Source: Dipodascopsis uninucleata var. uninucleata (lineage: Eukaryota; Ascomycota; Lipomycetes; Lipomycetales; Lipomycetaceae). Taken from it: DNA of 64,000 nt. This document shows positions 1 to 64,000 of the stretch, in pieces; within the stretch, counting starts at the first letter, position 1; every line of letters begins with the position of its first letter. Location of the stretch: the NCBI GenBank assembly GCA_030568195.1, contig JAJLTO010000003.1, positions 518,501-582,500 on the forward strand, written 5' to 3'. The position numbers and the translations under genes are program-made. The notes below the pieces were generated by a model. That model was not told the origin of the DNA. It worked only from the letters and a program-made list of their open reading frames with translations, and ran no database searches.

Positions 1-417
1 TGAAAAGATTCAGCTTGAGATGTATGAACGTGCCAAGGCTAAGTTCGACTCTCATGTCATCAGAGTGACTAACTGGGATGATTTTGTCCCTGCACTTAAT
101 AACAAGAACGTAGTCCAGATTCCATGGTGTGGTGTCATGGAATGTGAGGATGAAATCAAAGATCGTTCAGCTAGACAGTCTGCGGCCGATGAGGCTCAGG
201 ACGAACGTGCTCCGTCTATGGGAGCCAAGAGTTTGTGTATTCCATTCGAACAGCCTGAAGGAATTGTTAAAGGCGAGACCAAGTGCGCTGCTTGTGGACG
301 TGATGCTGTTGTAAGTATATTTTCTCTCACCTGCTCTTATATACACATTAAAATTTACAGAGATTCTAACTTCTCTTTCAATTATAGGAATGGTGCATGT
401 TCGGCAGAAGCTACTAA
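1..417 (+). CDS. Prolyl-tRNA synthetase, C-terminal part (5' truncated by window edge)
   Basis: Class II prolyl-tRNA synthetase of the eukaryotic/archaeal cytosolic type, which charges tRNA-Pro. Only the C-terminal anticodon-binding tail and zinc-binding domain lie here. The reading frame is open from base 2. Recognisable motifs are VQIPWCGVMECEDEIKDRSA, MGAKSLCIPFEQPEG and the cysteine pair in KCAACGRDA. An intron at 311-387 (GTAAGT donor, TCTAAC branch point at 365-370, TATAG acceptor) splices DAV to a last exon at 388-417 that encodes EWCMFGRSY and stops. The terminal F-G-R-S-Y is the hallmark C-terminus of this ProRS type, so both the intron and the stop are secure. Without splicing the frame would run on to a false stop near 445. 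Confidence 0.93.
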
Positions 418-829
418 TCTGATGAAATATAGATATATAGTTTAGCTATTTCTTATCTCTCATGTCAACTATACGATTAGGAATAGAGATTTTGATTTAA
501 TTCATTTTGCCTCGATATCTTGGTTCATTTCTAAAAAAAATATATACAATCTTTTTCATTCTGTTACTAATTGTAAATTGCTGTCGCATTGTATTTTTTT
601 TAGTTCTTCGAAGCGGCGAAACTTCTGAATATAATGGAAGACTGAGATAGTAATACCATACGAACCGTTAAATTGAACAGAAATTTATAAGATGACTCCT
701 ACTAGCCACACATGCAAATCAGAAATACAAGACCATACCGTAAACTCCATATACTAATAATATATCTCAGCTGACCACATAACATTGTATATTGTTATCT
801 TAACCAAAGCCGATAGAAAATAGATAGAC
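418..829. other. Convergent intergenic region
   Basis: AT-rich 3' flanks of the ProRS gene (+) and the RING/TRAF gene (-). I see no additional gene, RNA or repeat. Confidence 0.6.
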
Positions 830-2217
830 TCATAACTTAACATCTTGCCGGTAGACTTCGCCTTCTCGCGACCCGAGTGCAGATGAAGCCACTGATGCTA
901 CGGACCCATGGTTATCATCACCAATCTCCTCACGTGCCGTACTATTATGAGATACCAAGTTCTGTGGTATTAACGGACTCTGTTGGAGTGCCCATGTTCT
1001 TCTGTCCATCAGCAAAAAGTGAATTTGATGTCTTATTCCGTTAACAGCGCTTCTGATAGCTTGTATTTCATTTTTAGTCCTCACGCTCTCATTCATCAGC
1101 ATTACACTTTGACGAATTTCCATCTCGCCAAGTTGCTCAGATAACCGTTCAAGCTCTGATCTGAGCCTGTTATGTTCTGCTAATATGTGTAATGCATCAG
1201 GATCAAACATAGGACTACTACTATTATTATATATAGTTCCTATTGATTGCATGTCATTCATCTTGTTTTTAAGACTTTTATTTTCTATCTCAAGCTTCGA
1301 CATCTTTTCTTCCATTGTCATCATGAAAGGTCGAAATTTCTGGAAGATACAACTGGAGGTATGCGCTTCAAGCTTCTGTCTAATTCCTGACCACTCACAG
1401 CCATAGTCCTTGCAAAAGCAATTTACAGTCGCTTCTGGACACTCATCTTGATGTTCTTTTACTTCTGCTACCGGCATTTCCTTCATACAGTTAGTGCATT
1501 TCGTCGTCCTCGTTTTGCAAACATCAAGATGAGACTATACAATAAAAACAAAATTAGCCAGGAATTAAGCACTAATAGAAAATACTTTACAGTATACATA
1601 CCTCCTGCTCGTACACTTTGATACTCTCATCGCAGTAACTGCATTTGACTTTTTCGTGGAAACATTTGGCAGGATCTAGTAAAAGAAATCTCCGCTGTAT
1701 TCGTTCTGTGCATTGATCTAACGGGCATTCCACCATACTGAAAAGGCACCTTTCTTTAAGATGAAATGCTAGTAGAGAACGTTCCACCACAGATTCGCAT
1801 CCTTCTTCTGAATGTGGACAATGCACAAGAAGCTCATTGACCATATTTGATATTATCTTAGGCGAGGGATATACATCCTCCTGGTTAAGTGCACTTCGGT
1901 CGACCGGACATTTTGCGGAGAGAGTTAAGGCTCTATGAAGACATTGAGAACAAAATGTATGCCTGCATAGCCAAGTTTTCGTTAGATCTGATTATCATAA
2001 CAAAACAGAATATATTATAGATCCATGAATATATTGACATGTCTATATATATTATTTTCTTCGCTGCTAAAATCTGTACTTACCCACACTTTGTGTCGCA
2101 TGGATCAATGAAAGCACTGCAACAAATCGGACAAACGAGATTTTCGTTGAGTAAAACGTAATGAAGCGACCGAAAATCAATTGTATCCGATTCTCTATCA
2201 TCTTCTAACATTTTCAT
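830..2217 (-). CDS. RING finger / TRAF-type zinc finger protein (putative E3 ubiquitin ligase)
   Basis: Three exons on the minus strand: 2217-2084, 1962-1602 and 1534-830, giving about 399 aa. Both introns have GTAAGT/GTATGT donors and YAG acceptors and keep frame. The first junction completes a C3HC4 RING: CPIC, then C-G-H-T-F-C-S-Q-C, then CPVDRS (residues about 30-75). Cys/His-rich TRAF-type zinc fingers follow (for example HCPHSEEGCES, CSYC, CTNCMKE and CFCKDYGCEW), then a predicted coiled coil around residues 245-340 and a polar tail. RING plus TRAF-type fingers is the layout of TRAF-like E3 ligases. Substrate and pathway are unknown. The family is certain at the domain level; enzymatic activity is inferred. 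Confidence 0.85.
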
Positions 2218-2715
2218 ATTTGCGCGAAATCCTAGAATCTCTTGTTGAATCTACAGTGTTAAATCGATTACTCAGGTTGCAATTATGAACTCAACTCGAG
2301 TTGTAAGAAATAGAGGAATTGGGACCAAAATGTCTCCGACTTTAAAAAGCAAATCGGGATACTTAGCATAAGCAAATACTGACTGCTCAGATATGGAATA
2401 AACTTCTAATATCGATTATCGATCAGCATGCAACGACTACGTATAGTCATATATATGGCATATATGAAAAATGTTAAGCACTAGATAGATAGCCGATTCT
2501 CTAAGCCTTTTGAAGCTACAAAAGAGCATTTCAGCGTAAATAAAAGAAGAGCTTGTAGAGTCGAGTAAGAAATAAATAACGGCAGAGAGATAAGTCATAA
2601 GACTCCCCAGGGCTTTAACACTAAGGGGGTAATATCTTAGGATACTTCCAATTGCTTTTAGGTATTATAGCATACAATATATATATATACATATATATAT
2701 AACGGAGATTGATAC
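2218..2715. promoter_or_regulatory. Divergent promoter region (RING/TRAF gene and SYN8-like gene)
   Basis: About 500 bp between two divergent start codons. A TA-rich run (ATATATATACATATATATAT, about 2680-2700) lies immediately 5' of the SYN8-like start. No other element is recognised. Confidence 0.4.
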
Positions 2716-3873
2716 ATGGATAGTCAGACATCGCCTATGGTAAACCGGCTTCTAATACTAGCGGACAACACGTTAGTGTCGGTGCTGGAACACAATCGAC
2801 TAAAATCGTTAGGACTGGAGCCATCAACAGCAGAAAAAGGAGATATAAATAGAAATCTACAGACACTCAAAGATGGTATAAGCAATCTAGAGAGAGAACA
2901 GACTCTAGTAGAAAACGATTCTGTTTTGTAAGTCTGAAAGGAGAATTAGTTTAAACAAGTGGGCATTGTCAAGTTGTGGATACTGGTAAAACAGCCAATT
3001 TATGGCAACGACATATTTTTTTTCAGGTACAAAGTAACTACGAAGATGATGCTGACATAATATTTATAATATAGATCATCAAGGTCAATTGCAGCGAAGG
3101 AAGATGCGCTTATAAGGCTACAGAAACAGTTCGATAAGCTTCTCTCGCTCTTACAGGAGGGCGGCGCTGAGGACTTTCTAGTGAGAGCGACCACACCTTT
3201 AACTGTCAGCTCGCGTTCGAGTCTTTCATATTCTAACAGAGACTATCGTGGTAGTCAGAGGTATGTTATTTATGCATATATTAGCTCTATGAGGCAATCT
3301 ACTAGTGTAAATATTGATGGGAATGTACTGATCTCCTTTCAGTCAACTATCTGGACAGCGAAGCAAGACACCAAAAACCGTCCGTTTTAGTGAGAACTTA
3401 ATAGATGTGCAACCAAGTGCTCCAGATCCCTTGAGTCTTGCAGCAGAAGAAGCAAGAAGTAGTTTTAGCAACAGCGAAGCCTTACTTGCACAACAACGAA
3501 TTGTACAAGAGCAAGATGCTTCTCTCGATAGACTGTCGGAGTCAATATCAAGACAAAGAGAACTAAGCATACAGATTGGAGAGGAGCTTGATTCGCACAT
3601 TGAACTATTAACTGAAGTGGACAGACTAGTTGACTGGGGTCAAAATCGTCTTGACGGAGCTAGAAAACGATTGGACTTCGTGTCAAAGAAGGCTAAAGAA
3701 AACAGTAAGTCTCCGCCTGCGGAAATAAGTGCTATAATAAATTTGTGTACAATGTCGTATTAACTTAAGCTTTTATAGGATCTATGGTTACCATAATCAT
3801 TCTGATTGTAGTGCTACTTGTTTTGATAATTCTTCTAAGATGTGAGTATATTAATACTTGTCCTTATATTTAA
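2716..3873 (+). CDS. SYN8: Qc-SNARE, syntaxin-8 type
   Basis: Endosomal/Golgi t-SNARE of the Qc class. Four exons read in frame: 2716-2927, 3075-3260, 3343-3704 and 3779-3873 (about 284 aa), with donors GTAAGT, GTATGT and GTAAGT. The N-terminal helical part is followed by a SNARE motif at residues about 190-250 (QRIVQEQDASLDRL, ISRQRELSIQIGEELDSH, RLDGARKRLDFV) and a single C-terminal membrane anchor at about 257-273 (VTIIILIVVLLVLIILL). The position expected to be the central zero-layer glutamine appears to be His218. A possible further donor (GTGAGT at 3842) would end the protein directly after the anchor at Arg274; the unspliced form adds ten residues. The gene is divergent from the RING/TRAF gene. 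Confidence 0.85.
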
Positions 3874-5243
3874 TTCTGGGTTTGTTAACATAAAATTTAT
3901 TGATAGGATCGAAATAATTTTGGCAAAGTATTGGAGGGATGCTCTTTCAAGTAAATATGATTTAAAGAAATTTATATATGCGGCGTGATTTGAAATATAG
4001 CACAGTTGTAGTTTCGGAGGAGTTTATTTTATTTATTTTATATTCATATCTTTACTATCAGGGATCAGCTATACTTGTGCACTTTTTTGCCATTCTTGAT
4101 TACTGGACGTAGATTTAGATATTACTTTTAACTATTTCGATGGCTCATCTTATATAGAGTCAAGGGAAGACTTGGGATAGCTTACATGCTCTATACTACC
4201 ACCATTAATACTACTATTCTAGGTACATTTTTGTGTTTATCTTCATCGTCTATACTGAGTTGTCGAGTTAATTTTTTTCATATAAGTGCGATTATCTTTA
4301 TTCTACATTACTTTTAACATTTTATTAACTATTACGGCTAGTCAGCTCTCTAATATCTACTTGTTGTATTGTCATATTCGTATTCACCATCCATATGATT
4401 GTATTGAGTTAGATAATCTTTAAGCATATACAAAACGAAAACTTCAATCTTTGCCGAGAATATTATGTTATGTCGACCAAAGAGAGTTCATATAAGAGCA
4501 AATAGCAAACTATCATGAGTTGATATCATAAATAAAGAAACGAAATCAAGAAACAATCATATAATAAATTTATTCGCCCAAAATTAGACACAAGATCATA
4601 AATAAATAACGCAGCCACGTTTTCACTGCATTTCTCGAAGACTATGTCACAAAATTCTGACGAACAAAAAGAAATAATACAAGTATTAATACAATAATTC
4701 TACATCTGCCTCTTTCAGTAATAGCATATGCCAAATACAGAAAAGGAACAGATTGAACACAGTATAACTATATATGGTAATCAAACACTTAAGCGAAACA
4801 TATTTCACCAAAACAAACCGAACCAGTTCCTTCCAGTTACATATCACATCCATAAAATAATAAATAGATTTATACCCAAATTTTGCTTTGCAAAACCTTT
4901 ACTAAAAGACTAAATGATAATCCCGGAAAAAGAAATGTAAATGAATGCCATATGTAAATGTTGACTGAAACAAGATACAAGATTGATATATCAAGAATAC
5001 AAACAATAATAATAAAAATAAGGTCGTAAAACACCAAACAATCACATATTAATTAATCGAGAGCCAATACCGGACTACCAAACAATAAGAGGACGCCTGT
5101 CGAGACAAAAGAAAACAATGTACCATAATGTAAGATAATAAATTACAATCAAACAAAAGAACTCCTGTCCAAAACAAAACATGATATATGCAGAACATAG
5201 CTCCATAAACCAAAGTTATTGAAGAGAAATCCTTTTTGCTTAT
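3874..5243. other. Convergent intergenic region, no gene seen
   Basis: About 1.4 kb of AT-rich sequence between the 3' ends of the SYN8-like gene and the small minus-strand gene. The half near 4560-5240 is A-rich on the plus strand, as expected for a long 3' UTR of the minus-strand gene. A 61-codon open frame at 4728-4913 has no protein-like features. Confidence 0.5.
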
Positions 5244-5760
5244 CTATGGCCATACTCGCTTAACATTGCTTCCAAATGGTACCTTCGCAGGTGAAGATAA
5301 CGGTGGAGATGCCACTCTCATACCAGTAGCAGGATCCACAATCTCAATAGCGCGGCGGGTCCTTGGTGCAGATACTCTACCGGGTGAAAACTGCCCCACA
5401 AAACCACCTGCGATTACAGCAGCAGCAGCTGAAGGCTTTAATTGAGACTGCAATGGCGAAGACTCTGGAGAACCAGAAGTGGAAGAGCGATCAGACGAAT
5501 AGAGTGTCGATGCAGACTGAAAATCCTCTTCAGAAAGTAAAGACGGGCAAAACTCCAAATCATCCTCCAAATCAAAGGTTCTGCCTGCATCGAACTTCGC
5601 TCTCGAATGCAACACTGAAACACAAGTCAAATCAATTAGAATCATATTCAATGAATCCCACTTCAAGTCCATTCTTTCATCTTCTTTTCATTCAATCTGC
5701 TAACTTACAAGAGTTAACTGAGCTTGGTGGTGCGGCAAATGTATGGAATTGATAAGTCAT
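5244..5760 (-). CDS. Small unrecognised protein with IVDPATGMRV motif
   Basis: Two exons, 5760-5709 and 5614-5244, joined in phase 1 by an intron with a GTAAGTTAG donor and a TGTTTCAG acceptor, giving 140 aa. The first exon encodes MTYQFHTFAAPPSSVNS, and the junction restores LLHSRAKFDAGRTFDLEDDL. The protein is low in complexity and Ser/Pro-rich, with an acidic stretch (FDLEDDLEFCPSLLSEED) and a C-terminal basic segment RRAIEIVDPATGMRVASPP ending in VKRVWP. These short motifs look like conserved linear binding sites in a mostly disordered protein, but I do not recognise the family. Coding status is supported by the clean splice and the codon-like composition. It has unusually long flanks: about 2.1 kb upstream and a long A/T-rich 3' side. 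Confidence 0.65.
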
Positions 5761-7871
5761 TGCGGCTATTAAATCTTTATCTTGAATTTCTCTCTCTCTT
5801 TGTTCTCTCGCCTTCGGCTTACTTCGTAAATAATATCAAAATATGATATTTACGTGAGTCGTTTATTAAAAACTATTCTCAATCACAAATTATTAAACTG
5901 TTTAGATTGCAAAATCTGCGTAGATAGCATTCAAAAGTGTTCAATAAGTTAGACAAGATATGTTGTTGAGATATCGCTGAATACTTCCTCGTCAAGTAGT
6001 AATAAGCCGCTTAATGGGAAGAGCACATATAATCCTAAGAATATAGATATATAAAGATATATATTAATCAGATATTAATATGTAAAGACAAAAATACGAG
6101 TGAAAATCTAGAAAATATGCATGTATCTATAAGTGAATATCTATAAGCACGAAAGGCATACATATATATATAGAATGGGATGCGAAGCTTTGAATTGAGG
6201 ATATGGGAATGAATGACCTGGCGACCTGGATGAGCATTTTCGTTGCACTTGATGTTAGGGCTCCCGTTATGAACCATTAGTACTGTGTGTCTGTGATCAG
6301 TAGAGTGTGTGATCTAATCTAACTTGATAAAGGTATTTGGGTTTGCAAATATGTGATTTTCCGTTACTTTGCACTGCCCCCGCTCACATGCACGTTTGTA
6401 ATTACTGGTATGACACAACGATCTCGTGATTTGTGACCAATATTGTTACCCTATGCCTAGTCGCTCAGATTCTCCTGGACCGGCCTCACGTGGATTAGTG
6501 ACTGCCCCCAAAGCTTACAAGCGTCATATAATGAGTTTTGTCATATATATGTAATTATTTCCTCGTCAATTATGTAATCTATCTCACATCTAAACTTGTT
6601 TACTGTTTCATATTATTCGAAGTCACTGTTTAAGTGGACAAGACATTCAGACGCATGCAGTATCAGTGAGTACGAAAATTGGCGGATAGGGACATTCGGA
6701 CTGCTTTGTACAATGTCGAGTAGAATACCAATTGAACTTAAAATTCTAGCATTTCTGTCTCTCGCGAGAACGGTATTGCTTGGAGAGCCTGCGTTGCTAC
6801 TTTCCTTTGTCAAGGCACCGAAACCTTGGTTTGGCAGGTAGTGGGTAATCTGAATGTCACCCAATTTAGTGTTAGACAACGCTCTAGTAAGCTGACGAGG
6901 GAATGCGAGAGACGGAATATCTTTGGATATGCTTTAGAAAGCGTCATCTGGCAGGCCGACAGCCGGGCTCTTTCTCTATTATCTAGAATAGGTTAATATG
7001 TGGTCGTACGGTGTAAAATATTATATCTCGTGACTTATATTACGTACGTGTTCTGTAATTTACGTTATCTTAGAGTACTCGCTCTCTTTGTTACTATTTA
7101 CCTTACTTGATACCCCGTGATACATATACGTACGCTTGATTTTTTTATTTCTTCGTTTTGCCTGTAAATGAATTCAAGGCAAATATTTAGGATGTCATTG
7201 GATTTTCTAATATGTGCTGAATCAATTGCAATACTCACATTTTGAAAAATACCGTGTGTTCCAGATCATTCTCGTGGTAGAATGAACTTGGAAGTGGATA
7301 AAATCGAGCAACGTAAGCAAAGCAATCAATTTATACCTTTACGTAAATTTACATAATGCGACCAGATGAAAGTAAGAAATATATCTGCAACGATCAGATA
7401 TGCGAAGCAGGAAAAGTAGTTCTTTTACTAGCTATTAATGAATGCATGTTGTCCACTGTAGTAGGCAGAATCGCTAGTTATGACTAGGAATCTGGGTTGG
7501 GCATAGGAATTATTTACCATCTATATGGTGTTGACACCAAGAGTATATGTTCACATTAGTATATGCTTCGAGAGATGGAAAACTTAGAATACCGCAGAAT
7601 AAACTAGTCAGGTATACCCATCTCTTCAGACCAGGTAAAACGTTCTCTCAAAACACACAATCATCCACACCAGCATACAGGATTTTTTGATTAATTTTAT
7701 CTAGTCCAAGAGTTAGAAGCTGTGTACTGTAATAATATAGGTATTATTACTATTGTCAGTCAGTCAGTATTAGCAGAAAACAAGAAACTTTTTAGATTGC
7801 ATTTTACAGACTATTTGTTGTGAAAGCAGTATCTAAGGTCAACCAATTCAATAGTGAGAGAGATTACTATA
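5761..7871. promoter_or_regulatory. Long divergent intergenic region
   Basis: About 2.1 kb between the small minus-strand gene and DSK2. It contains two overlapping open frames of 81 and 88 codons (6596-6841 plus, 6613-6879 minus) with no recognisable domain, and a GC-richer patch around 6455-6520. Its size is unusual here, where divergent genes are typically 100-500 bp apart, suggesting long leaders, extended regulatory DNA or an unseen non-coding transcript. Confidence 0.4.
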
Positions 7872-9598
7872 ATGTCATCAGAGTCATCAGCTACTGAGCC
7901 TGCTGCAAATGCAGGCGACGAAATTAGAATTACCGTAAAGTAAGTGGATGTTGCGATAGATGTCGAAGTGGAGGACAGAATATGTATGATGCCATTTCTC
8001 CATCTCTATTGATGGTTTATAGACTTTCGATATCGAAGATAGCTCTTTTGAAATCAGATAGTATTTATCGCATGGAGACTATTTAGAAGTATCCTGTGGT
8101 GGATTTTACTGCTGTCGCTATTCTTTTCGAGCAATATCTGTCATATAGATCAACATCATTATTTGTCGTTTTTATCTGTGTACTACTTCAATACACTATG
8201 CTGTTGTCAGTGATTATTAACCATATTATTTTTTAGATCGTCGGCTGATCAGAAATATACTGTATCGATTTCTCCTTCGCTTCTTGTGTCGGATTTCAAG
8301 CAGCTGTTAGAACCACAATGTAATATACCGAAAGAGCGGCAGCGATTGATCTACTCGGGTCGTGTTCTGAAAGATCACGAAACTCTCGCGTCCTACAAAA
8401 TTCAAACTGGACATACTATTCATCTAGTAAAGAGTGCTGCACCGCCATCTTCCTCTCCATCTAACACGTCATCTACAAGTCAGCCAGTGACTCCAGCAGT
8501 TCCTCAGAATATATCTGCTGGTCAAGGTGCTAGCAATCCACTAGCTGGTCTTACCGGGGCTCGATATGCAGGTTTGGCACAACTACCAAGTGCTAGTCTC
8601 TTTGGACCCGACGGAGGAGTATGCTTTCTATTTTTATAACCCTGCCTATTGTAGCCTATTAGAAATAAACCTATGGGATCTTTAGCTGTCTTTTCAAAGT
8701 GAGATTGTACTGACACCGATTGTGTATTTAGATGGGACCCCCACCTTCAGAGGATCAACTCTTGCAGGCAATGTCTAATCCAATGTTTCAGCAATCTATA
8801 AACCAAATGCTGCAAAATCCTCAGATGCTGGACTACATTATCAACTCTTCCCCAGGCCTCCAGGGAATGGGCCCACAAGTCAGGCAAATGATGCAGAGTG
8901 ACCAGTTCAGACAGATGATGACAAATCCAGAGATGATGCGACAGATGATGAGTCTTAACCGAATGTTTGGTGGTGGTGGAGGTTCTCCATTTGGTGCACA
9001 AGGCAACCAGAATGCATTCCCAGAGCCTGGCAGAACGAATACCACATCTGATCAGACCAGTGTCACTAACTCAACTGACACCAACAACAATTCTGCTAGT
9101 GGTCCCAATACTTCGACTAACCCTGCAAATCCATTCGCTGGACTTTTTCCGAGTGGCGATGGTCAGTCGAATGGATCGAGCCCTCTTGGCTCAAATCCAT
9201 TCGGTGCGTTATTCAATCCTGCTTTGTTTGGTGCCAGTGGTCAGAATACTAGCCAAAACTCGCAGGATGGAAGCAACGGTAATTCAACTCCTGGTGCTAA
9301 TCCGATGTTCTCACCTGAGATGTTCAATCTTCTCATGAGTGGTGCTGGTGCTGGTGCTGTGACACCTGATGATAACAGACCACCGGAAGAGAGATATGAA
9401 AGTCAGCTACGTCAGCTGAACGAGTTGGTAAGTTTTAATGGATATTAATAACTTTTTGTATTATATAAATATATTGGTTACTAATTTATACTTATTTTCT
9501 AGGGATTCTTTGATTTTGATCGCAATGTCAGAGCACTGAGACGAAGTGGTGGTAATGTTCAGGGTGCTATTGAAGCTCTTTTGGATGGTGTTGTTTAA
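7872..9598 (+). CDS. DSK2: Ubiquilin-family proteasome shuttle factor
   Basis: UBL-UBA shuttle that carries polyubiquitinated substrates to the proteasome, cytosolic and nuclear. Four exons: 7872-7939, 8237-8618, 8732-9427 and 9503-9598 (413 aa), all in frame with GTAAGT/GTATGC donors. There is an N-terminal ubiquitin-like domain at residues about 17-90 (EIRITVK, then SISPSLLVSDFKQLL, IYSGRVLKDHETLASY). STI1-type Met/Gln/Asn repeats follow at about 155-225 (NPMFQQSINQMLQNPQMLDY, MTNPEMMRQMM), then a Gly/Asn/Ser-rich linker, and a C-terminal UBA at about 375-413 (ERYESQLRQLNELGFFDFDR, GGNVQGAIEALL). The UBA is split by the last intron, so the unspliced frame would lose it. Confidence 0.95.
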
Positions 9599-9999
9599 AG
9601 AATTCATTGGCATGAAATTGTAGTTTCGTATCTGTGCAGTCTTATGGTAAACAACAAGTATGACAGATATTTAAGGATCTATGGATTTTTAATCTTTTTG
9701 TTTCGGACGTTGTTCTTATTTGTAATATTCAGATTGTCTTTTGTATTTCATTGTTACTATCATTATGCTTTCTATTTTTTTTTGTTATTCAGCTGACAAG
9801 AGAATACGATAAATAAATTTGGGCCGTCTGATGCTTTCTTTGATTTAGATAGAGCAGACATAAACTTAATAGTGAATGGCTAATTAACTAACTCCCATTT
9901 TTTTAAATCATCAGATTTATATAGTATAGTACAGATTATATCGTCTCCTGCAAACTGAATCATAATTATACCCAATTTAACAGTTTGATCTCAGTTTCC
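9599..9999. other. Tandem intergenic region DSK2-TRM12
   Basis: About 400 bp of AT-rich sequence holding the DSK2 3' UTR and the TRM12 promoter. No discrete element is seen. Confidence 0.4.
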
Positions 10000-11440
10000 A
10001 TGGAGTTTCTGACAATTGCTGTAAACAACCGACAATATGTCAAGAAATGTAAATCAATTCTGGAACGTAACGGGAAATTTGACAAGTTGCGAGGTATATC
10101 GATGACAGATACCGACAAACAATATTTAATTCATACCACACAGGTTAGACTACAATGTTATTAGTTCTCTATGATTGAAGAAGATCTGTTATATAATACT
10201 AATATTTAATTAGGAAGCAGGCGAGTTGAATGTCGCCGGCTCTTCCGTGAGCTCAGTTTTTAATATACCGGAATTGAAAGAAATCGAGGATAGTATATCG
10301 GTAATCATTTCAACCCAGTGTAAGAATGACAAAAAACCAAGATCTCTTAGGTCGCTTAAGAGTGCAGTTACATATGCATTAGCTTCCATTGAAAGAAGAT
10401 ATGAAATGAATCCGAAACGAATCGATGATCTTGCCAGTGATATACCGAATCGATACTCTATATATGGCGACTTACTACTACTTCAAAACACAGGATTTGA
10501 AAATATTCAATGCTGGCATGACATTTTGGAAGATCAAAATATCAAAACAGACTTCTATAGACATATTTGCAAATATCTTAAAATTACGCATATAGCTGTC
10601 AATGCTCCCATCGCTTTTGAATGTGGTTTGAATTCAATGCGAATTCCTTCTAATCTTGTCTGCATATATGGTGATTTTGGTTCTGACCTAAACTCGCGCA
10701 GAGCATCTGAGCCATTGCGAGAAGACTTCGAAGCCGAATTCTGGGCTATTACAATGCAGAATGAAATTTTCCAGACTTGGGCACCGCGACACACAATGTT
10801 TAGTAGAGGAAATATCAAAGAGAAAGCGAGGGTCATCAAGTTTTCAAATATCAAAAAGAAAGTAGCTATTGACCTATATGCTGGGATAGGATACTTCGCG
10901 TTTTCTTATTGCGCAGCTGGCGCCGATTTAGTACTCTGCTGGGAAATAAATCCATGGAGCGTTGAGGGCCTTCTACGTGGAGCAAAGAGGAATAAGTGGC
11001 TGACAAAACTATGCAAACGCGATGAAAGCTGGAAATTTGGTATCGACAAGAGTAAGATTGTAGTATTTCAGGAGAGTAACACTTTTGCTATATCCAGAAT
11101 AAGAGACGCGCATCACGATGCCAATCAAAGATTGGCCGTCACACATATCAATCTAGGGCTATTACCTACTAGTGAGCCTATCTGGAAAGATGCAGTTCAG
11201 CTAGCGCTCTTATCAAGCGAAGATAGTGTAATGTTACATGTACACTGCAATATAGCAACAGAAGATATAGAAGTATGGTGCAAATCTACAAAGAAGCAAT
11301 TTCAGAGTTACGTAAATGTATCAGGAAATATTGAAACCAACATATTATTTGAACACATAGAACTAGTCAAAAGCTACGCTCCTGGAGTTATGCATATTGT
11401 TGGAGATTTTAAGGTCCAAAAACCACTATCCGATAATTGA
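10000..11440 (+). CDS. TRM12: tRNA wybutosine-synthesizing protein 2 (TYW2)
   Basis: Transfers the aminocarboxypropyl group of S-adenosylmethionine to the tricyclic base at position 37 of tRNA-Phe in wybutosine synthesis. Two exons, 10000-10143 and 10214-11440 (456 aa), are separated by a 70-nt intron with an unusual GTTAGA donor. The diagnostic family signature is at residues about 263-290: VAIDLYAGIGYFAFSY followed by CWEINPWSVEGLLRGAKRNKW. This combines the SAM-binding glycine-rich loop with the TYW2 EINPWSVEGL motif. The N-terminal part contains the upstream domain shared with Trm5/Tyw2 proteins. Length is normal for the yeast protein. Confidence 0.92.
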
Positions 11441-11527
11441 TAATAAATATTTTGTACAGACTTTTACTTATTACACCTAGACACTACCCTCTTCCCGTAA
11501 TTCCCGTACCCTTATTTTCCGGTGATA

Positions 11528-11561
11528 TAGGGTTTAACTGTAATTAAATACGTATATATAG
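11528..11561 (+). promoter_or_regulatory. RPL26 promoter elements (TATA and two TAGGGTTT boxes)
   Basis: TATATATAG at about 11553-11561 sits some 150 bp before the RPL26 start. TAGGGTTT occurs twice close by (11528 and 11558). The boxes resemble the AACCCTA sites found in ribosomal-protein promoters of several fungi and bound there by Tbf1-type factors. Function is inferred. Confidence 0.4.
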
Positions 11562-11707
11562 GGTTTTGTGACTGCTAAAAATCTATCTACAAAGCTAAAT
11601 TATTCAACATCACCAATATTGAGGTTGAAAGTGATTTACCGTGTACTGGTAAACCTGAATATTCAGATAATTTGTTTTCAGATTCTAGTCATACACAATT
11701 AACAACA

Positions 11708-12286
11708 ATGAAGGTCTCTAAAGGTTAGTACAGTATTTATTTATAAAATGATTCAGTGATTTTAATACCATATTATCATTTAGATGTTTCTTCTTCCCGC
11801 AGTAAGTCGCGCAAAGCGCACTTCGCTGCTCCTTCTTCCGTCAAGAGAGTCATAATGTCTGCTCCATTGTCAAAGGAGCTGCGCGAACAGTACAAAGTAG
11901 GTGAATTTGTCTCTGTTAAATCGATTAGTTGCGATAATGAATATTTTATATCTCAATTAATTGATAGTCTTTAAGCAGAATAATTTGGATCTTCAAGTTG
12001 TATGAATGTAGCATTAACTAATATGGCTTTTGTTTGATAGGTTCGATCAATGCCAATTCGCAAGGATGACGAGATCTCTGTTGTTCGAGGCTCTTATAAG
12101 GGAAAGGATGGCAAGGTTACTCAGGTTTACCGTTTGAAATATGTCATTCAGGTTGAGAAGTTGACTAAGGAGAAGGTTGATGGATCTTCCGTTCCCGTTA
12201 GCGTTCACCCATCCAAGGTCGTCATTACCAAGCTGAAGCTTGACAAGGATAGAGAAGCTCTTTTGGCTAGAAAGGCGAGAAATTAA
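11708..12286 (+). CDS. RPL26: 60S ribosomal protein L26 (uL24)
   Basis: Large-subunit ribosomal protein near the polypeptide exit tunnel. Three exons: a tiny 16-nt first exon at 11708-11723 (MKVSK), then 11784-11896 and 12041-12286, giving 124 aa. The junctions restore the family sequence exactly: [55 protein letters not shown] and [20 protein letters not shown]. The KOW motif is at about residues 48-82. The first intron has a GTTAGT donor; the second has an ATTAACTAATA branch-point region at about 12015. An intron just after the start codon is typical of fungal ribosomal-protein genes. Confidence 0.96.
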
Positions 12287-12905
12287 ATTGTGTGTGTACA
12301 AAAGCAACAAAAAACTTATTAGTCTGGGTAAAATAAACTATCGCATTCGATTGTAATATTTCTAATAACCTATAATGTCATTGGATTAACTCATTCTTCA
12401 CTTATTCCCGTTGTATTGTTTTGAGTTTCTTCTTCCACATAGCAGCTTTATGTGTTATACAAATTTATATGCTTGGTTCTTAACTTTTAAGATCCATGTC
12501 ACGTAGATCTAGACGAATGCTACATGCAAAGTGTCTTTTTGGGAATTTATCTCCATGTTCACGTCGCTAATTGAGGTGGATGTGGTAAACGTCTCCCATA
12601 GAATAATTTCGACTGTTTCAGTTAAGGAGTGCAAATTTTTGCATTACTATTAATTGTAGCAGTTGTACTTGCGGCAGAACTTTTTTCAGTTTAATTGGTA
12701 GAAAAGAAGACTTGAATGCGAGTGAACATATATATTGTAAATAATGTTAACTGATATTATAGGGTAAAATAATGCTGAAGTTTTATTTTTATATTATATG
12801 CTTTTCTCAAATTTTTTTTTAGTTATATACTAGTCATTAAAGTAGACCACATCTAAACAAGTCTTGAATTGCAATTTCATTATCTAGATCTAGGTCATGT
12901 AATTC
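12287..12905. other. Tandem intergenic region RPL26-RPR2
   Basis: About 620 bp, AT- and T-rich, holding the RPL26 3' UTR and the promoter of the next gene. I looked for snoRNA-like C/D boxes and tRNA signals and see none that convince. Confidence 0.4.
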
Positions 12906-13631
12906 ATGTCTGCTTCAACTAACTTGAAGTTATTGCATTTGCAAACTGCAGCGTACTGTCTACAGGATAAAAGCCCTGAGATTTCCAGTCATCTCTACAA
13001 AAGATTTGTTGACACAGCAGCTACTAATGATGTTCAGCTGCCAGATCAGTTGTCCCGAATAGCATGCACTGCATGTAGCACTATTTGGATCTCCGGAGTC
13101 AATGTTAAAGTAGTTCTATATACTCTAAGATCTGAGAAGAAAAAGAGTATTAACAAACGAGGTCGTATTGATAAAAGAGAGAGAATACTTCGAAAAAAGC
13201 AACAGACACAGCGACAAACGGACTCTGCTGTCACTCCACAGGAATTACCTAGTACATCTGATAATGAGTCGTCATATAGCTCGATGTATGAGAAATTATT
13301 ATGTTATATCTGTCTAAGATGTGGTCAAATTACTAGATTCTTGCTACCGACAAACTCCAGATTTCCTAAACTTGAGTCTCCACAGAGTCTTACTGCTGTA
13401 ACTAGTTCTAGTGACTCAAACGGGAAATCTTTGCTAGAGACCAAGATCTCTAACAAAGCAGAGCCTATCAAGCCATCCGCAAACAATTCAAACAAAGCAC
13501 GACAGAAACTACGGAAGAATAATTCACTATTTCAAATGCTTGCCAAAGCGAAGGCCGAAAAAGCGGAAAAGGAGGAAAAGGATATCAAACAAATGGATCT
13601 CATGAATATTATGAAAAGTTCACGCGCATAA
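12906..13631 (+). CDS. RPR2: RNase P / RNase MRP subunit, Rpr2/Rpp21/Snm1 family
   Basis: Single-exon gene of 241 aa. The N-terminal region (NLKLLHLQTAAYCLQD, then SSHLYKRFVDTA) and the zinc-binding cysteine pairs CTACSTIW (about residues 55-58) and CYICLRCGQIT (about 132-142) match the Rpr2/Rpp21/Snm1 family, subunits of the ribonucleoproteins that process tRNA 5' ends or pre-rRNA. A charged Lys/Arg linker separates the two half-sites. The C-terminus is basic and then acidic (KAKAEKAEKEEKD), as expected for an RNA-bound subunit. It could equally be the RNase MRP-specific paralogue Snm1; sequence alone does not settle which. Confidence 0.75.
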   Translation: MSASTNLKLLHLQTAAYCLQDKSPEISSHLYKRFVDTAATNDVQLPDQLSRIACTACSTIWISGVNVKVVLYTLRSEKKKSINKRGRIDKRERILRKKQQTQRQTDSAVTPQELPSTSDNESSYSSMYEKLLCYICLRCGQITRFLLPTNSRFPKLESPQSLTAVTSSSDSNGKSLLETKISNKAEPIKPSANNSNKARQKLRKNNSLFQMLAKAKAEKAEKEEKDIKQMDLMNIMKSSRA

Positions 13632-13699
13632 ATTTGTACATAATTTATGATTTCACATTGAAATGTAACTATACGTCTTTTAGCTTCATCAGAATTACT

Positions 13700-15102
13700 T
13701 TACACGGTTGTAGGCGATATACTATTTTTAATATCTAGCATCCTGCAGAATTGCTCTGTTTGGTTGTTACTGTATGCTTCGGGTTGGTCATCCTCGTTCT
13801 TTACCTCGTAAGAATACTTTGCTGTCTTTCGAAAATTTCTAGGAATATCCAGAAGGTTTTTCTGTACTATTTCATTTTCCACCCATTCTCTTGCTGATTT
13901 AATATCGCATTTAAGTTCTTCAAGGGTACTAGTAGAAGATGGAAGAGTGACAATCGGATTCGTAAATGGAAATTTGCTATCCATCGACTTGGTAATAGCT
14001 AACCATTCTGGATCGTACTGTAAATTCACTTCAAGAGACTCTGAATACGATTCGCTGTATTCTCTAACAGGAACTTTAACTACATGTAAAAACTTCCTTC
14101 TAGGCACACATTTATCAAGACTTAAGAATCGAGTTTCCCTGAAACCATGCTCGGATGGAATATCAGCTGATCGATCCGGAGCTTGTTCTTGCACAGTAGA
14201 TTTCTCATCTACGACGTCGTCCAAGTTGATCTCATCTATATTCTCTATAGCAATTTGCGTTTCAGGTATATTTTCGCTAGTAGGCTGCAAATTGCCTTGA
14301 TTTTTAATCAAAGAATCGTCGTGTTGCACAATAGCAGGATAGTGCACATGTAAGTGAGCACTGAACCAGTATTTAGGTCTGAGATGCTTCAATAAGGTCC
14401 ACGCTGGAGGCGAACCAAGCGATTTATTTTCGATATCACTTTTAAAATGTTTCTTTCGCCTTAATAATGACTGTAGATCGCCAAAATGCTCTATTCCAGC
14501 TGGCCAGTCATGAGAGAGCATAACGTCCACTTTACCTGTTAGCTGATAAAGCTTGAATACATCATATTGTCGAATGTGGTATATTGACCGTTTAGTGCTC
14601 TCAGAATACGGTAGACGTTCAAAATGACCTTTGAAATAATCATAACTTGAGTAGATGCCAGACAGACCTCCGATACGGACTCCTTTGATGTTGATGACAT
14701 TTGATGCCCCCATAAAATAAATATTTTCAGCCACCCATCCTCCATAATGGAGTTCTGACAAGTAATTACTTGCTTCATGATTGCCACCGATAAATATCGT
14801 TAAAACAGGTGCCCTCTTTTTGCCTGAATAATAGTCTGCAAAGTCACCCAAACGGTAGTACTTTTTGGGAACCGCCATGCAGTGCAAGTCTGAATGATTT
14901 CTAATTGCCTAGTTTATTTTTAAGTAATTAATTATCCATATAAATTTAATACCAAAAATTCAATATCCTAATTCCTTACCTGAAAGTCGCCGTTGATAAT
15001 CAGAAGATCAATTCTTGTTTTCAACTTGGATACGGCTCTATATACTTTGTCGAGTTCACCATGACAGCATCCTTCTACCGCGACATTTAAGGTCCGCGAC
15101 AT
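13700..15102 (-). CDS. DBR1: RNA lariat debranching enzyme
   Basis: Metallophosphoesterase that cleaves the 2'-5' bond of intron lariats. Two exons, 15102-14980 and 14908-13700 (443 aa), with a 71-nt intron (GTAAGG donor, CTAG acceptor). Metal-binding motifs are in order: [11 protein letters not shown] (about residues 12-22), NGDFQAIRN spanning the splice junction (about 38-46), [10 protein letters not shown] (about 82-91), [13 protein letters not shown] and [12 protein letters not shown]. The usual CGDFQ reads NGDFQ here. The C-terminal third carries the family's DBR1 domain followed by a charged, less conserved tail. Its presence suits this intron-rich genome. Confidence 0.95.
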
Positions 15103-15397
15103 TATATATATAATATCAGCACTATCTATAACGTGAGAATGAATGAGTATGAAATACGCTGTTATACGAGCCTCTTTTCGTATCTCCAGTGGTTGTGTAG
15201 AAGGGAATTGGTTTTAAGTTGTGTGCTCTTGGAACAAAGCAAGTAACTTTCGCATATCAATTTTATTTATTCGTGATGAGTCCGGTGTTATCAAGCTGAA
15301 CTTGGTAAATTAACACAGAATTCGATCTTAATGGTTAGGAAACGAAATAGTCATTTTTATTCCGATAGAAAATAGCAAAATTACAAATATTATAAGC

Positions 15398-16248
15398 ATG
15401 GATTTCCTGAAACCAGAAACAGTAGTTGACTTAAATAATATCAGGACGATGCTCATCAGAATGGAGGATACAATCGTCTTCAATTTGATAGAGCGGGCCA
15501 AGTTTCCAGTGCAGTCTATTATTTATCGGCCTGGCGCCATTAAAATCCCCAATTTCAATGGGTCTTTTCTCGATTGGATGCTTAGAGAGGAGGAGATTGT
15601 TCATTGTAAGTATATGTGGAAGCGGAGCATATGCCGTCTGTTGCCACTAGCTAACTTTACGGTTCCATGGTTATTATAGCGAGGGCAAGAAGATATGAGT
15701 CACCAGATGAAATTCCTTTTTTCCCAAATGATCTTGACGAACCTGTACTTCCAGAAATATCGTACCCTCCAGTACTTTATCCTTATCCTAACAAATTGAA
15801 CTTGAATTCCCGCATTAAGGAGTTTTACGTGAATGAGATCGTACCTTCAATCTGCTTAGATGGCATACAGGAAGAGAATCTTGGCAGCACCTCACTTTGC
15901 GATATAGAATGTCTCCGGTCACTGTCTCGAAGAATACATTTTGGTCGATTTGTTGCTGAGGCTAAATTTCTTTCTGAGAAAGAATATATGACAGAACTTA
16001 TAAAGAAAAAGGATGTTGATGGGTTAATGAAAGCCATTACCAACGAGGCAGTTGAACAGCAGGTTCTCATGAGATTGAAGGCAAAGGCTGATACTTATGG
16101 TGCAGATCCATTACAGCCCAATAAGGATGTTGCGAAGGTTAAATCGCAGGCAGTTGTTTCCATGTATGAAAATTGGGTCATCCCATTAACAAAGGATGTG
16201 GAAATTGAATATTTGTTACGTAGGCTGGACGGATTAGAAGATGCATAA
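15398..16248 (+). CDS. ARO7: Chorismate mutase
   Basis: Converts chorismate to prephenate, the branch point to Phe and Tyr, in the cytosol. Two exons, 15398-15605 and 15680-16248 (258 aa), are joined in phase 1 so that EEEIVH runs into SRARRYESPDE. The protein closely follows the allosteric all-helical AroQ fungal enzyme: MDFLKPETVVDLNNIR, RMEDTIVFNLIERAKFP, IPNFNGSFLDWMLRE, ECLRSLSRRIHFGRFVAEAK, and the C-terminal KDVEIEYLLRRL. Active-site Arg, Lys and Glu positions of the family are present. It diverges from DBR1 over about 300 bp. Confidence 0.97.
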
Positions 16249-16424
16249 ACTTACATGTTTACAGGGTCCTTGGTTATGTTGTGTAATATATTGCACTTGA
16301 TAATTATGAATAATATATGTGCAATTAAATTTATTGTTTATATCCCGGTTCTCATTAATAGTACTCTTCCGCAATATACGATAATTTTAGATAGAAGATA
16401 TTTAGTTTTCTATATTTATGATAT

Positions 16425-17909
16425 TTAAACATTCATTTCATTAAGTCCAAGATCCTCGTTTTGCTATTAATAATTCGAATGTTAGCTCAATCAGCTATCT
16501 CCATTAGAATCACACTTCTCAACATCTTACCTCCTCTGTTCGTTCGTATTCCTCGATAGTCATATTTGGGTCAGGATCGGGAGCGTAGACGTTTTGAAGG
16601 TAACTGGCTGCAAGAGGATCTTCCATGATGAGAGTAAACTTACGTTTTCCATCAATAGCATCCTGCAGACCTTGCAAAAATGTTTTCCATCGGTTGATTC
16701 TCTCTTCATCCATACTGTCATAAGTTTCGTTGAAAACTCGAGAATCAAGCTCCTCGTATACTTCGCGTAATAGACCCTCTAGAGTTGTGAATCTTCCTCC
16801 GAGAGTACCGGGAGTAAGATCGAGATTTAATTCTGGAATTTCTAATCCACAAGTTTCACTCTAATACATTGATGAGCTAGTTAATAGATGCCACGCAACA
16901 TTCAAACCCGAGCTAAACGGCCTACCTTTAAAATATCTCGAGCAAGGTCCTCTGGATCGTCAACCTTCAACGTAATACGCTTTCCCATAGGCGGAATTTC
17001 TCCACCAGTCTTCACTTCGTTACTCTTGTAACCGCAGCTGTCACAAACAGTACTCATGATGACAACTTCCTTGAAATGTGGGATGTCAACAAGCTTCATA
17101 TGAGTGTCGCATTTATGCAAGCAACTTGGGCATGTTGCTTTGAATGTATGTACCTCGTCATTAGAGAGAGGAGCAGGCTCCTGTTGTTCTTCCTCCTCAT
17201 CTGGATTACTCAGACCCAAAGCTTCATTCTGTTCTTTGGTTCGCATATATTCAATTTTAGACCACTTCAAATGGCTTTCCCCGGGAGACATTTCGATCCA
17301 GCTGTTGCCGGATGGGTCGTCAGCAACAACTGTAAATGGGAATGCCTCACCTTCAAGCATTTTTTTAATATTTGCAAGTAGAGCTTCAATTTTGTCGTAA
17401 GATGCAGGATCTGTATGCTGTCTGACGGGCTGATCCTGTGACAAGTCCTCAACGACTTCAGACAAGAGACCTTCTATGTTAGTAAACTGCCCTCTCTGAG
17501 CCGGAATCTCCAGCTCAATAGAAGGGAACTTGACCTCGCATGTTTCACTCTTGACAACATTTCTATTCAGATCCTTCAGGTTCTCGACCTTGAAGACATA
17601 TTTTGAGCCCCTTTCTTGAATCTCGCCGGCTGATTGAACTTCTGTGTTGCGAAAGCCACAGTGTGGACACTCGAACGACATCAAGATGATTTCACGGAAG
17701 TAAGGAATACTAGTTAGCAACAACTGAGTGGTGCCATTCTTATGGCAGTTCATACATAGCGACTCAACCTTGTGTACTGCTTGTATCTCAGCATCGTCTT
17801 CGTTAGAGTTGTCGTTGCGTTCTCCGCTATTGTCGATGGCCTCGACCGTATCGCCAACAGGCTTAAAAAGATCTTCTCTTTCAGCCTGTTCCTTGCGCTC
17901 TGATGACAT
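16425..17909 (-). CDS. ZPR1: Zinc finger protein ZPR1
   Basis: Essential eEF1A-binding protein acting as a folding chaperone for eEF1A. Three exons: 17909-16926, 16860-16531 and a 39-nt last exon at 16463-16425 encoding QNEDLGLNEMNV and stop, giving 450 aa. It has the tandem ZPR1 layout: two C4 zinc fingers (CMNCHKNG with CPHCGF near residues 52-85; CPSCLHKC with CDSCGY near 257-290), each followed by an alpha-helical hairpin and beta domain (GQFTNIEGLLSEVVEDL; GGRFTTLEGLLREVYEEL). The final exon supplies the E-D-L-G-L-N tail characteristic of the family. Confidence 0.96.
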
Positions 17910-18242
17910 GTTCTGCTGCTGTCCCTTTTTCTGTTTTATTCTAAAGGTACTATTCCGTGGTTCGATATCTCTGACCCAATATACAGATAATCTATCGTGG
18001 TAAAAAGTGTTTGTGGATAATTAGACAAGGTAAGAAAAATTATCGTTCCGAGAAAAAAATATATTTCGTCATTATCAATTTCTGTTTCTGTGGAGTTGGG
18101 CAAAGATTGAAGTTTGGACAAGTAGCCTAGTTAGTTTGATTTGGACACGACAGTCGAAAGGTGATCCTGACATTTAGGTCTCCCAATCACCCATTTGTTC
18201 GCTCGACAGGTCTCCATCGAGACAACTCTTGAACAGGAAAGG
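17910..18242. promoter_or_regulatory. Divergent promoter region ZPR1/ALG2
   Basis: About 330 bp between two divergent start codons. No specific site is recognised. Confidence 0.4.
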
Positions 18243-19953
18243 ATGAAGGTTGCATTTATACATCCGGATCTTGGAATAGGTAGGTAAAAATAACTGAATC
18301 ATGTTGGGTAGAATAGATAGATTGCCAGTGTGCAAGTAGACATCTCAGAACGGGAGCACTGACTTTTTACTCTTTTTCTCCACAGGTGGTGCTGAACGAT
18401 TGGTAGTCGACGCAGCAGTTGGTCTAAAGGAACTGGGTCATGATGTGACAATTTTTACGTCGCGCTGTGATCCGCAGCATTGTTTTGAGGAGGTAAAGGA
18501 TGGCAGTTTGAAAGTGGTGGTGAAGGGCGACAATGTATTCCCTAGAACTATGTTCGGTGGACGATTCGCAATATTGTGCGCGATTTTACGACAGCTTCAC
18601 CTGACTTTGCATATACTTAGACATGAGAATGAAACATTCGATGGAATTTTTGTTGACCAGCTTGCATTCTGCGTGCCACTCTTGAAGTATGGACTTGAAT
18701 GGAACCGTGGAGGTGTTTCTACAGCTACATATAGAGAGAACGTGAGCGGCGTGATAGTACAACCGCGTGCAGACTATCAGAGACATGTCAAAATAATTTT
18801 CTACTGCCATTTTCCGGACAAACTATTGGCGATTCGAAAGGGCCTTCTGAAGAGACTATACAGAATCCCTTTTGATATTATTGAGGCTATTAGTACTGAT
18901 GCTGCCGATATCTTACTTGTCAACTCTAAATTCACGCAGCAGATATTCAGAAAGGAATTCCCAAGCATAAACCGTGTGCCAACTGTTGTCTATCCTTGTG
19001 TTTCGCCTTTTCAAGGAGAATCAAGTCAGGAGGTTGTTGATATCCTCGAGAAAATTAATAAAAGAATAGCTATATCTGTGAATAGATTTGAAAGAAAGAA
19101 AGGAATTGAACTTGCGATCAAATCCTATGCTATGATCAAAGAGAACTCGCAATTCCCAAAAACAGCTCTTATCATAGCTGGTGGATATGATACTGCTGTT
19201 GTGGAGAATGTAGAGTACCTTAGAGAGCTTCAGTTGCTCTGTGATCAGATCGGCCTGAAGTATGTTACTGTGTGGAATGTGCAAGACGACATATTACAGT
19301 TCTCTGATGCCTTATCTTCTTCCTATATCCTATTTTTGCCTTCTGTCTCGTCACCCGTCCGAAATGCGCTTATGTCGTATTCGTCTCTCCTTCTATATAC
19401 TCCAGTCAATGAGCATTTTGGAATTGTTCCTTTAGAAGCTATGCTTCAGAGACTTCCAGTACTTGCAACTTCTACTGGTGGTCCTTTGGAGACTGTTCAA
19501 GACGGTATCACTGGTTGGTTGCGTGAGCCAGATGTTACTGAGTGGACTCCAATTATAAACCATGCTCTTTGCCAAGCTTCGCTAGAGGATCTTCGAGCAA
19601 TGGGTGATTGTGGAAAGAGAATCGTGTTGAGCAAGTTTTCGCGCAGTGAGATGGCCACATCTATTGAGCATGTCTTTGAGGCATCTGCCAAAGAACAGCT
19701 GAAAGGAATACAAACTTCTGCTGCAGCAGCTTCTACAGCTGCTGATGGCACGGTGGGCATTAGCAGAACTAGTACTAATGTTCCAACAAATTTGATCACC
19801 CGTAGCTTTACTATTAAAGAGGTGGGTTGGGCTGCATTCTTATTGTGGGCCGTTTACTACTGCAAGTATGGATTTACGTTCACAGTTCCCAGCTTTAATG
19901 GTTTAGCTTTGAGCATTCTTCTTGTTGCTGTTTTTCGCTACGTCATTTTTTAA
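18243..19953 (+). CDS. ALG2: Alpha-1,3/1,6-mannosyltransferase ALG2
   Basis: Adds the second and third mannoses to the dolichol-linked oligosaccharide on the cytosolic face of the ER. A 37-nt first exon (18243-18279, MKVAFIHPDLGI) joins 18386-19953 in phase 1 to restore the glycine-rich GGAERLVVDAA loop, giving 534 aa. GT4-family signatures are NRFERKKGIELAIKSY (about residue 235) and NEHFGIVPLEAMLQRLPVLA followed by TSTGGPLETV, which includes the EX7E pair. The C-terminus has hydrophobic membrane segments (VGWAAFLLWAVYY and ALSILLVAVFRYVIF), as known for ALG2. Confidence 0.95.
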
Positions 19954-20677
19954 ATCTTAGCCTAGTCTACTGTAAAATGACTTCTATTAATACGAAATGA
20001 ATATTGGTATTGGGATATTAATTATTATTGTTTTATGTTAACGATTGATTTTGTTCTTGTCAATAGTTCTAACAATAAAGAACAGTTCAATAATGCTTCC
20101 ATACTGCAACTGCAGATGGTAGTATTTAGAAGACTCAAATGAGCAGTTATCTTATAGCTGGCGAATCTCCAAACCAAAAGGCTTAACAAATGTTTCTCAT
20201 ATGCCGTGTTAATATTATTCTTATATTATTCTTAAAAATTATTCAGTTAAATACATTTAAGAGGCAGATATATATAAATGTGTACGTATATATACAAAGT
20301 AACATAGAGAATTCGAGCTTAAGTGTGCGAAATAAAAAAGGAACTAAAAGACAATCATTTTTTGTCGCAAAAACAAAAGATAATGCTGAAGAAATTTTCT
20401 TTACAATTTTATAAATATTCCGGATATAAAGTTACACATAAAATAATTTTAATAAAAGAAGAGCTCTTATATCTAGGAGACCTTTCTAACCAGACCAGAA
20501 TGCCACCATCCTTATTATTGTCTTCCTTTCCTTCCTTCCTTCCTTCTCCAAATACCTTTACAAAATCAAAACAAGAGAAACAAAAAATTAAGATAATATA
20601 TATATAGATGAAATCTTTCTAAGTAAAATTAATAGTACACTAATATGGGAGAAAGTATTAAAATACAAAAGACCAAC
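19954..20677. other. Convergent intergenic region ALG2/KCS1
   Basis: About 720 bp of AT-rich 3' flanking DNA, with a short TTCC/CTTC microsatellite near 20522-20548. No gene seen. Confidence 0.5.
20522..20548. repeat. (TTCC)n microsatellite
   Basis: About five imperfect copies of TTCC in the convergent 3' flank of ALG2 and KCS1. Confidence 0.7.
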
Positions 20678-23417
20678 TTATGTCGAAAGTTCAGCATCAC
20701 TTTGTGAATCATCATAACCCAGGTCCTCACTACTAAATTCTTGCATATATTCGTATCCTGGAAGTCGTGTCTTAAAATCGCCAAGATCTTGCCAAATCTC
20801 AAAGAAATAGCGCTTCAAAGATCTGATACCTGTCAAGTAGCCCATGTCTGGTTTGTCAGGGAAGTGAGGAGGACACGTAGTGTTTTCAGGGAGAGGTTCT
20901 TCACCAGTAACGCACTGAGCAAAATCGATTATCCGCAGCTTGATCTGAGTATCTGCATTCTCATCACCATCATACATTAATAATAGACTTGAGCCATATA
21001 AACGATAACCGACCAAACCTCGGATAATATGTTCAATTTCATCGAGTTTCTGCAATATAGTGGGGACGTGCTTAGCGATCGAGCACTCAGAACTTCCGTC
21101 GTAAAGAAACCTCTTGAGACAGTTCTTGAACTCATATCCAGCCTTTAGTGATCGCCCATAATACTTATCTTGATATAGATAAGTCTGATTAGATACATTC
21201 CATACTTGCATTCCACAAATTCGTACGCCTAGTGCTCGACTAGTCGTCTTTGCACACTTGGTCGCCTGCGATGCCTGCTTCGCAAGAGAGGCATCAACAC
21301 CATATTGTCGTGTACCCATCTTGAGATCTAAAACACAAGGTCGCTTCATACCACTAGTGAGATCTTCCAATAATAAGAAGCGTTCCGTCCTAATGTGCTT
21401 ATTTTGCGACGATATCGATGAAGGCGAAGGCGAAGGCGAAGGCGGAACAGTTGCCGTATTAATCTTGACGTTACGAATATCGAGAGCAGAGATTGTAGCT
21501 GCAGTACTTACGTTGCTTCCTGCGTTAGAACGTCTATTATTCGAGTCATTGCTGTTTTGTATATCATCTATTTGAAAAAGAATATCATCCTCCCGATATG
21601 TAGAATTTGAATGGGTAACAGCGAGTGGATCAAAATCAGTCAACGAAGAACTATTGAGAATACCATCTTCAGATTCACCATCTTCCACAGAATATTGAAA
21701 ACTTGAAAACGACGGACGTCGATGAGGTGAGCCTTTAGACAAAACTTCCTGTAAAACTTGCTCTTGTAGCTTTCTATTAATGGTAGTGGAGCCCCAAGAT
21801 TTGAATCGTCGACGAGCATCTCCGTTAGGAGACTCATAGTGTCTGAGATACTCCTCATCGCCATATGGGTAGCTCGAACTGAGATCATGCGAGGGTGCGG
21901 AGGAAGAGTACTGTCTTAAAAGAGAATCTGGAATAATATGCATATTATCATCAAGAACGACTTCTGGCAAGGGTGTTTCAACGCTCTTTCCCGAGCTGTC
22001 GTGACCTGCCAAATCATTTGGATCTATCATCGCTCGCCTAACATTAAGTACACCAATATAACGAGGCATGAATTTTAGCAATTCTGAATGCTTGACTTCG
22101 ACAGTTTCATACCAAGAATTCTCCCGTTTGGCCATCGCTTTGCATACTGCCTTATGCGAAAATCGGAAGAGTGCAGTATGTCCACCGACCTATAATAAAG
22201 TATTAATTTACGTTAGTATATCATCGGCACGTCACCGAACGTTTTGCTCAGTGAGTAGTAATAGACAAGAAACCTACCTGATGTTTATAAGGTAATAATT
22301 CAACTGTCAAAGGTTTCCTTAAGTGACCTGCCCGCGGAGAAGAACTCTTCTTGTCTTCTTCGCTTGATGTATGAACAATGTAAGTTGCAGAAGCTACTCC
22401 TGCGTCCAAGGTAGCAGCGCTATTTTTAGCCTGCTCGGCAGTAGCACTATGCGATGTCGAGTAAGTATTGTCAGCAGTGACCTCGCCCGCTGATTCATTT
22501 GCTCTGAATAAACCAAGTAGCTTAGATGCTTTTCTAGATCTTGAATGATCAGCCGTCGCAGCCGAAGCAGCCTCAGCAGCAGCAGCAGCAGCACGCGCAT
22601 AGGCTACGCGAATTGAATCACTGATATTCGTTATATTTGTCGATTCAGTAGCCTCAGCTTCCTTCCTAGATTCTGTCAGCTCGGAAATACCAGCTAGGTC
22701 AGGACTATCGACGGGGGAAATAAATGGGATCTCATCTAGAATTACCGAAGCAGGCAGTGAGAAAGTGCCAACCGGCGAACGAAAGTCAGCAGATGCTGGG
22801 TTTTTGAAGTTGTAGTCGTAGTCTTCCCCATTGGCACTGTTGAAGTTGTCATGTAAAAGGCCAGCGACTGCGGACGCGGAATCAGTTGTGTTTTGTTTAT
22901 CATAACTTGTTCTTCGGGAAACGTAGAGATGCTGGCTATGATGGTGACCATGGCTGTGATGCGGACTATGACTTTGATGATGCTGATACTGTTGTTGATG
23001 ATAGCGATGACTAGCACTATTATTGAACTTAAGGTGACCCCCGCCACTGCTACCAGCGTGACGGGTGTTACTACTATTACTTCTACTATTACTATTACTA
23101 CTACTACTACCAGTGCTATACTTCATGCGATGATGCTGATGCTGATGACGGTCGTTGATTATGTAGAGTTGGCTGTTGCTTCGGGGTTGCAAGTAGCTCG
23201 AGCTATCGCCCGCAGGAGCAGACGCTGGCTCAGCAAGCGAATCAGCAGAACCTAAGCCACCAAACTGAGCAAGACGACTTGAAAGATCAGAAGTAATAGA
23301 TTCCGGTGCTCTGCCCGAGTCTGGAGTGACAGACTTGAGCGTTGATGCGTTGCCATTGCCAGAGCTGCCGCTCGCGCTACTGCTTTCGAAACTCTCTCCT
23401 GAAAGTACGTACACCAT
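20678..23417 (-). CDS. KCS1: Inositol hexakisphosphate kinase
   Basis: Makes inositol pyrophosphates (5-IP7) that signal phosphate and energy status. Two exons, 23417-22278 and 22189-20678 (about 883 aa). The IPK-family catalytic motif PCVLDLKMG (PxxxDxKxG) is at about residues 664-672, followed by [33 protein letters not shown] and the metal-binding IIDFAQC. Conservation also appears just after the intron in [10 protein letters not shown], an N-terminal lobe element of yeast Kcs1. The N-terminal half is long and low in complexity: Ser/Asn, His/Gln and poly-Ala runs ([19 protein letters not shown]) encoded by triplet repeats. This half is probably disordered and regulatory. Confidence 0.93.
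23067..23111. repeat. Triplet (ACT/TAC)n microsatellite inside KCS1
   Basis: Imperfect ACT-type triplets encoding the Ser/Asn-rich tract of KCS1 on the opposite strand. Length polymorphism would change the protein only by residue number, not frame. Confidence 0.7.
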
Positions 23418-24117
23418 ACCTAGCGACCGACGAAGTTGCTGTGTGATGGTTACGTGGCCACACTATGACCGTTACCTATGATCCGAGTACTAGAGCTGTA
23501 TGTGAAGATAAAATCGTGTCAATACGTGTGTACACAGCCCACAGCTCAATCGCTCAAACAAAAAAATCTTTCACTCATCAGATGTAGAAGAAGGGAATCT
23601 CGTACACAGACTTCACTCTGAGACGGTGAGAAGAAAAACTTTTAAGAAACTGACTAGTGGCTGTGCTTTGCTACACAAGCCACTTTGCAGCCACGCACCG
23701 CCCGCTAACTAGCCTCAGAGGTCTGCTTAAACGCCGCAGGACAGAGTTCAGGCGCTAGAACTGAAATGTGCCTTGATGATTTGATGATGGTCAAAGAAGT
23801 GGACAAGCAACTATACAAAGACTAGCACATGCTGTATGCAGGTGGTGGACGACATAGGCAGTACTTTGGTACTTTTGATACATAATGGTGTCGCATGATG
23901 TCGGTACTGATACTTGACAAGGACGTGTACCTGTCGCCGTTGGCCTGGGGACCCATGCATGTCGCGTGGGGGACCTGCTGAGTTTTCGAAGGGGCCACTC
24001 AGGCAGCTACGTCACTACATGTCTGAATAGCAGCAAATTTAAGTCGCTACTGCAGCGATAGCTTTGTAAATGCACCAGGTTGCAAGCCAAATAGAACTGA
24101 AGCAGCAATCGCAGGTC

Positions 24118-24181
24118 ATCAGCTGGACATGCAGGCCCTATGGGCTATGCTTACTGGCCCAGACCCTGCGTGCCAGCTGAT
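24118..24181. other. 64-nt imperfect hairpin
   Basis: ATCAGCTGG at 24118-24126 pairs with CCAGCTGAT at 24173-24181. After one bulged A, CATGCAGG pairs with CCTGCGTG through one G-T/G-U position. The loop contains a smaller GCCC-TAT-GGGC hairpin. The stem is about 17 bp, with no coding frame over it. Confidence 0.6.
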
Positions 24182-24434
24182 TTGCTCATTTTCTGTTTTG
24201 TCATTTGCTCTGCTTCCTGCATGCTGCCTGCCACCAGAGATATCCTCAGTAAGTCAACGTGTGCTAACGACATGATTCCCCACTTGCTTATGTAATTATG
24301 CTATACATACTGGTGGTCAGTCGCAGGTTCGATCGCTAGTATGAATATGCATATTGAATCTGCAGCTAACTTAGTGTAGATTAGTCTAGCTTTAGAATGC
24401 GGGACGTATCCTGTGAACACAGAGCGCGGCGACT

Positions 24435-24494
24435 ATATAAGGCAGACGCCTTCCACAATTTGCTTTCTCGATAGTTTAAATAACTGATCGAGAA
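24435..24494 (+). promoter_or_regulatory. Orphan TATA box with downstream hairpin
   Basis: TATATAAGG at 24435-24443 lies about 25-30 bp before an inverted repeat, TTCTCGAT (24465-24472) with ATCGAGAA (24487-24494). This is the spacing expected for a transcription start. No plus-strand gene follows for 3 kb. A non-coding transcript is possible but unproven. Confidence 0.35.
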
Positions 24495-25359
24495 GATAGC
24501 GGAGGTTCTATGTTGTAGGTTCTGATCGAGCGTATGTAAAGTAAGAGTGGCTGTAGTATTAGCGGAATGTGGTCAAAGATGAGGTAAGATATAGATATAC
24601 TTTCACTTAAGAGATCAATGTGTAGCTTTGGTCTAGTGCTCTAGATCTACTATCTTACTACCCACTACTGGCACGATCTTCCAGATCGCGCTCTACGTCC
24701 GGTATACTAGTATTTGAGTCTCCTACGTGCGAGCATAGTCTGGTTATGCTAATTCTGCTCTTTCTTGCCACTGCCAATCTTTGCTACAGATATATTCGGT
24801 TTGTGCTTATTCTGTTGTAACACATAGCTAAATTTTCCTGATACAGATAAATAATATAATCGATAACCCGACCTGTTTGGCTCTTTCCGCAGGTGTTACC
24901 TATGTAGTACTAGTGTGCTATGCACTCTCGGACAAGTGAAAGAAAGAGAAAACTTCAGAACTGCTACGGAACATTGTTGAGCTGTCGTAGGGTTAGAAAA
25001 TGATGATCGGATAAACTGCGAAGACTGTTCTAAGCATAATGATTAGAACTTCTTTAAAACGAGAAACTAATAGCACATATATATACATTCAACGTGCGAT
25101 GAGAGATGATTAGTGCACACAAAACATTATGTCAAACAAAAATTACATGGTACTTCCAATCGTACGAGACTGCAAATTTAAAGGGTCGTAAGGCATGTTC
25201 GGGCCAAGACTCTCGATAGCAGAGTACTAAGATAAAAGAAAATTGAAAAAAAAAACAAATATAGACAAGAACTCCGTCCTACTCTCGCTAATATATTCTC
25301 CACTCTATAATGCCAGTATCTCGAGACACCATAGCACACTAGTTGTGTGCAACAGGCGC

Positions 25360-28300
25360 TCAAAACACCTTTTTCTTCTTCTCCTGGATACAATTAGGGC
25401 ACGCCCGTCCTGACAGCCGTTCCCGTAGCACTGCTAGATGTGTCACTTTCGTAGCAACAGACTGGACACTACTGTAGCTATCTGTAGCAGTCCATTCTGT
25501 GTCATCCGCAGCTAAATTATACTTCTGGAGTAATCCTTTCTCCGAGAACAAGTGCCCGCATGGGTACTGAATGAGCGTATCTGCTGACTCGAACTGGTCA
25601 AGCTTCTCCACGTCTATCTTAATTGCACGAGCACGTCCCTGTCTTAGTTGTCCAGAGTATCGCCTAACTTCGCTATGAGCAATCTCAGTAGCCCCCTGTG
25701 TTATAGAAAGCGTCAACTCGTATTCATGTAAAATACGCTGTAATGCCGGCTTCAGACCCTGAATCTCCAAACCCTCCTTGATTCTGCGAACAAGCGTGAT
25801 AGGATCAATCGCTGTTCCAGCCTGTTCAAGTAGAGCTCGGATAAAATCCGGCTTGTCCATCGAATAATCCAGAAGATCAGTCCACAACTCCTTATCATCT
25901 TGCGACTTCGCAAACATAATTGCTTGTTCTATATCCTGCAGACGGTCGATAATAAGCATTAGTGCCTTTTTGTTCTCTCCTGTCTTGCCAAGAATATACA
26001 CCAGCTCAGGTATGTATTCTCGCTTCTCGCATATTTCAGATGCTTTCTCAAGGTCATAGCTATTGCTTTTCTTCAAGAATTCCAGCAGTTTTGGCCGATC
26101 GTAGTCTGCATACAGATTTACTTGGAGATCCGCGAATCCTTGGGCTGCGAAGCTGTCCGACATCTTTAGTCGTTCAAGATACAAAAAAGCCATGACTTCC
26201 ATTCCAGACTTCATCACCTGTGAGAGCACATTGTTTGGAAGCAGTTCTAGACGGCCCTCCACGACAAGATCAACTGGCTCGAAAGACCTCTCCCGGATTG
26301 TCGACAAAGGTGCTGTTTCCAATTCCTGCTCAGTAAGATTGATCGTTAAAATATTTGGAATTTCTGATAACAATGACGACAGAAGATGTTGTTCACGTAT
26401 CAATTTTATGGCTGATGGATCCTTGATATGCAAAAGATGAGTAACGGCATTTTGGGGTTCACCAATCTCGACGTAGAGTTTAGCAATATTTTGGCGAAGC
26501 TTTCGATCATCTGTTTCCTTTAACTTATTTTCCATGAGAGAAATTATACTTTTAGCATCATATATTTCCGCGGGCCATCGCTCCAAAAGATCATAAAGCT
26601 TATCTCTGTCGTTGGTAAGGTAATAACCTAATACCATTTCATATACCACACTGGATAATACTGGATATACTGTTGGAAGATATGGTGCAATATCTGCGAC
26701 ATGTCCACCCGTAACATAAACCCAGGCCCACTTTTCCCACTCGCCTTTAAGTAGCTTCGTGCCCTCGGAATCTTCATCATCACTTTCAGGAATTACTGGA
26801 GTGATAGGAGACGAAAGCACTTTGCTGATTACTTGGGCCCCTTCTGCCCAATTTTCTTGTTCAACTAAGGACTCGATCCAGAAAATGCCGATATCTCGAC
26901 GACGTGTATCGTCAACAAGCGACTGGCTCATTTCCCAAGCTTCATCGTATCTCTTACGTTCCAACAGCCACTCAAATCTATCATACTCGTTTCTCTCAGT
27001 GGCTTCAACACCATCTCGAGCAGATAAGACAAAGAACTTACGTGCAGACGTAGTTTTGTCACACCAGAGCCCAAGATGATAATCGTTCGCTCCAAGTCGT
27101 TCATATCCCCTTAATGAAAGTTGATCAGCAGAGAATTCTTCGCCAGTCAAAGGTGATACGAGTCGAAGCTCAGGAGTGAGAGCCAATGGACGAGGAACTT
27201 CTTCTGTTGGACTTGGCGGTGGATTATAAGTTAAAATTAATAGACTTTCATCATCGTATCGTAGGACACCTGAGACAAGACCGTCAATACTTAAGATTGT
27301 CTCGACATCTGCTTTTTTGTCAACCAATGCTGGACCTCCGGTAGATTCAAGGGTCTTAGTGTCACCCACTTTAACCCTGATAATCCAAATTGTGTAAGCC
27401 CAGCCAACCAAAAACTTGGAGGGAGAAATCCACGAAATTCTTGGGCGATATAAATCAGCTCGGGGTGCATCCTTAGGAAGCGCGATTCTAGATATTCTCG
27501 ATCTAGTAGGTGCATGATATAAATGAATTCCCTAGATACGACATTAGATAAAAAGATTTACTACATGCATTGATATCAGTAAACTTACCGCATCATTCAT
27601 TGCTATAATAATATCGCCAGTCCAATCAGTTCCATCTATGGGACCCTCGCCATGGAAAAGAGTGGTATCTGTCTGCCTTCCAAGCCAGCCTTTTTCCGAC
27701 ATTATTAGACTGCAAGCAGTTCCGCCAGATATGAAAGTTCGACTAGACTGAAAGTTCGGGTCCAAAGACACAGCATGCACAGGACGTAAAAAATCTGAGG
27801 CCGATATATCCTTGGCATCATTAACTGAAGCAATGACAACCCTGCCATCAAGTGATGCAGAAGCAATGACTGTGCCATCAGTAGACAATGACAAAATTGA
27901 CGCTGAGTGTGCACGATAAGTGCGAATAGGCTTGAAGTCTGGTGTAGTGATATGTAATGTACCACCATGTGTTGCAAACACAAGAAACTTCTCATGTACC
28001 AGGAAGCACGACAATGGATCTGACGAAAAAAGTGTCGGAGGAAGATTGATAATTCTAGTATATTTCAGCCTTGGTTCCTCCTCTTCATCTTCATCTTCAT
28101 CATCTTCATCATCTTCATCATCATCTTCATCTTCGTCGTCTTCATCATCTTCATCTCCATCTTCATCTCCATCTTCATCATCTTCATCGTCTTCATCTTC
28201 ATCTTCATTGTCATCATCTTCATTACCATCTTTAACACCTTCATCATCCGCATAGCTGTCTTCTACCTCACTTCGCTTACCACTATTGTCTAAAGTGTTA

Positions 28301-28467
28301 TTCTCGTTTTCAGAACCATCTTCCCCTTCAGTTGCGTGAGGTTCATCATCTCTCTGAATCCTTTTATCGCTTTCTTCCGTCGAATTCGGCCCCTTTCTGC
28401 TTATATCTTCGTCAGAAGAATCACCATAAGATTCTTCTGGCGCAACAAGTGTGTTAGGCTTCGCCAT
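25360..28467 (-). CDS. VPS41: HOPS complex subunit VPS41
   Basis: Effector subunit of the HOPS tethering complex for fusion at the vacuole and for the AP-3 pathway. Two exons, 28467-27589 and 27531-25360 (about 1016 aa), joined in phase 0 (AMNDA then GIHLYH). It has a beta-propeller N-terminal domain (SCFLVHEKFLVFATHGGTLH, YRAHSASILSLSTDG, SASLDGRVVI), an alpha-solenoid with clathrin-heavy-chain-like repeat (YDLEKASEICEKREYIPELV, ILGKTGENKKALMLII) and a C-terminal RING-like zinc finger (CGHLFSEKGL, then CPNCIQ). The first about 130 residues hold an exceptionally long Asp/Glu tract made by TCATCT/TCTTCA-type repeats on the plus strand (28075-28250). Confidence 0.94.
28075..28250. repeat. Trinucleotide/hexanucleotide acidic-codon repeat in VPS41
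   Basis: Imperfect TCATCT/TCTTCA repeats on the plus strand encode an almost pure Asp/Glu run near the VPS41 N-terminus. The plus-strand serine-rich open frame across it is an artefact of the repeat. Confidence 0.85.
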
Positions 28468-28774
28468 TATTATACACTGTCGTACAAATCGTATCTGTTT
28501 CTATACTGAATTGTAATCAGCATGCCGTCGATTATGTTTATCTTGCTAGGACCACTTAGGTTGTTGGATATAGTCGATTAGGGTATATAGATGTCCAAAG
28601 GACAGATCAAACGAACAACTTTGCTATAAAAGAAATTGCCCGGTTTCGCTGCAGAAACTTTTCTGCCAGAGAGCCGAGAGAAACATTGGATATCATTTTT
28701 AAATTTAAATAGAGGCATATTGTATTAGAAACAATTAGAAATCATTTTGACTTTTAACATACTCACTAAAAAGA
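28468..28774. promoter_or_regulatory. Divergent promoter region VPS41 / TEN1-like gene
   Basis: About 300 bp. A TTAGGGTA motif near 28565 resembles the AACCCTAA-type sites seen elsewhere in the window. Confidence 0.35.
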
Positions 28775-29239
28775 GTGATGGACAGTGGACAGGGATCCAT
28801 ATTCACTACAATCAAGTCACTTAAAGAACAAGTAGAGGCAATAAATAAAGATAAGGCTACGGAGATAAACTCTGAGATACGGCATGCGACGTATCGTTTT
28901 CTGGGAAGAGTGGTTTTTTATGATCCTGTGACGGCGCTATTGGTATTAGAAGACTACGATGAAGACGAGGGAGAGTTCTCTGCAAAGCAAGCCACATCCG
29001 ATATTGAGGTAGATGTGCAAATGGTATCGCAAGATGATAATTTATTGACAAGAAATTGCATTACAAGAGGAGAATGGATCCATGTAATTGGTTCAGTTGC
29101 AACAAATGGTACCAGCAATCCTGAGAGGTTGGTAGTGAGGGCAACGATCATATGGCATTGCGAATATAACAATCATCAAAAACTACGACTCATAATCAGA
29201 AAGTGGATTAACCAATTAAAAGAATTACGACCTATGTAA
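28775..29239 (+). CDS. TEN1: TEN1-like OB-fold protein (putative CST telomere-capping subunit)
   Basis: Single-exon, 154 aa. An N-terminal helix is followed by one small OB-fold at about residues 35-135. The layout resembles Ten1, the smallest CST subunit: TYRFLGRVVFYDPVTALLVL (compare the R-F-L-G-x-V-x-x-Y-D start of fungal Ten1), an acidic loop, EVDVQMVS, GEWIHVIGSVAT (compare the G-x-W-V-x-V-x-G strand) and VVRATIIWHC, ending in a basic helix. Ten1 pairs with Stn1 on telomeric single-stranded DNA. Family assignment is from motif order only, and other small OB-fold proteins remain possible. The start at 28775 or the adjacent ATG at 28778 makes no difference to the domain. Confidence 0.5.
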   Translation: MMDSGQGSIFTTIKSLKEQVEAINKDKATEINSEIRHATYRFLGRVVFYDPVTALLVLEDYDEDEGEFSAKQATSDIEVDVQMVSQDDNLLTRNCITRGEWIHVIGSVATNGTSNPERLVVRATIIWHCEYNNHQKLRLIIRKWINQLKELRPM

Positions 29240-29407
29240 GAAGATGGAAAAATAATTAACATTGTAAACGAGATATATTTCTTGATGTGCTTAAAAAACA
29301 AGTACCAAATTAGAGACATATATTATGAAGATAAGCTTAATGACTATCTTTAAAGAGACAAATAATATCATGACCAACGCTCGACTTTTTGGAATACCGG
29401 TCTTCAA

Positions 29408-31233
29408 CTAGTTCTTGAATTGCTCTTCAGTCACACCTTTACCCATCGCTGCCGTACTGGAAACCCCTCCAGAAACCATTTTGAGCAAGGAATCAATGTA
29501 TTCCGCACCGCTCCATTTCTGATGCTTCACCACTTCAACCCCAAGGTCAATCTCAGGCTGCTGAACACCTTCACCATAGGCACGCATTCCTAACTCACTA
29601 TACTGCTTAGCGAATTTATCAACCGCAAGAGCAGTAGTGTGTAGACCTGCCAAAGTGATGAACTGCCAAATATATCCGAGCTCTCCAAGCCTGCTTATGT
29701 ATGTCTGTTGCTCTTCAGTACTCATAGCAGTCGTCCAATTGAATGATGGAGATAAGTTGTATGCAAGCCACTGATCAGGGTAGACTGCCTTAACTCCCTT
29801 TGCGAACTCCTCAGCCTGCTTATAATCTGGCTTCTTCGACTCCATCCAAAGCATATCGGCGTAGGGGGTATAGGCGACTGCCCGAGCCACTGCATAATTG
29901 GTACCGCCACGAATTCTATAGTAGCCCTCACGAGTTCGAGGCGCATCCCAATTCCAATAGATTTCCTGGCCGGTGAGCTTCTTAAATAGCACTGCTGCGT
30001 CTTCGTTAGAGATGTCTTTGTATTGCCTATCGAATTCTGCAATAACATAATCCTTGTTTGAGAGTGAACTCTTCTTGATTTCATCGATAGCGGCATCTCG
30101 GAAAAGCTTCAATCCAGCGGCGGAGAGCCAATCATCCTCAATCTTTTGCAATTCCTCTCCCAACACACCCTTTTTCTCAGCTTCCAACATTACTTTCACC
30201 AAAGGAGGTAAATTTGGGTTGGTAGAACCATATATGAATGGATGATCCCGATAGTCAATAGTAGAAGTCAACAAAGTTGCAGCTTCTGAATCGGTTCGCG
30301 CGACGACGACCAAGTCAACTCCCATGATATCAGCCTGTGCGCGGATTGCAACAAGACGATTGATGTGCTCCGAGATGGGGACAAGCACCTTTCCAGCCAT
30401 GTGGCCGCACTTTTTGGTACCAGGCGCCTGATCCTCGATGTGGATTCCAGCAGCGCCGCGCTCGATGAACATCTTAGTGAGTTTGAGAATGGCAGTTATA
30501 CCTCCGTGGCCAGTGTCTGCATCCGCAATCATAGGTCTCAAGAAATCAATGTAGTTAAGTTTTGCTCTTTCGCTTGGTGGCCTAGAAAGACGTTCTTCAC
30601 GTTGCTTACGATCATGGAATAGCTGAGCGAACCAAAGGTGTTCTACCTTGTTTGGAACAGTATCCATAGGATAATCTGCTAAATCTGGCGATGGCTCATT
30701 AGAAGTGGAAGCGGTTGACGATGACTGCCATCCAGACACATAAATCTATATTTAAGTTCAATAAAAATTGTCAGAATGCATTAGTGCAAACATTAAAATT
30801 TCAGGGGCGCATCGAAGGCTGCAATGCGCGACCAACAAAATGACGAGTTGGAAATAAGAATAAGAATGCGGCTTACCGTGTCAAGATACTTGGCCATTTG
30901 GGTAACATGAATCGGATCAAGAGCGCCAAAAGTGAAGGCAACAGTTTTGTTCTGCAATTGATATTAGTAACGCAATCAATAGTTAAAAATAAATAAAACT
31001 AGGTTGTATTCACTTACTTTATCATGCTCTTCAAGCAATTTGAATAGCTTCTTACTCATAGTGTTGCTAGGATAGTCAACCTTCAAGGATCCTCGCTTTT
31101 GAGCAACCATTTCTGGAGTATATACTCGCCTGGTCTTCTTCCATCGTGGTTCCGACCACCACTTTTTTATAGCAGCAACATCAGCTTCATAAGCCTTCTC
31201 TTCTTGAGAAATATCAATCTGCGTGTAGACCAT
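29408..31233 (-). CDS. ICL1: Isocitrate lyase
   Basis: Key glyoxylate-cycle enzyme, splitting isocitrate to glyoxylate and succinate for growth on acetate or fatty acids. Three exons: 31233-31018, a 75-nt exon at 30951-30877 ([20 protein letters not shown]) and 30745-29408, giving 542 aa. The catalytic KKCGH motif is present in [17 protein letters not shown], with metal-site ADADTGHGG and [11 protein letters not shown]. The fungal-type inserted domain is present ([20 protein letters not shown] and onwards). The C-terminus is GVTEEQFKN, without an SKL-type peroxisomal signal. Its upstream region contains a CSRE-like site and a TATA box, consistent with carbon-source control. Confidence 0.97.
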
Positions 31234-31496
31234 TGCGAACCAGTTTCTTCAAATTTTTGTTGTTATTTTTTCTTCTAGCGACGTTTTGTGCGTTGCTCAA
31301 ACAGGTCGTTCTCGACAAACACAGAAATATCACAAGCTCTTATATGCAGAAATAAATTATATTATATACTCTGCTGATATGGAAATATATCTATAAATTT
31401 ATTCGCAATGTTCACTAATGCTCTTGGAATTAATAGACAAGCGTAAAAATGTATGATTGCATATAGAATATAGAGTAAATACGGACGATGGACTGA

Positions 31497-31506
31497 CTTT
31501 TATATA
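31497..31506 (-). promoter_or_regulatory. TATA box of ICL1
   Basis: TATATAAAAG on the minus strand, about 265 bp before the ICL1 start codon and 60 bp downstream of the CSRE-like site. A strong TATA suits a highly inducible gene. Confidence 0.6.
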
Positions 31507-31566
31507 GATCTGCGGTGAATGTGAAATTTACATCTTTTTGCTCGTGTGTCCGGCTCTGGATACGGC

Positions 31567-31577
31567 CGGACGTACGG
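31567..31577 (-). promoter_or_regulatory. CSRE-like carbon-source-responsive element
   Basis: CCGTACGTCCG on the minus strand matches 10 of 11 positions of the CSRE consensus CCRTYSRNCCG, bound by Cat8/Sip4 zinc-cluster activators in S. cerevisiae gluconeogenic promoters including ICL1. It is flanked by further CCGG/CGG triplets. Function here is inferred. Confidence 0.5.
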
Positions 31578-32629
31578 GGTATAACCTTTTTTTTAGGGAA
31601 TTATTTTCTACACTCAGAGTTCCCTTATTACCATAACTTTCTACTGATTAAGTTGGCGTCTATTAGCGCCCCGCAATCACGATATGCAGCGCCTGTGTTA
31701 CTGGTTTACGCATCTCCGGACCTGATCTAGCATCCGCAGCGGACAGCAGAAGCGGCATGCCACTACCACATGTTTATGTGTCTGTTTTTCTTACGAGTGA
31801 ATTCGGCATATTTTGCATATGCTATCTATGATCGACTAACTGGCTATCGGCTAACTGTCAGATAATGCGTCATAATTGCAAATTGCATATTCTGAATGTT
31901 TGATTACTCATATACTATGTCTTTCATTAACACAGTCATGCGTTGCTTCTACGTTCAATTCTCGGCAGTTATGTTCGCTTTTACCCCAGAAAATCACCGA
32001 TTCACCGGATCAAGAAGTTCAGTTTTCACGTTTATGCCTCTACATTGCTGACAAGGGTTTCCTTGTGCCCGTGCCTCGGTCAACGCTCGGAAGGCTGTCA
32101 CAATAAACCTAACCTGTAACTTTTATTTGCATCACGTGTGATTCCAGGAGTCGGTTAGGAGGATAGACGCAGATTAGGGCTAATTACTGATGCGGATAGC
32201 AGTAGCGAAGCCATAGAGAACCTGGAACTGAAACGACGCAATCTATATATATGGTTAAAAGGTCTGCGATTAGCCATCACTATGAAGTACACAACAGAGA
32301 AAATATAAAGTTGTAAATAAAACATATAATAATAAGCACATTGAGATCCAACTTCCAATAACATAATGTATTCGTGCTAGCAGTTAAAGTGCTCACAATT
32401 GATTTAAAATAACGTAACGCATCGCAGGTCACGAAATTGTACTGGCGCTGTAACATATACAAATTTCAATATTTTGTAGGTATACAAAGAGAACAGACGT
32501 TTTGAAATGAAGTGAACGTACATCATACGGAAATCTTTATTAGTCTATCAACTTGTTAAAAGTTAATAAGGTACAACAGACACGTAAACAAGAGAAAGAT
32601 ACGGCCTTGCGTATCAGCCAAAAAAATTT

Positions 32630-33723
32630 CTAAGACCGGTATGGGACATAGGGTTCTATCAACATTTGAGAAAACTTTTGAATGGATTTAGTTCCTCGTA
32701 CTTCCTCAGTAAGCTGAGGAAGCTTGACTATATGAAAATCGCCTTCATACAGATCTGCAATTTGGTCGACATATTTCTGCTGCATTCTATAGCGAGCATT
32801 GCATTGAGCACAGTTAGAATCTTTGCTTGGATATAATAACTGATTAACGACAATACAATGGACATCAATATGATAAGAAGAGAGCTCTTGAATCATTCGC
32901 TCGGTTTCATACAATGATAGAAATTCAGGAATGCAGACACAAACAAATGTAGTGAGGTCCGGGTCCTTGAACTGGGTGTTGACTTCATTGATAGTTGCAC
33001 GCATACTTTCCATTTTAGCAAACATGTCATCAGGACCGCCCGCCTGACCACCCATCATTCCATTAAGCATAGGCCCAAAGCGACCGCTAATTTCTGAAAT
33101 TTTGGCTAGGGCCTTTTCAAACACTGTTGGAAAAGAAAGAAAACGAAGGGTGTGTCCAGTTGGGGCCGTGTCAAAAACAATTACATCAAAGTCTTTTGAT
33201 TTGATCTGCTTTGTAACTTCAGAGAAGGACATGGCTTCGTCAATGCCGGGAATAGAGAAGGCAAGGTCTTGTAAGATACCTGTCATGGCGTTGTTGTTGG
33301 CATTGTTAGACTTCTCGATCATTTCCTGGATTGATCCAGTTGGATCAATCTCCATGGCAGACAGATTATCGATTCCTTCAACCGGTCGTGCATCCTTTCC
33401 GAATTGTTGCCCGAAAGCATCTGACAGATTATGCGCAGGATCTGAATTTACCCAGAGGATTAAGATTATCAGTTCAGCACTCTAATGATACCCATCTTCT
33501 TACTTGGATAACATAAACAAATAGTCACATTTTCTGATTCACCATACTTACCAGTACTAATCAGGAGTACTTTATTTCGGCATTTTGCCAACTGAACTGC
33601 GAGGGAACACGATGTAGTTGTCTTACCAACGCCGCCCTTTCCACCCACAAAGATCCAACGAAGAGTCTTTTGATCTAAGATATTCTGTAAAGTTGGCGGT
33701 AATTCTTCGTTCATGTTGTTCAA
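32630..33723 (-). CDS. GET3: GET3 ATPase (tail-anchored protein targeting)
   Basis: Cytosolic ATPase that delivers tail-anchored membrane proteins to the ER through Get1/Get2. Two exons, 33723-33552 and 33441-32630 (327 aa), joined in phase 1 so that LLISTG continues as [14 protein letters not shown], the A-loop/switch region of the family. The deviant P-loop [12 protein letters not shown] is at about residues 26-37, switch II is [17 protein letters not shown], and the dimer zinc site is CAQCNARY near residue 272. A Met/Gly-rich client-binding helix ([16 protein letters not shown]) is present. All hallmark elements are intact. Confidence 0.97.
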
Positions 33724-34387
33724 TTATTTGCTGCCTAGATGCGTTTTCTTTTGTAACTGTAACTAAGACCGTCTACTATTCAAAACTCAACAATTTTATT
33801 CTTAAGTTGAAGAAGCTATTGAATTATTCAGTCTGAAATAAAAACCTGTATCTGACGATGTATTCTAATGTTGTGAACTTGCAACGTAGGAAAATAACTT
33901 GCACAGAATCTTTCAGAAACGTCATTAGTTTTTATCACGTGATGAAGATGTTACAATTGTCTTGGAAATATTACAGATTTAAACACATCGAGAATAAACT
34001 ATTTAGCACTATCTATCTCTACTTTCATTGAATTCTAACCGCTCTGGCCATCTGTGGAAGCAATAATATCAGCAATGTAACAACAACAAGAACAATCATA
34101 GTAGTAATAAAAGTATTATTATTAGAAGGTATAAGTGATAATAGAGGATAAAAAATTAAATAATAATAGTGTAATAATACTAATATATAGAAGTAACAGA
34201 ATGAATAAACTAATAACATTTAAGAACTGTAGGCGTAGAGCAGAAACTATAGTACAGTTGTTCATCTATAAATATGATTCATATAACAAAAGTAAGGTTA
34301 AAGTAACGAAAGGTGCATTTATACGATTATCGCATGAGTTATATAACAAGTGATATTTTTACTGAAATAAATACTCAATACATGAGT
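33724..34387. other. Tandem intergenic region GET3-SPT10
   Basis: About 660 bp, very AT-rich, with TAA/ATA low-complexity runs around 34080-34200. No gene seen. Confidence 0.5.
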
Positions 34388-36111
34388 TTATCGAGTACCA
34401 GTAGGAGAGCCACTATGCTGCATAGCTTCTTCAAAGTCTGTTCCATTGATATAAAAATCTAGCTGAACGCGCTCCGCACCAGGCGTAACACGTGCATTGT
34501 TTGAATCAGATTCAGCATCTACTAGATCACCTGCAAGAATACGCAACTCCAGGTCATTCTCTTCTAGCTGACTATCCAACGGAGCTGAGAGTTTGCGAGG
34601 CTGCTGCGGACGAGAGCTATCACGGCACTCAGTACAGATTCGAATTGCAGTCGCAGCAGTTTCCTTTATCCTAGTCCAATGGTACTTCTCAGCAATAGCT
34701 GCAGTGGTCTTATTGATTCCAACATGACCATTCATGTGAATTTCCGTAGCAATCGCTAGCTGGCGTTCAGGTTCCGGTACAACTTCACGATCTTTGAGCA
34801 TCAGTCGTCCGTCCCGCAGGCGATAATGTGATGCTGAAGACCGCAATCGGGATTTTTCCTGACGATCTGCCTGTGGAGGATAGCGCCCTGTCTCCAAATA
34901 GAATTTGATTCGATCAAATCTCAACTCTCCTACTAGATCATCTGTAGGGCCAACAAGATCACGTCCATACATAATGGCATCGACAGGCTGATCGTGATTC
35001 TTAAGAATCGCGGCGCCCTTGACACGACCAATTCGCTTGAAACCTATCGATTCCCAAATACGTCGCGCAGCGACGTTTGTTTCATATACTAGATTGAAGA
35101 CTGAATAGGTATATCCCAGCTTTGGAGCCCAATCAATATAGCATTCACCTAATAGTCTACCAATGCCCTTTGTTCTCGCATGTTGTGGTACTATGAAACC
35201 TGCACTGCAAATGTGAGCGCTTCGACCAGGATAGTTCGGTTTGATCTGTATCGTGTAGGACAGGTTTAATAACAATATATCATAGTGAGTTGGAAGAAGA
35301 AACTTTTGACACTTACATAGAAGGAACCAAGACAGTCCTTGGACCAGATTCTGTTGTCCATAATAGATGATGCCTCACCAACGAGCATAATTGCAGCAAA
35401 CGAGGAGAACCAGTAAGACTGAAACGCTTCCAATGGTAATTGATTCAACATCGGACTATATAACAAAAATAAGATTGTCAGTCTCATAATTTTCCACGGT
35501 CCTATCATATCAGCATATGAATCTAGTCCAACAGAATCATTGCATCAGCGATAGCTGACAAGTCTAAGATTAGTTCGCCAAGTAGAAGTGAAAATGGAGG
35601 CGCTGCACCATGCGGTATCTGACGCGTAGATATCCGTCAATGCCGTCGCTACTTTAGCTTATGGCAAGATAATCTGTTCAAGACTCTCATTCAACTTGAT
35701 AACTTGAATAGATTATCGTGGGCGAGGTAAATTGCTAGAACAGACGCGCCAAGATCCATCAAGCTCACGTAAGGATCCAATCGTAGCGCAATAGTATAGG
35801 ACCAGATTCATGGCCGGGGCATGGAATTAAGTCATAACATAGGGATAATAGATACTGAGTACTTACAATGTTTCGCCTCTCTCGATCTCGGTATTCAGCT
35901 CGTCGCACAAGAATGCCAATAAGCCTATAGGCACTGTCGCCGGGCTGGTAATGGGGTAAACAGTTGCTGGAGTATGTCCATCTCTTAAGATGAAGGTCGT
36001 TGGACCTAAGTCATGTGGTAACGGCGGTGCTGCTGCTGGTGGAGGTTGAGCCGCCGAGTACCTGAACGCTGCGATTGCTGGTTCCTCCAGCATTGAGGGC
36101 ATTCTCTTCAT
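34388..36111 (-). CDS. SPT10: SPT10: GNAT acetyltransferase with integrase-type H2C2 zinc finger
   Basis: Histone-gene activator that in yeast binds the UAS of core histone promoters. Three exons, 36111-35867, 35455-35317 and 35245-34388, give 413 aa; junctions restore ERGETFPMLNQLPLEAFQSY and FYIKPNYPGRSAHIC. A GNAT fold lies at about residues 85-220, with the acetyl-CoA loop RTKGIGRLLG and WESIGFKRIGRVKG. A zinc finger of the retroviral-integrase H2C2 type follows: His298, His302, Cys332 and Cys335 in IHMNGHVGINKTTAAIAEKY then HWTRIKETAATAIRICTEC, as described for yeast Spt10. The protein is shorter than the about 640-aa S. cerevisiae form, mainly at the ends. This is a host gene, not an element. 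Confidence 0.9.
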
Positions 36112-36768
36112 ACAGCTATTGTGAATCTTGTATGTCTCTTTGATCTAGCCTGAGAATTCCTGGCTCTTTATTTCGTCAGCCTTAAGCCTGTTTAAGCAGC
36201 GTGCAGAGATCTTTGTGCAGAGGTAGCGCTGCGTATGTTTTGTCCTGGGTGTTGGACTGTGTAAAATGTAGAATGCGAAGTTGAAGGAACGATGTGGAAC
36301 TATTATTATAAGGAGCGTGACCGCTGTTAGGGTTAATTTTAATAAAACTTGCAGCTATGCAGGGCTTAACCAATAGCCCAAAATAATTAGGGTTTATTGA
36401 TTAGCTAATCTAATATATGATGTAGTCGGTAGTTGGAAGTAACAATAGAGCTTGATAACTACAGATGGTTCATGCTGCTTACTCTTAAGCATTCAATTCT
36501 AAATACTGTTCTACAAATTAATACTATAGCAAGAAAAAAGAAATTTCCTAGGTATATGTGTATATAGACAACTATAGGTGCACAGCATGTAGTAGTCGAC
36601 TATCCTGTGCGGCCTTAGCAGTGCCGCATGCCTGCCTGCCGGAGGACCATCACAGACAGCAATGCTAGAGCTGCAGCAAGTGTCCTGTACTTTTAAATTA
36701 CTAGCAACTAACCCTAAATACATGCTTACCACCCAAACAGTAATGACGATATTAGTATTAATAATGGC
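36112..36768. promoter_or_regulatory. SPT10 upstream region with three TTAGGGTT boxes
   Basis: About 650 bp between the SPT10 start and the stop of the YjbQ-type gene. Exact TTAGGGTT/AACCCTAA motifs occur at 36327, 36387 and 36710. Two short open frames here have no protein-like features. Confidence 0.4.
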
Positions 36769-37470
36769 TCACTTCATTTTCTCGCCCTGAATCGTGGCAA
36801 CAATTTTGCGCGTATGACGATATCTTCGAAATTCGCATAGCCAGACGCCCTGCCAAGTACCTGTAGCAAGGCGACCATCCTTGATCGGAATCGTCACTGA
36901 AGCACCAATCACTACATACCATGTTGATTAGAACCTATTCTTATCCGTGCGATATCCATAGTTGGAAATGCGTAATAAGATCTATCTTAAATTAATAGCC
37001 TAACACTTACAGCTGCTTCTGATGTGAGCGGGCATATCGTCGCTTCCTATAACGAAAGGAGCAATTCATTAGCGTCATATGCTTTTGCACGATACATAAT
37101 AGTGATATTATCTGACAAAAATATAAACTCAATAATCGTGTGATTTCCAACCAATTCTCTCCAATGTCAAGACTCTGGTGTCGCCTAACATAAATACCAA
37201 CAAGTAGAAAGTGTGCATACCTTCAGCATCGTGTCGATAATTCCAGCTTTCTGGTGCGATTTTCTCAAGTGCATCTGTCATATCTGCTTGGACATCAGAG
37301 TCCCAGTTTTCATTGAGAGTTAAAGCTGCAGATGTGTGCTGGATGAAAAGATTCAATAGTCCGACCTTGTAGTTTTTGATTTCTGGAACGTTTTGGACGA
37401 CTTCATCGGTGACCAGATAGCATCCACGCGTACGAGGCGAAAGGGTGAACATAGTCTGTGACCACGACAT
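36769..37470 (-). CDS. YjbQ / UPF0047 family protein
   Basis: Small conserved beta-barrel family found in all domains of life; bacterial YjbQ has weak thiamine-phosphate-synthase activity and the fungal role is unclear. Three exons, 37470-37221, a 36-nt exon at 37046-37011 and 36911-36769, give 142 aa, the usual family length. Signatures: LFIQHTSAALTLNENWDSDV, then RHDAEGSDDMPAHIRSSLIG across two junctions, then TIPIKDGRLATGTWQGVWLC and IVATIQGE. I chose the start MSWSQTMF because it matches the family N-terminus. An in-frame upstream ATG at 37602 would add about 44 residues with a hydrophobic segment (SVIIICILVQFFSIASSIL) and would make an anchored isoform. Confidence 0.9.
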
Positions 37471-37902
37471 TGCTGATTGTGAATTATTTCCTCTTGTTAA
37501 AATTGAACTTGCTATTGAAAAAAACTGGACCAAAATGCAAATAATAATGACAGAAGCTGCTAAATTCATGTCCTCAAAACATATTTGATGATCTTTCTCC
37601 ATGAAAGATATGATGTAGTGAAAAGGGCACGTGGTATTTAAGGCAGAAACGTATAACTTTTGTCATCCACTCATAAGTTTACTATCACGAAAAGTGAACT
37701 TTATCTGTAAACGGCAGTTGAGAGACAAATTGATTTCAATGACCAAATATTGATTAACTACTATTACAAATAATATCGAATATACATTTAAAATAGATGA
37801 CAATGCTATTGTACTTTGGTGAACTTTTAAGATTTATAGTAGACAAAAAGCGTTAAGATGATACTTGAAAGTCTAAGCTATTTACTGTAAGAAAGGCTTT
37901 GC
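37471..37902. other. Tandem intergenic region UTP15 - YjbQ-type gene
   Basis: About 430 bp. The YjbQ-proximal 130 bp stay open in frame with that gene; the rest is AT-rich and featureless. Confidence 0.35.
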
Positions 37903-39456
37903 TTATGATGAACTGCCGGCATGGAGTAGCAATGAAAGCATTCCGTCTAGCCGTGAGGCTTCTTTTGCCAGTTCAACCTGTCTACTAAGATTTTTCTGTA
38001 ATTCAACAACAAGACTGTCTAGCACTGGAGACTTCTCAATGATACCTGCGTACATGTCTACTACACAGGAAACATAATCCGCTATTAGGTTGGTATTTCG
38101 TACATCGTAGATATTCTGTACTGCCCATTTTAAGAGAGGTTCCAGTTGACCATCGTCCCGACCGGAAAGTGCAATTCTGATCTTCCCACGCCTAGAAAGT
38201 TCTACAAGTACAGTAGCTGTAGTGTCCGAAGGTGTTCCAGGCATAAATGCTGCATCAAGTGCGTCTGACCAGCGGAATGCATTCAAGTGTTTCTCGAACA
38301 CACGAAGCTTTCTCCTTCGCTCCGTGCGGTCGATCAGAATTTCATGTTCATTAACGCCTTTATAGTCAGAACCTCTGATCATGCGGGCAAACGCATTAGA
38401 TTTTTGAGCTTTGAGTGCAATCTTTGGTTTTGATGTTCGTTCAGCCTTGCGACTTCGAATTGACACTAATCCAGAAACTAAACCTGTAACCAAGTGTCGG
38501 TGGTCAGGACCAATGGCAGCTGTCAGGACTGCATCTCCAAATTTCCACCCAAACTTAACATCCCATGTTGTTGAAGCATCAAACAACTTTACGTGTCCAT
38601 CTAACGCACCAGCTAAGATCGCTGGGCCACTACTCTCGTCTGCTGAAAGAGTCGTAGCACAAAGTGTGGACACAGTTTTCTGAAAGTTGCTCAGCTTCCG
38701 TACGAGCTTTCCAGCAACAAGATCATAGACAAAAATATCTGGACCAGCAGAAGCAGCAGCAGTGGTTGATGATAAAGCGCACACTGACTCGATGGGTGTT
38801 CCAATCTTAAGCTCCATTGAAGCCTTTCCAGAACGGCTATCGAGAAGTCTTACGATACCATCATATGATCCAGAAAGAACAGTGTTGTCAGTTTTATTTA
38901 AGAAAGTCGCAGTGCGTACATAATCATTGTGGCAGCGAAACTCATTTGTCGGTTCTGAAGACGATATGTCATATAGGCGAACGACCTTGTCGTCTGATGC
39001 TGTCAACAGCGTAGTGTGCACAGTAGGATGGAATTTGGTAACCTGTGTAGGTAAACTCGATGGATTCAGTGAAACCAATACTGCTCTAGAATGTGGATCA
39101 AAAGCTTGAACCTGCCCAGTTGCATCTCCTGCAACTAGAAGACGACCGTCTGAACGAAATTCGCCTGAGTATGCTGTTGATTTGAATCTAGCAAAAGTTC
39201 GCACTACCTGTCTTGTCTTTCCTGAAAATATCTGTACTCTTGCGCCTTCGGTAACAGCAAAATCGTGCGGTGCACTATTACTAAACGCAATATGAAGAAT
39301 TGAAGCATGCTCCTTTACAACAAGGGGCGTCTTGAACTGCCTCCAGAATCGGTATTCAGGAGTAACAGTTCTTGGGATAACTGCCGTTCGTATTTGTTCT
39401 GGAGCAAGCAACGGAGCTGACATTATGAATCTAAGCCGTACAGCTAAACTCTTCAC
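37903..39456 (-). CDS. UTP15: U3 snoRNP / t-UTP subunit UTP15
   Basis: Nucleolar subunit of the UTP-A (t-UTP) complex needed for pre-18S rRNA processing and rDNA transcription. Single exon of 517 aa; the second ATG at 39423, giving MSAPLLAPEQ (506 aa), is the more family-like start. A WD40 propeller lies at about residues 45-330 (FSSDGR-like blades such as YSGEFRSDGRLLVAGDATGQ, LLTASDDKVVRLYD, TVLSGSYDGIVRLLDSRSG, ILAGALDGHVKLFD). A UTP15 C-terminal helical domain follows (KKLRVFEKHL-like region RRRKLRVFEKHLNAFRWSDA, LDAAF, LSRRGKIRIALSGRD, LVVELQKNLSRQVELAKEAS). It diverges from NCE101 across about 290 bp. Confidence 0.95.
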   Translation of the reverse strand: MKSLAVRLRFIMSAPLLAPEQIRTAVIPRTVTPEYRFWRQFKTPLVVKEHASILHIAFSNSAPHDFAVTEGARVQIFSGKTRQVVRTFARFKSTAYSGEFRSDGRLLVAGDATGQVQAFDPHSRAVLVSLNPSSLPTQVTKFHPTVHTTLLTASDDKVVRLYDISSSEPTNEFRCHNDYVRTATFLNKTDNTVLSGSYDGIVRLLDSRSGKASMELKIGTPIESVCALSSTTAAASAGPDIFVYDLVAGKLVRKLSNFQKTVSTLCATTLSADESSGPAILAGALDGHVKLFDASTTWDVKFGWKFGDAVLTAAIGPDHRHLVTGLVSGLVSIRSRKAERTSKPKIALKAQKSNAFARMIRGSDYKGVNEHEILIDRTERRRKLRVFEKHLNAFRWSDALDAAFMPGTPSDTTATVLVELSRRGKIRIALSGRDDGQLEPLLKWAVQNIYDVRNTNLIADYVSCVVDMYAGIIEKSPVLDSLVVELQKNLSRQVELAKEASRLDGMLSLLLHAGSSS

Positions 39457-39748
39457 TTTGCGATCGATTCGTCTCTATGTATTATTTCTGTGATATTAAA
39501 TACTCTCTTACACTATCTAATTATCAGTTCTTCTAGGACCGTCTTCTAATTCTGTCACTAACTCCTTCCTTATAGAATTACTTTCGTGAGATATTGAAAC
39601 TATCGAAATTTTTTTTCTCTAAAATTTTTGGCTGGGATCATTGGAACCCTAAAACAAAAGCCTCCTGAAAACTCGTCTTTCGTCTTCACCATCTAATAAA
39701 CAAGGCCAGCGTTTAATACAGAGGATCTTCGTGGATTCATATATTACT
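39457..39748. promoter_or_regulatory. Divergent promoter UTP15/NCE101 with AACCCTAA box
   Basis: An exact AACCCTAA motif at 39645-39652, as in Tbf1-type sites, lies between the two divergent starts. A long T-run at about 39609-39616 sits next to it. Confidence 0.4.
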
Positions 39749-39993
39749 ATGTCGGGTTTAAGATATCCGCATCTAATTTCAAGGTAAGGACTAGAATCTT
39801 GCATTTGCATGTATTTTACGATTAACATTATATGACATGGAGCAGATGGGGCGATATATTTTTCGGGGTTTTTATAGGAACCGCGTCATTTGCTATGCAT
39901 GAGAGACGACATAACGTCGAAGAGGGACAAAGGCTAATAGATCTTGTTCAGCGAAGATGGGATAAGTTCATGAGCAACGAGAAGAGTGAATAA
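39749..39993 (+). CDS. NCE101: NCE101-like small membrane protein (non-classical export)
   Basis: Two exons, 39749-39783 (MSGLRYPHLIS) and 39846-39993, are joined in phase 2 by a 62-nt intron (GTAAGG donor, GAGCAG acceptor), giving 60 aa. The product has one membrane segment (WGDIFFGVFIGTASFAMHE) followed by HERRHNVEEGQRLIDLVQRR and WDKF. This matches the layout of S. cerevisiae Nce101 (about 53 aa): a hydrophobic helix, then a Y/H-E-R-K/R segment, then L-I-x-x-x-x-R-W-D. Nce101 is implicated in secretion of proteins lacking signal sequences, but its mechanism is unknown. It is short and split, so easily missed by automatic annotation. Confidence 0.8.
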
Positions 39994-40068
39994 AAAAGTA
40001 TCGGCTCATAGATTTTGTATTCTGTAGTATAGACACGGCTGTTTGACTGTAACACATGTAAGGGCTGC

Positions 40069-40751
40069 CTAAACAGCCGGAGCGAGAGCTGGAATGACTC
40101 GAACGACTTGCGGCGGCAGTAAATTGACCTGCAATAGACTAAAATATAACTTATCTTGTACCTAGCACGCTGTGTATCTCTTCTGTTCTGGATATCTTAT
40201 TTATGTACGATATGAAAATTTCATTTATGGCTTTGTCAATCATTTTCTGAGATTATTTGTCTACAGTAGATTAAACTTTGTAGCCCAGCATACATCAAAC
40301 TCTGCGGTGGATTATGAAGATGACTGATAATGGCTGCGCGTCCAAGTGAGTCTACAATAATAAATAGTCAGAGCATAACGTCATCACAGTAGTCATATAT
40401 AGCAGTATATGTAGACGAAAAGATAAACAGACTAATAGGATAACGGCTGTTCTAGATAAACAAGAATATCGGTTGGAGAATAGTGTAACGATTGTTATTA
40501 CTATTATAGTTTTTACAGTTTGTCGCTATTATCGTCATAACTATCATTTTACTTAATAAGTAGCATTATCTTCACTGCTAAATTACAGCTTCAACAACGT
40601 GTGAGCTATATGATATTCAATGTGTGATTGAAGCAATTACCTTGATAGCGAGATCACCAGGAAGAAAGAGCGCGAAGAGAGGATTTGCATTAGAATGGTC
40701 ATTGCAACGAAATAGACTATCATCGTCATCCAACAGTATTCTCATGTGCAT
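40069..40751 (-). CDS. Possible small two-exon protein (hypothetical, 56 aa)
   Basis: Candidate exons 40751-40641 (starts MHMRILLDDDDSLFRCNDHS, ends PLFALFLPGDLAIK) and 40128-40069 (VNLLPPQVVRVIPALAPAV, then stop) join in phase 0. Both are markedly GC-richer and more codon-like than their surroundings. The acceptor is good (TCTATTGCAG), but the donor is weak (GTAATT) and the implied 512-nt intron is far longer than others here. A further open stretch on the same strand (40351-40236, containing SLGRAAIISHLHNPPQSLMY) may be an additional exon or a separate piece of gene. I do not recognise the protein. It would diverge from the gene at 40842 with only 90 bp between the starts. Confidence 0.4.
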
Positions 40752-40841
40752 GTCTTACAACGCTAATCACTAGATCGTCAACAAACTGTCATAGTCTACA
40801 TTGTACTTACACTACTCGGTGCACAATTTCCGTAGGACTAC

Positions 40842-41993
40842 ATGTCGACTCCTGTTGCCGATAACTCTGTGTATAGAATGAAGCTGAAGCTTAGACAGCC
40901 AAATAGACCGGCCGAGCTGCTACCCTTGGCGTCACCGCTTTCGCCGATAGAAGACTCGTCCCGAAGGCACTCAGATCTATTGAGTCGGACAGCATCAGCG
41001 CCGACGCAGATGTCGTCTCAGAATCCAGGGCATGCGATATCGCTCATGGAAATAACAAATGGCGGCGACTATTCCATTGTGCATACTCTTGGCTGCGGCA
41101 TTCGCACCAGGCCTCAGCTAACAGTTTCGGTTCCACATACGCTGACGTCGCCAGAACCTGGTGAAATTTCATGTCCCCCCGATTACTGCGCACCCACGAC
41201 GCCGCTTCCGGCGACCACATCGTCTCTGAGCAGCTCACCACCGCTAAGTGCGCCAGTGGCAGTCGACGACAGGCGCTATCACACTGGGGCGCGGACCGGG
41301 CTAGAGAATACGTGCAGCCAGGACGGTGTGAATTTCACGATAGCATCGAGCTCGGATGTCTGGAGAGAGCAGTTTGCTGGCGGCGACAGCGTAGATGAGC
41401 GGCTTTGGCGGACGACACTGCTTGCGAGGATCGAGCAGGAGATCGCTTTTTTCCGTAAGTCGGAGATCCGGACACGATATAATTTGCAGCTGCATAAGCT
41501 GTGCGGAAGGTTTTACAACTCACATCAGCACATGGCGACACGCGAGTTGGTTAAGATACACAACATATTCCAGTGGCGACGTGAGCAGCGCCTGAAGGCG
41601 AGTCTGCTAGTATGTTCACTTTTGGGTCCTGCAGCCGCGCGATCGCTGCGATGGTCGGGGCCTGTGCCACGCACGTTTGCGACCGAGCGCTTTCTTGCAG
41701 GCGTAATTGCAAAGATTCCGCAGCTGGCTCTGGAACAGTGGCCGTCAGCGGACGACGAGCGAGCCTACGCGCTGCAATACAGGGACATGCAGTACAGAGA
41801 GCCGCTGCTCATTATAGCGCAGGCGGCTCTACGATCCAAGATTTCAGTAGCTACAGTTGCAGATTTTCTTGAAGCCAGCTACGCGTTCGGGTATATTTCA
41901 GAAGAGTCAATAAGCACTCTTGAGAACCATTTAGAAGCTATGTATGCGGTATCTTCTGAGGTAGACCATAAGCAGAAAGCAGAGGATGGCTGA
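40842..41993 (+). CDS. Unrecognised 383-aa protein
   Basis: Single open frame of 383 codons with clearly higher GC and more C/G-ending codons than its neighbours. Residues 1-165 are Ser/Thr/Pro-rich and probably disordered. Residues about 180-380 look like a helical domain rich in Arg, Ala, Leu and aromatic residues (DVWREQFAGGDSVDERLWRT, ARIEQEIAFFRKSEIRTRYN, KLCGRFYNSHQHMATREL, FQWRREQRLKASLL, FLEASYAFGYISEESISTLE). No transmembrane segment, zinc motif or known family is visible. A long T-rich 3' flank follows. It could be a lineage-specific regulator; function unknown. Confidence 0.7.
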   Translation: MSTPVADNSVYRMKLKLRQPNRPAELLPLASPLSPIEDSSRRHSDLLSRTASAPTQMSSQNPGHAISLMEITNGGDYSIVHTLGCGIRTRPQLTVSVPHTLTSPEPGEISCPPDYCAPTTPLPATTSSLSSSPPLSAPVAVDDRRYHTGARTGLENTCSQDGVNFTIASSSDVWREQFAGGDSVDERLWRTTLLARIEQEIAFFRKSEIRTRYNLQLHKLCGRFYNSHQHMATRELVKIHNIFQWRREQRLKASLLVCSLLGPAAARSLRWSGPVPRTFATERFLAGVIAKIPQLALEQWPSADDERAYALQYRDMQYREPLLIIAQAALRSKISVATVADFLEASYAFGYISEESISTLENHLEAMYAVSSEVDHKQKAEDG

Positions 41994-44900
41994 GCAAATT
42001 AAGTCTAGGCAGCTAGTTATGTGGTATATATTGGCGGCCAGTTTATAAGTATTTTGCCCCTATTTATTGTTACCTTTTCTATGCTTTTCTATCCTACTTA
42101 ATTTTTTATTTGTTTTATTGCCAGGATTTAAGTGTACGATTTATTTTTATGTAGAATGCGCTCAGGTTTGTTCTTTCTCTACTAAGACTTAATAGTTTTT
42201 CATTAAATTTTTATTTTAAAATTGTAGCGCTAGTGTTCTAGATTTATTTTATTCTTGTTATTTCAGCTATTTTACCTTTTTTTTATTACCTATTCTTGTT
42301 GCTGTTTATGCTTCTCTTCGATGTGCTCATTTACCTATATTCCTGGTTGCTGATTTTTAGGTTGATACCGGACTACTCCCTACAAGCCTATCCTTATCCA
42401 TGGCTACCCTTTTTTCTGTTTTTACTTTTCATTTTGATGATTTTACTGTTTGTGCTTTCGTGAGATCTTTAGTTCTGGAGCTATGAAGGCATTAGCTCTA
42501 GCGTTAAACGGTAGCTTGCTCGTCGTACGGATAGAGGACGAGTGTTGATGGTCGCGTCTACAGGGCACGACAGGCGTTTGCGCGGGCGCGACTGCTTAGA
42601 GCGGCAGTGTACGGCAGTGTACAAGGTACATTAGACAAAAAGACATAAAGAAGAGTGTTAGTTTAGAGAGCTACATGAGATCGCGAGACGTGTTTTTGGG
42701 ACTGGAGTTTTATAATGGACTGTTTGATTGTTTATGGTGTGTCAGCATCGTCTCAGATGCACGTGTTTGTATTCTAGAATATGCTGTTATAGCGCTGACG
42801 CTGTCCGTCGTGCGCCCGTAAAAGGTGGTGTGGATGGAATTTGTATATATTAGATAGTCGTGTATGGGCAATTGTGTATAGGTTTGTACGATTACGGTGC
42901 GTACCAGGGGTATGCATGTATTATTTGTGTTTAGAGAAATAGACACCTAAAAAGGAGATGAAAATGACAAGTTTAGATGACAAACTAGACGAAGAGGTGT
43001 ATCCCAAAAGAGACCTGTCCATGCCCGCTAATATTAGGTATCCCACAAGCTAGTACGTAAAAACAAAACTTCCCTCGGCTAGCCTGCACACTGTCCATGA
43101 CCCTCAGTCCTCTAACTGCTGCACCACGCATGGTCGTTGTCAGCAGCACGCAAGTGCTGCTGTGTATTGTCTGTCAGTGCATCCTGGCACGTTGATCCTG
43201 AAGAAGACAGGGCGTTTTTTCATTACATGGCAGAGCCTGCAAGAGGAACAAGGGCAGCTTAGCTACCCTAAGCACGTTGTGACAGACGAGAAGAATAAGG
43301 CATGCATGGCAGATGTTCTTTCATCTCAGCGCATAAATAAGGACACAAGTTAAAAGTGAAAAAATAAACGTGCTTAGAAGTATGCTAGAGTACTAATATT
43401 TAAGCGGGACACATACGTATATATATGTGTCGATCAAAACAGGGCAATAGAAAATCGAGAAGGATACTACAGCTTACTGTGGGCAAAGCGAATAGACAAG
43501 GGCTACATTTCGAATGGCTTGGGGGACTAAACTGCAAAACTATATGCACTAGACCAGACATGCATTTTGTCTATTGTAGACTTCTCAGGAGTGCTTCGAG
43601 ACCAAATCTAGTAGGATTTAATTTCCGCTTGTCTGACCGGCCAGATGAAACTGAAGTCGACTCTACAAAAAGAGGACGTACGAGGGCTTGCACCGTGACC
43701 ATAGCATTGTAGAATCTATTTTTATGCACGCTCAATGTACGATCCTGTGCACAACTGCACGTTTGGACTTCTTTTTAGCAGTTTATGGTAGTAGACGGTT
43801 CTTAGAAGATTTAATCTAAAAACTTTTAATAGCTATAGGAGTGCGCAATGGTACAGGCCCCGAAGCACTAGGCTGATTGGCTTCTTTTGTTCACAGCACT
43901 GATCTCGCCCCAATCATCCTAAAGCAGAGCTCTGAATAACTTTAGTAGAACCACAAGCGAATTCAATAATCCTTGTCCACTTGCGCCTAATCCGTCTCTA
44001 GATCACAGTTTATTTGGACCTAGTTCAGTCTTTTATTTTTTCTTCATATTGTTCCACGGGAAATGCGCAAGCTCTCCAGCTATTTAATATTGTTCTCTCG
44101 CCCGCCGCTTCCTGAACACTTAATACACTCTCTTGTTTAATATTGTTCTTCAGCCATAATCCTCAAGAGCTCTCCTAACCTGGTCGACGCACTTCTGCGC
44201 TACTATTGTCGCTCGCTGAGAACATGGTTGCTCTCACTCAACGTAGTAGCAGCAGCCCTGCACCGCAGTGTTCCCTGCTACCTGGGGTTGCTTACTACTG
44301 TGCACCAGTATAGCATTGCGACTACGCTCTTCGAGCTAGGCATATCCTTGATCATTGGATATCTATACTAAGATACCTGCCACCATACAAGGATCTATAT
44401 CGGCTGGTGTATGTACGGATTTTTCCATGTCCTCGAGTGAACAAAAGCCAATTGAGTGTTAATATTATTCTTGACAGGTCTGTTAATGCTTATTATTGCG
44501 TAGACCATGAAATGTCTTCCTGCGGTTCGTGCACTTCATAGCAGCGCCAACTAGTTAGGTCGTGCCACAGTTTCAGCTGACACAAGACCGATATTTTGAG
44601 TTCGAGAGGCAGGGTGTATAAGCCAAATGAGTCCGATACGTTGCGTTCGTATTGTTCTTAAGCGTTTCCTTGACTATTAATCTTGTCTTTTGTTTATTTT
44701 CGTCTTGTTCAAGGATCCAAGCTACTATCATGCGCTCTTCAACTAACAGTGATCCTTGTCATGCTACGAATAATTATCTAATTCATCTTATGGTTCATCT
44801 AAGATTTGGCCATACTCTCGGACGCTTTTTTGCGGTTTCTATACAAACCATTTTAATATATAATACCCCGTTGTCTGTCTTCACATTTTAATTTTTATTC

Positions 44901-45404
44901 TCTACTACCAGTCTATCAGTCTACCTCTCTAGCAATCATTTCTAATAGAGATTTCTTCTCAATCTTGAATCGTGATATTATTCTAATAGGAAAGAGGTTT
45001 TACCACTAGTTTCTATTTAGTCTTACAGCAGATCAGCTTGATTCATTTTCAATTAATTATTTCAAGCGCTCAAGTTGTTTTGATCTAGTTTCCTACTACT
45101 ACATAGTTTGGGACAGTTTATATCGGTTGACTTGCCTCGTTCTCCTTCCATACCGTCTTATCAAGCCTTTTTTGTTTTCGTCTTTTTAAGCTCCTTCGGC
45201 TATTCAGCTTTCTGGAAATTTTGGCACTTATTGAGTACGATTGCTGTTCTATAAACGCTGTCTAAGTACTATTTAAAATCTATATTCTTTCTCTGAACAA
45301 GGAATATTTGATTTCAGCAACCATACTCTTTCACAGAACGTTTCGAGTTTTGCAAAAGATATCCTTCCAATTTCTACGTCCTTCTGAATATCAAGTTATT
45401 AGTA
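41994..45404. other. Gene-poor 3.4-kb region
   Basis: The largest gene-free stretch in the window. The first 500 bp are T-rich, probably a 3' UTR. A GC-rich patch at about 42530-42620 contains the direct repeat CGGCAGTGTA and CTCGTC/GACGAG inverted segments. Other features are a perfect 8-bp stem CAGCAGCA/TGCTGCTG at 43141-43162 and a near-palindrome GACACATA/TATGTGTC at 43408-43431. From 44650 on the plus strand is pyrimidine-rich, as in a strong promoter and long leader for the short gene at 45405. Open frames at 43162-43353 and 43425-43712 show no protein family. Confidence 0.5.
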
Positions 45405-45565
45405 ATGGAGCCAGCAACTACTGTTAAGTCCTCTGTTACAGGATCTCCAGTTCCTAAGCCGGTGGCAGGTGTCTCAAGTAAGTTTTGTTAAAAAGGCTAT
45501 TGTTCGATAATGAACTTCCTGCTAATTATATTTTAGAACCTGAATATGACTGTGTCATCTGCTAG
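45405..45565 (+). CDS. Putative a-factor-type CaaX lipopeptide mating pheromone precursor
   Basis: Two exons, 45405-45477 and 45537-45565, joined in phase 1 by a 59-nt intron (GTAAGT donor, GCTAAT branch region, TTTTAG acceptor), encode 33 aa. It starts MEPATTVKSSVTGSPVPKP and ends KPEYD-CVIC-stop. The last four residues form a CaaX box (Cys30, aliphatic V and I, then Cys33) suited to farnesylation, AAX proteolysis and carboxyl methylation. A very short Ser/Thr/Pro-rich precursor ending in CaaX is the form of ascomycete a-factor-type pheromones (yeast MFA, S. pombe M-factor, Neurospora MFA-1). The CaaX exists only after splicing; the unspliced frame ends in SSKFC. The large surrounding non-coding flanks with a pyrimidine-rich upstream region fit a highly expressed short gene. 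No other 33-aa host family with CaaX is known to me. Confidence 0.6.
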
Positions 45566-46327
45566 ATATGAGTATACAGTTTGGCTTTGAAGAGTTTCGC
45601 GTTTTGTCTTTTTAATGACCGCGACCATTATTGGAATATTTATTGTTACACTTTTGTTTGGCTCTGGGGTTTCTAGTGTCTATTAGCGAATGCTCGGAAA
45701 TATTTGAGCAGAAGTAATAATTCTGGTTTTTCTTTTTGGATTAGTATTGTAATATTATAGAAATGAAAATGAGTATTGGATAATAGCATTAATGCGTAAA
45801 CATGTCTGAATTCATTAGTTATTTCAAGTTAATATCTTGCTCCCAAGTATTTGGTTTGTTCCTAGCTATATAAAATTTCCACGTTCTTATAACGTTTCAT
45901 ATGCGATGCCTTGCTTTGCTCGTTACGTTACGCCACGCGCTGACCTAAAAAGGCATACAGCTCTAGCTGACCGCCATCGTGACTGGTGTAAGCTGGACAA
46001 AAAGAGCCTGAAATGCTACATGGCGGTGCAGAATCTGTGGCTCGCTAACTCATATAGGAAGAACCACTAGACTAAGTTGAGAGTGTTGCGACTGCAAGGT
46101 ATTACCTAATTAGTTATATAATCTCTCGAGCATTTTCCATGCTGACGAGTGTAATCGCTGGCCCGCAATCGAGCCTGGTCGGTGAGGCAGTGCACTCGTA
46201 TGCGTGACATTTATGTAGAAAGGCAGGCACACTACATAAGGGTTAGGCCAGATGAACTTGCTTATCTATCACAGATCTCGCCGCTCTAATTTCTCTCTGT
46301 CCATTTTTCCTCATCATACGACCAACA
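45566..46327. promoter_or_regulatory. 3' flank of the CaaX peptide gene and promoter of carboxypeptidase Y
   Basis: About 760 bp. A 77-codon open frame at 45837 is not protein-like. Pyrimidine-rich sequence (about 46286-46320) immediately precedes the carboxypeptidase start. Confidence 0.4.
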
Positions 46328-47959
46328 ATGAAATCGGCAATTTTGTATTCTTTGGTCGCTGCCCTTGCAGTCGCAGCAGATCAGAAGGTGCTTAACGCAC
46401 CTTCTGTTGATGGCTCCCAGACCCCGGTAGTTCCAGTCAACGTTCCAAAACCTTTACATGCTTCAGAGTCTGAAGCTGTTGGACTGGACACTTTGGGTTC
46501 TCTTGGAGAAGCTCTCAAAGCTCTCGGAGCATCTATGCATGGCATCGAGCCCGAGACTGCGGATCTCTGGGCAGAGATGCAACAGGATTTCGGTGATGTT
46601 GTTGATCAGTTGACTTTCGTCTCCAAGCCAAAACCTGCTACTCCCCGTGATGCTAAGGACTATGATTTTCACGTTACTGCCAGCAACCTTCCTGGTTACT
46701 CTGTCCGTGTTAAGAAGCCAAGTGACCTTGGTGTAGACAAGGTAAAACAGTACTCTGGATACCTTGATATCGAGGAGGAGGATAAGCATTTCTTCTACTG
46801 GTTCTTTGAGTCCAGAAATGATCCAAAGAACGATCCTATTGTACTCTGGTTGAATGGTGGTCCAGGTTGCTCATCTATGACAGGTCTTTTCTTCGAACTT
46901 GGCCCGTCTTCCATCAAGGAAGATGGTTCTTTGAAATACAACCCATACTCCTGGAACAACAACGCTTCCATTATCTTCTTGGATCAGCCAGTCAATGTCG
47001 GATACTCTTACTCTTCTCAGTCTGTCTCATCTACCGTTGCCGCTGGAAAGGATGTCTACGCTTTCCTTTCTCTTTTCTTCAAACAGTTCCCTGAATATGC
47101 GGAACTAGATTTCCACATGGCCGGTGAGTCGTACGCTGGCCATTATATTCCTGTTTTTGCCGCTGAGATTCTTTCCCACAAGAACCGTAACTTCAACTTG
47201 ACTTCTGTCATGATTGGTAATGGTCTCACTGATGGTTTGACCCAGTACAAGTACTACGAGCCTATGGCTTGTGGAAAAGGTGGTGCTGAGTCTGTTTTGT
47301 CTGAGGAAGAATGCGCTAAGATGGAGAGCTCTTACCCAAGATGTTCTTCTATGATTCAGTCTTGCTACAACTCAGAGTCCGTTTGGAGCTGTGTCCCAGC
47401 TTCCATCTACTGCAATAATGCTATGATGGGACCTTACCAGAAGACTGGAAAGAATGTTTATGATATCCGTACTTCTTGTGAGGATAGCGCCAACCTTTGC
47501 TACCCACAGATGGGATGGATCTCTTCTTTCCTCAATAATGCTACCGTTAAGGCTGCTGTTGGTGCTGAGGTTGATAATTTCGAATCGTGCAACTTCGACA
47601 TCAACAGAAACTTCTTGTTCAACGGTGATTGGATGAAGCCATATCACTTTGCTGTTCCTCATATTCTCGAATCTGGCGTCCCAGTTTTGATCTATGCTGG
47701 TGACAAGGATTTCATCTGCAACTGGCTTGGTAATCAAGCATGGACTAATGCTTTAGAATGGTCTGGTGCTTCAGCTTTCCAGAAAGCTGAGACTTCTGAC
47801 TGGGTTGTTGGCGACAAGCAGTTCGGAACTGTTCAATCCGCTAACAATTTCACTTTTCTCCGTGTTTTCGAGGCTGGACATATGACTCCATATGATCAGC
47901 CAGAAGCATCTCTTGCTTTCTTTAACAACTGGATCTCTGGCAACTACAATTTTGCTTAG
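46328..47959 (+). CDS. PRC1: Carboxypeptidase Y (vacuolar serine carboxypeptidase)
   Basis: Vacuolar S10-family serine carboxypeptidase, made as a preproenzyme. Single exon of 543 aa. Residues 1-17 ([17 protein letters not shown]) are a signal peptide, followed by a propeptide to about residue 115. The mature domain shows the catalytic Ser268 in GESYAGHY, the Asp in [10 protein letters not shown], and His518 in [10 protein letters not shown]. Substrate-carboxylate motif [10 protein letters not shown] is also present, and the active-site-rim Cys sits in FICNW. N-glycosylation sequons include NNAS and NNAT. Codon use looks biased toward favoured codons, suggesting high expression. Confidence 0.97.
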
Positions 47960-48565
47960 GTTAATTATTCGGATCTACTTAATCTACGAACGTTCGGACA
48001 GACAAAAGATTGATGAACGGGAACTACACTAGTTCTTTCACTCTCTGCTTCGGGTGCACTTTTTCGTTGCTTGAATAAAAGTGAATTGTCGGTTTAGATA
48101 TGTTTGATATTCGTTTATTATGGCCCATTATTTTTTTATGTGGGAATTTATGTTGAAGTTTGTAACTTCACGTCACTATGACTATTACTTTTTTTTGATT
48201 TCTCTTTTGTTTTACTGTTGTTGATGAATTGGCGTAAGAGGATTTTATAACAAGGACTTCAGAGTTGCGTCAGATTCTAAATGGGTGAATAAGTTACCTT
48301 TTTTCTCGTTATCCTCTTGTGTTCTTTATACTACAAATAATATCACTGATAAATTCTCTTTTGTAGCTGGGGAGTGGCTTATAATAAATTTGAAATCGAT
48401 GACTTCTACATCTTCTTTAGAATTCAATAGTAGTAGATTATTTAAAATAATGAAATCCATATTTCATCTAACATTCGACTGTATTCGCCAAATTATTGTA
48501 TTAAATATTCTGTTCAGATCATTAATGCTCTTAATTTACAGACTTTTATTCGACAATAATATACT
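47960..48565. other. Convergent intergenic region PRC1/RQC1
   Basis: About 600 bp of T-rich 3' flank. A 141-codon open frame begins here and runs antisense into RQC1; it is a shadow of the AT-rich sequence. Confidence 0.5.
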
Positions 48566-50850
48566 TTATTCCTCCAATATTTCATCATCTGAGTCCGCTT
48601 CGCGAAAAATAGCATTATCAGCTTCGTTGTTATCGTTTTCATTAGCTTCTTCTAAGTATCCTCCACGTCCAAATGTGCCAGTAAGTCGCCTAAGAAAAGA
48701 TCCCAAATAAGATTGTCGCTGCTGTCGCTCTGTTGCCATTTCATTTTGATCTTCCACATCAATATTATTGTCTACGTCAGCATCATCATTAATCCTAGCC
48801 TCTGTATCACTTTCTAAATTAATTTCGTCTGTCATTGCAATTTGATTAGGATCAGCACTGCCTCGCATGGCCCGAAGAGCACTCCATAATCCATCTAGAA
48901 CTCCTCTGCTAGCTTCTTCAGGAATATCCGTGTCGACATTGTCAGAATCCACAGACGCAAGTGATGGGAATCCTCCAGGTAGACTATTAGAATTAAGTGG
49001 ATTAACAGGATATGGGGATATACTGTCTAGTGGAGGCAGCATGTCATCAGTCCATATCTCTTCTCCGTCTACGTATTCTCGAGGAAGTAGGGCAAGAACT
49101 GACTTTATATCAGCTAATAGAATGTGTCGCACTAAGTCGCGAGATATCTCATCCCCTCCCTTGAAAGGCGACCTTATCTCTGTGCTTTTCAATTTCTGCT
49201 CTACTGAAGTCAATAAGTCCCTAGCACTTGGTGCACTCCAAAGAGTTTGCGATCGAGCCAAATATAATTCCGTCAGAATCTTCTGTCTTGCAGAGGGCGA
49301 AGTTCTATGATGTCCAGTGATGATATTCAAACCAACAGCTTCGCAAAGGGCTGTATAGGTCCATGGAAACTTCTGTGCAGCCTCAGTTAGGCTCTGTTCA
49401 GCCAGCTCTTTGTTTCCTGCAAGACTATGACCTAAAGCAACAGAGAATGCGATATTGGGCAGACTCTCGAGCCTCTGCTTAAAAATAGATCTCTCTAAAA
49501 TACCAAACAAGAAGTCCTCGTTCCGCGACTGTAATGCAAAAAAATCGATAATTAGCAGGATACAATATGGATCCTCTTCTGCTGAAACCGATAGTAATAG
49601 CTTGAGAAATTCAAATGCAGTCAACCAGGTACCTCTTCTTTCCAGGTTCTTAACATGCCGATAAATAGAGAGATAAAATCCTCTATTCTCGTAGTACTTG
49701 AATGGCAAGCGAACACGACCACTGGCAATATTAAACATAGAATGGAAAGACTTGTTATAAGTAAACAGTGCTCTTTCAACAGTCTTAGCTGCCTTATTAT
49801 GTTCTCCATGATGGGTCAGAATCTCAGACACCTGTAGTAGGGTAGATACATGATAAACTAATCAATTATCTGTTAGTCAACGAACCACAACCTTAGATAC
49901 TTAATCTACTTACAATTTCTTTGAAGAAGATCTATCAGTAACTCAGCGTCCCCAAATTGTATACACATATAAAACTGTCGCTGAACATCCATATATGCTC
50001 GTGTATGTGAGAATTTAAACATTGTAACATCACCCTCTGTACCCACAATCTCCATATTCATTCCCGACGCTCCAATTAAAGGTGGCCAGTCGTCAGCAGG
50101 TTGGACAAGAACATAACGCTTGCTAGCAATTGGACGTGCTAGACCGTTATTGGCCCTTCGTACTTCACGAGCACCTTCTTGGAATACGCGACGTCCAAAA
50201 AATTTTCTCATTTCTCTTTCTGGATCCAAATTCTTAGTGTTTATAGATAATAGTCTTGCTGTTTGAACTGCATCTTCTTGAACCTGCTGCTGTGTCACGT
50301 CTCGACGTGCATTCGGAGAATTGGTTATTATAGCCTTCGAAGCCTGATCCTTCAGTCTCAGTGCCTCTAGTGCAGCGTCGATCTCATCCATTTCTTTATT
50401 ATCAGCATTCTGCTGAATTACATCGGCATTCTGCTTCTTCGATCTATTCTTCGATCGATTCTTCTTCTTACTCTTTTTGCTCTTAGACTTTGACATACCC
50501 AATACTGTCTGCTTTGCCTGTACAGGCGAGTGTTCTGTGGTCTCTATTGAACGGTCCTTTTCCGCAGCCTGCATATTGGTCTCCGCAGCTATTTCCGACT
50601 CCTCGTCATCGCCTTCATGGTCTTCCTCAGACCCTTCATCAAGTAATGCAAACATACTGGACTTAGCAGCTATCGCAAATCTCCCACCTGTGAACTGGCT
50701 CTCATATTCATCATTTTCCTCGTCCTCGCAAACTTCATTTTTCGTCTCAATAGTTGCTTGGTTTGTCGGTGACTCAGACACCTCACGTCTTACTGGTGAC
50801 TGCAGTACCTCTTGATTACGTAACGCTCGTCTCACTGCTCTTGAGCTCAT
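48566..50850 (-). CDS. RQC1: TCF25 / RQC1 family ribosome quality control protein
   Basis: Component of the ribosome-associated quality control complex that works with Ltn1, Rqc2 and Cdc48 on stalled 60S subunits. Two exons, 50850-49914 and 49857-48566 (742 aa), are separated by a 56-nt intron; the junction reads LLQRNFYHVSTLLQVSEILT. N-terminal third: acidic and Lys-rich (KSKSKKSKKKNRSKNRSKK). Then the TCF25 core: DDWPPLIGASGMNMEIVG, FSHTRAYMDVQRQFY, TLLQVSEILTHHGEHNKAAK, RALFTYNKSFHSMFN, RLPFKYYENRGFYLSIYRHV, ERRGTWLTAFEFLKLLLSV. The C-terminus is acidic. All hallmarks of the family are present. Confidence 0.93.
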
Positions 50851-51163
50851 CCTTCGTTTTGATCGCTCCTTGGACGCCTTTACAGTCCTAGTTCCTTACC
50901 TCGATACGAGATTATTCTCGATGTTAATCCTATCCTCGATTTTGAAGACGAAGTAGTATGTGGCTAGAATCATATTAGCCACAGTAATGTGGCTCAGTAG
51001 AACGTCATCCGGAAATTTCTTGGAAATATGAATTTGACGACGCCTACAGATACAAAATACACAAGATTACAGGTCAGTGTCCTCTAGGAGTCTTTGAATC
51101 GGCTTACTTTATTCTGATTTATTGAGTTGGCTTTGATGAATCAGGGCCTAGTGAAGTAAAACC
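50851..51163. promoter_or_regulatory. Divergent promoter region RQC1 / rhomboid-like gene
   Basis: About 310 bp between divergent starts. No distinctive element. Confidence 0.35.
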
Positions 51164-53053
51164 ATGAATATTGGTGGTCGTTACTTACTGAATGCTGGCC
51201 ATGCCAGCCCATCAGGACTGCTCTACCCATTGAAAGTAAGCTGGAGTAGCAGCATCAGACCAGAGTTGATTAGAGCCAAAGTATTTACCAGACAACCATC
51301 GAGTAGTGATACTACGTCTGTGAGCTATAAATATAATATTTTTGGAAAGATCAGTCAAAGATCGCTTACCACTGTCAGTAACGCACAAGGTGCTTTCACA
51401 TTACTGAACAGAAGCTTTTCGGGCCTTCATACAGGTGGTGAGATTCCTCGCACAAGACTCGGAATATCTCGAGATGATATTCCTGGAATAAGGAAAAGAC
51501 AATTATCATCGTATTATGGGCAAAGTCCAGATGATGAATATCTCTTTTGGCGGTCACAAGCAAGAAATAGCAAAGATCTATTGTCGGTTGCATCGGAGAC
51601 AGTAAAGCGGAAGGGACTTACTGAGCGAACAAGATGGGTGCTTTTCCCCCAATTATGGGCACTTGTTATATTCGGAGGCTGCTATCTGGGGATTGTATTT
51701 TTGACGCCTATGGAAGAGTGGGGTGCAATTCATGCGGTGTGTAATTTTACATCTTTAGAAGCGTTTATCGGATTCAAAACTGACCTCGAAGTCGTGTCTT
51801 CGTATCTGCAACTACTTATTGCGCATATGCTGGACCCTCATCGAACAGAAACAATATCAAATCCAGAAGAGGCTACATTTGACTGGGATAAAGTTTGGGA
51901 AAACATGTTACCAAGTGTATCTCTTGCAGGCGCTTGTTTTGCTTACTACATACTAAAAAGATATGGTCCGGATTCTGTGAGAGCTCTGTTTGTTAGATTC
52001 GGTTACGTCAGATCTGATATATATTCTGCTACGTCTGGCTGGAGAACACCAGATTCACCTTATCTTTCTTTACTGATCTCTGGATTTTCTCATAGAAATC
52101 CTCACCATCTATTCGCAAGTGTGGGTTTGCTTATCTTCGCGTCTTCTTGTGTCACGTTGTATTCCAGCGAGTATAACACTTACGTCCTGTTTTTAGGCGG
52201 TACCTTGTGTGGATCAATTGCATCTATGTTTTTATCCGCTCTTTTCAAGCGTCCACCTGTAGTAACTCTAGGGAGTGACCCTGCGTCATATGCTATGCTC
52301 GCCTTTCTTTGTACCTACCTATATTCGGAAGATACGTTTAAGTTTATTGGAGGACAGCGGGAGGTTGGCCTCAGACACACTGAAATTGACGAGAACTCTT
52401 TGCGGCGAGCGATTTTCACAGTTAAGTCTGGCTTGCAGCAATATGACCCTAATAATCAACGAAATTTTGCGATGAAAGTTTCAAGTCCATTGATTTCCTC
52501 TCACGAGAGTGGTGAAGTGGAAAGAGGGTCTGATATTATTTTGGTTCTGAATGGCGACAAAAAATCGCCAAATGAAAAATCAAACTTGCTCTTTGTACAA
52601 TGCCATCCACCACCTGCCAATGCCGTGTCTTCTGGTATAATTCTTCTTGGCCTTACTCTCGCTACTCTCAATGTTGCATCTTTCTTCATGATAGGATCTC
52701 GGATACTTGTTGCAGACTTTGCAGCAAACATTGGTGGCCTTCTATTCGGATCCTTGACGGGCCTTGGTGTTAGAGATAAATACGATGGAGTAAAGACTGT
52801 GATCGCAGTTGTACCAGAATCTATGACATCTGCCATTAGCGGCCACGAGAAAAGTTCTGCACATGGAGATAGTGGTAAGGCTGATTCTGGCCAGCCACAA
52901 GAATCATTGTCAAATTTTACTGCAGAACCATCAGAATCTACATCAAAGTCAGAATCCACAAATACATCTACTCCAGGCGATGAAGCGCTCGCATCTTTTG
53001 GAGATTCACAGTTTGATGATGACGTTGACGATGATGACTCTAAAAATAATTAG
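51164..53053 (+). CDS. Mitochondrial rhomboid-like protein lacking catalytic residues (pseudoprotease)
   Basis: Single exon of 629 aa. The N-terminus is rich in Arg/Ser and poor in acids, like a mitochondrial presequence (MNIGGRYLLNAGHASPSGL). About seven membrane segments follow, with the rhomboid arrangement of PARL/Pcp1: ISGFSHRNPHHLFASVG (about residues 306-321), YVLFLGGTLCGSIASM, TLGSDPASYAMLAFLCTYL (about 368-386) and DFAANIGGLLFGSLTGLG (about 518-535). Active rhomboids need Asn after HLxx, Ser in G-x-S-G and a late His; these positions read Ser319, Asp372 (then Pro373) and Asn522. About 100 extra residues sit after the segment that should carry the catalytic Ser. The tail is acidic and Ser-rich. 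Fold assignment is by motif spacing; inactivity is an inference. Confidence 0.75.
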   Translation: MNIGGRYLLNAGHASPSGLLYPLKVSWSSSIRPELIRAKVFTRQPSSSDTTSVSYKYNIFGKISQRSLTTVSNAQGAFTLLNRSFSGLHTGGEIPRTRLGISRDDIPGIRKRQLSSYYGQSPDDEYLFWRSQARNSKDLLSVASETVKRKGLTERTRWVLFPQLWALVIFGGCYLGIVFLTPMEEWGAIHAVCNFTSLEAFIGFKTDLEVVSSYLQLLIAHMLDPHRTETISNPEEATFDWDKVWENMLPSVSLAGACFAYYILKRYGPDSVRALFVRFGYVRSDIYSATSGWRTPDSPYLSLLISGFSHRNPHHLFASVGLLIFASSCVTLYSSEYNTYVLFLGGTLCGSIASMFLSALFKRPPVVTLGSDPASYAMLAFLCTYLYSEDTFKFIGGQREVGLRHTEIDENSLRRAIFTVKSGLQQYDPNNQRNFAMKVSSPLISSHESGEVERGSDIILVLNGDKKSPNEKSNLLFVQCHPPPANAVSSGIILLGLTLATLNVASFFMIGSRILVADFAANIGGLLFGSLTGLGVRDKYDGVKTVIAVVPESMTSAISGHEKSSAHGDSGKADSGQPQESLSNFTAEPSESTSKSESTNTSTPGDEALASFGDSQFDDDVDDDDSKNN

Positions 53054-53518
53054 TAAACTCTGAAGATGATGTATTTAGCATATCTGGATGCATTTAAGCT
53101 TTATTATCCACTTTCTGTAAATATAATCTTTCTCCTACAATTCTTCTACATAAATAGGTCTACTTATACTCAGAGGTCGTTCGTTAGATTGATATCACTT
53201 AAATGTATTTTCTAATGTTTTTCAATTACCAACGAATAAGAACGATAATAACATACTTGACGTCAGCAGAGAGAGTTATAGATAGCAAATGATATAACAG
53301 TCTTATTTCATATATATGATTGGTCTGTGTGAAGAAAATCATACAAAGGGTGTAAAAAATGATTCACAAAAACCGCGATATAAGCCCTTTTACTCCGCCA
53401 CCAGTACCTAATAAGAACTCAACAAACACGGTACGTATAACAATAGAATAAATAATAAAAATCTGCAAAACAGCAGATTGTGTGTACGTATAACAAAAAA
53501 TGACTACCGAAAGCAATG
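53054..53518. other. Convergent intergenic region rhomboid-like/SPE2
   Basis: About 465 bp of AT-rich 3' flank. No gene seen. Confidence 0.5.
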
Positions 53519-54850
53519 CTATATCTTTTGGAATGTCATGAATACCAAATCATATTCATCTAGTTCATAGACAATGCGGTCAATACGATTATAATCCGGG
53601 ATTTCTGATGGAGGCAAGCCCTTGGCACTAGCTCTTGAAAAACTATCAGAAGAGCCTCGCGTTTCAAACATAGTGACACTGAATTTTGAAGGCTTGAAAA
53701 TATTAGCAACATAGCAAGTCACATCCAATGGCTTCATTCCAACCAGAGACGAAGGAACATTAGTCTCAAACGACGCATATGAGCAATGAGGCTCAGGAGT
53801 AACATGCACCGTAAAATAATGATTAGATGCATCAGTTACTCCATTGGCAGAATAGCCGCAAGGAGAAAAGGCAAATGAATCAATTCTTGTAAATGGATAG
53901 AGCTTAGCCAATCCACTGCGAGCGGTAACTTCAGCACCACCAAGATGACCTGGATCAAGTTCATCGGAAGAAGAGGTGGAACCTGAGTCAGAATTCGCAT
54001 CCTGTGGTAGTTTATCATTGTAAAATTGTCTTGCCTTTTCCTCGTCCAAGCCAGTCATCAAAATTTCTAAAGTCTGATCTTCGAATCTCCCATCAGCAGC
54101 GACACCTCTAGCGGAATTAGAGTTAATAGCTTTCTCGTCACGCTTTGCAGAATAAAGGTACCAGTGATGATCAGAATTCGTACGGCCGACCATGTACGCA
54201 GAACCATTGGAGATATGCTCATCAAGACACTTTACTTCATCTTTCCAAGATCTGTGGGGATAAAGCTGTCGCTCTGGGAACATGAAGTTCTTTCGAGAGT
54301 AGAAGACTCTCCAGGGTTCAGTATCAAGAGGATATCCTGCAATCTCGCGGGCAATCTCGAGTAATCTAGGAAAGCCTGCCAAGAGTGTTGTAGTTCCACA
54401 GGTCTTCAAAATTAATTTGTGCGGAAACACAAACATGGAAGATTCGGAAAGAAGATAAGCATCAACTTCTGTAGTTCCAATCACTGAAAGTACCTTACAA
54501 TGAACGAGATCGAGCATATCTTCCCATATTTCTCGGGGTACGCATTTCAAACCATCTTTAGACATTCCGGCTGGCAAATGAAAACGATCTGGTGCAAACC
54601 ATACTTCCAAAAGCTTTTCAGGTCCTATATTAATTTATAAGTAATATTGTCAATATGTGATGATAACTTAAATAGCGATTGAAACTAGAGAATAAACTGA
54701 AAAGAAAAACAGTCATATATCTGTATAAATCACAACGGAAAAAAGAATACCTTCAAAAGCATTTGAAAAATCGAGATTCATTGACATTTCATGGTTAACA
54801 GAATATGTTGTTGACTCAGCATGGTCCTCAGATAGAACTTCAGACACCAT
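53519..54850 (-). CDS. SPE2: S-adenosylmethionine decarboxylase proenzyme
   Basis: Makes decarboxylated SAM, the aminopropyl donor for spermidine and spermine. Two exons, 54850-54751 and 54624-53519 (401 aa), joined in phase 1 across SNAFEG and PEKLLEVWF, the conserved family start. The pyruvoyl autoprocessing site is intact: LSESSMFVFPHKLILKTCGT, cleaved between Glu and the first Ser. Other family motifs are VDAYLLSESS, CGTTTLL, SFAFSPCGYSANG and YFTVHVTPEPHCSYASFETN. An acidic, Ser-rich insertion lies near residues 240-260. The chosen ATG (MVSEVLSEDH) is the first after the stop of an upstream ORF in the leader. Confidence 0.95.
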
Positions 54851-54890
54851 ATTTGAGACTATGACCCTTGGTGCTTGCGGGAGAAGTCTT

Positions 54891-55264
54891 TTAGCGCGAA
54901 AAATCAAGTCTACAAATAAATGAAGGCTTTCAAATTTTCCTGTTCTAACTCGAAAAGCGCCAACAGATTAACTATGCAGAAGCTAGTAAGAATATTCAAA
55001 AGTAAGAAAACCGACACTGGCCAAGTTATCTGGGTCTGTAAATTGAAGATTTGTATATTAGCGCTTTGTTATTCATCTTTCGCCTTCCACAGATACATAT
55101 ATACCAAAAACCACATTTCCTTTTATATTATCATTTAGATCTCGATCTACGAATGGTAGATCCTCTCAAATTTCCAAAGGAATTAGGTCTAATGGCATAA
55201 ACAGAAAAATGACTTACTTTGCTCGCGCAGGGAAACGGCTGCACCGTAGGAGCTCCTTGTCCAT
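54891..55264 (-). promoter_or_regulatory. SPE2 leader with upstream ORF (uORF), probably spliced
   Basis: On the SPE2 strand a short ORF starts at 55264 (MDKELLRCSRFPARAK). If the leader intron 55217-54910 (GTAAGT donor, TTTGTAG acceptor) is removed, it continues LDFSR and stops at 54891 (21 codons); unspliced it stops after 16 codons. The next ATG is the SPE2 start 41 nt later. uORFs that stall ribosomes when polyamines are high are established for SAM decarboxylase in mammals and plants. Whether this one acts so is inference. Confidence 0.5.
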
Positions 55265-56040
55265 ACGAGTCACGAGAAGAGATTTCAAGTCAATCGACGC
55301 AGTTCTAGCGGCGGCTGACCTCTAAAGCAGACAGTAGACAGAAAAGTCAAACGTCCGAGAATTTAATAATAGCAGCTTCCTATTTAAATACAGTATCAAA
55401 TGCTTAGTAGACTGTAGAAACCTTGAGATACTTATTTCTATACATTGAAAAAATTTCAAAATTTGTTTTTTTTTATAAGGAATAGAAGGAAGTGTCGGTG
55501 CCTTTCCAAGCCACCTCTGCGGCGGTGTTGGCCGGATACAATGTGGCTTATGGTTCTTCGACGAACGGCTTTCAAGCCGATTAGACAGAGCGGGAACATT
55601 TGATATAACAAAATAAGTACACAGCTATAGATAAGATATCCTCAGTATATTTCATAATTATTTAATCTCCTATCCCTAGTATTATCTTTAAGGAAGTCTT
55701 GATCCATTTCAATCCGTCTTTGTTGCTTATGAACTCTCTCTCGCAAGTTCGAATGATTCGTTACATCATAATTAACCTAACCCACACGTCATGATTATAT
55801 TTCTTATGAAGTGCACGAATGACCTAAAGTAGTACTCTCGAAAACTTTTTGTTTAGCATTTCTTGAAAATTACTGAGTACGATTAGTCGTGTACTCTTTG
55901 TGGAATATATGATTGAGGCTGGCTGATTCGGTAATCTCTAGTGCTACCATTTATAGCATATATTGGATCATACTTGTATAGGATTTGGCGAAAGATTGGT
56001 TAAGTCAGCGTGTAACATCAAAATAGTGTTGGAAATAGAA
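55265..56040. promoter_or_regulatory. Divergent region SPE2/cyclophilin
   Basis: About 780 bp with a GC-richer patch at about 55490-55590, likely the SPE2 promoter and leader. No coding gene recognised. Confidence 0.4.
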
Positions 56041-57061
56041 ATGGCGCCTTTACCCCGAGTTTTCCTCGACATTGAGTCGGAAGAGGTCGACGGTCGAATA
56101 GTTTTCGAGCTATTTGTAGACAAGGTTCCAAATACATGTGAAAAGTATGTTCGAATCTATGGATGGAGGATTCCAATGGCAGTGTGTTAGCAGTTTCTAA
56201 CGATATAATTACTTTATTAGCTTTCGATGCCTTTGTACCGGCGAGAACGCAGAAGATCTGTGTTACAGAGATAGTATTTTCCACAGAGTTATTGCTGACC
56301 CGGAATTCATGATTCAAGGTGGCGATATCACAAATCACGATGGAACAGGAGGCAGATCAATTTATGGACCTCAATTTGACGACGAAGATCTACACTGGCG
56401 AGATATTAATGAGCGTGGCCTCCTCTGCATGGCGAACAGTGGCGCTAATACGAATTCTAGTCAATTTTTTATAACTTTGGCAAACTGCGAGCATTTGAAT
56501 GGAAGACACGTAGTATTTGGACGCGTTGTCAGTGGATTTGAGACGTTAGACATGTTTAGGAATGTACCTGTTGACATTGACGACGATGATCGACCGCTAA
56601 AAGGACACGAGCCTAAAATTGTAAACTGTGGAGAGCTTGTTTTCAGAAAAAAGAAAAAGGAGATCGAGCCAGCGGGGACTAGTCTAGAGGCTAATGATAT
56701 GCCTATGAGATATCCGAATATGTCTGTAGCGGCCTCTTCCTCGACAGATACATCTGAAATAAACAAAGAGAAAGAAATAGAATCTGAACAAAAGGAGTTC
56801 AAGCATCCTTTATTAAGGAGTAGATCACCTCGTCGACGGCAATCCAGATCGCCGGACGACGGTAAATCCAGCAGGAAATACGATAGACATGACAGATATA
56901 GTAAAAGTAGCCACCATGACAGATACGACAGATATAGTGAAAGCCGGTCTCGAAACTACGAATCTGGTCGATTAAATTATGAACGCAAGGAATCTTCAGA
57001 TAGTGATGCTCCGATTAAGTATAAAGGCCGTGGAAACATGAAATATCGAGAGAAATACTAA
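56041..57061 (+). CDS. Cyclophilin-type peptidyl-prolyl isomerase with RS-like tail
   Basis: Two exons, 56041-56144 and 56221-57061, give 314 aa; the junction in phase 2 restores CEKNFRCLCTGE. The cyclophilin domain occupies residues about 5-178: FLDIESEEVDGRIVFELF, FHRVIADPEFMIQGGDITNH, GPQFDDEDLHW, LCMANSGANTNSSQFFITL and HLNGRHVVFGRV. Catalytic Arg, Gln and the final His are kept; the cyclosporin-contact Trp is His, common in multidomain cyclophilins. The C-terminal about 130 residues are charged with SR/RS and DRY repeats (RSRSPRRRQSRSP, DRYSKSSHHDRYDRYSESRS), as in nuclear spliceosome-associated cyclophilins. A nuclear role in splicing is inferred. Confidence 0.93.
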
Positions 57062-57174
57062 TATTTGGAGAAATAAAAACCACACAGATTTTAATAAGAC
57101 GGAACTAATGATTGCAATAACTGTCCATACCATCATCCACTTTAACTATAAATAGGCCCAAATTTCTAATAGGA

Positions 57175-58068
57175 TTATGATTGTCTCATCTTCTTTAGCG
57201 ATTCTAAAAAGCCAAGATAGCCTTCCTTGGCTTCTTGCTTGAGAAATTCTGCTGAAGCTCTAACGTTGTATTCACTTGGTACTGCCCGATCAAATAGGGC
57301 ACTGACCTGAGGAACGGGACTTCGTCCTCCAGTTGCTGGTGTCGAAGCTCCAGAATCGTATCCGATGCTAAGAGCTGCACCTCTGCTTACAGAACCAGTT
57401 CCATTCTCACTTCGTGTTATTATGTCTTGCACCAGGTTACGCATGCCATTCACGAATTCAACTTTTTGTGAATATTCAAGAGTGCCTTTCCATACTTGAA
57501 TAAGTGCTTGTAGTCTTTCGACCTGGTCATTCGCCAACTTAAATTTCCCTTGTGAGAGTAGCTCTCTCAATTTAGATTCTGTGTCTGAAACGACTATACT
57601 GCCACCTGACGGAGCCAACGACTTTCGAATATCTTCGTCCAGCTGCTTAGCCTCTTCAAATGTCTTCAAGACTTCCACTAATCGTTTACGTACAAGCTCG
57701 AGCATTTCTAGTCGCTCCATTGCAGGACTCTTACTAGCGAGCTCTTCTATCACTTTAGGCTCTAATTCATTTGTGATCGATGCATCAAGTGTCTCGACAT
57801 CGCCAGAAAGAAGCTCAACTTCGTATCTTAACCTGTTTGATGATCCTAGCATTTCAGTCACGATTCTCTCCAGCTTAGCAATAAGTTCCTGCGTTGCTTG
57901 GTCCAAGGTTGATAGCAATGAGACAGCTTCTGTATGTAGCTTTGACAGTGAGTTGTCTGGAGGATGGTAATGAGGTAGTGAACTATTGAGATAGCTCAAT
58001 GGGGTCAACGATGAGTTCGTAAACGTCTCAGAAAGAGACTCCGTTGACTGGCGTTCTGCATCTGACAT
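57175..58068 (-). CDS. COG7: Probable COG7-like Golgi tethering subunit
   Basis: Single exon of 297 aa. The N-terminus has PLSYLNSSL (similar to the W-I-N-x-x-L start of fungal Cog7), then a long coiled coil (LLSTLDQATQELIAKLERIV, SSNRLRYEVELLSGDVETLD). The middle reads LASKSPAMERLEMLELVRKR and LVEVLKTFEEAKQLDEDI, and the C-terminus SAEFLKQEAKEGYLGFLESL. Length and layout resemble the short fungal Cog7 subunit of the COG vesicle-tethering complex at the Golgi. The assignment is from pattern and length; a different coiled-coil tether or kinetochore-type protein is not excluded. Confidence 0.5.
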   Translation of the reverse strand: MSDAERQSTESLSETFTNSSLTPLSYLNSSLPHYHPPDNSLSKLHTEAVSLLSTLDQATQELIAKLERIVTEMLGSSNRLRYEVELLSGDVETLDASITNELEPKVIEELASKSPAMERLEMLELVRKRLVEVLKTFEEAKQLDEDIRKSLAPSGGSIVVSDTESKLRELLSQGKFKLANDQVERLQALIQVWKGTLEYSQKVEFVNGMRNLVQDIITRSENGTGSVSRGAALSIGYDSGASTPATGGRSPVPQVSALFDRAVPSEYNVRASAEFLKQEAKEGYLGFLESLKKMRQS

Positions 58069-58357
58069 TTTTTCTCTCCTCCAATATAATCGTCTTCTTT
58101 ACTGGATTCAAATCAGTATTTCTTTATATATCGCACTTCATCTTATGATTGTAATTCATAAAATTAATAAGAATTTGTAAGGTCCTTGGCTAATTGTCGC
58201 CTGTGAAGGAAGTTTGGGAAGTTTCTAACCCTTACGCAAATAAAGGTTAAGCTGGACTGCAAGTTCCAACTTCAAATGACAAATCTTTGTTTCTTTGACA
58301 TTGATTTTATCATTTTTCTTTCCCTTCTGATTTCAGAATAAACATCAACAAGCGAGA

Positions 58358-59017
58358 ATGTCTTCTAATGGAAAAAAGCCTCTTTATGGTGACGCACCGC
58401 CAAAAGAGCATGGCCGAAAGACATGGGACGAAGAGGAAATGATTAAATCTGCACATGAGCGTTTCGAGAAAGAGAAACTTGCCAGAGCAGAACGGTTTGA
58501 TCGTCCACCTACTCCTCCAGATGCAAGAGAGGTTGAAATAAGAAGCCAGAGACTTAATCTTGATGCGGATCTAAACAAAGTCACTCTTGTGCCGGCTGGA
58601 GCTTCGGCTGTGGGGAAGAAGGGACGTGGTGCAGGATATTATTGCGAGGCCTGTGACTTAACATACAAAGACAGCTTACAATGGATAGACCACTTGAATA
58701 GTAAGCAGCATCTACGGGCTACGGGGCAGACGGAGACACAAAAAAAGGCTACTCTCGAAGAAGTACGTGCGCGACTGGATTGGCTAAGAAGAAAGCGCGA
58801 TGAACTGACAGATGCTCAAGGATATGATATTCACAAACGGATAGCTGAACGCAAAAAAATAGAAGATGAAGAAAGGAGGAAGCGCAAAGAAAGAAAGCTC
58901 GAGCTTAGGAGAAAGAAGAGGCAAGGCTCTATTGCAGATGACAAAGTTGAGGACGAGGATAGTAAGTCAATAATGGATATGATGGGCATTTCGGGATTTG
59001 GAACTACGAAGGCATAG
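58358..59017 (+). CDS. SNU23: U4/U6.U5 tri-snRNP component SNU23
   Basis: Spliceosomal zinc-finger protein of the B complex (human ZMAT2). Single exon of 219 aa. The N-terminal segment RKTWDEEEMIKSAHERFEKE precedes a U1-type C2H2 finger at about residues 93-118: YYCEACDLTYKDSLQWIDHL then NSKQHLRATG. A long charged helix follows (EEVRARLDWLRRKRDE; RKKIEDEERRKRKERKLELR), ending IMDMMGISGFGTTKA, the M-G-I/L-x-G-F-G-T motif conserved in Snu23/ZMAT2. It diverges from the COG7-like gene. Confidence 0.95.
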   Translation: MSSNGKKPLYGDAPPKEHGRKTWDEEEMIKSAHERFEKEKLARAERFDRPPTPPDAREVEIRSQRLNLDADLNKVTLVPAGASAVGKKGRGAGYYCEACDLTYKDSLQWIDHLNSKQHLRATGQTETQKKATLEEVRARLDWLRRKRDELTDAQGYDIHKRIAERKKIEDEERRKRKERKLELRRKKRQGSIADDKVEDEDSKSIMDMMGISGFGTTKA

Positions 59018-59315
59018 CTGAGAATTGCTATCAAATATGTAAAGTATCATGTATATATTCTTCATTGTATCATAGCGCATACTGTTTATAATAAGACAAA
59101 TTTATAGTAAAAACCAGTGAATAATTTAAAATCATTAAACACATGCATGTAAATATACAAAATGCAAAATAAATTCTTGCTCCTTAACGCCATTACAAGA
59201 TCATACAAAATTAGGAGCACATAGTTTCGTTAAACTTGAGCAGAATGATCAAGGATGAAATAATTAGAACAAAATAAACTCTTGAAATCCTACATTATGT
59301 AGATGAGAAGGGAAT

Positions 59316-60410
59316 CTATATGACGACAGTTCGTGTACGCACAAGTCCACCTGAAAAGTTACGAAGTGCCAGTTGCTTTGGTTTTGCTTGCTGCAAGTTT
59401 CTGAAGGCCTCTGCAACATGCTTCGCTTGTATCGGACGCTGATCCTCATCAGGAGGATCAAACAAAAATCTTTCAGTTTTACGAGTTTTAGTTCGCTTAC
59501 TCCGTCGCATTTCCATTTCGTCCTCGGCTTCCTTAACTTTGATCGCTTCCTCTGTCAACACCGCAACGATCTCAAATGTTAAAAATCCAAGAATATCAAT
59601 GATATCGTCATTCGGCTTTGAATCAGTTAAAATGGCAATACTTGCCCATTCTCTAAATCTCTTTCCCTTTCTAAACGTAAAGCTAGCTTGTCGACATTCA
59701 CTCCAGTGAACATATTCCTCTTTTGTCATGGCTCTTGTTCTCTCATCTGCGCTCTTCAGTCTTTGAAGTGTAGCTAGATTGGCTTCTAGTTCATCTTCGT
59801 CTGGACCCACGCCTCCTTCCTCGTCTTCGATCTCAGGTACAGGTTCAGCAAACATACCTGTAAGGTCCCAAGGTAATTTCACTTTTGACTTTCGATATTT
59901 CATCTTTTGTCCGGCGTCTTGAACGGACGAAACAGGTGCTGCTGCACCCACGTCCTCAAGTATATCTGCACCTTCCACTGCACCTCCTTCCTGATCTTTA
60001 GCATTCTTGCGCACATCTTTCCACGAAAGATAAGTCCTTAGTCGGTTTACTTTAGCTCTGTCATGCCTAATAAGAAAAATTAGGTCTTCAATAGATATCG
60101 ATCGAGATCCTCGTCTTGTTGCTTGAGCTGTTGCTTGCCGAAGCTATAGATTTTATTAGCTGTGTTATTTCTCTCTAACTATTCACCCTTAGGCAATCCC
60201 AACCGATACCATCCGCAGAACTACACATTGAATTCCTACCATTTCGCTAACTTGTGATCGCACAATATCTTCAATGAGAGCTGTTGTCTCTGGAGGAGGA
60301 TCATTTGTCTCTCCGCTGACAAACATCATTTGCTGAATTTCAGGCTTGTATCGATATTTGTCCGAATTCGAACTGCTACTCGACGTTGCGAGATTTCCTG
60401 AGCTAGCCAT
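59316..60410 (-). CDS. SPT3: SAGA subunit SPT3
   Basis: TBP-interacting histone-fold subunit of the SAGA coactivator. Two exons, 60410-60240 and 60143-59316 (332 aa). The N-terminal histone fold reads KYRYKPEIQQMMFVSGETND, ETTALIEDIVRSQVSEM, then after the intron LRQATAQATRRGSRSISIED and LIFLIRHDRAKVNRLRTYLS. A second histone-fold half follows (TKEEYVHWSECRQASFTFRK, GKRFREWASI, DIIDILGFLTFEIVAVLTEE), as in TAF13-TAF11-like Spt3. The C-terminus is basic. An in-frame ATG 24 bases upstream (60434) would add eight residues; MASSGN is chosen as start. Confidence 0.96.
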
Positions 60411-61584
60411 ATTTTGTTCTCCAATATATATCAAAAGGTTGAACTATACGCAGCTGAAAAGAAATTAAAACTAAGATTCTCGGGAAGAGCTGATGGTGAC
60501 TCGAAGCGTAACTGTAGAAATTGACAGAATATTCTGTTATAAACCAACCGACAAACGACAATCTATCTATTATACGATTTCCCAACGAACAAATCATCAC
60601 CTATACACGATTTTTTTCTTAAAATCGGAAACTAAATGTCAATGATAATAACTCTACAAGTAACTACATTATAAGGGCTTTCTACTAAGAGAATAAAGGA
60701 CAAGTAATACTTGCTATTTAGGAGAGAATACGACCAAAAGGGACATTCGTATGATTACACTTCATGTAGACAATGCAGATGATCTGATGCTAAGAAGCGG
60801 CAACGGATTTCAAACAAAAAACCAAACTAGAAATGAAAAAAAAAATTTTTCGAATGCCTGTCATTGATTTCAAACAAGACGAGCTCATATAATTACAGAC
60901 TCAAAACAAGAGTTGATTGAATATCGAAAAGAAAAATGAAAAGACCATTCATCGACAGCACGATAATAACTGAACCTAAGTGTAACAAACAAGTTCATAG
61001 AGTAAGCCCTCAGGAATAAACCCTTAAGAGGAAAGATAAAAAACGATAAGAATCAAAATAAGGACAAGAAAAAAAGGCTATGCTGTCGGAAATCTGAATT
61101 AAAAAACATCTAGACACAAATGTCATTGCTATCAATAAATCATAAAAGCCTTTCATGTGCACCTCATGCTGGCACTAAAATATGATTCATTATTACTGAA
61201 ACTCGAGACACTTCCAAGGAATGTTGAATAAAAATTGAAAGATAAAGAAAAATTAAGCTTGAAAAGTCTCTAACAAGTAATATTACTCAACCGAACAGGC
61301 TCTGCATTAATTATAATTGATACGCACTAAGAGTCCTTTACAATCAACATACACCTCTTCAATCGTCAATACTGTGATGTATAATATCTCGAAAAAGACG
61401 CCATTGATTTTGTTTTGAAAAGGGAAAAAAGAGAATTTGAAAACGTAAAAGATCAAATAGAAAAGAGAAAAGCTGTTTTTAATAAGATAGTGACAGTTCA
61501 ACAAAAAAAATAATAAAAATAGCTTATTTTCTTTCCTAACTTAGATAACTTGTTTTAACTGTTCTATATTCAATTTCCGTCTTC
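60411..61584. other. Tandem intergenic region upstream of SPT3
   Basis: About 1.2 kb, A-rich on the plus strand over 60800-61560, which is T-rich in the sense of the perilipin-like gene and probably its long 3' UTR. No gene seen. Confidence 0.45.
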
Positions 61585-62634
61585 TTACTCATCAACATGG
61601 TTGATGACTTCTGGAGCAGCTGGAGCTGGCTGCTCCTCCTCAGCAACAACCTTGGAGCTTAGGAGTCGCTTAGGAACAAACGACTTGGTGAGGACCTTGA
61701 CATTATGGATTCTGTCTTGAATGTAAGCTTCTGTAACAGAAACAACGTCAGAAGCAAGCTGTTTGCCAGTGGTGAAAGAGACATATATGGTTCCAGTGAC
61801 AGTTTGAGCGTTCTTAGTCTTGGCAGCTTTGTCGGTCCAGATAGCAATAACGTGAGATCTGGCAGACTTTGGAACAGCAAGTATTCCAGCAACAGCCTCC
61901 TGGCTACGAGTACGAGTAGAAGAAACTCTGTCGGTAATGAGAGGCATGAATCGATAAACAGCATCAGAGCTGATGTTATACAAACGACCAACTTCAGTTG
62001 TTGGCTGCTTGGCTTCGGCGGTCTGAGCGTCACCCTCCGTAGATGCTGTAGCTGGTGGCAAGTAAGCATCAACGATGGCAACAAGACGGGCATTCAATGG
62101 AGCCACAAGGGGATCAAGCTTAGCACGAACAAATGGACGACCCTTGGTGTCATACAAGTCATGAGTTCGCTTCTTAGCCTTGTCAACAGCCGTCTTAGTT
62201 GGAACGACAAAAGTAGCGTTAACCTTTGACTTGGCAGCATCAGTGTAGAGCTGAGTGGTATTCTTGACAGACTCGACAGACTTGTTCATGGTACCAGTGA
62301 TATTTGGTGGAGTCTTGAGAACAGGGACAAACTTGTCAACCTTGGACAGAGTACTGTCACCGAACTTGTCAACCTTGGTGAAAACAGGGCTGGCCTTCTC
62401 AACAGCAGGATGCACGATACCTGAAACCTTCTCAACATAAGGCTTAGCAGTAGCAGAAGCCTTCTTCACAAGTGGGATGGAAGTAGTGTAACTAACAGTG
62501 GCATCCACAATTGGATAGGAGCGCAAGTGCGTGATGAAAGCAGAGGTCTGCTTTGGCTGTGGCACGACACCGCTGGCCTCAGGGGCAGCTGAAGCTGCAA
62601 CAGGTGCCTCAGAGGGAGCTGATCCGTCAATCAT
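61585..62634 (-). CDS. Perilipin-like lipid droplet protein
   Basis: Single exon of 349 aa. After an Ala/Pro-rich start, SAFITHLRSYPIVDATVSYT begins a region of repeated amphipathic 11-mer-like helices with no transmembrane span (PLVKKASATAKPYVEKVSGI, HPAVEKASPVFTKVDKFGDS, TLSKVDKFVPVLK, SVESVKNTTQLYTDAAKSKV). This is the pattern of fungal perilipins such as S. cerevisiae Pln1/Pet10, Metarhizium MPL1 and Yarrowia/Lipomyces droplet proteins, which coat triacylglycerol stores. The C-terminus is acidic (AAPEVINHVDE). Highly uniform preferred codons (AAG, GCC, GTC) suggest strong expression. A possible leader intron acceptor (TTTAG) lies 10 nt before the ATG. Other abundant helical proteins remain possible. 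Confidence 0.6.
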   Translation of the reverse strand: MIDGSAPSEAPVAASAAPEASGVVPQPKQTSAFITHLRSYPIVDATVSYTTSIPLVKKASATAKPYVEKVSGIVHPAVEKASPVFTKVDKFGDSTLSKVDKFVPVLKTPPNITGTMNKSVESVKNTTQLYTDAAKSKVNATFVVPTKTAVDKAKKRTHDLYDTKGRPFVRAKLDPLVAPLNARLVAIVDAYLPPATASTEGDAQTAEAKQPTTEVGRLYNISSDAVYRFMPLITDRVSSTRTRSQEAVAGILAVPKSARSHVIAIWTDKAAKTKNAQTVTGTIYVSFTTGKQLASDVVSVTEAYIQDRIHNVKVLTKSFVPKRLLSSKVVAEEEQPAPAAPEVINHVDE

Positions 62635-62824
62635 TTTCAGTCTAAATACAATAATACAAATAACTAGTGAGTAAAATATCCTTTGACAAAAAAAATTATA
62701 TGTTAGTTAGTCTCTAGCGTTTTGTCTTGTTATGCTCTTCTCGTTGAATCTGATCCGTCTCAGATATTATAGTCTATTTTCTTCTAATCCAAGTAGTGAA
62801 TGGAAATACCTAGTTAGCTATCTT

Positions 62825-62863
<39 letters not shown>

Positions 62864-64000
62864 GTGCATGAAAACACTCTAGCACATGAATAAGAGCATG
62901 TTTCGTCTCCAAAGACAATGAGGCATATCTGAATCAATCCCATTCATGGAAAAGACATTTTAAAAAAGTAAAACTCGCAGAAGCCAGATTTACATGTCGC
63001 TTAGACAGAATAGAAATAGTCAAAAACTAATAACGAGAAGAGTGCTGTCGAAGTAGATCTCAAGCCTCTAAAATCATAAACAAATAATAATAAAATTATT
63101 ACTGCTATTATTCGAGTAAAACGGCGGATAAAAGCCAAAACGAATACAATGATAAAAGTACACAAGCAAGAGAATGTGGCACTAACCATAGACCATCGAC
63201 GGCCTGTCGAAATCGAGCTAGCTCATTTAGAACCTGCCATCGTAATTTCATATCAAACGACATCATCGCATCGCACTCACTAGCCACTGGCGCGATCATC
63301 ACACCACGACACTAAAAACCCAAACCACGCTACAGAACGGACCGTAAGAAAAAGACCGCCATATGTTTTGCCAAATTTGTGCTGAAAGCAATAGCCGTAG
63401 ATTTGATCCAGCGAAGGCTTTTAATCTCGCAAAAAAATGCGAGTCTCTTAGATGCATTTTTTAAGCGCATAAGTCAGGCAAAAATCAGGAACGGCTATAT
63501 GGCAAATACAAAGCTCTATGGTTCTTGTTGTCGTGCTGGTGTTGAAGCCGAATTAAATTCTTCACATGCAACCCTGACATGTTGCCCAAACCATCCACTG
63601 AAGTAGAGACTGCCACGTAATACTGAAACGTAATAGTGGGAAACTCACGGAATGAAGCGAGAGACAATACCTGGACAGATGCAGACAGAAGAGAAGTGCG
63701 TAGGAGGGCGAGACATAGTGCCTAGGTGGAAAGAAGATACCAAGCCAGAGAGGGCCGACTAACAACACTCACACCTTCTTCGCGTGACAGTTCGCCGCGA
63801 AGGCTAGCTCGGCTCACGCACTGTAAAACGCAAAGCAGAGAACAAACATAATCAATTGAAATATGGCACGTACCTTAAAATTAAGTGTTGAAAGAATTAT
63901 GGGAATACTTTCAGATATGCACGAATGAATATATCTCGGGCAATATATATCCGCAAATACTCGGACACACGTGAAAGCAAAGTAGGATAAATATAATCCG
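62635..64000. promoter_or_regulatory. Upstream region of the perilipin-like gene
   Basis: About 1.4 kb to the window edge, with an (AT)n microsatellite at 62830-62861. No plus-strand gene is supported; a 75-codon frame at 63379 has no protein-like features. Confidence 0.4.
62830..62861. repeat. (AT)n microsatellite
   Basis: About 15 uninterrupted AT/TA dinucleotides, some 200 bp upstream of the perilipin-like start codon. Confidence 0.95.

Follow-up and report, generated by a model that had tools for sequence, protein, structure and literature searches.

Known a-factor precursors and a candidate in the window

The a-factor precursors of Saccharomyces cerevisiae, MFA1 and MFA2, are about 35 residues long, with a Ser/Thr-containing N-terminal part and a CVIA end, and neither gene is known to contain an intron. 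Short length, a Ser/Thr-rich N-terminal part and a terminal CaaX box are given as marks of a-factors in the available parts of PMC10569646, PMC3068285 and PMC5106798. The a-type precursor of Magnaporthe grisea is the 26-residue peptide MSPSTKNIPAPVAGARAGPIHYCVIM, while the h-type precursors of the Hypocreales (HPP1) are likewise short and CaaX-ended and contain three copies of (LI)GC(TS)VM, with Kex2 sites in H. jecorina (both from the accessible portion of PMC3068285). Pheromones of the a-class have also been described from intron-rich yeasts, namely a validated one in Yarrowia lipolytica and a candidate in Blastobotrys adeninivorans (PMC7243462 and PMC4022394, as far as their text was available). 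Given that the a-factors of Y. lipolytica and S. cerevisiae share no sequence similarity (same portion of PMC7243462), homology cannot decide whether a gene belongs here. The X position of the box also varies in other yeast a-pheromones, as illustrated by CVIV and CTIV in Australozyma (PMC12359140).

Examination of the window, that is the whole 64-kb stretch of Dipodascopsis uninucleata DNA analysed here (40.3% GC), points to a comparable gene at 45405-45565 (Table 1). We consider it very likely that this is a real spliced gene, and its anatomy suggests that it is probably a mating pheromone gene of the yeast a-factor type, interrupted by a single intron. Translation recovers, in coordinates and in sequence, precisely the ATG, the short intron and the second exon ending in CVIC and a stop that an earlier sequence-only reading had described. 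The spliced 33-residue product, MEPATTVKSSVTGSPVPKPVAGVSKPEYDCVIC, has CVIC as its C-terminal CaaX box; read through the intron, the frame from the ATG stops after 28 residues (...VSSKFC) without a CaaX box, which bears out the earlier claim that the box is present in the spliced frame only.

Table 1. Features of the candidate locus and of other parts of the window cited in the text
Feature	Position	Strand	Description
Four TATTGTTC sites	starts 44047, 44088, 44141, 44650 (span 44047-44657)	+	0.75-1.36 kb before the ATG
Probable 5' leader and core promoter	44793-45404	+	T-rich; ATG-free for 612 nt; TATAAA at 45250
Exon 1	45405-45477	+	73 nt; codons 1-24, then one base of codon 25; from translation
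Intron	45478-45536	+	59 nt; phase 1; GTAAGT ... GCTAAT ... TTTTAG
Fifth TATTGTTC copy	45498-45505	+	inside the candidate intron
Exon 2	45537-45565	+	29 nt; completes Lys25, then PEYDCVIC and stop; ends TGCTAG
Downstream non-coding stretch	45566-46327	+	reaches the carboxypeptidase Y-type gene; would contain the 3' UTR
Carboxypeptidase Y-type gene	46328-47959		best PDB match carboxypeptidase Y 1wpx; next gene after the candidate
95-aa ORF	43425-43712	+	lies before the candidate, in a stretch with little else
snR49 H/ACA snoRNA match (Rfam RF01239)	12539-12672	+	46.3 bits, cut-off 45; sole Rfam match of the window
Intron of Vps41-like gene			57 nt; GTAAGT, TCTAAT, ATCTAG; joining restores long ORF
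Intron of chorismate-mutase-like gene			74 nt; GTAAGT, GCTAAC, TTATAG; joining restores long ORF
Intron of cyclophilin-like gene			76 nt; GTATGT, TCTAAC, TATTAG; joining restores long ORF

The product contains 4 Ser, 3 Thr and 5 Pro, and six of the seven Ser/Thr residues fall within the first 14 positions, which gives it the Ser/Thr-rich N-terminal part of an a-factor. Its Kyte-Doolittle hydropathy averages -0.1 over the first 20 residues and reaches at most 0.68 in any 9-residue window; judged on this profile and on the 33-residue length, it is a short precursor (<100 aa) that probably lacks a signal peptide. There is no CTG codon in the codon list of the spliced ORF, and its translation is therefore independent of CUG reassignment. 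The match of length, Ser/Thr-rich N-terminal part and terminal CaaX to the published a-factor marks supports the pheromone reading.

Like MFA1 and MFA2, the candidate combines a length of about 35 residues and a Ser/Thr N-terminal part with a C-V-I-X end, and its M-E-P-x-T-T start resembles the M-Q-P-x-T-T start of MFA2; in contrast, the S. cerevisiae pair is not known to contain introns, has Ala at X and shows weak likeness in the interior. The best of the four comparisons made is that with the M. grisea precursor, which shares an M-x-P-x-T start, a P-x-PVAG block and a CVI-X end, but differs in having X = Met, a Tyr directly before the Cys and 26 residues, and in coming from a filamentous fungus whereas the window looks yeast-like. 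Uncorrected P values for interior likeness to the four precursors were 0.027 for M. grisea, 0.040 for S. cerevisiae MFA2, 0.30 for MFA1 and 0.42 for Neurospora crassa. The likeness of the candidate to known precursors is weak, and that to MFA1 and N. crassa mfa-1 lies at chance level. No Pfam or NCBIfam family was recovered for the peptide at E up to 10, and no PDB chain matched it.

Membership of the h-type hybrids was rejected, the translation having a single CaaX and no (LI)GC(TS)VM repeat. The candidate also contains neither GY, the Gly-Tyr motif of Sordariomycetes and Leotiomycetes (available part of PMC10569646), nor YC, the Tyr directly before the CaaX Cys (available part of PMC3068285). 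Its N-terminus is not hydrophobic in the sense used for Ceratocystidaceae (PMC13037118), the first 9-20 residues having means of -0.05 to -0.37; the M. grisea precursor is likewise non-hydrophobic, at -0.18 over 12 residues. These missing marks of filamentous groups define subgroups rather than the a-factor class as a whole.

The terminal Cys had been singled out as an unusual variant, a view that is half sustained: the sole CVIC paper found concerns plants, but Cys is accepted for farnesylation. It is among the X residues listed for this modification, and the recombinant Arabidopsis enzyme showed appreciable farnesylation of a CaaX substrate with a terminal Cys (both in the available part of PMC3017772). 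From these listed residues, CVIC at the stop is predicted to be acceptable to farnesyltransferase. That plant paper was the single hit for CVIC with farnesyl and CaaX wording in the open-access literature, a search that differently worded pheromone papers would escape; CVIC occurs nowhere in PMC9231725, and no statement on the yeast enzyme with CVIC was found. The variant traits of the candidate are the terminal Cys and the intron that creates the CaaX box; it would otherwise be of the known a-factor kind.

Genomic setting

The stretch from 42000 to 46320 has no ATG-started ORF of at least 100 aa, the longest being a 95-aa ORF for which no Pfam family was found at E up to 0.001. Within it no Rfam family reached its cut-off, and ARAGORN with its bacterial code setting, which intron-bearing eukaryotic tRNAs may escape, detected no tRNA gene in the whole window. 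The description of the locus as lying in about 4 kb of non-coding DNA is therefore about right. Downstream, the carboxypeptidase gene found no relative in a viral-contig collection, where a negative says little given that it covers viruses and prokaryotes only. Other genes of the window code for isocitrate lyase, UTP15, a TCF25 family protein, S-adenosylmethionine decarboxylase, perilipin, lariat debranching enzyme, inositol polyphosphate kinase, Vps41 and chorismate mutase. These neighbours are ordinary fungal genes and suggest a budding yeast with introns in many genes. A separate ORF on the minus strand (34388-35275) combines a GNAT acetyltransferase match with an integrase-type H2C2 zinc finger, a pairing that, in our reading, presumably recalls yeast Spt10.

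Splice signals, codon use and the ATG-free leader

The candidate intron has the donor and NCTAAY branch pattern seen in the Vps41-, chorismate-mutase- and cyclophilin-like genes of the window (Table 1). After joining, the chorismate mutase matches solved chorismate mutases over residues 1 to 254, which confirms its intron. For the cyclophilin, joining improves the score from 91 to 153.5 bits, and the alignment takes in profile positions 2-158 of 159. Homology confirms the joining of these two introns, and that of the Vps41-like gene rests on the restored ORF. The branch-to-AG spacing of the candidate is 10 nt, the shortest among ten listed introns of the window being 11.

We trained a codon model on 6457 codons from 16 ORFs of the window. 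Under it the candidate has a log-likelihood of 5.9 nats, which places it near the 75th percentile among 751 gene segments drawn from the training genes (mean 3.6, SD 3.2). Presumed intergenic frames (n=2901, overlapping) have a mean of -3.6 and an SD of 3.0, and four of them (0.14%) reach the score of the candidate. Exon 1 scores 7.2 nats in frame and -3.2 in frame +1, with two stops in frame +2. We rejected an upstream extension of this exon, given that the 31 codons preceding the ATG in frame score -3.2 nats and contain no ATG.

Ribosome scanning demands a leader without ATG. Among the 1126 and 1188 ATGs counted on the two strands of the window, that at 45405 closes the longest ATG-to-ATG gap of either strand, 615 nt from the ATG at 44790. 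The runner-up, starting at 50005, is almost as long (612 nt), the third measures 508 nt and starts at 28014, and each of these two lies on the strand opposite long ORFs. A dinucleotide model predicts 5.1 ATGs in the leader stretch, with P(0) = 0.007.

How often a spliced CaaX arises by chance

A rival account denies the gene altogether and takes the ATG, donor, acceptor and CaaX for random elements that happen to fall together in intergenic DNA. We scanned both strands for a strict CaaX, C[VIL][VIL][ACSMQ], using splice rules derived from this sequence itself. This recovered 14 short spliced ORFs (7 per strand), one of which, the candidate, has a Cys at position -4, and no strict CaaX among 482 single-exon short ORFs (251 and 231 by strand). 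In 120 simulated windows a strict CaaX was seen in 0 of 365 spliced ORFs, as against 34 of 68,881 single-exon ORFs; these counts under the window-derived rules translate to about 0.001-0.007 chance cases per window. Loosening the splice rules raises the number of spliced ORFs in the real window to 391, of which the candidate has a strict CaaX and six further rows pass a broader CaaX filter, and simulation gives 12 strict cases in 60 windows, or 0.2 per window. Pieces of an intron-containing gene at 11781-12500 (+), which we take to resemble ribosomal protein L26, gave CaaX decoys under these loose rules.

Taken alone under loose rules, a CaaX combined with some intron is not rare. At the loose rate, a scan of many 64-kb windows would meet some such peptides, and the lack of a sequence relative in Pfam, NCBIfam or PDB is also what a chance peptide would show. 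Since the CaaX by itself is insufficient to settle whether the gene is real, the codon-use and ATG-free-gap tests were added as independent evidence. Three lines of evidence that do not depend on the CaaX, namely codon use, the leader and the native splice signals, favour a gene, and a strict CaaX combined with gene-like codon use occurred in none of 25,285 simulated spliced ORFs. Against these observations we regard coincidence as improbable.

Upstream sites and other readings of the gene

The sequence TATTGTTC, which the sequence-only reading had passed over, occurs five times on the plus strand of the window and never on the minus strand, with all copies within 44047-45505. HMG-box proteins, to which the a-type mating regulators of many ascomycetes belong, have ATTGTT/AACAAT as their core site. 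The cluster is hence suggestive of a candidate site group for a mating-type HMG-box regulator, itself postulated from the sites. The motif was picked after being noticed rather than set beforehand, and simulated stretches yield a best non-low-complexity 8-mer with at least four copies in 2.1% of cases under an order-2 model and in 7.6% under order 3; elsewhere in the window there are further 8-mer clusters of this size. Taken by itself, the shorter core ATTGTT does not stand out (P 0.04-0.11), and the minus-strand list has five copies of it near 4000-6000. TGAAACA, to which we give little weight, is absent from 43900-45404.

The site group also bears on the possibility that the gene encodes a genuine small prenylated protein that does not act as a mating pheromone, for example a micropeptide anchored in the membrane. 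To our knowledge, fungal CaaX proteins of about 33 residues are pheromone precursors, and the TATTGTTC cluster hints at mating-type control; these points make such a protein very improbable, even though function is not readable from sequence alone and CaaX boxes are not exclusive to pheromones (available part of PMC10569646).

The codon signal is confined to exon 1, exon 2 by itself giving no positive signal, and the exon 2 boundary therefore rests on the splice signals and the CaaX. Among the acceptors examined 35-1200 nt past the donor with a branch-like site within about 31 nt, a CaaX end results from 45536 alone, and alternative acceptors for exon 1 were rejected accordingly. The least probable alternative is that a genuine exon 1 forms part of some other transcript (with another acceptor, a longer protein or a regulatory RNA) and CVIC is incidental: it would fit the 7.2 nats of exon 1 beside the silence of exon 2, and frames of 67-104 codons would open after some distant acceptors that lack a branch-like site, but none of the listed acceptors with YAG and an NCTRAY-like branch, bar 45536, opens more than 60 codons, and those lie at least 483 nt from the donor as against 57-76 nt in the three joined introns.

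Proposed processing of the precursor

Returning to the a-factor-type pheromone, the earlier proposal of such a precursor is upheld as to a spliced 33-codon CaaX gene by splice signals, codons, leader and simulation; the pheromone role is what we infer from these features. We propose that in a-type cells a mating-type HMG-box protein would bind the upstream TATTGTTC sites and switch the gene on, and that the 59-nt intron would be spliced out of the transcript. Farnesyltransferase would then prenylate Cys30 of the spliced precursor, a CaaX protease of the Rce1/Ste24 type would cut VIC off, and a Ste14-type enzyme would methylate the exposed cysteine. The N-terminal Ser/Thr/Pro-rich part would be clipped, and the mature peptide probably lies within about PVAGVSKPEYD-C(farnesyl)-OMe. 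Its release would be through an ABC exporter of the Ste6 type, and on partner cells it would bind a receptor of the Ste3 type. The enzymes named for processing, export and reception are those of the known a-factor pathway.

CVIC comes into frame only on splicing; translation of the unspliced RNA would give a 28-residue peptide without a CaaX, and splicing would therefore be obligatory for activity. We tentatively raise the idea, on which we would not rely, that the prenylation box is made solely by splicing, such that removal of an intron that itself holds an HMG-type motif may be an obligatory and possibly regulated step, with CVIC as the signal.

Implications for the a-factor class

Neither an intron-split ascomycete a-factor nor a CVIC pheromone was found in the open-access literature, leaving aside the yeast survey of Srikant et al. 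2023. The available parts of PMC3068285, PMC10569646, PMC10182648 and PMC8686365 (the last on basidiomycetes) contain no account of an ascomycete a-factor whose coding region is interrupted by an intron, and the words intron and exon are absent from PMC13037118. Published scans seek short ORFs or annotated proteins with a CaaX end (e.g. PMC13037118 and the accessible portions of PMC10569646 and PMC5106798). As a-factor genes diverge fast enough for homology searches to miss them, and a CaaX-hiding intron would defeat scans of unspliced ORFs, any genes of this class would be missed in intron-rich yeasts. Native splice signals, the codon use of 33 codons and an ATG-free leader offer a cheap way to lift such candidates above chance, and an intron-hidden CaaX might account for some of the yeasts without a known a-factor.
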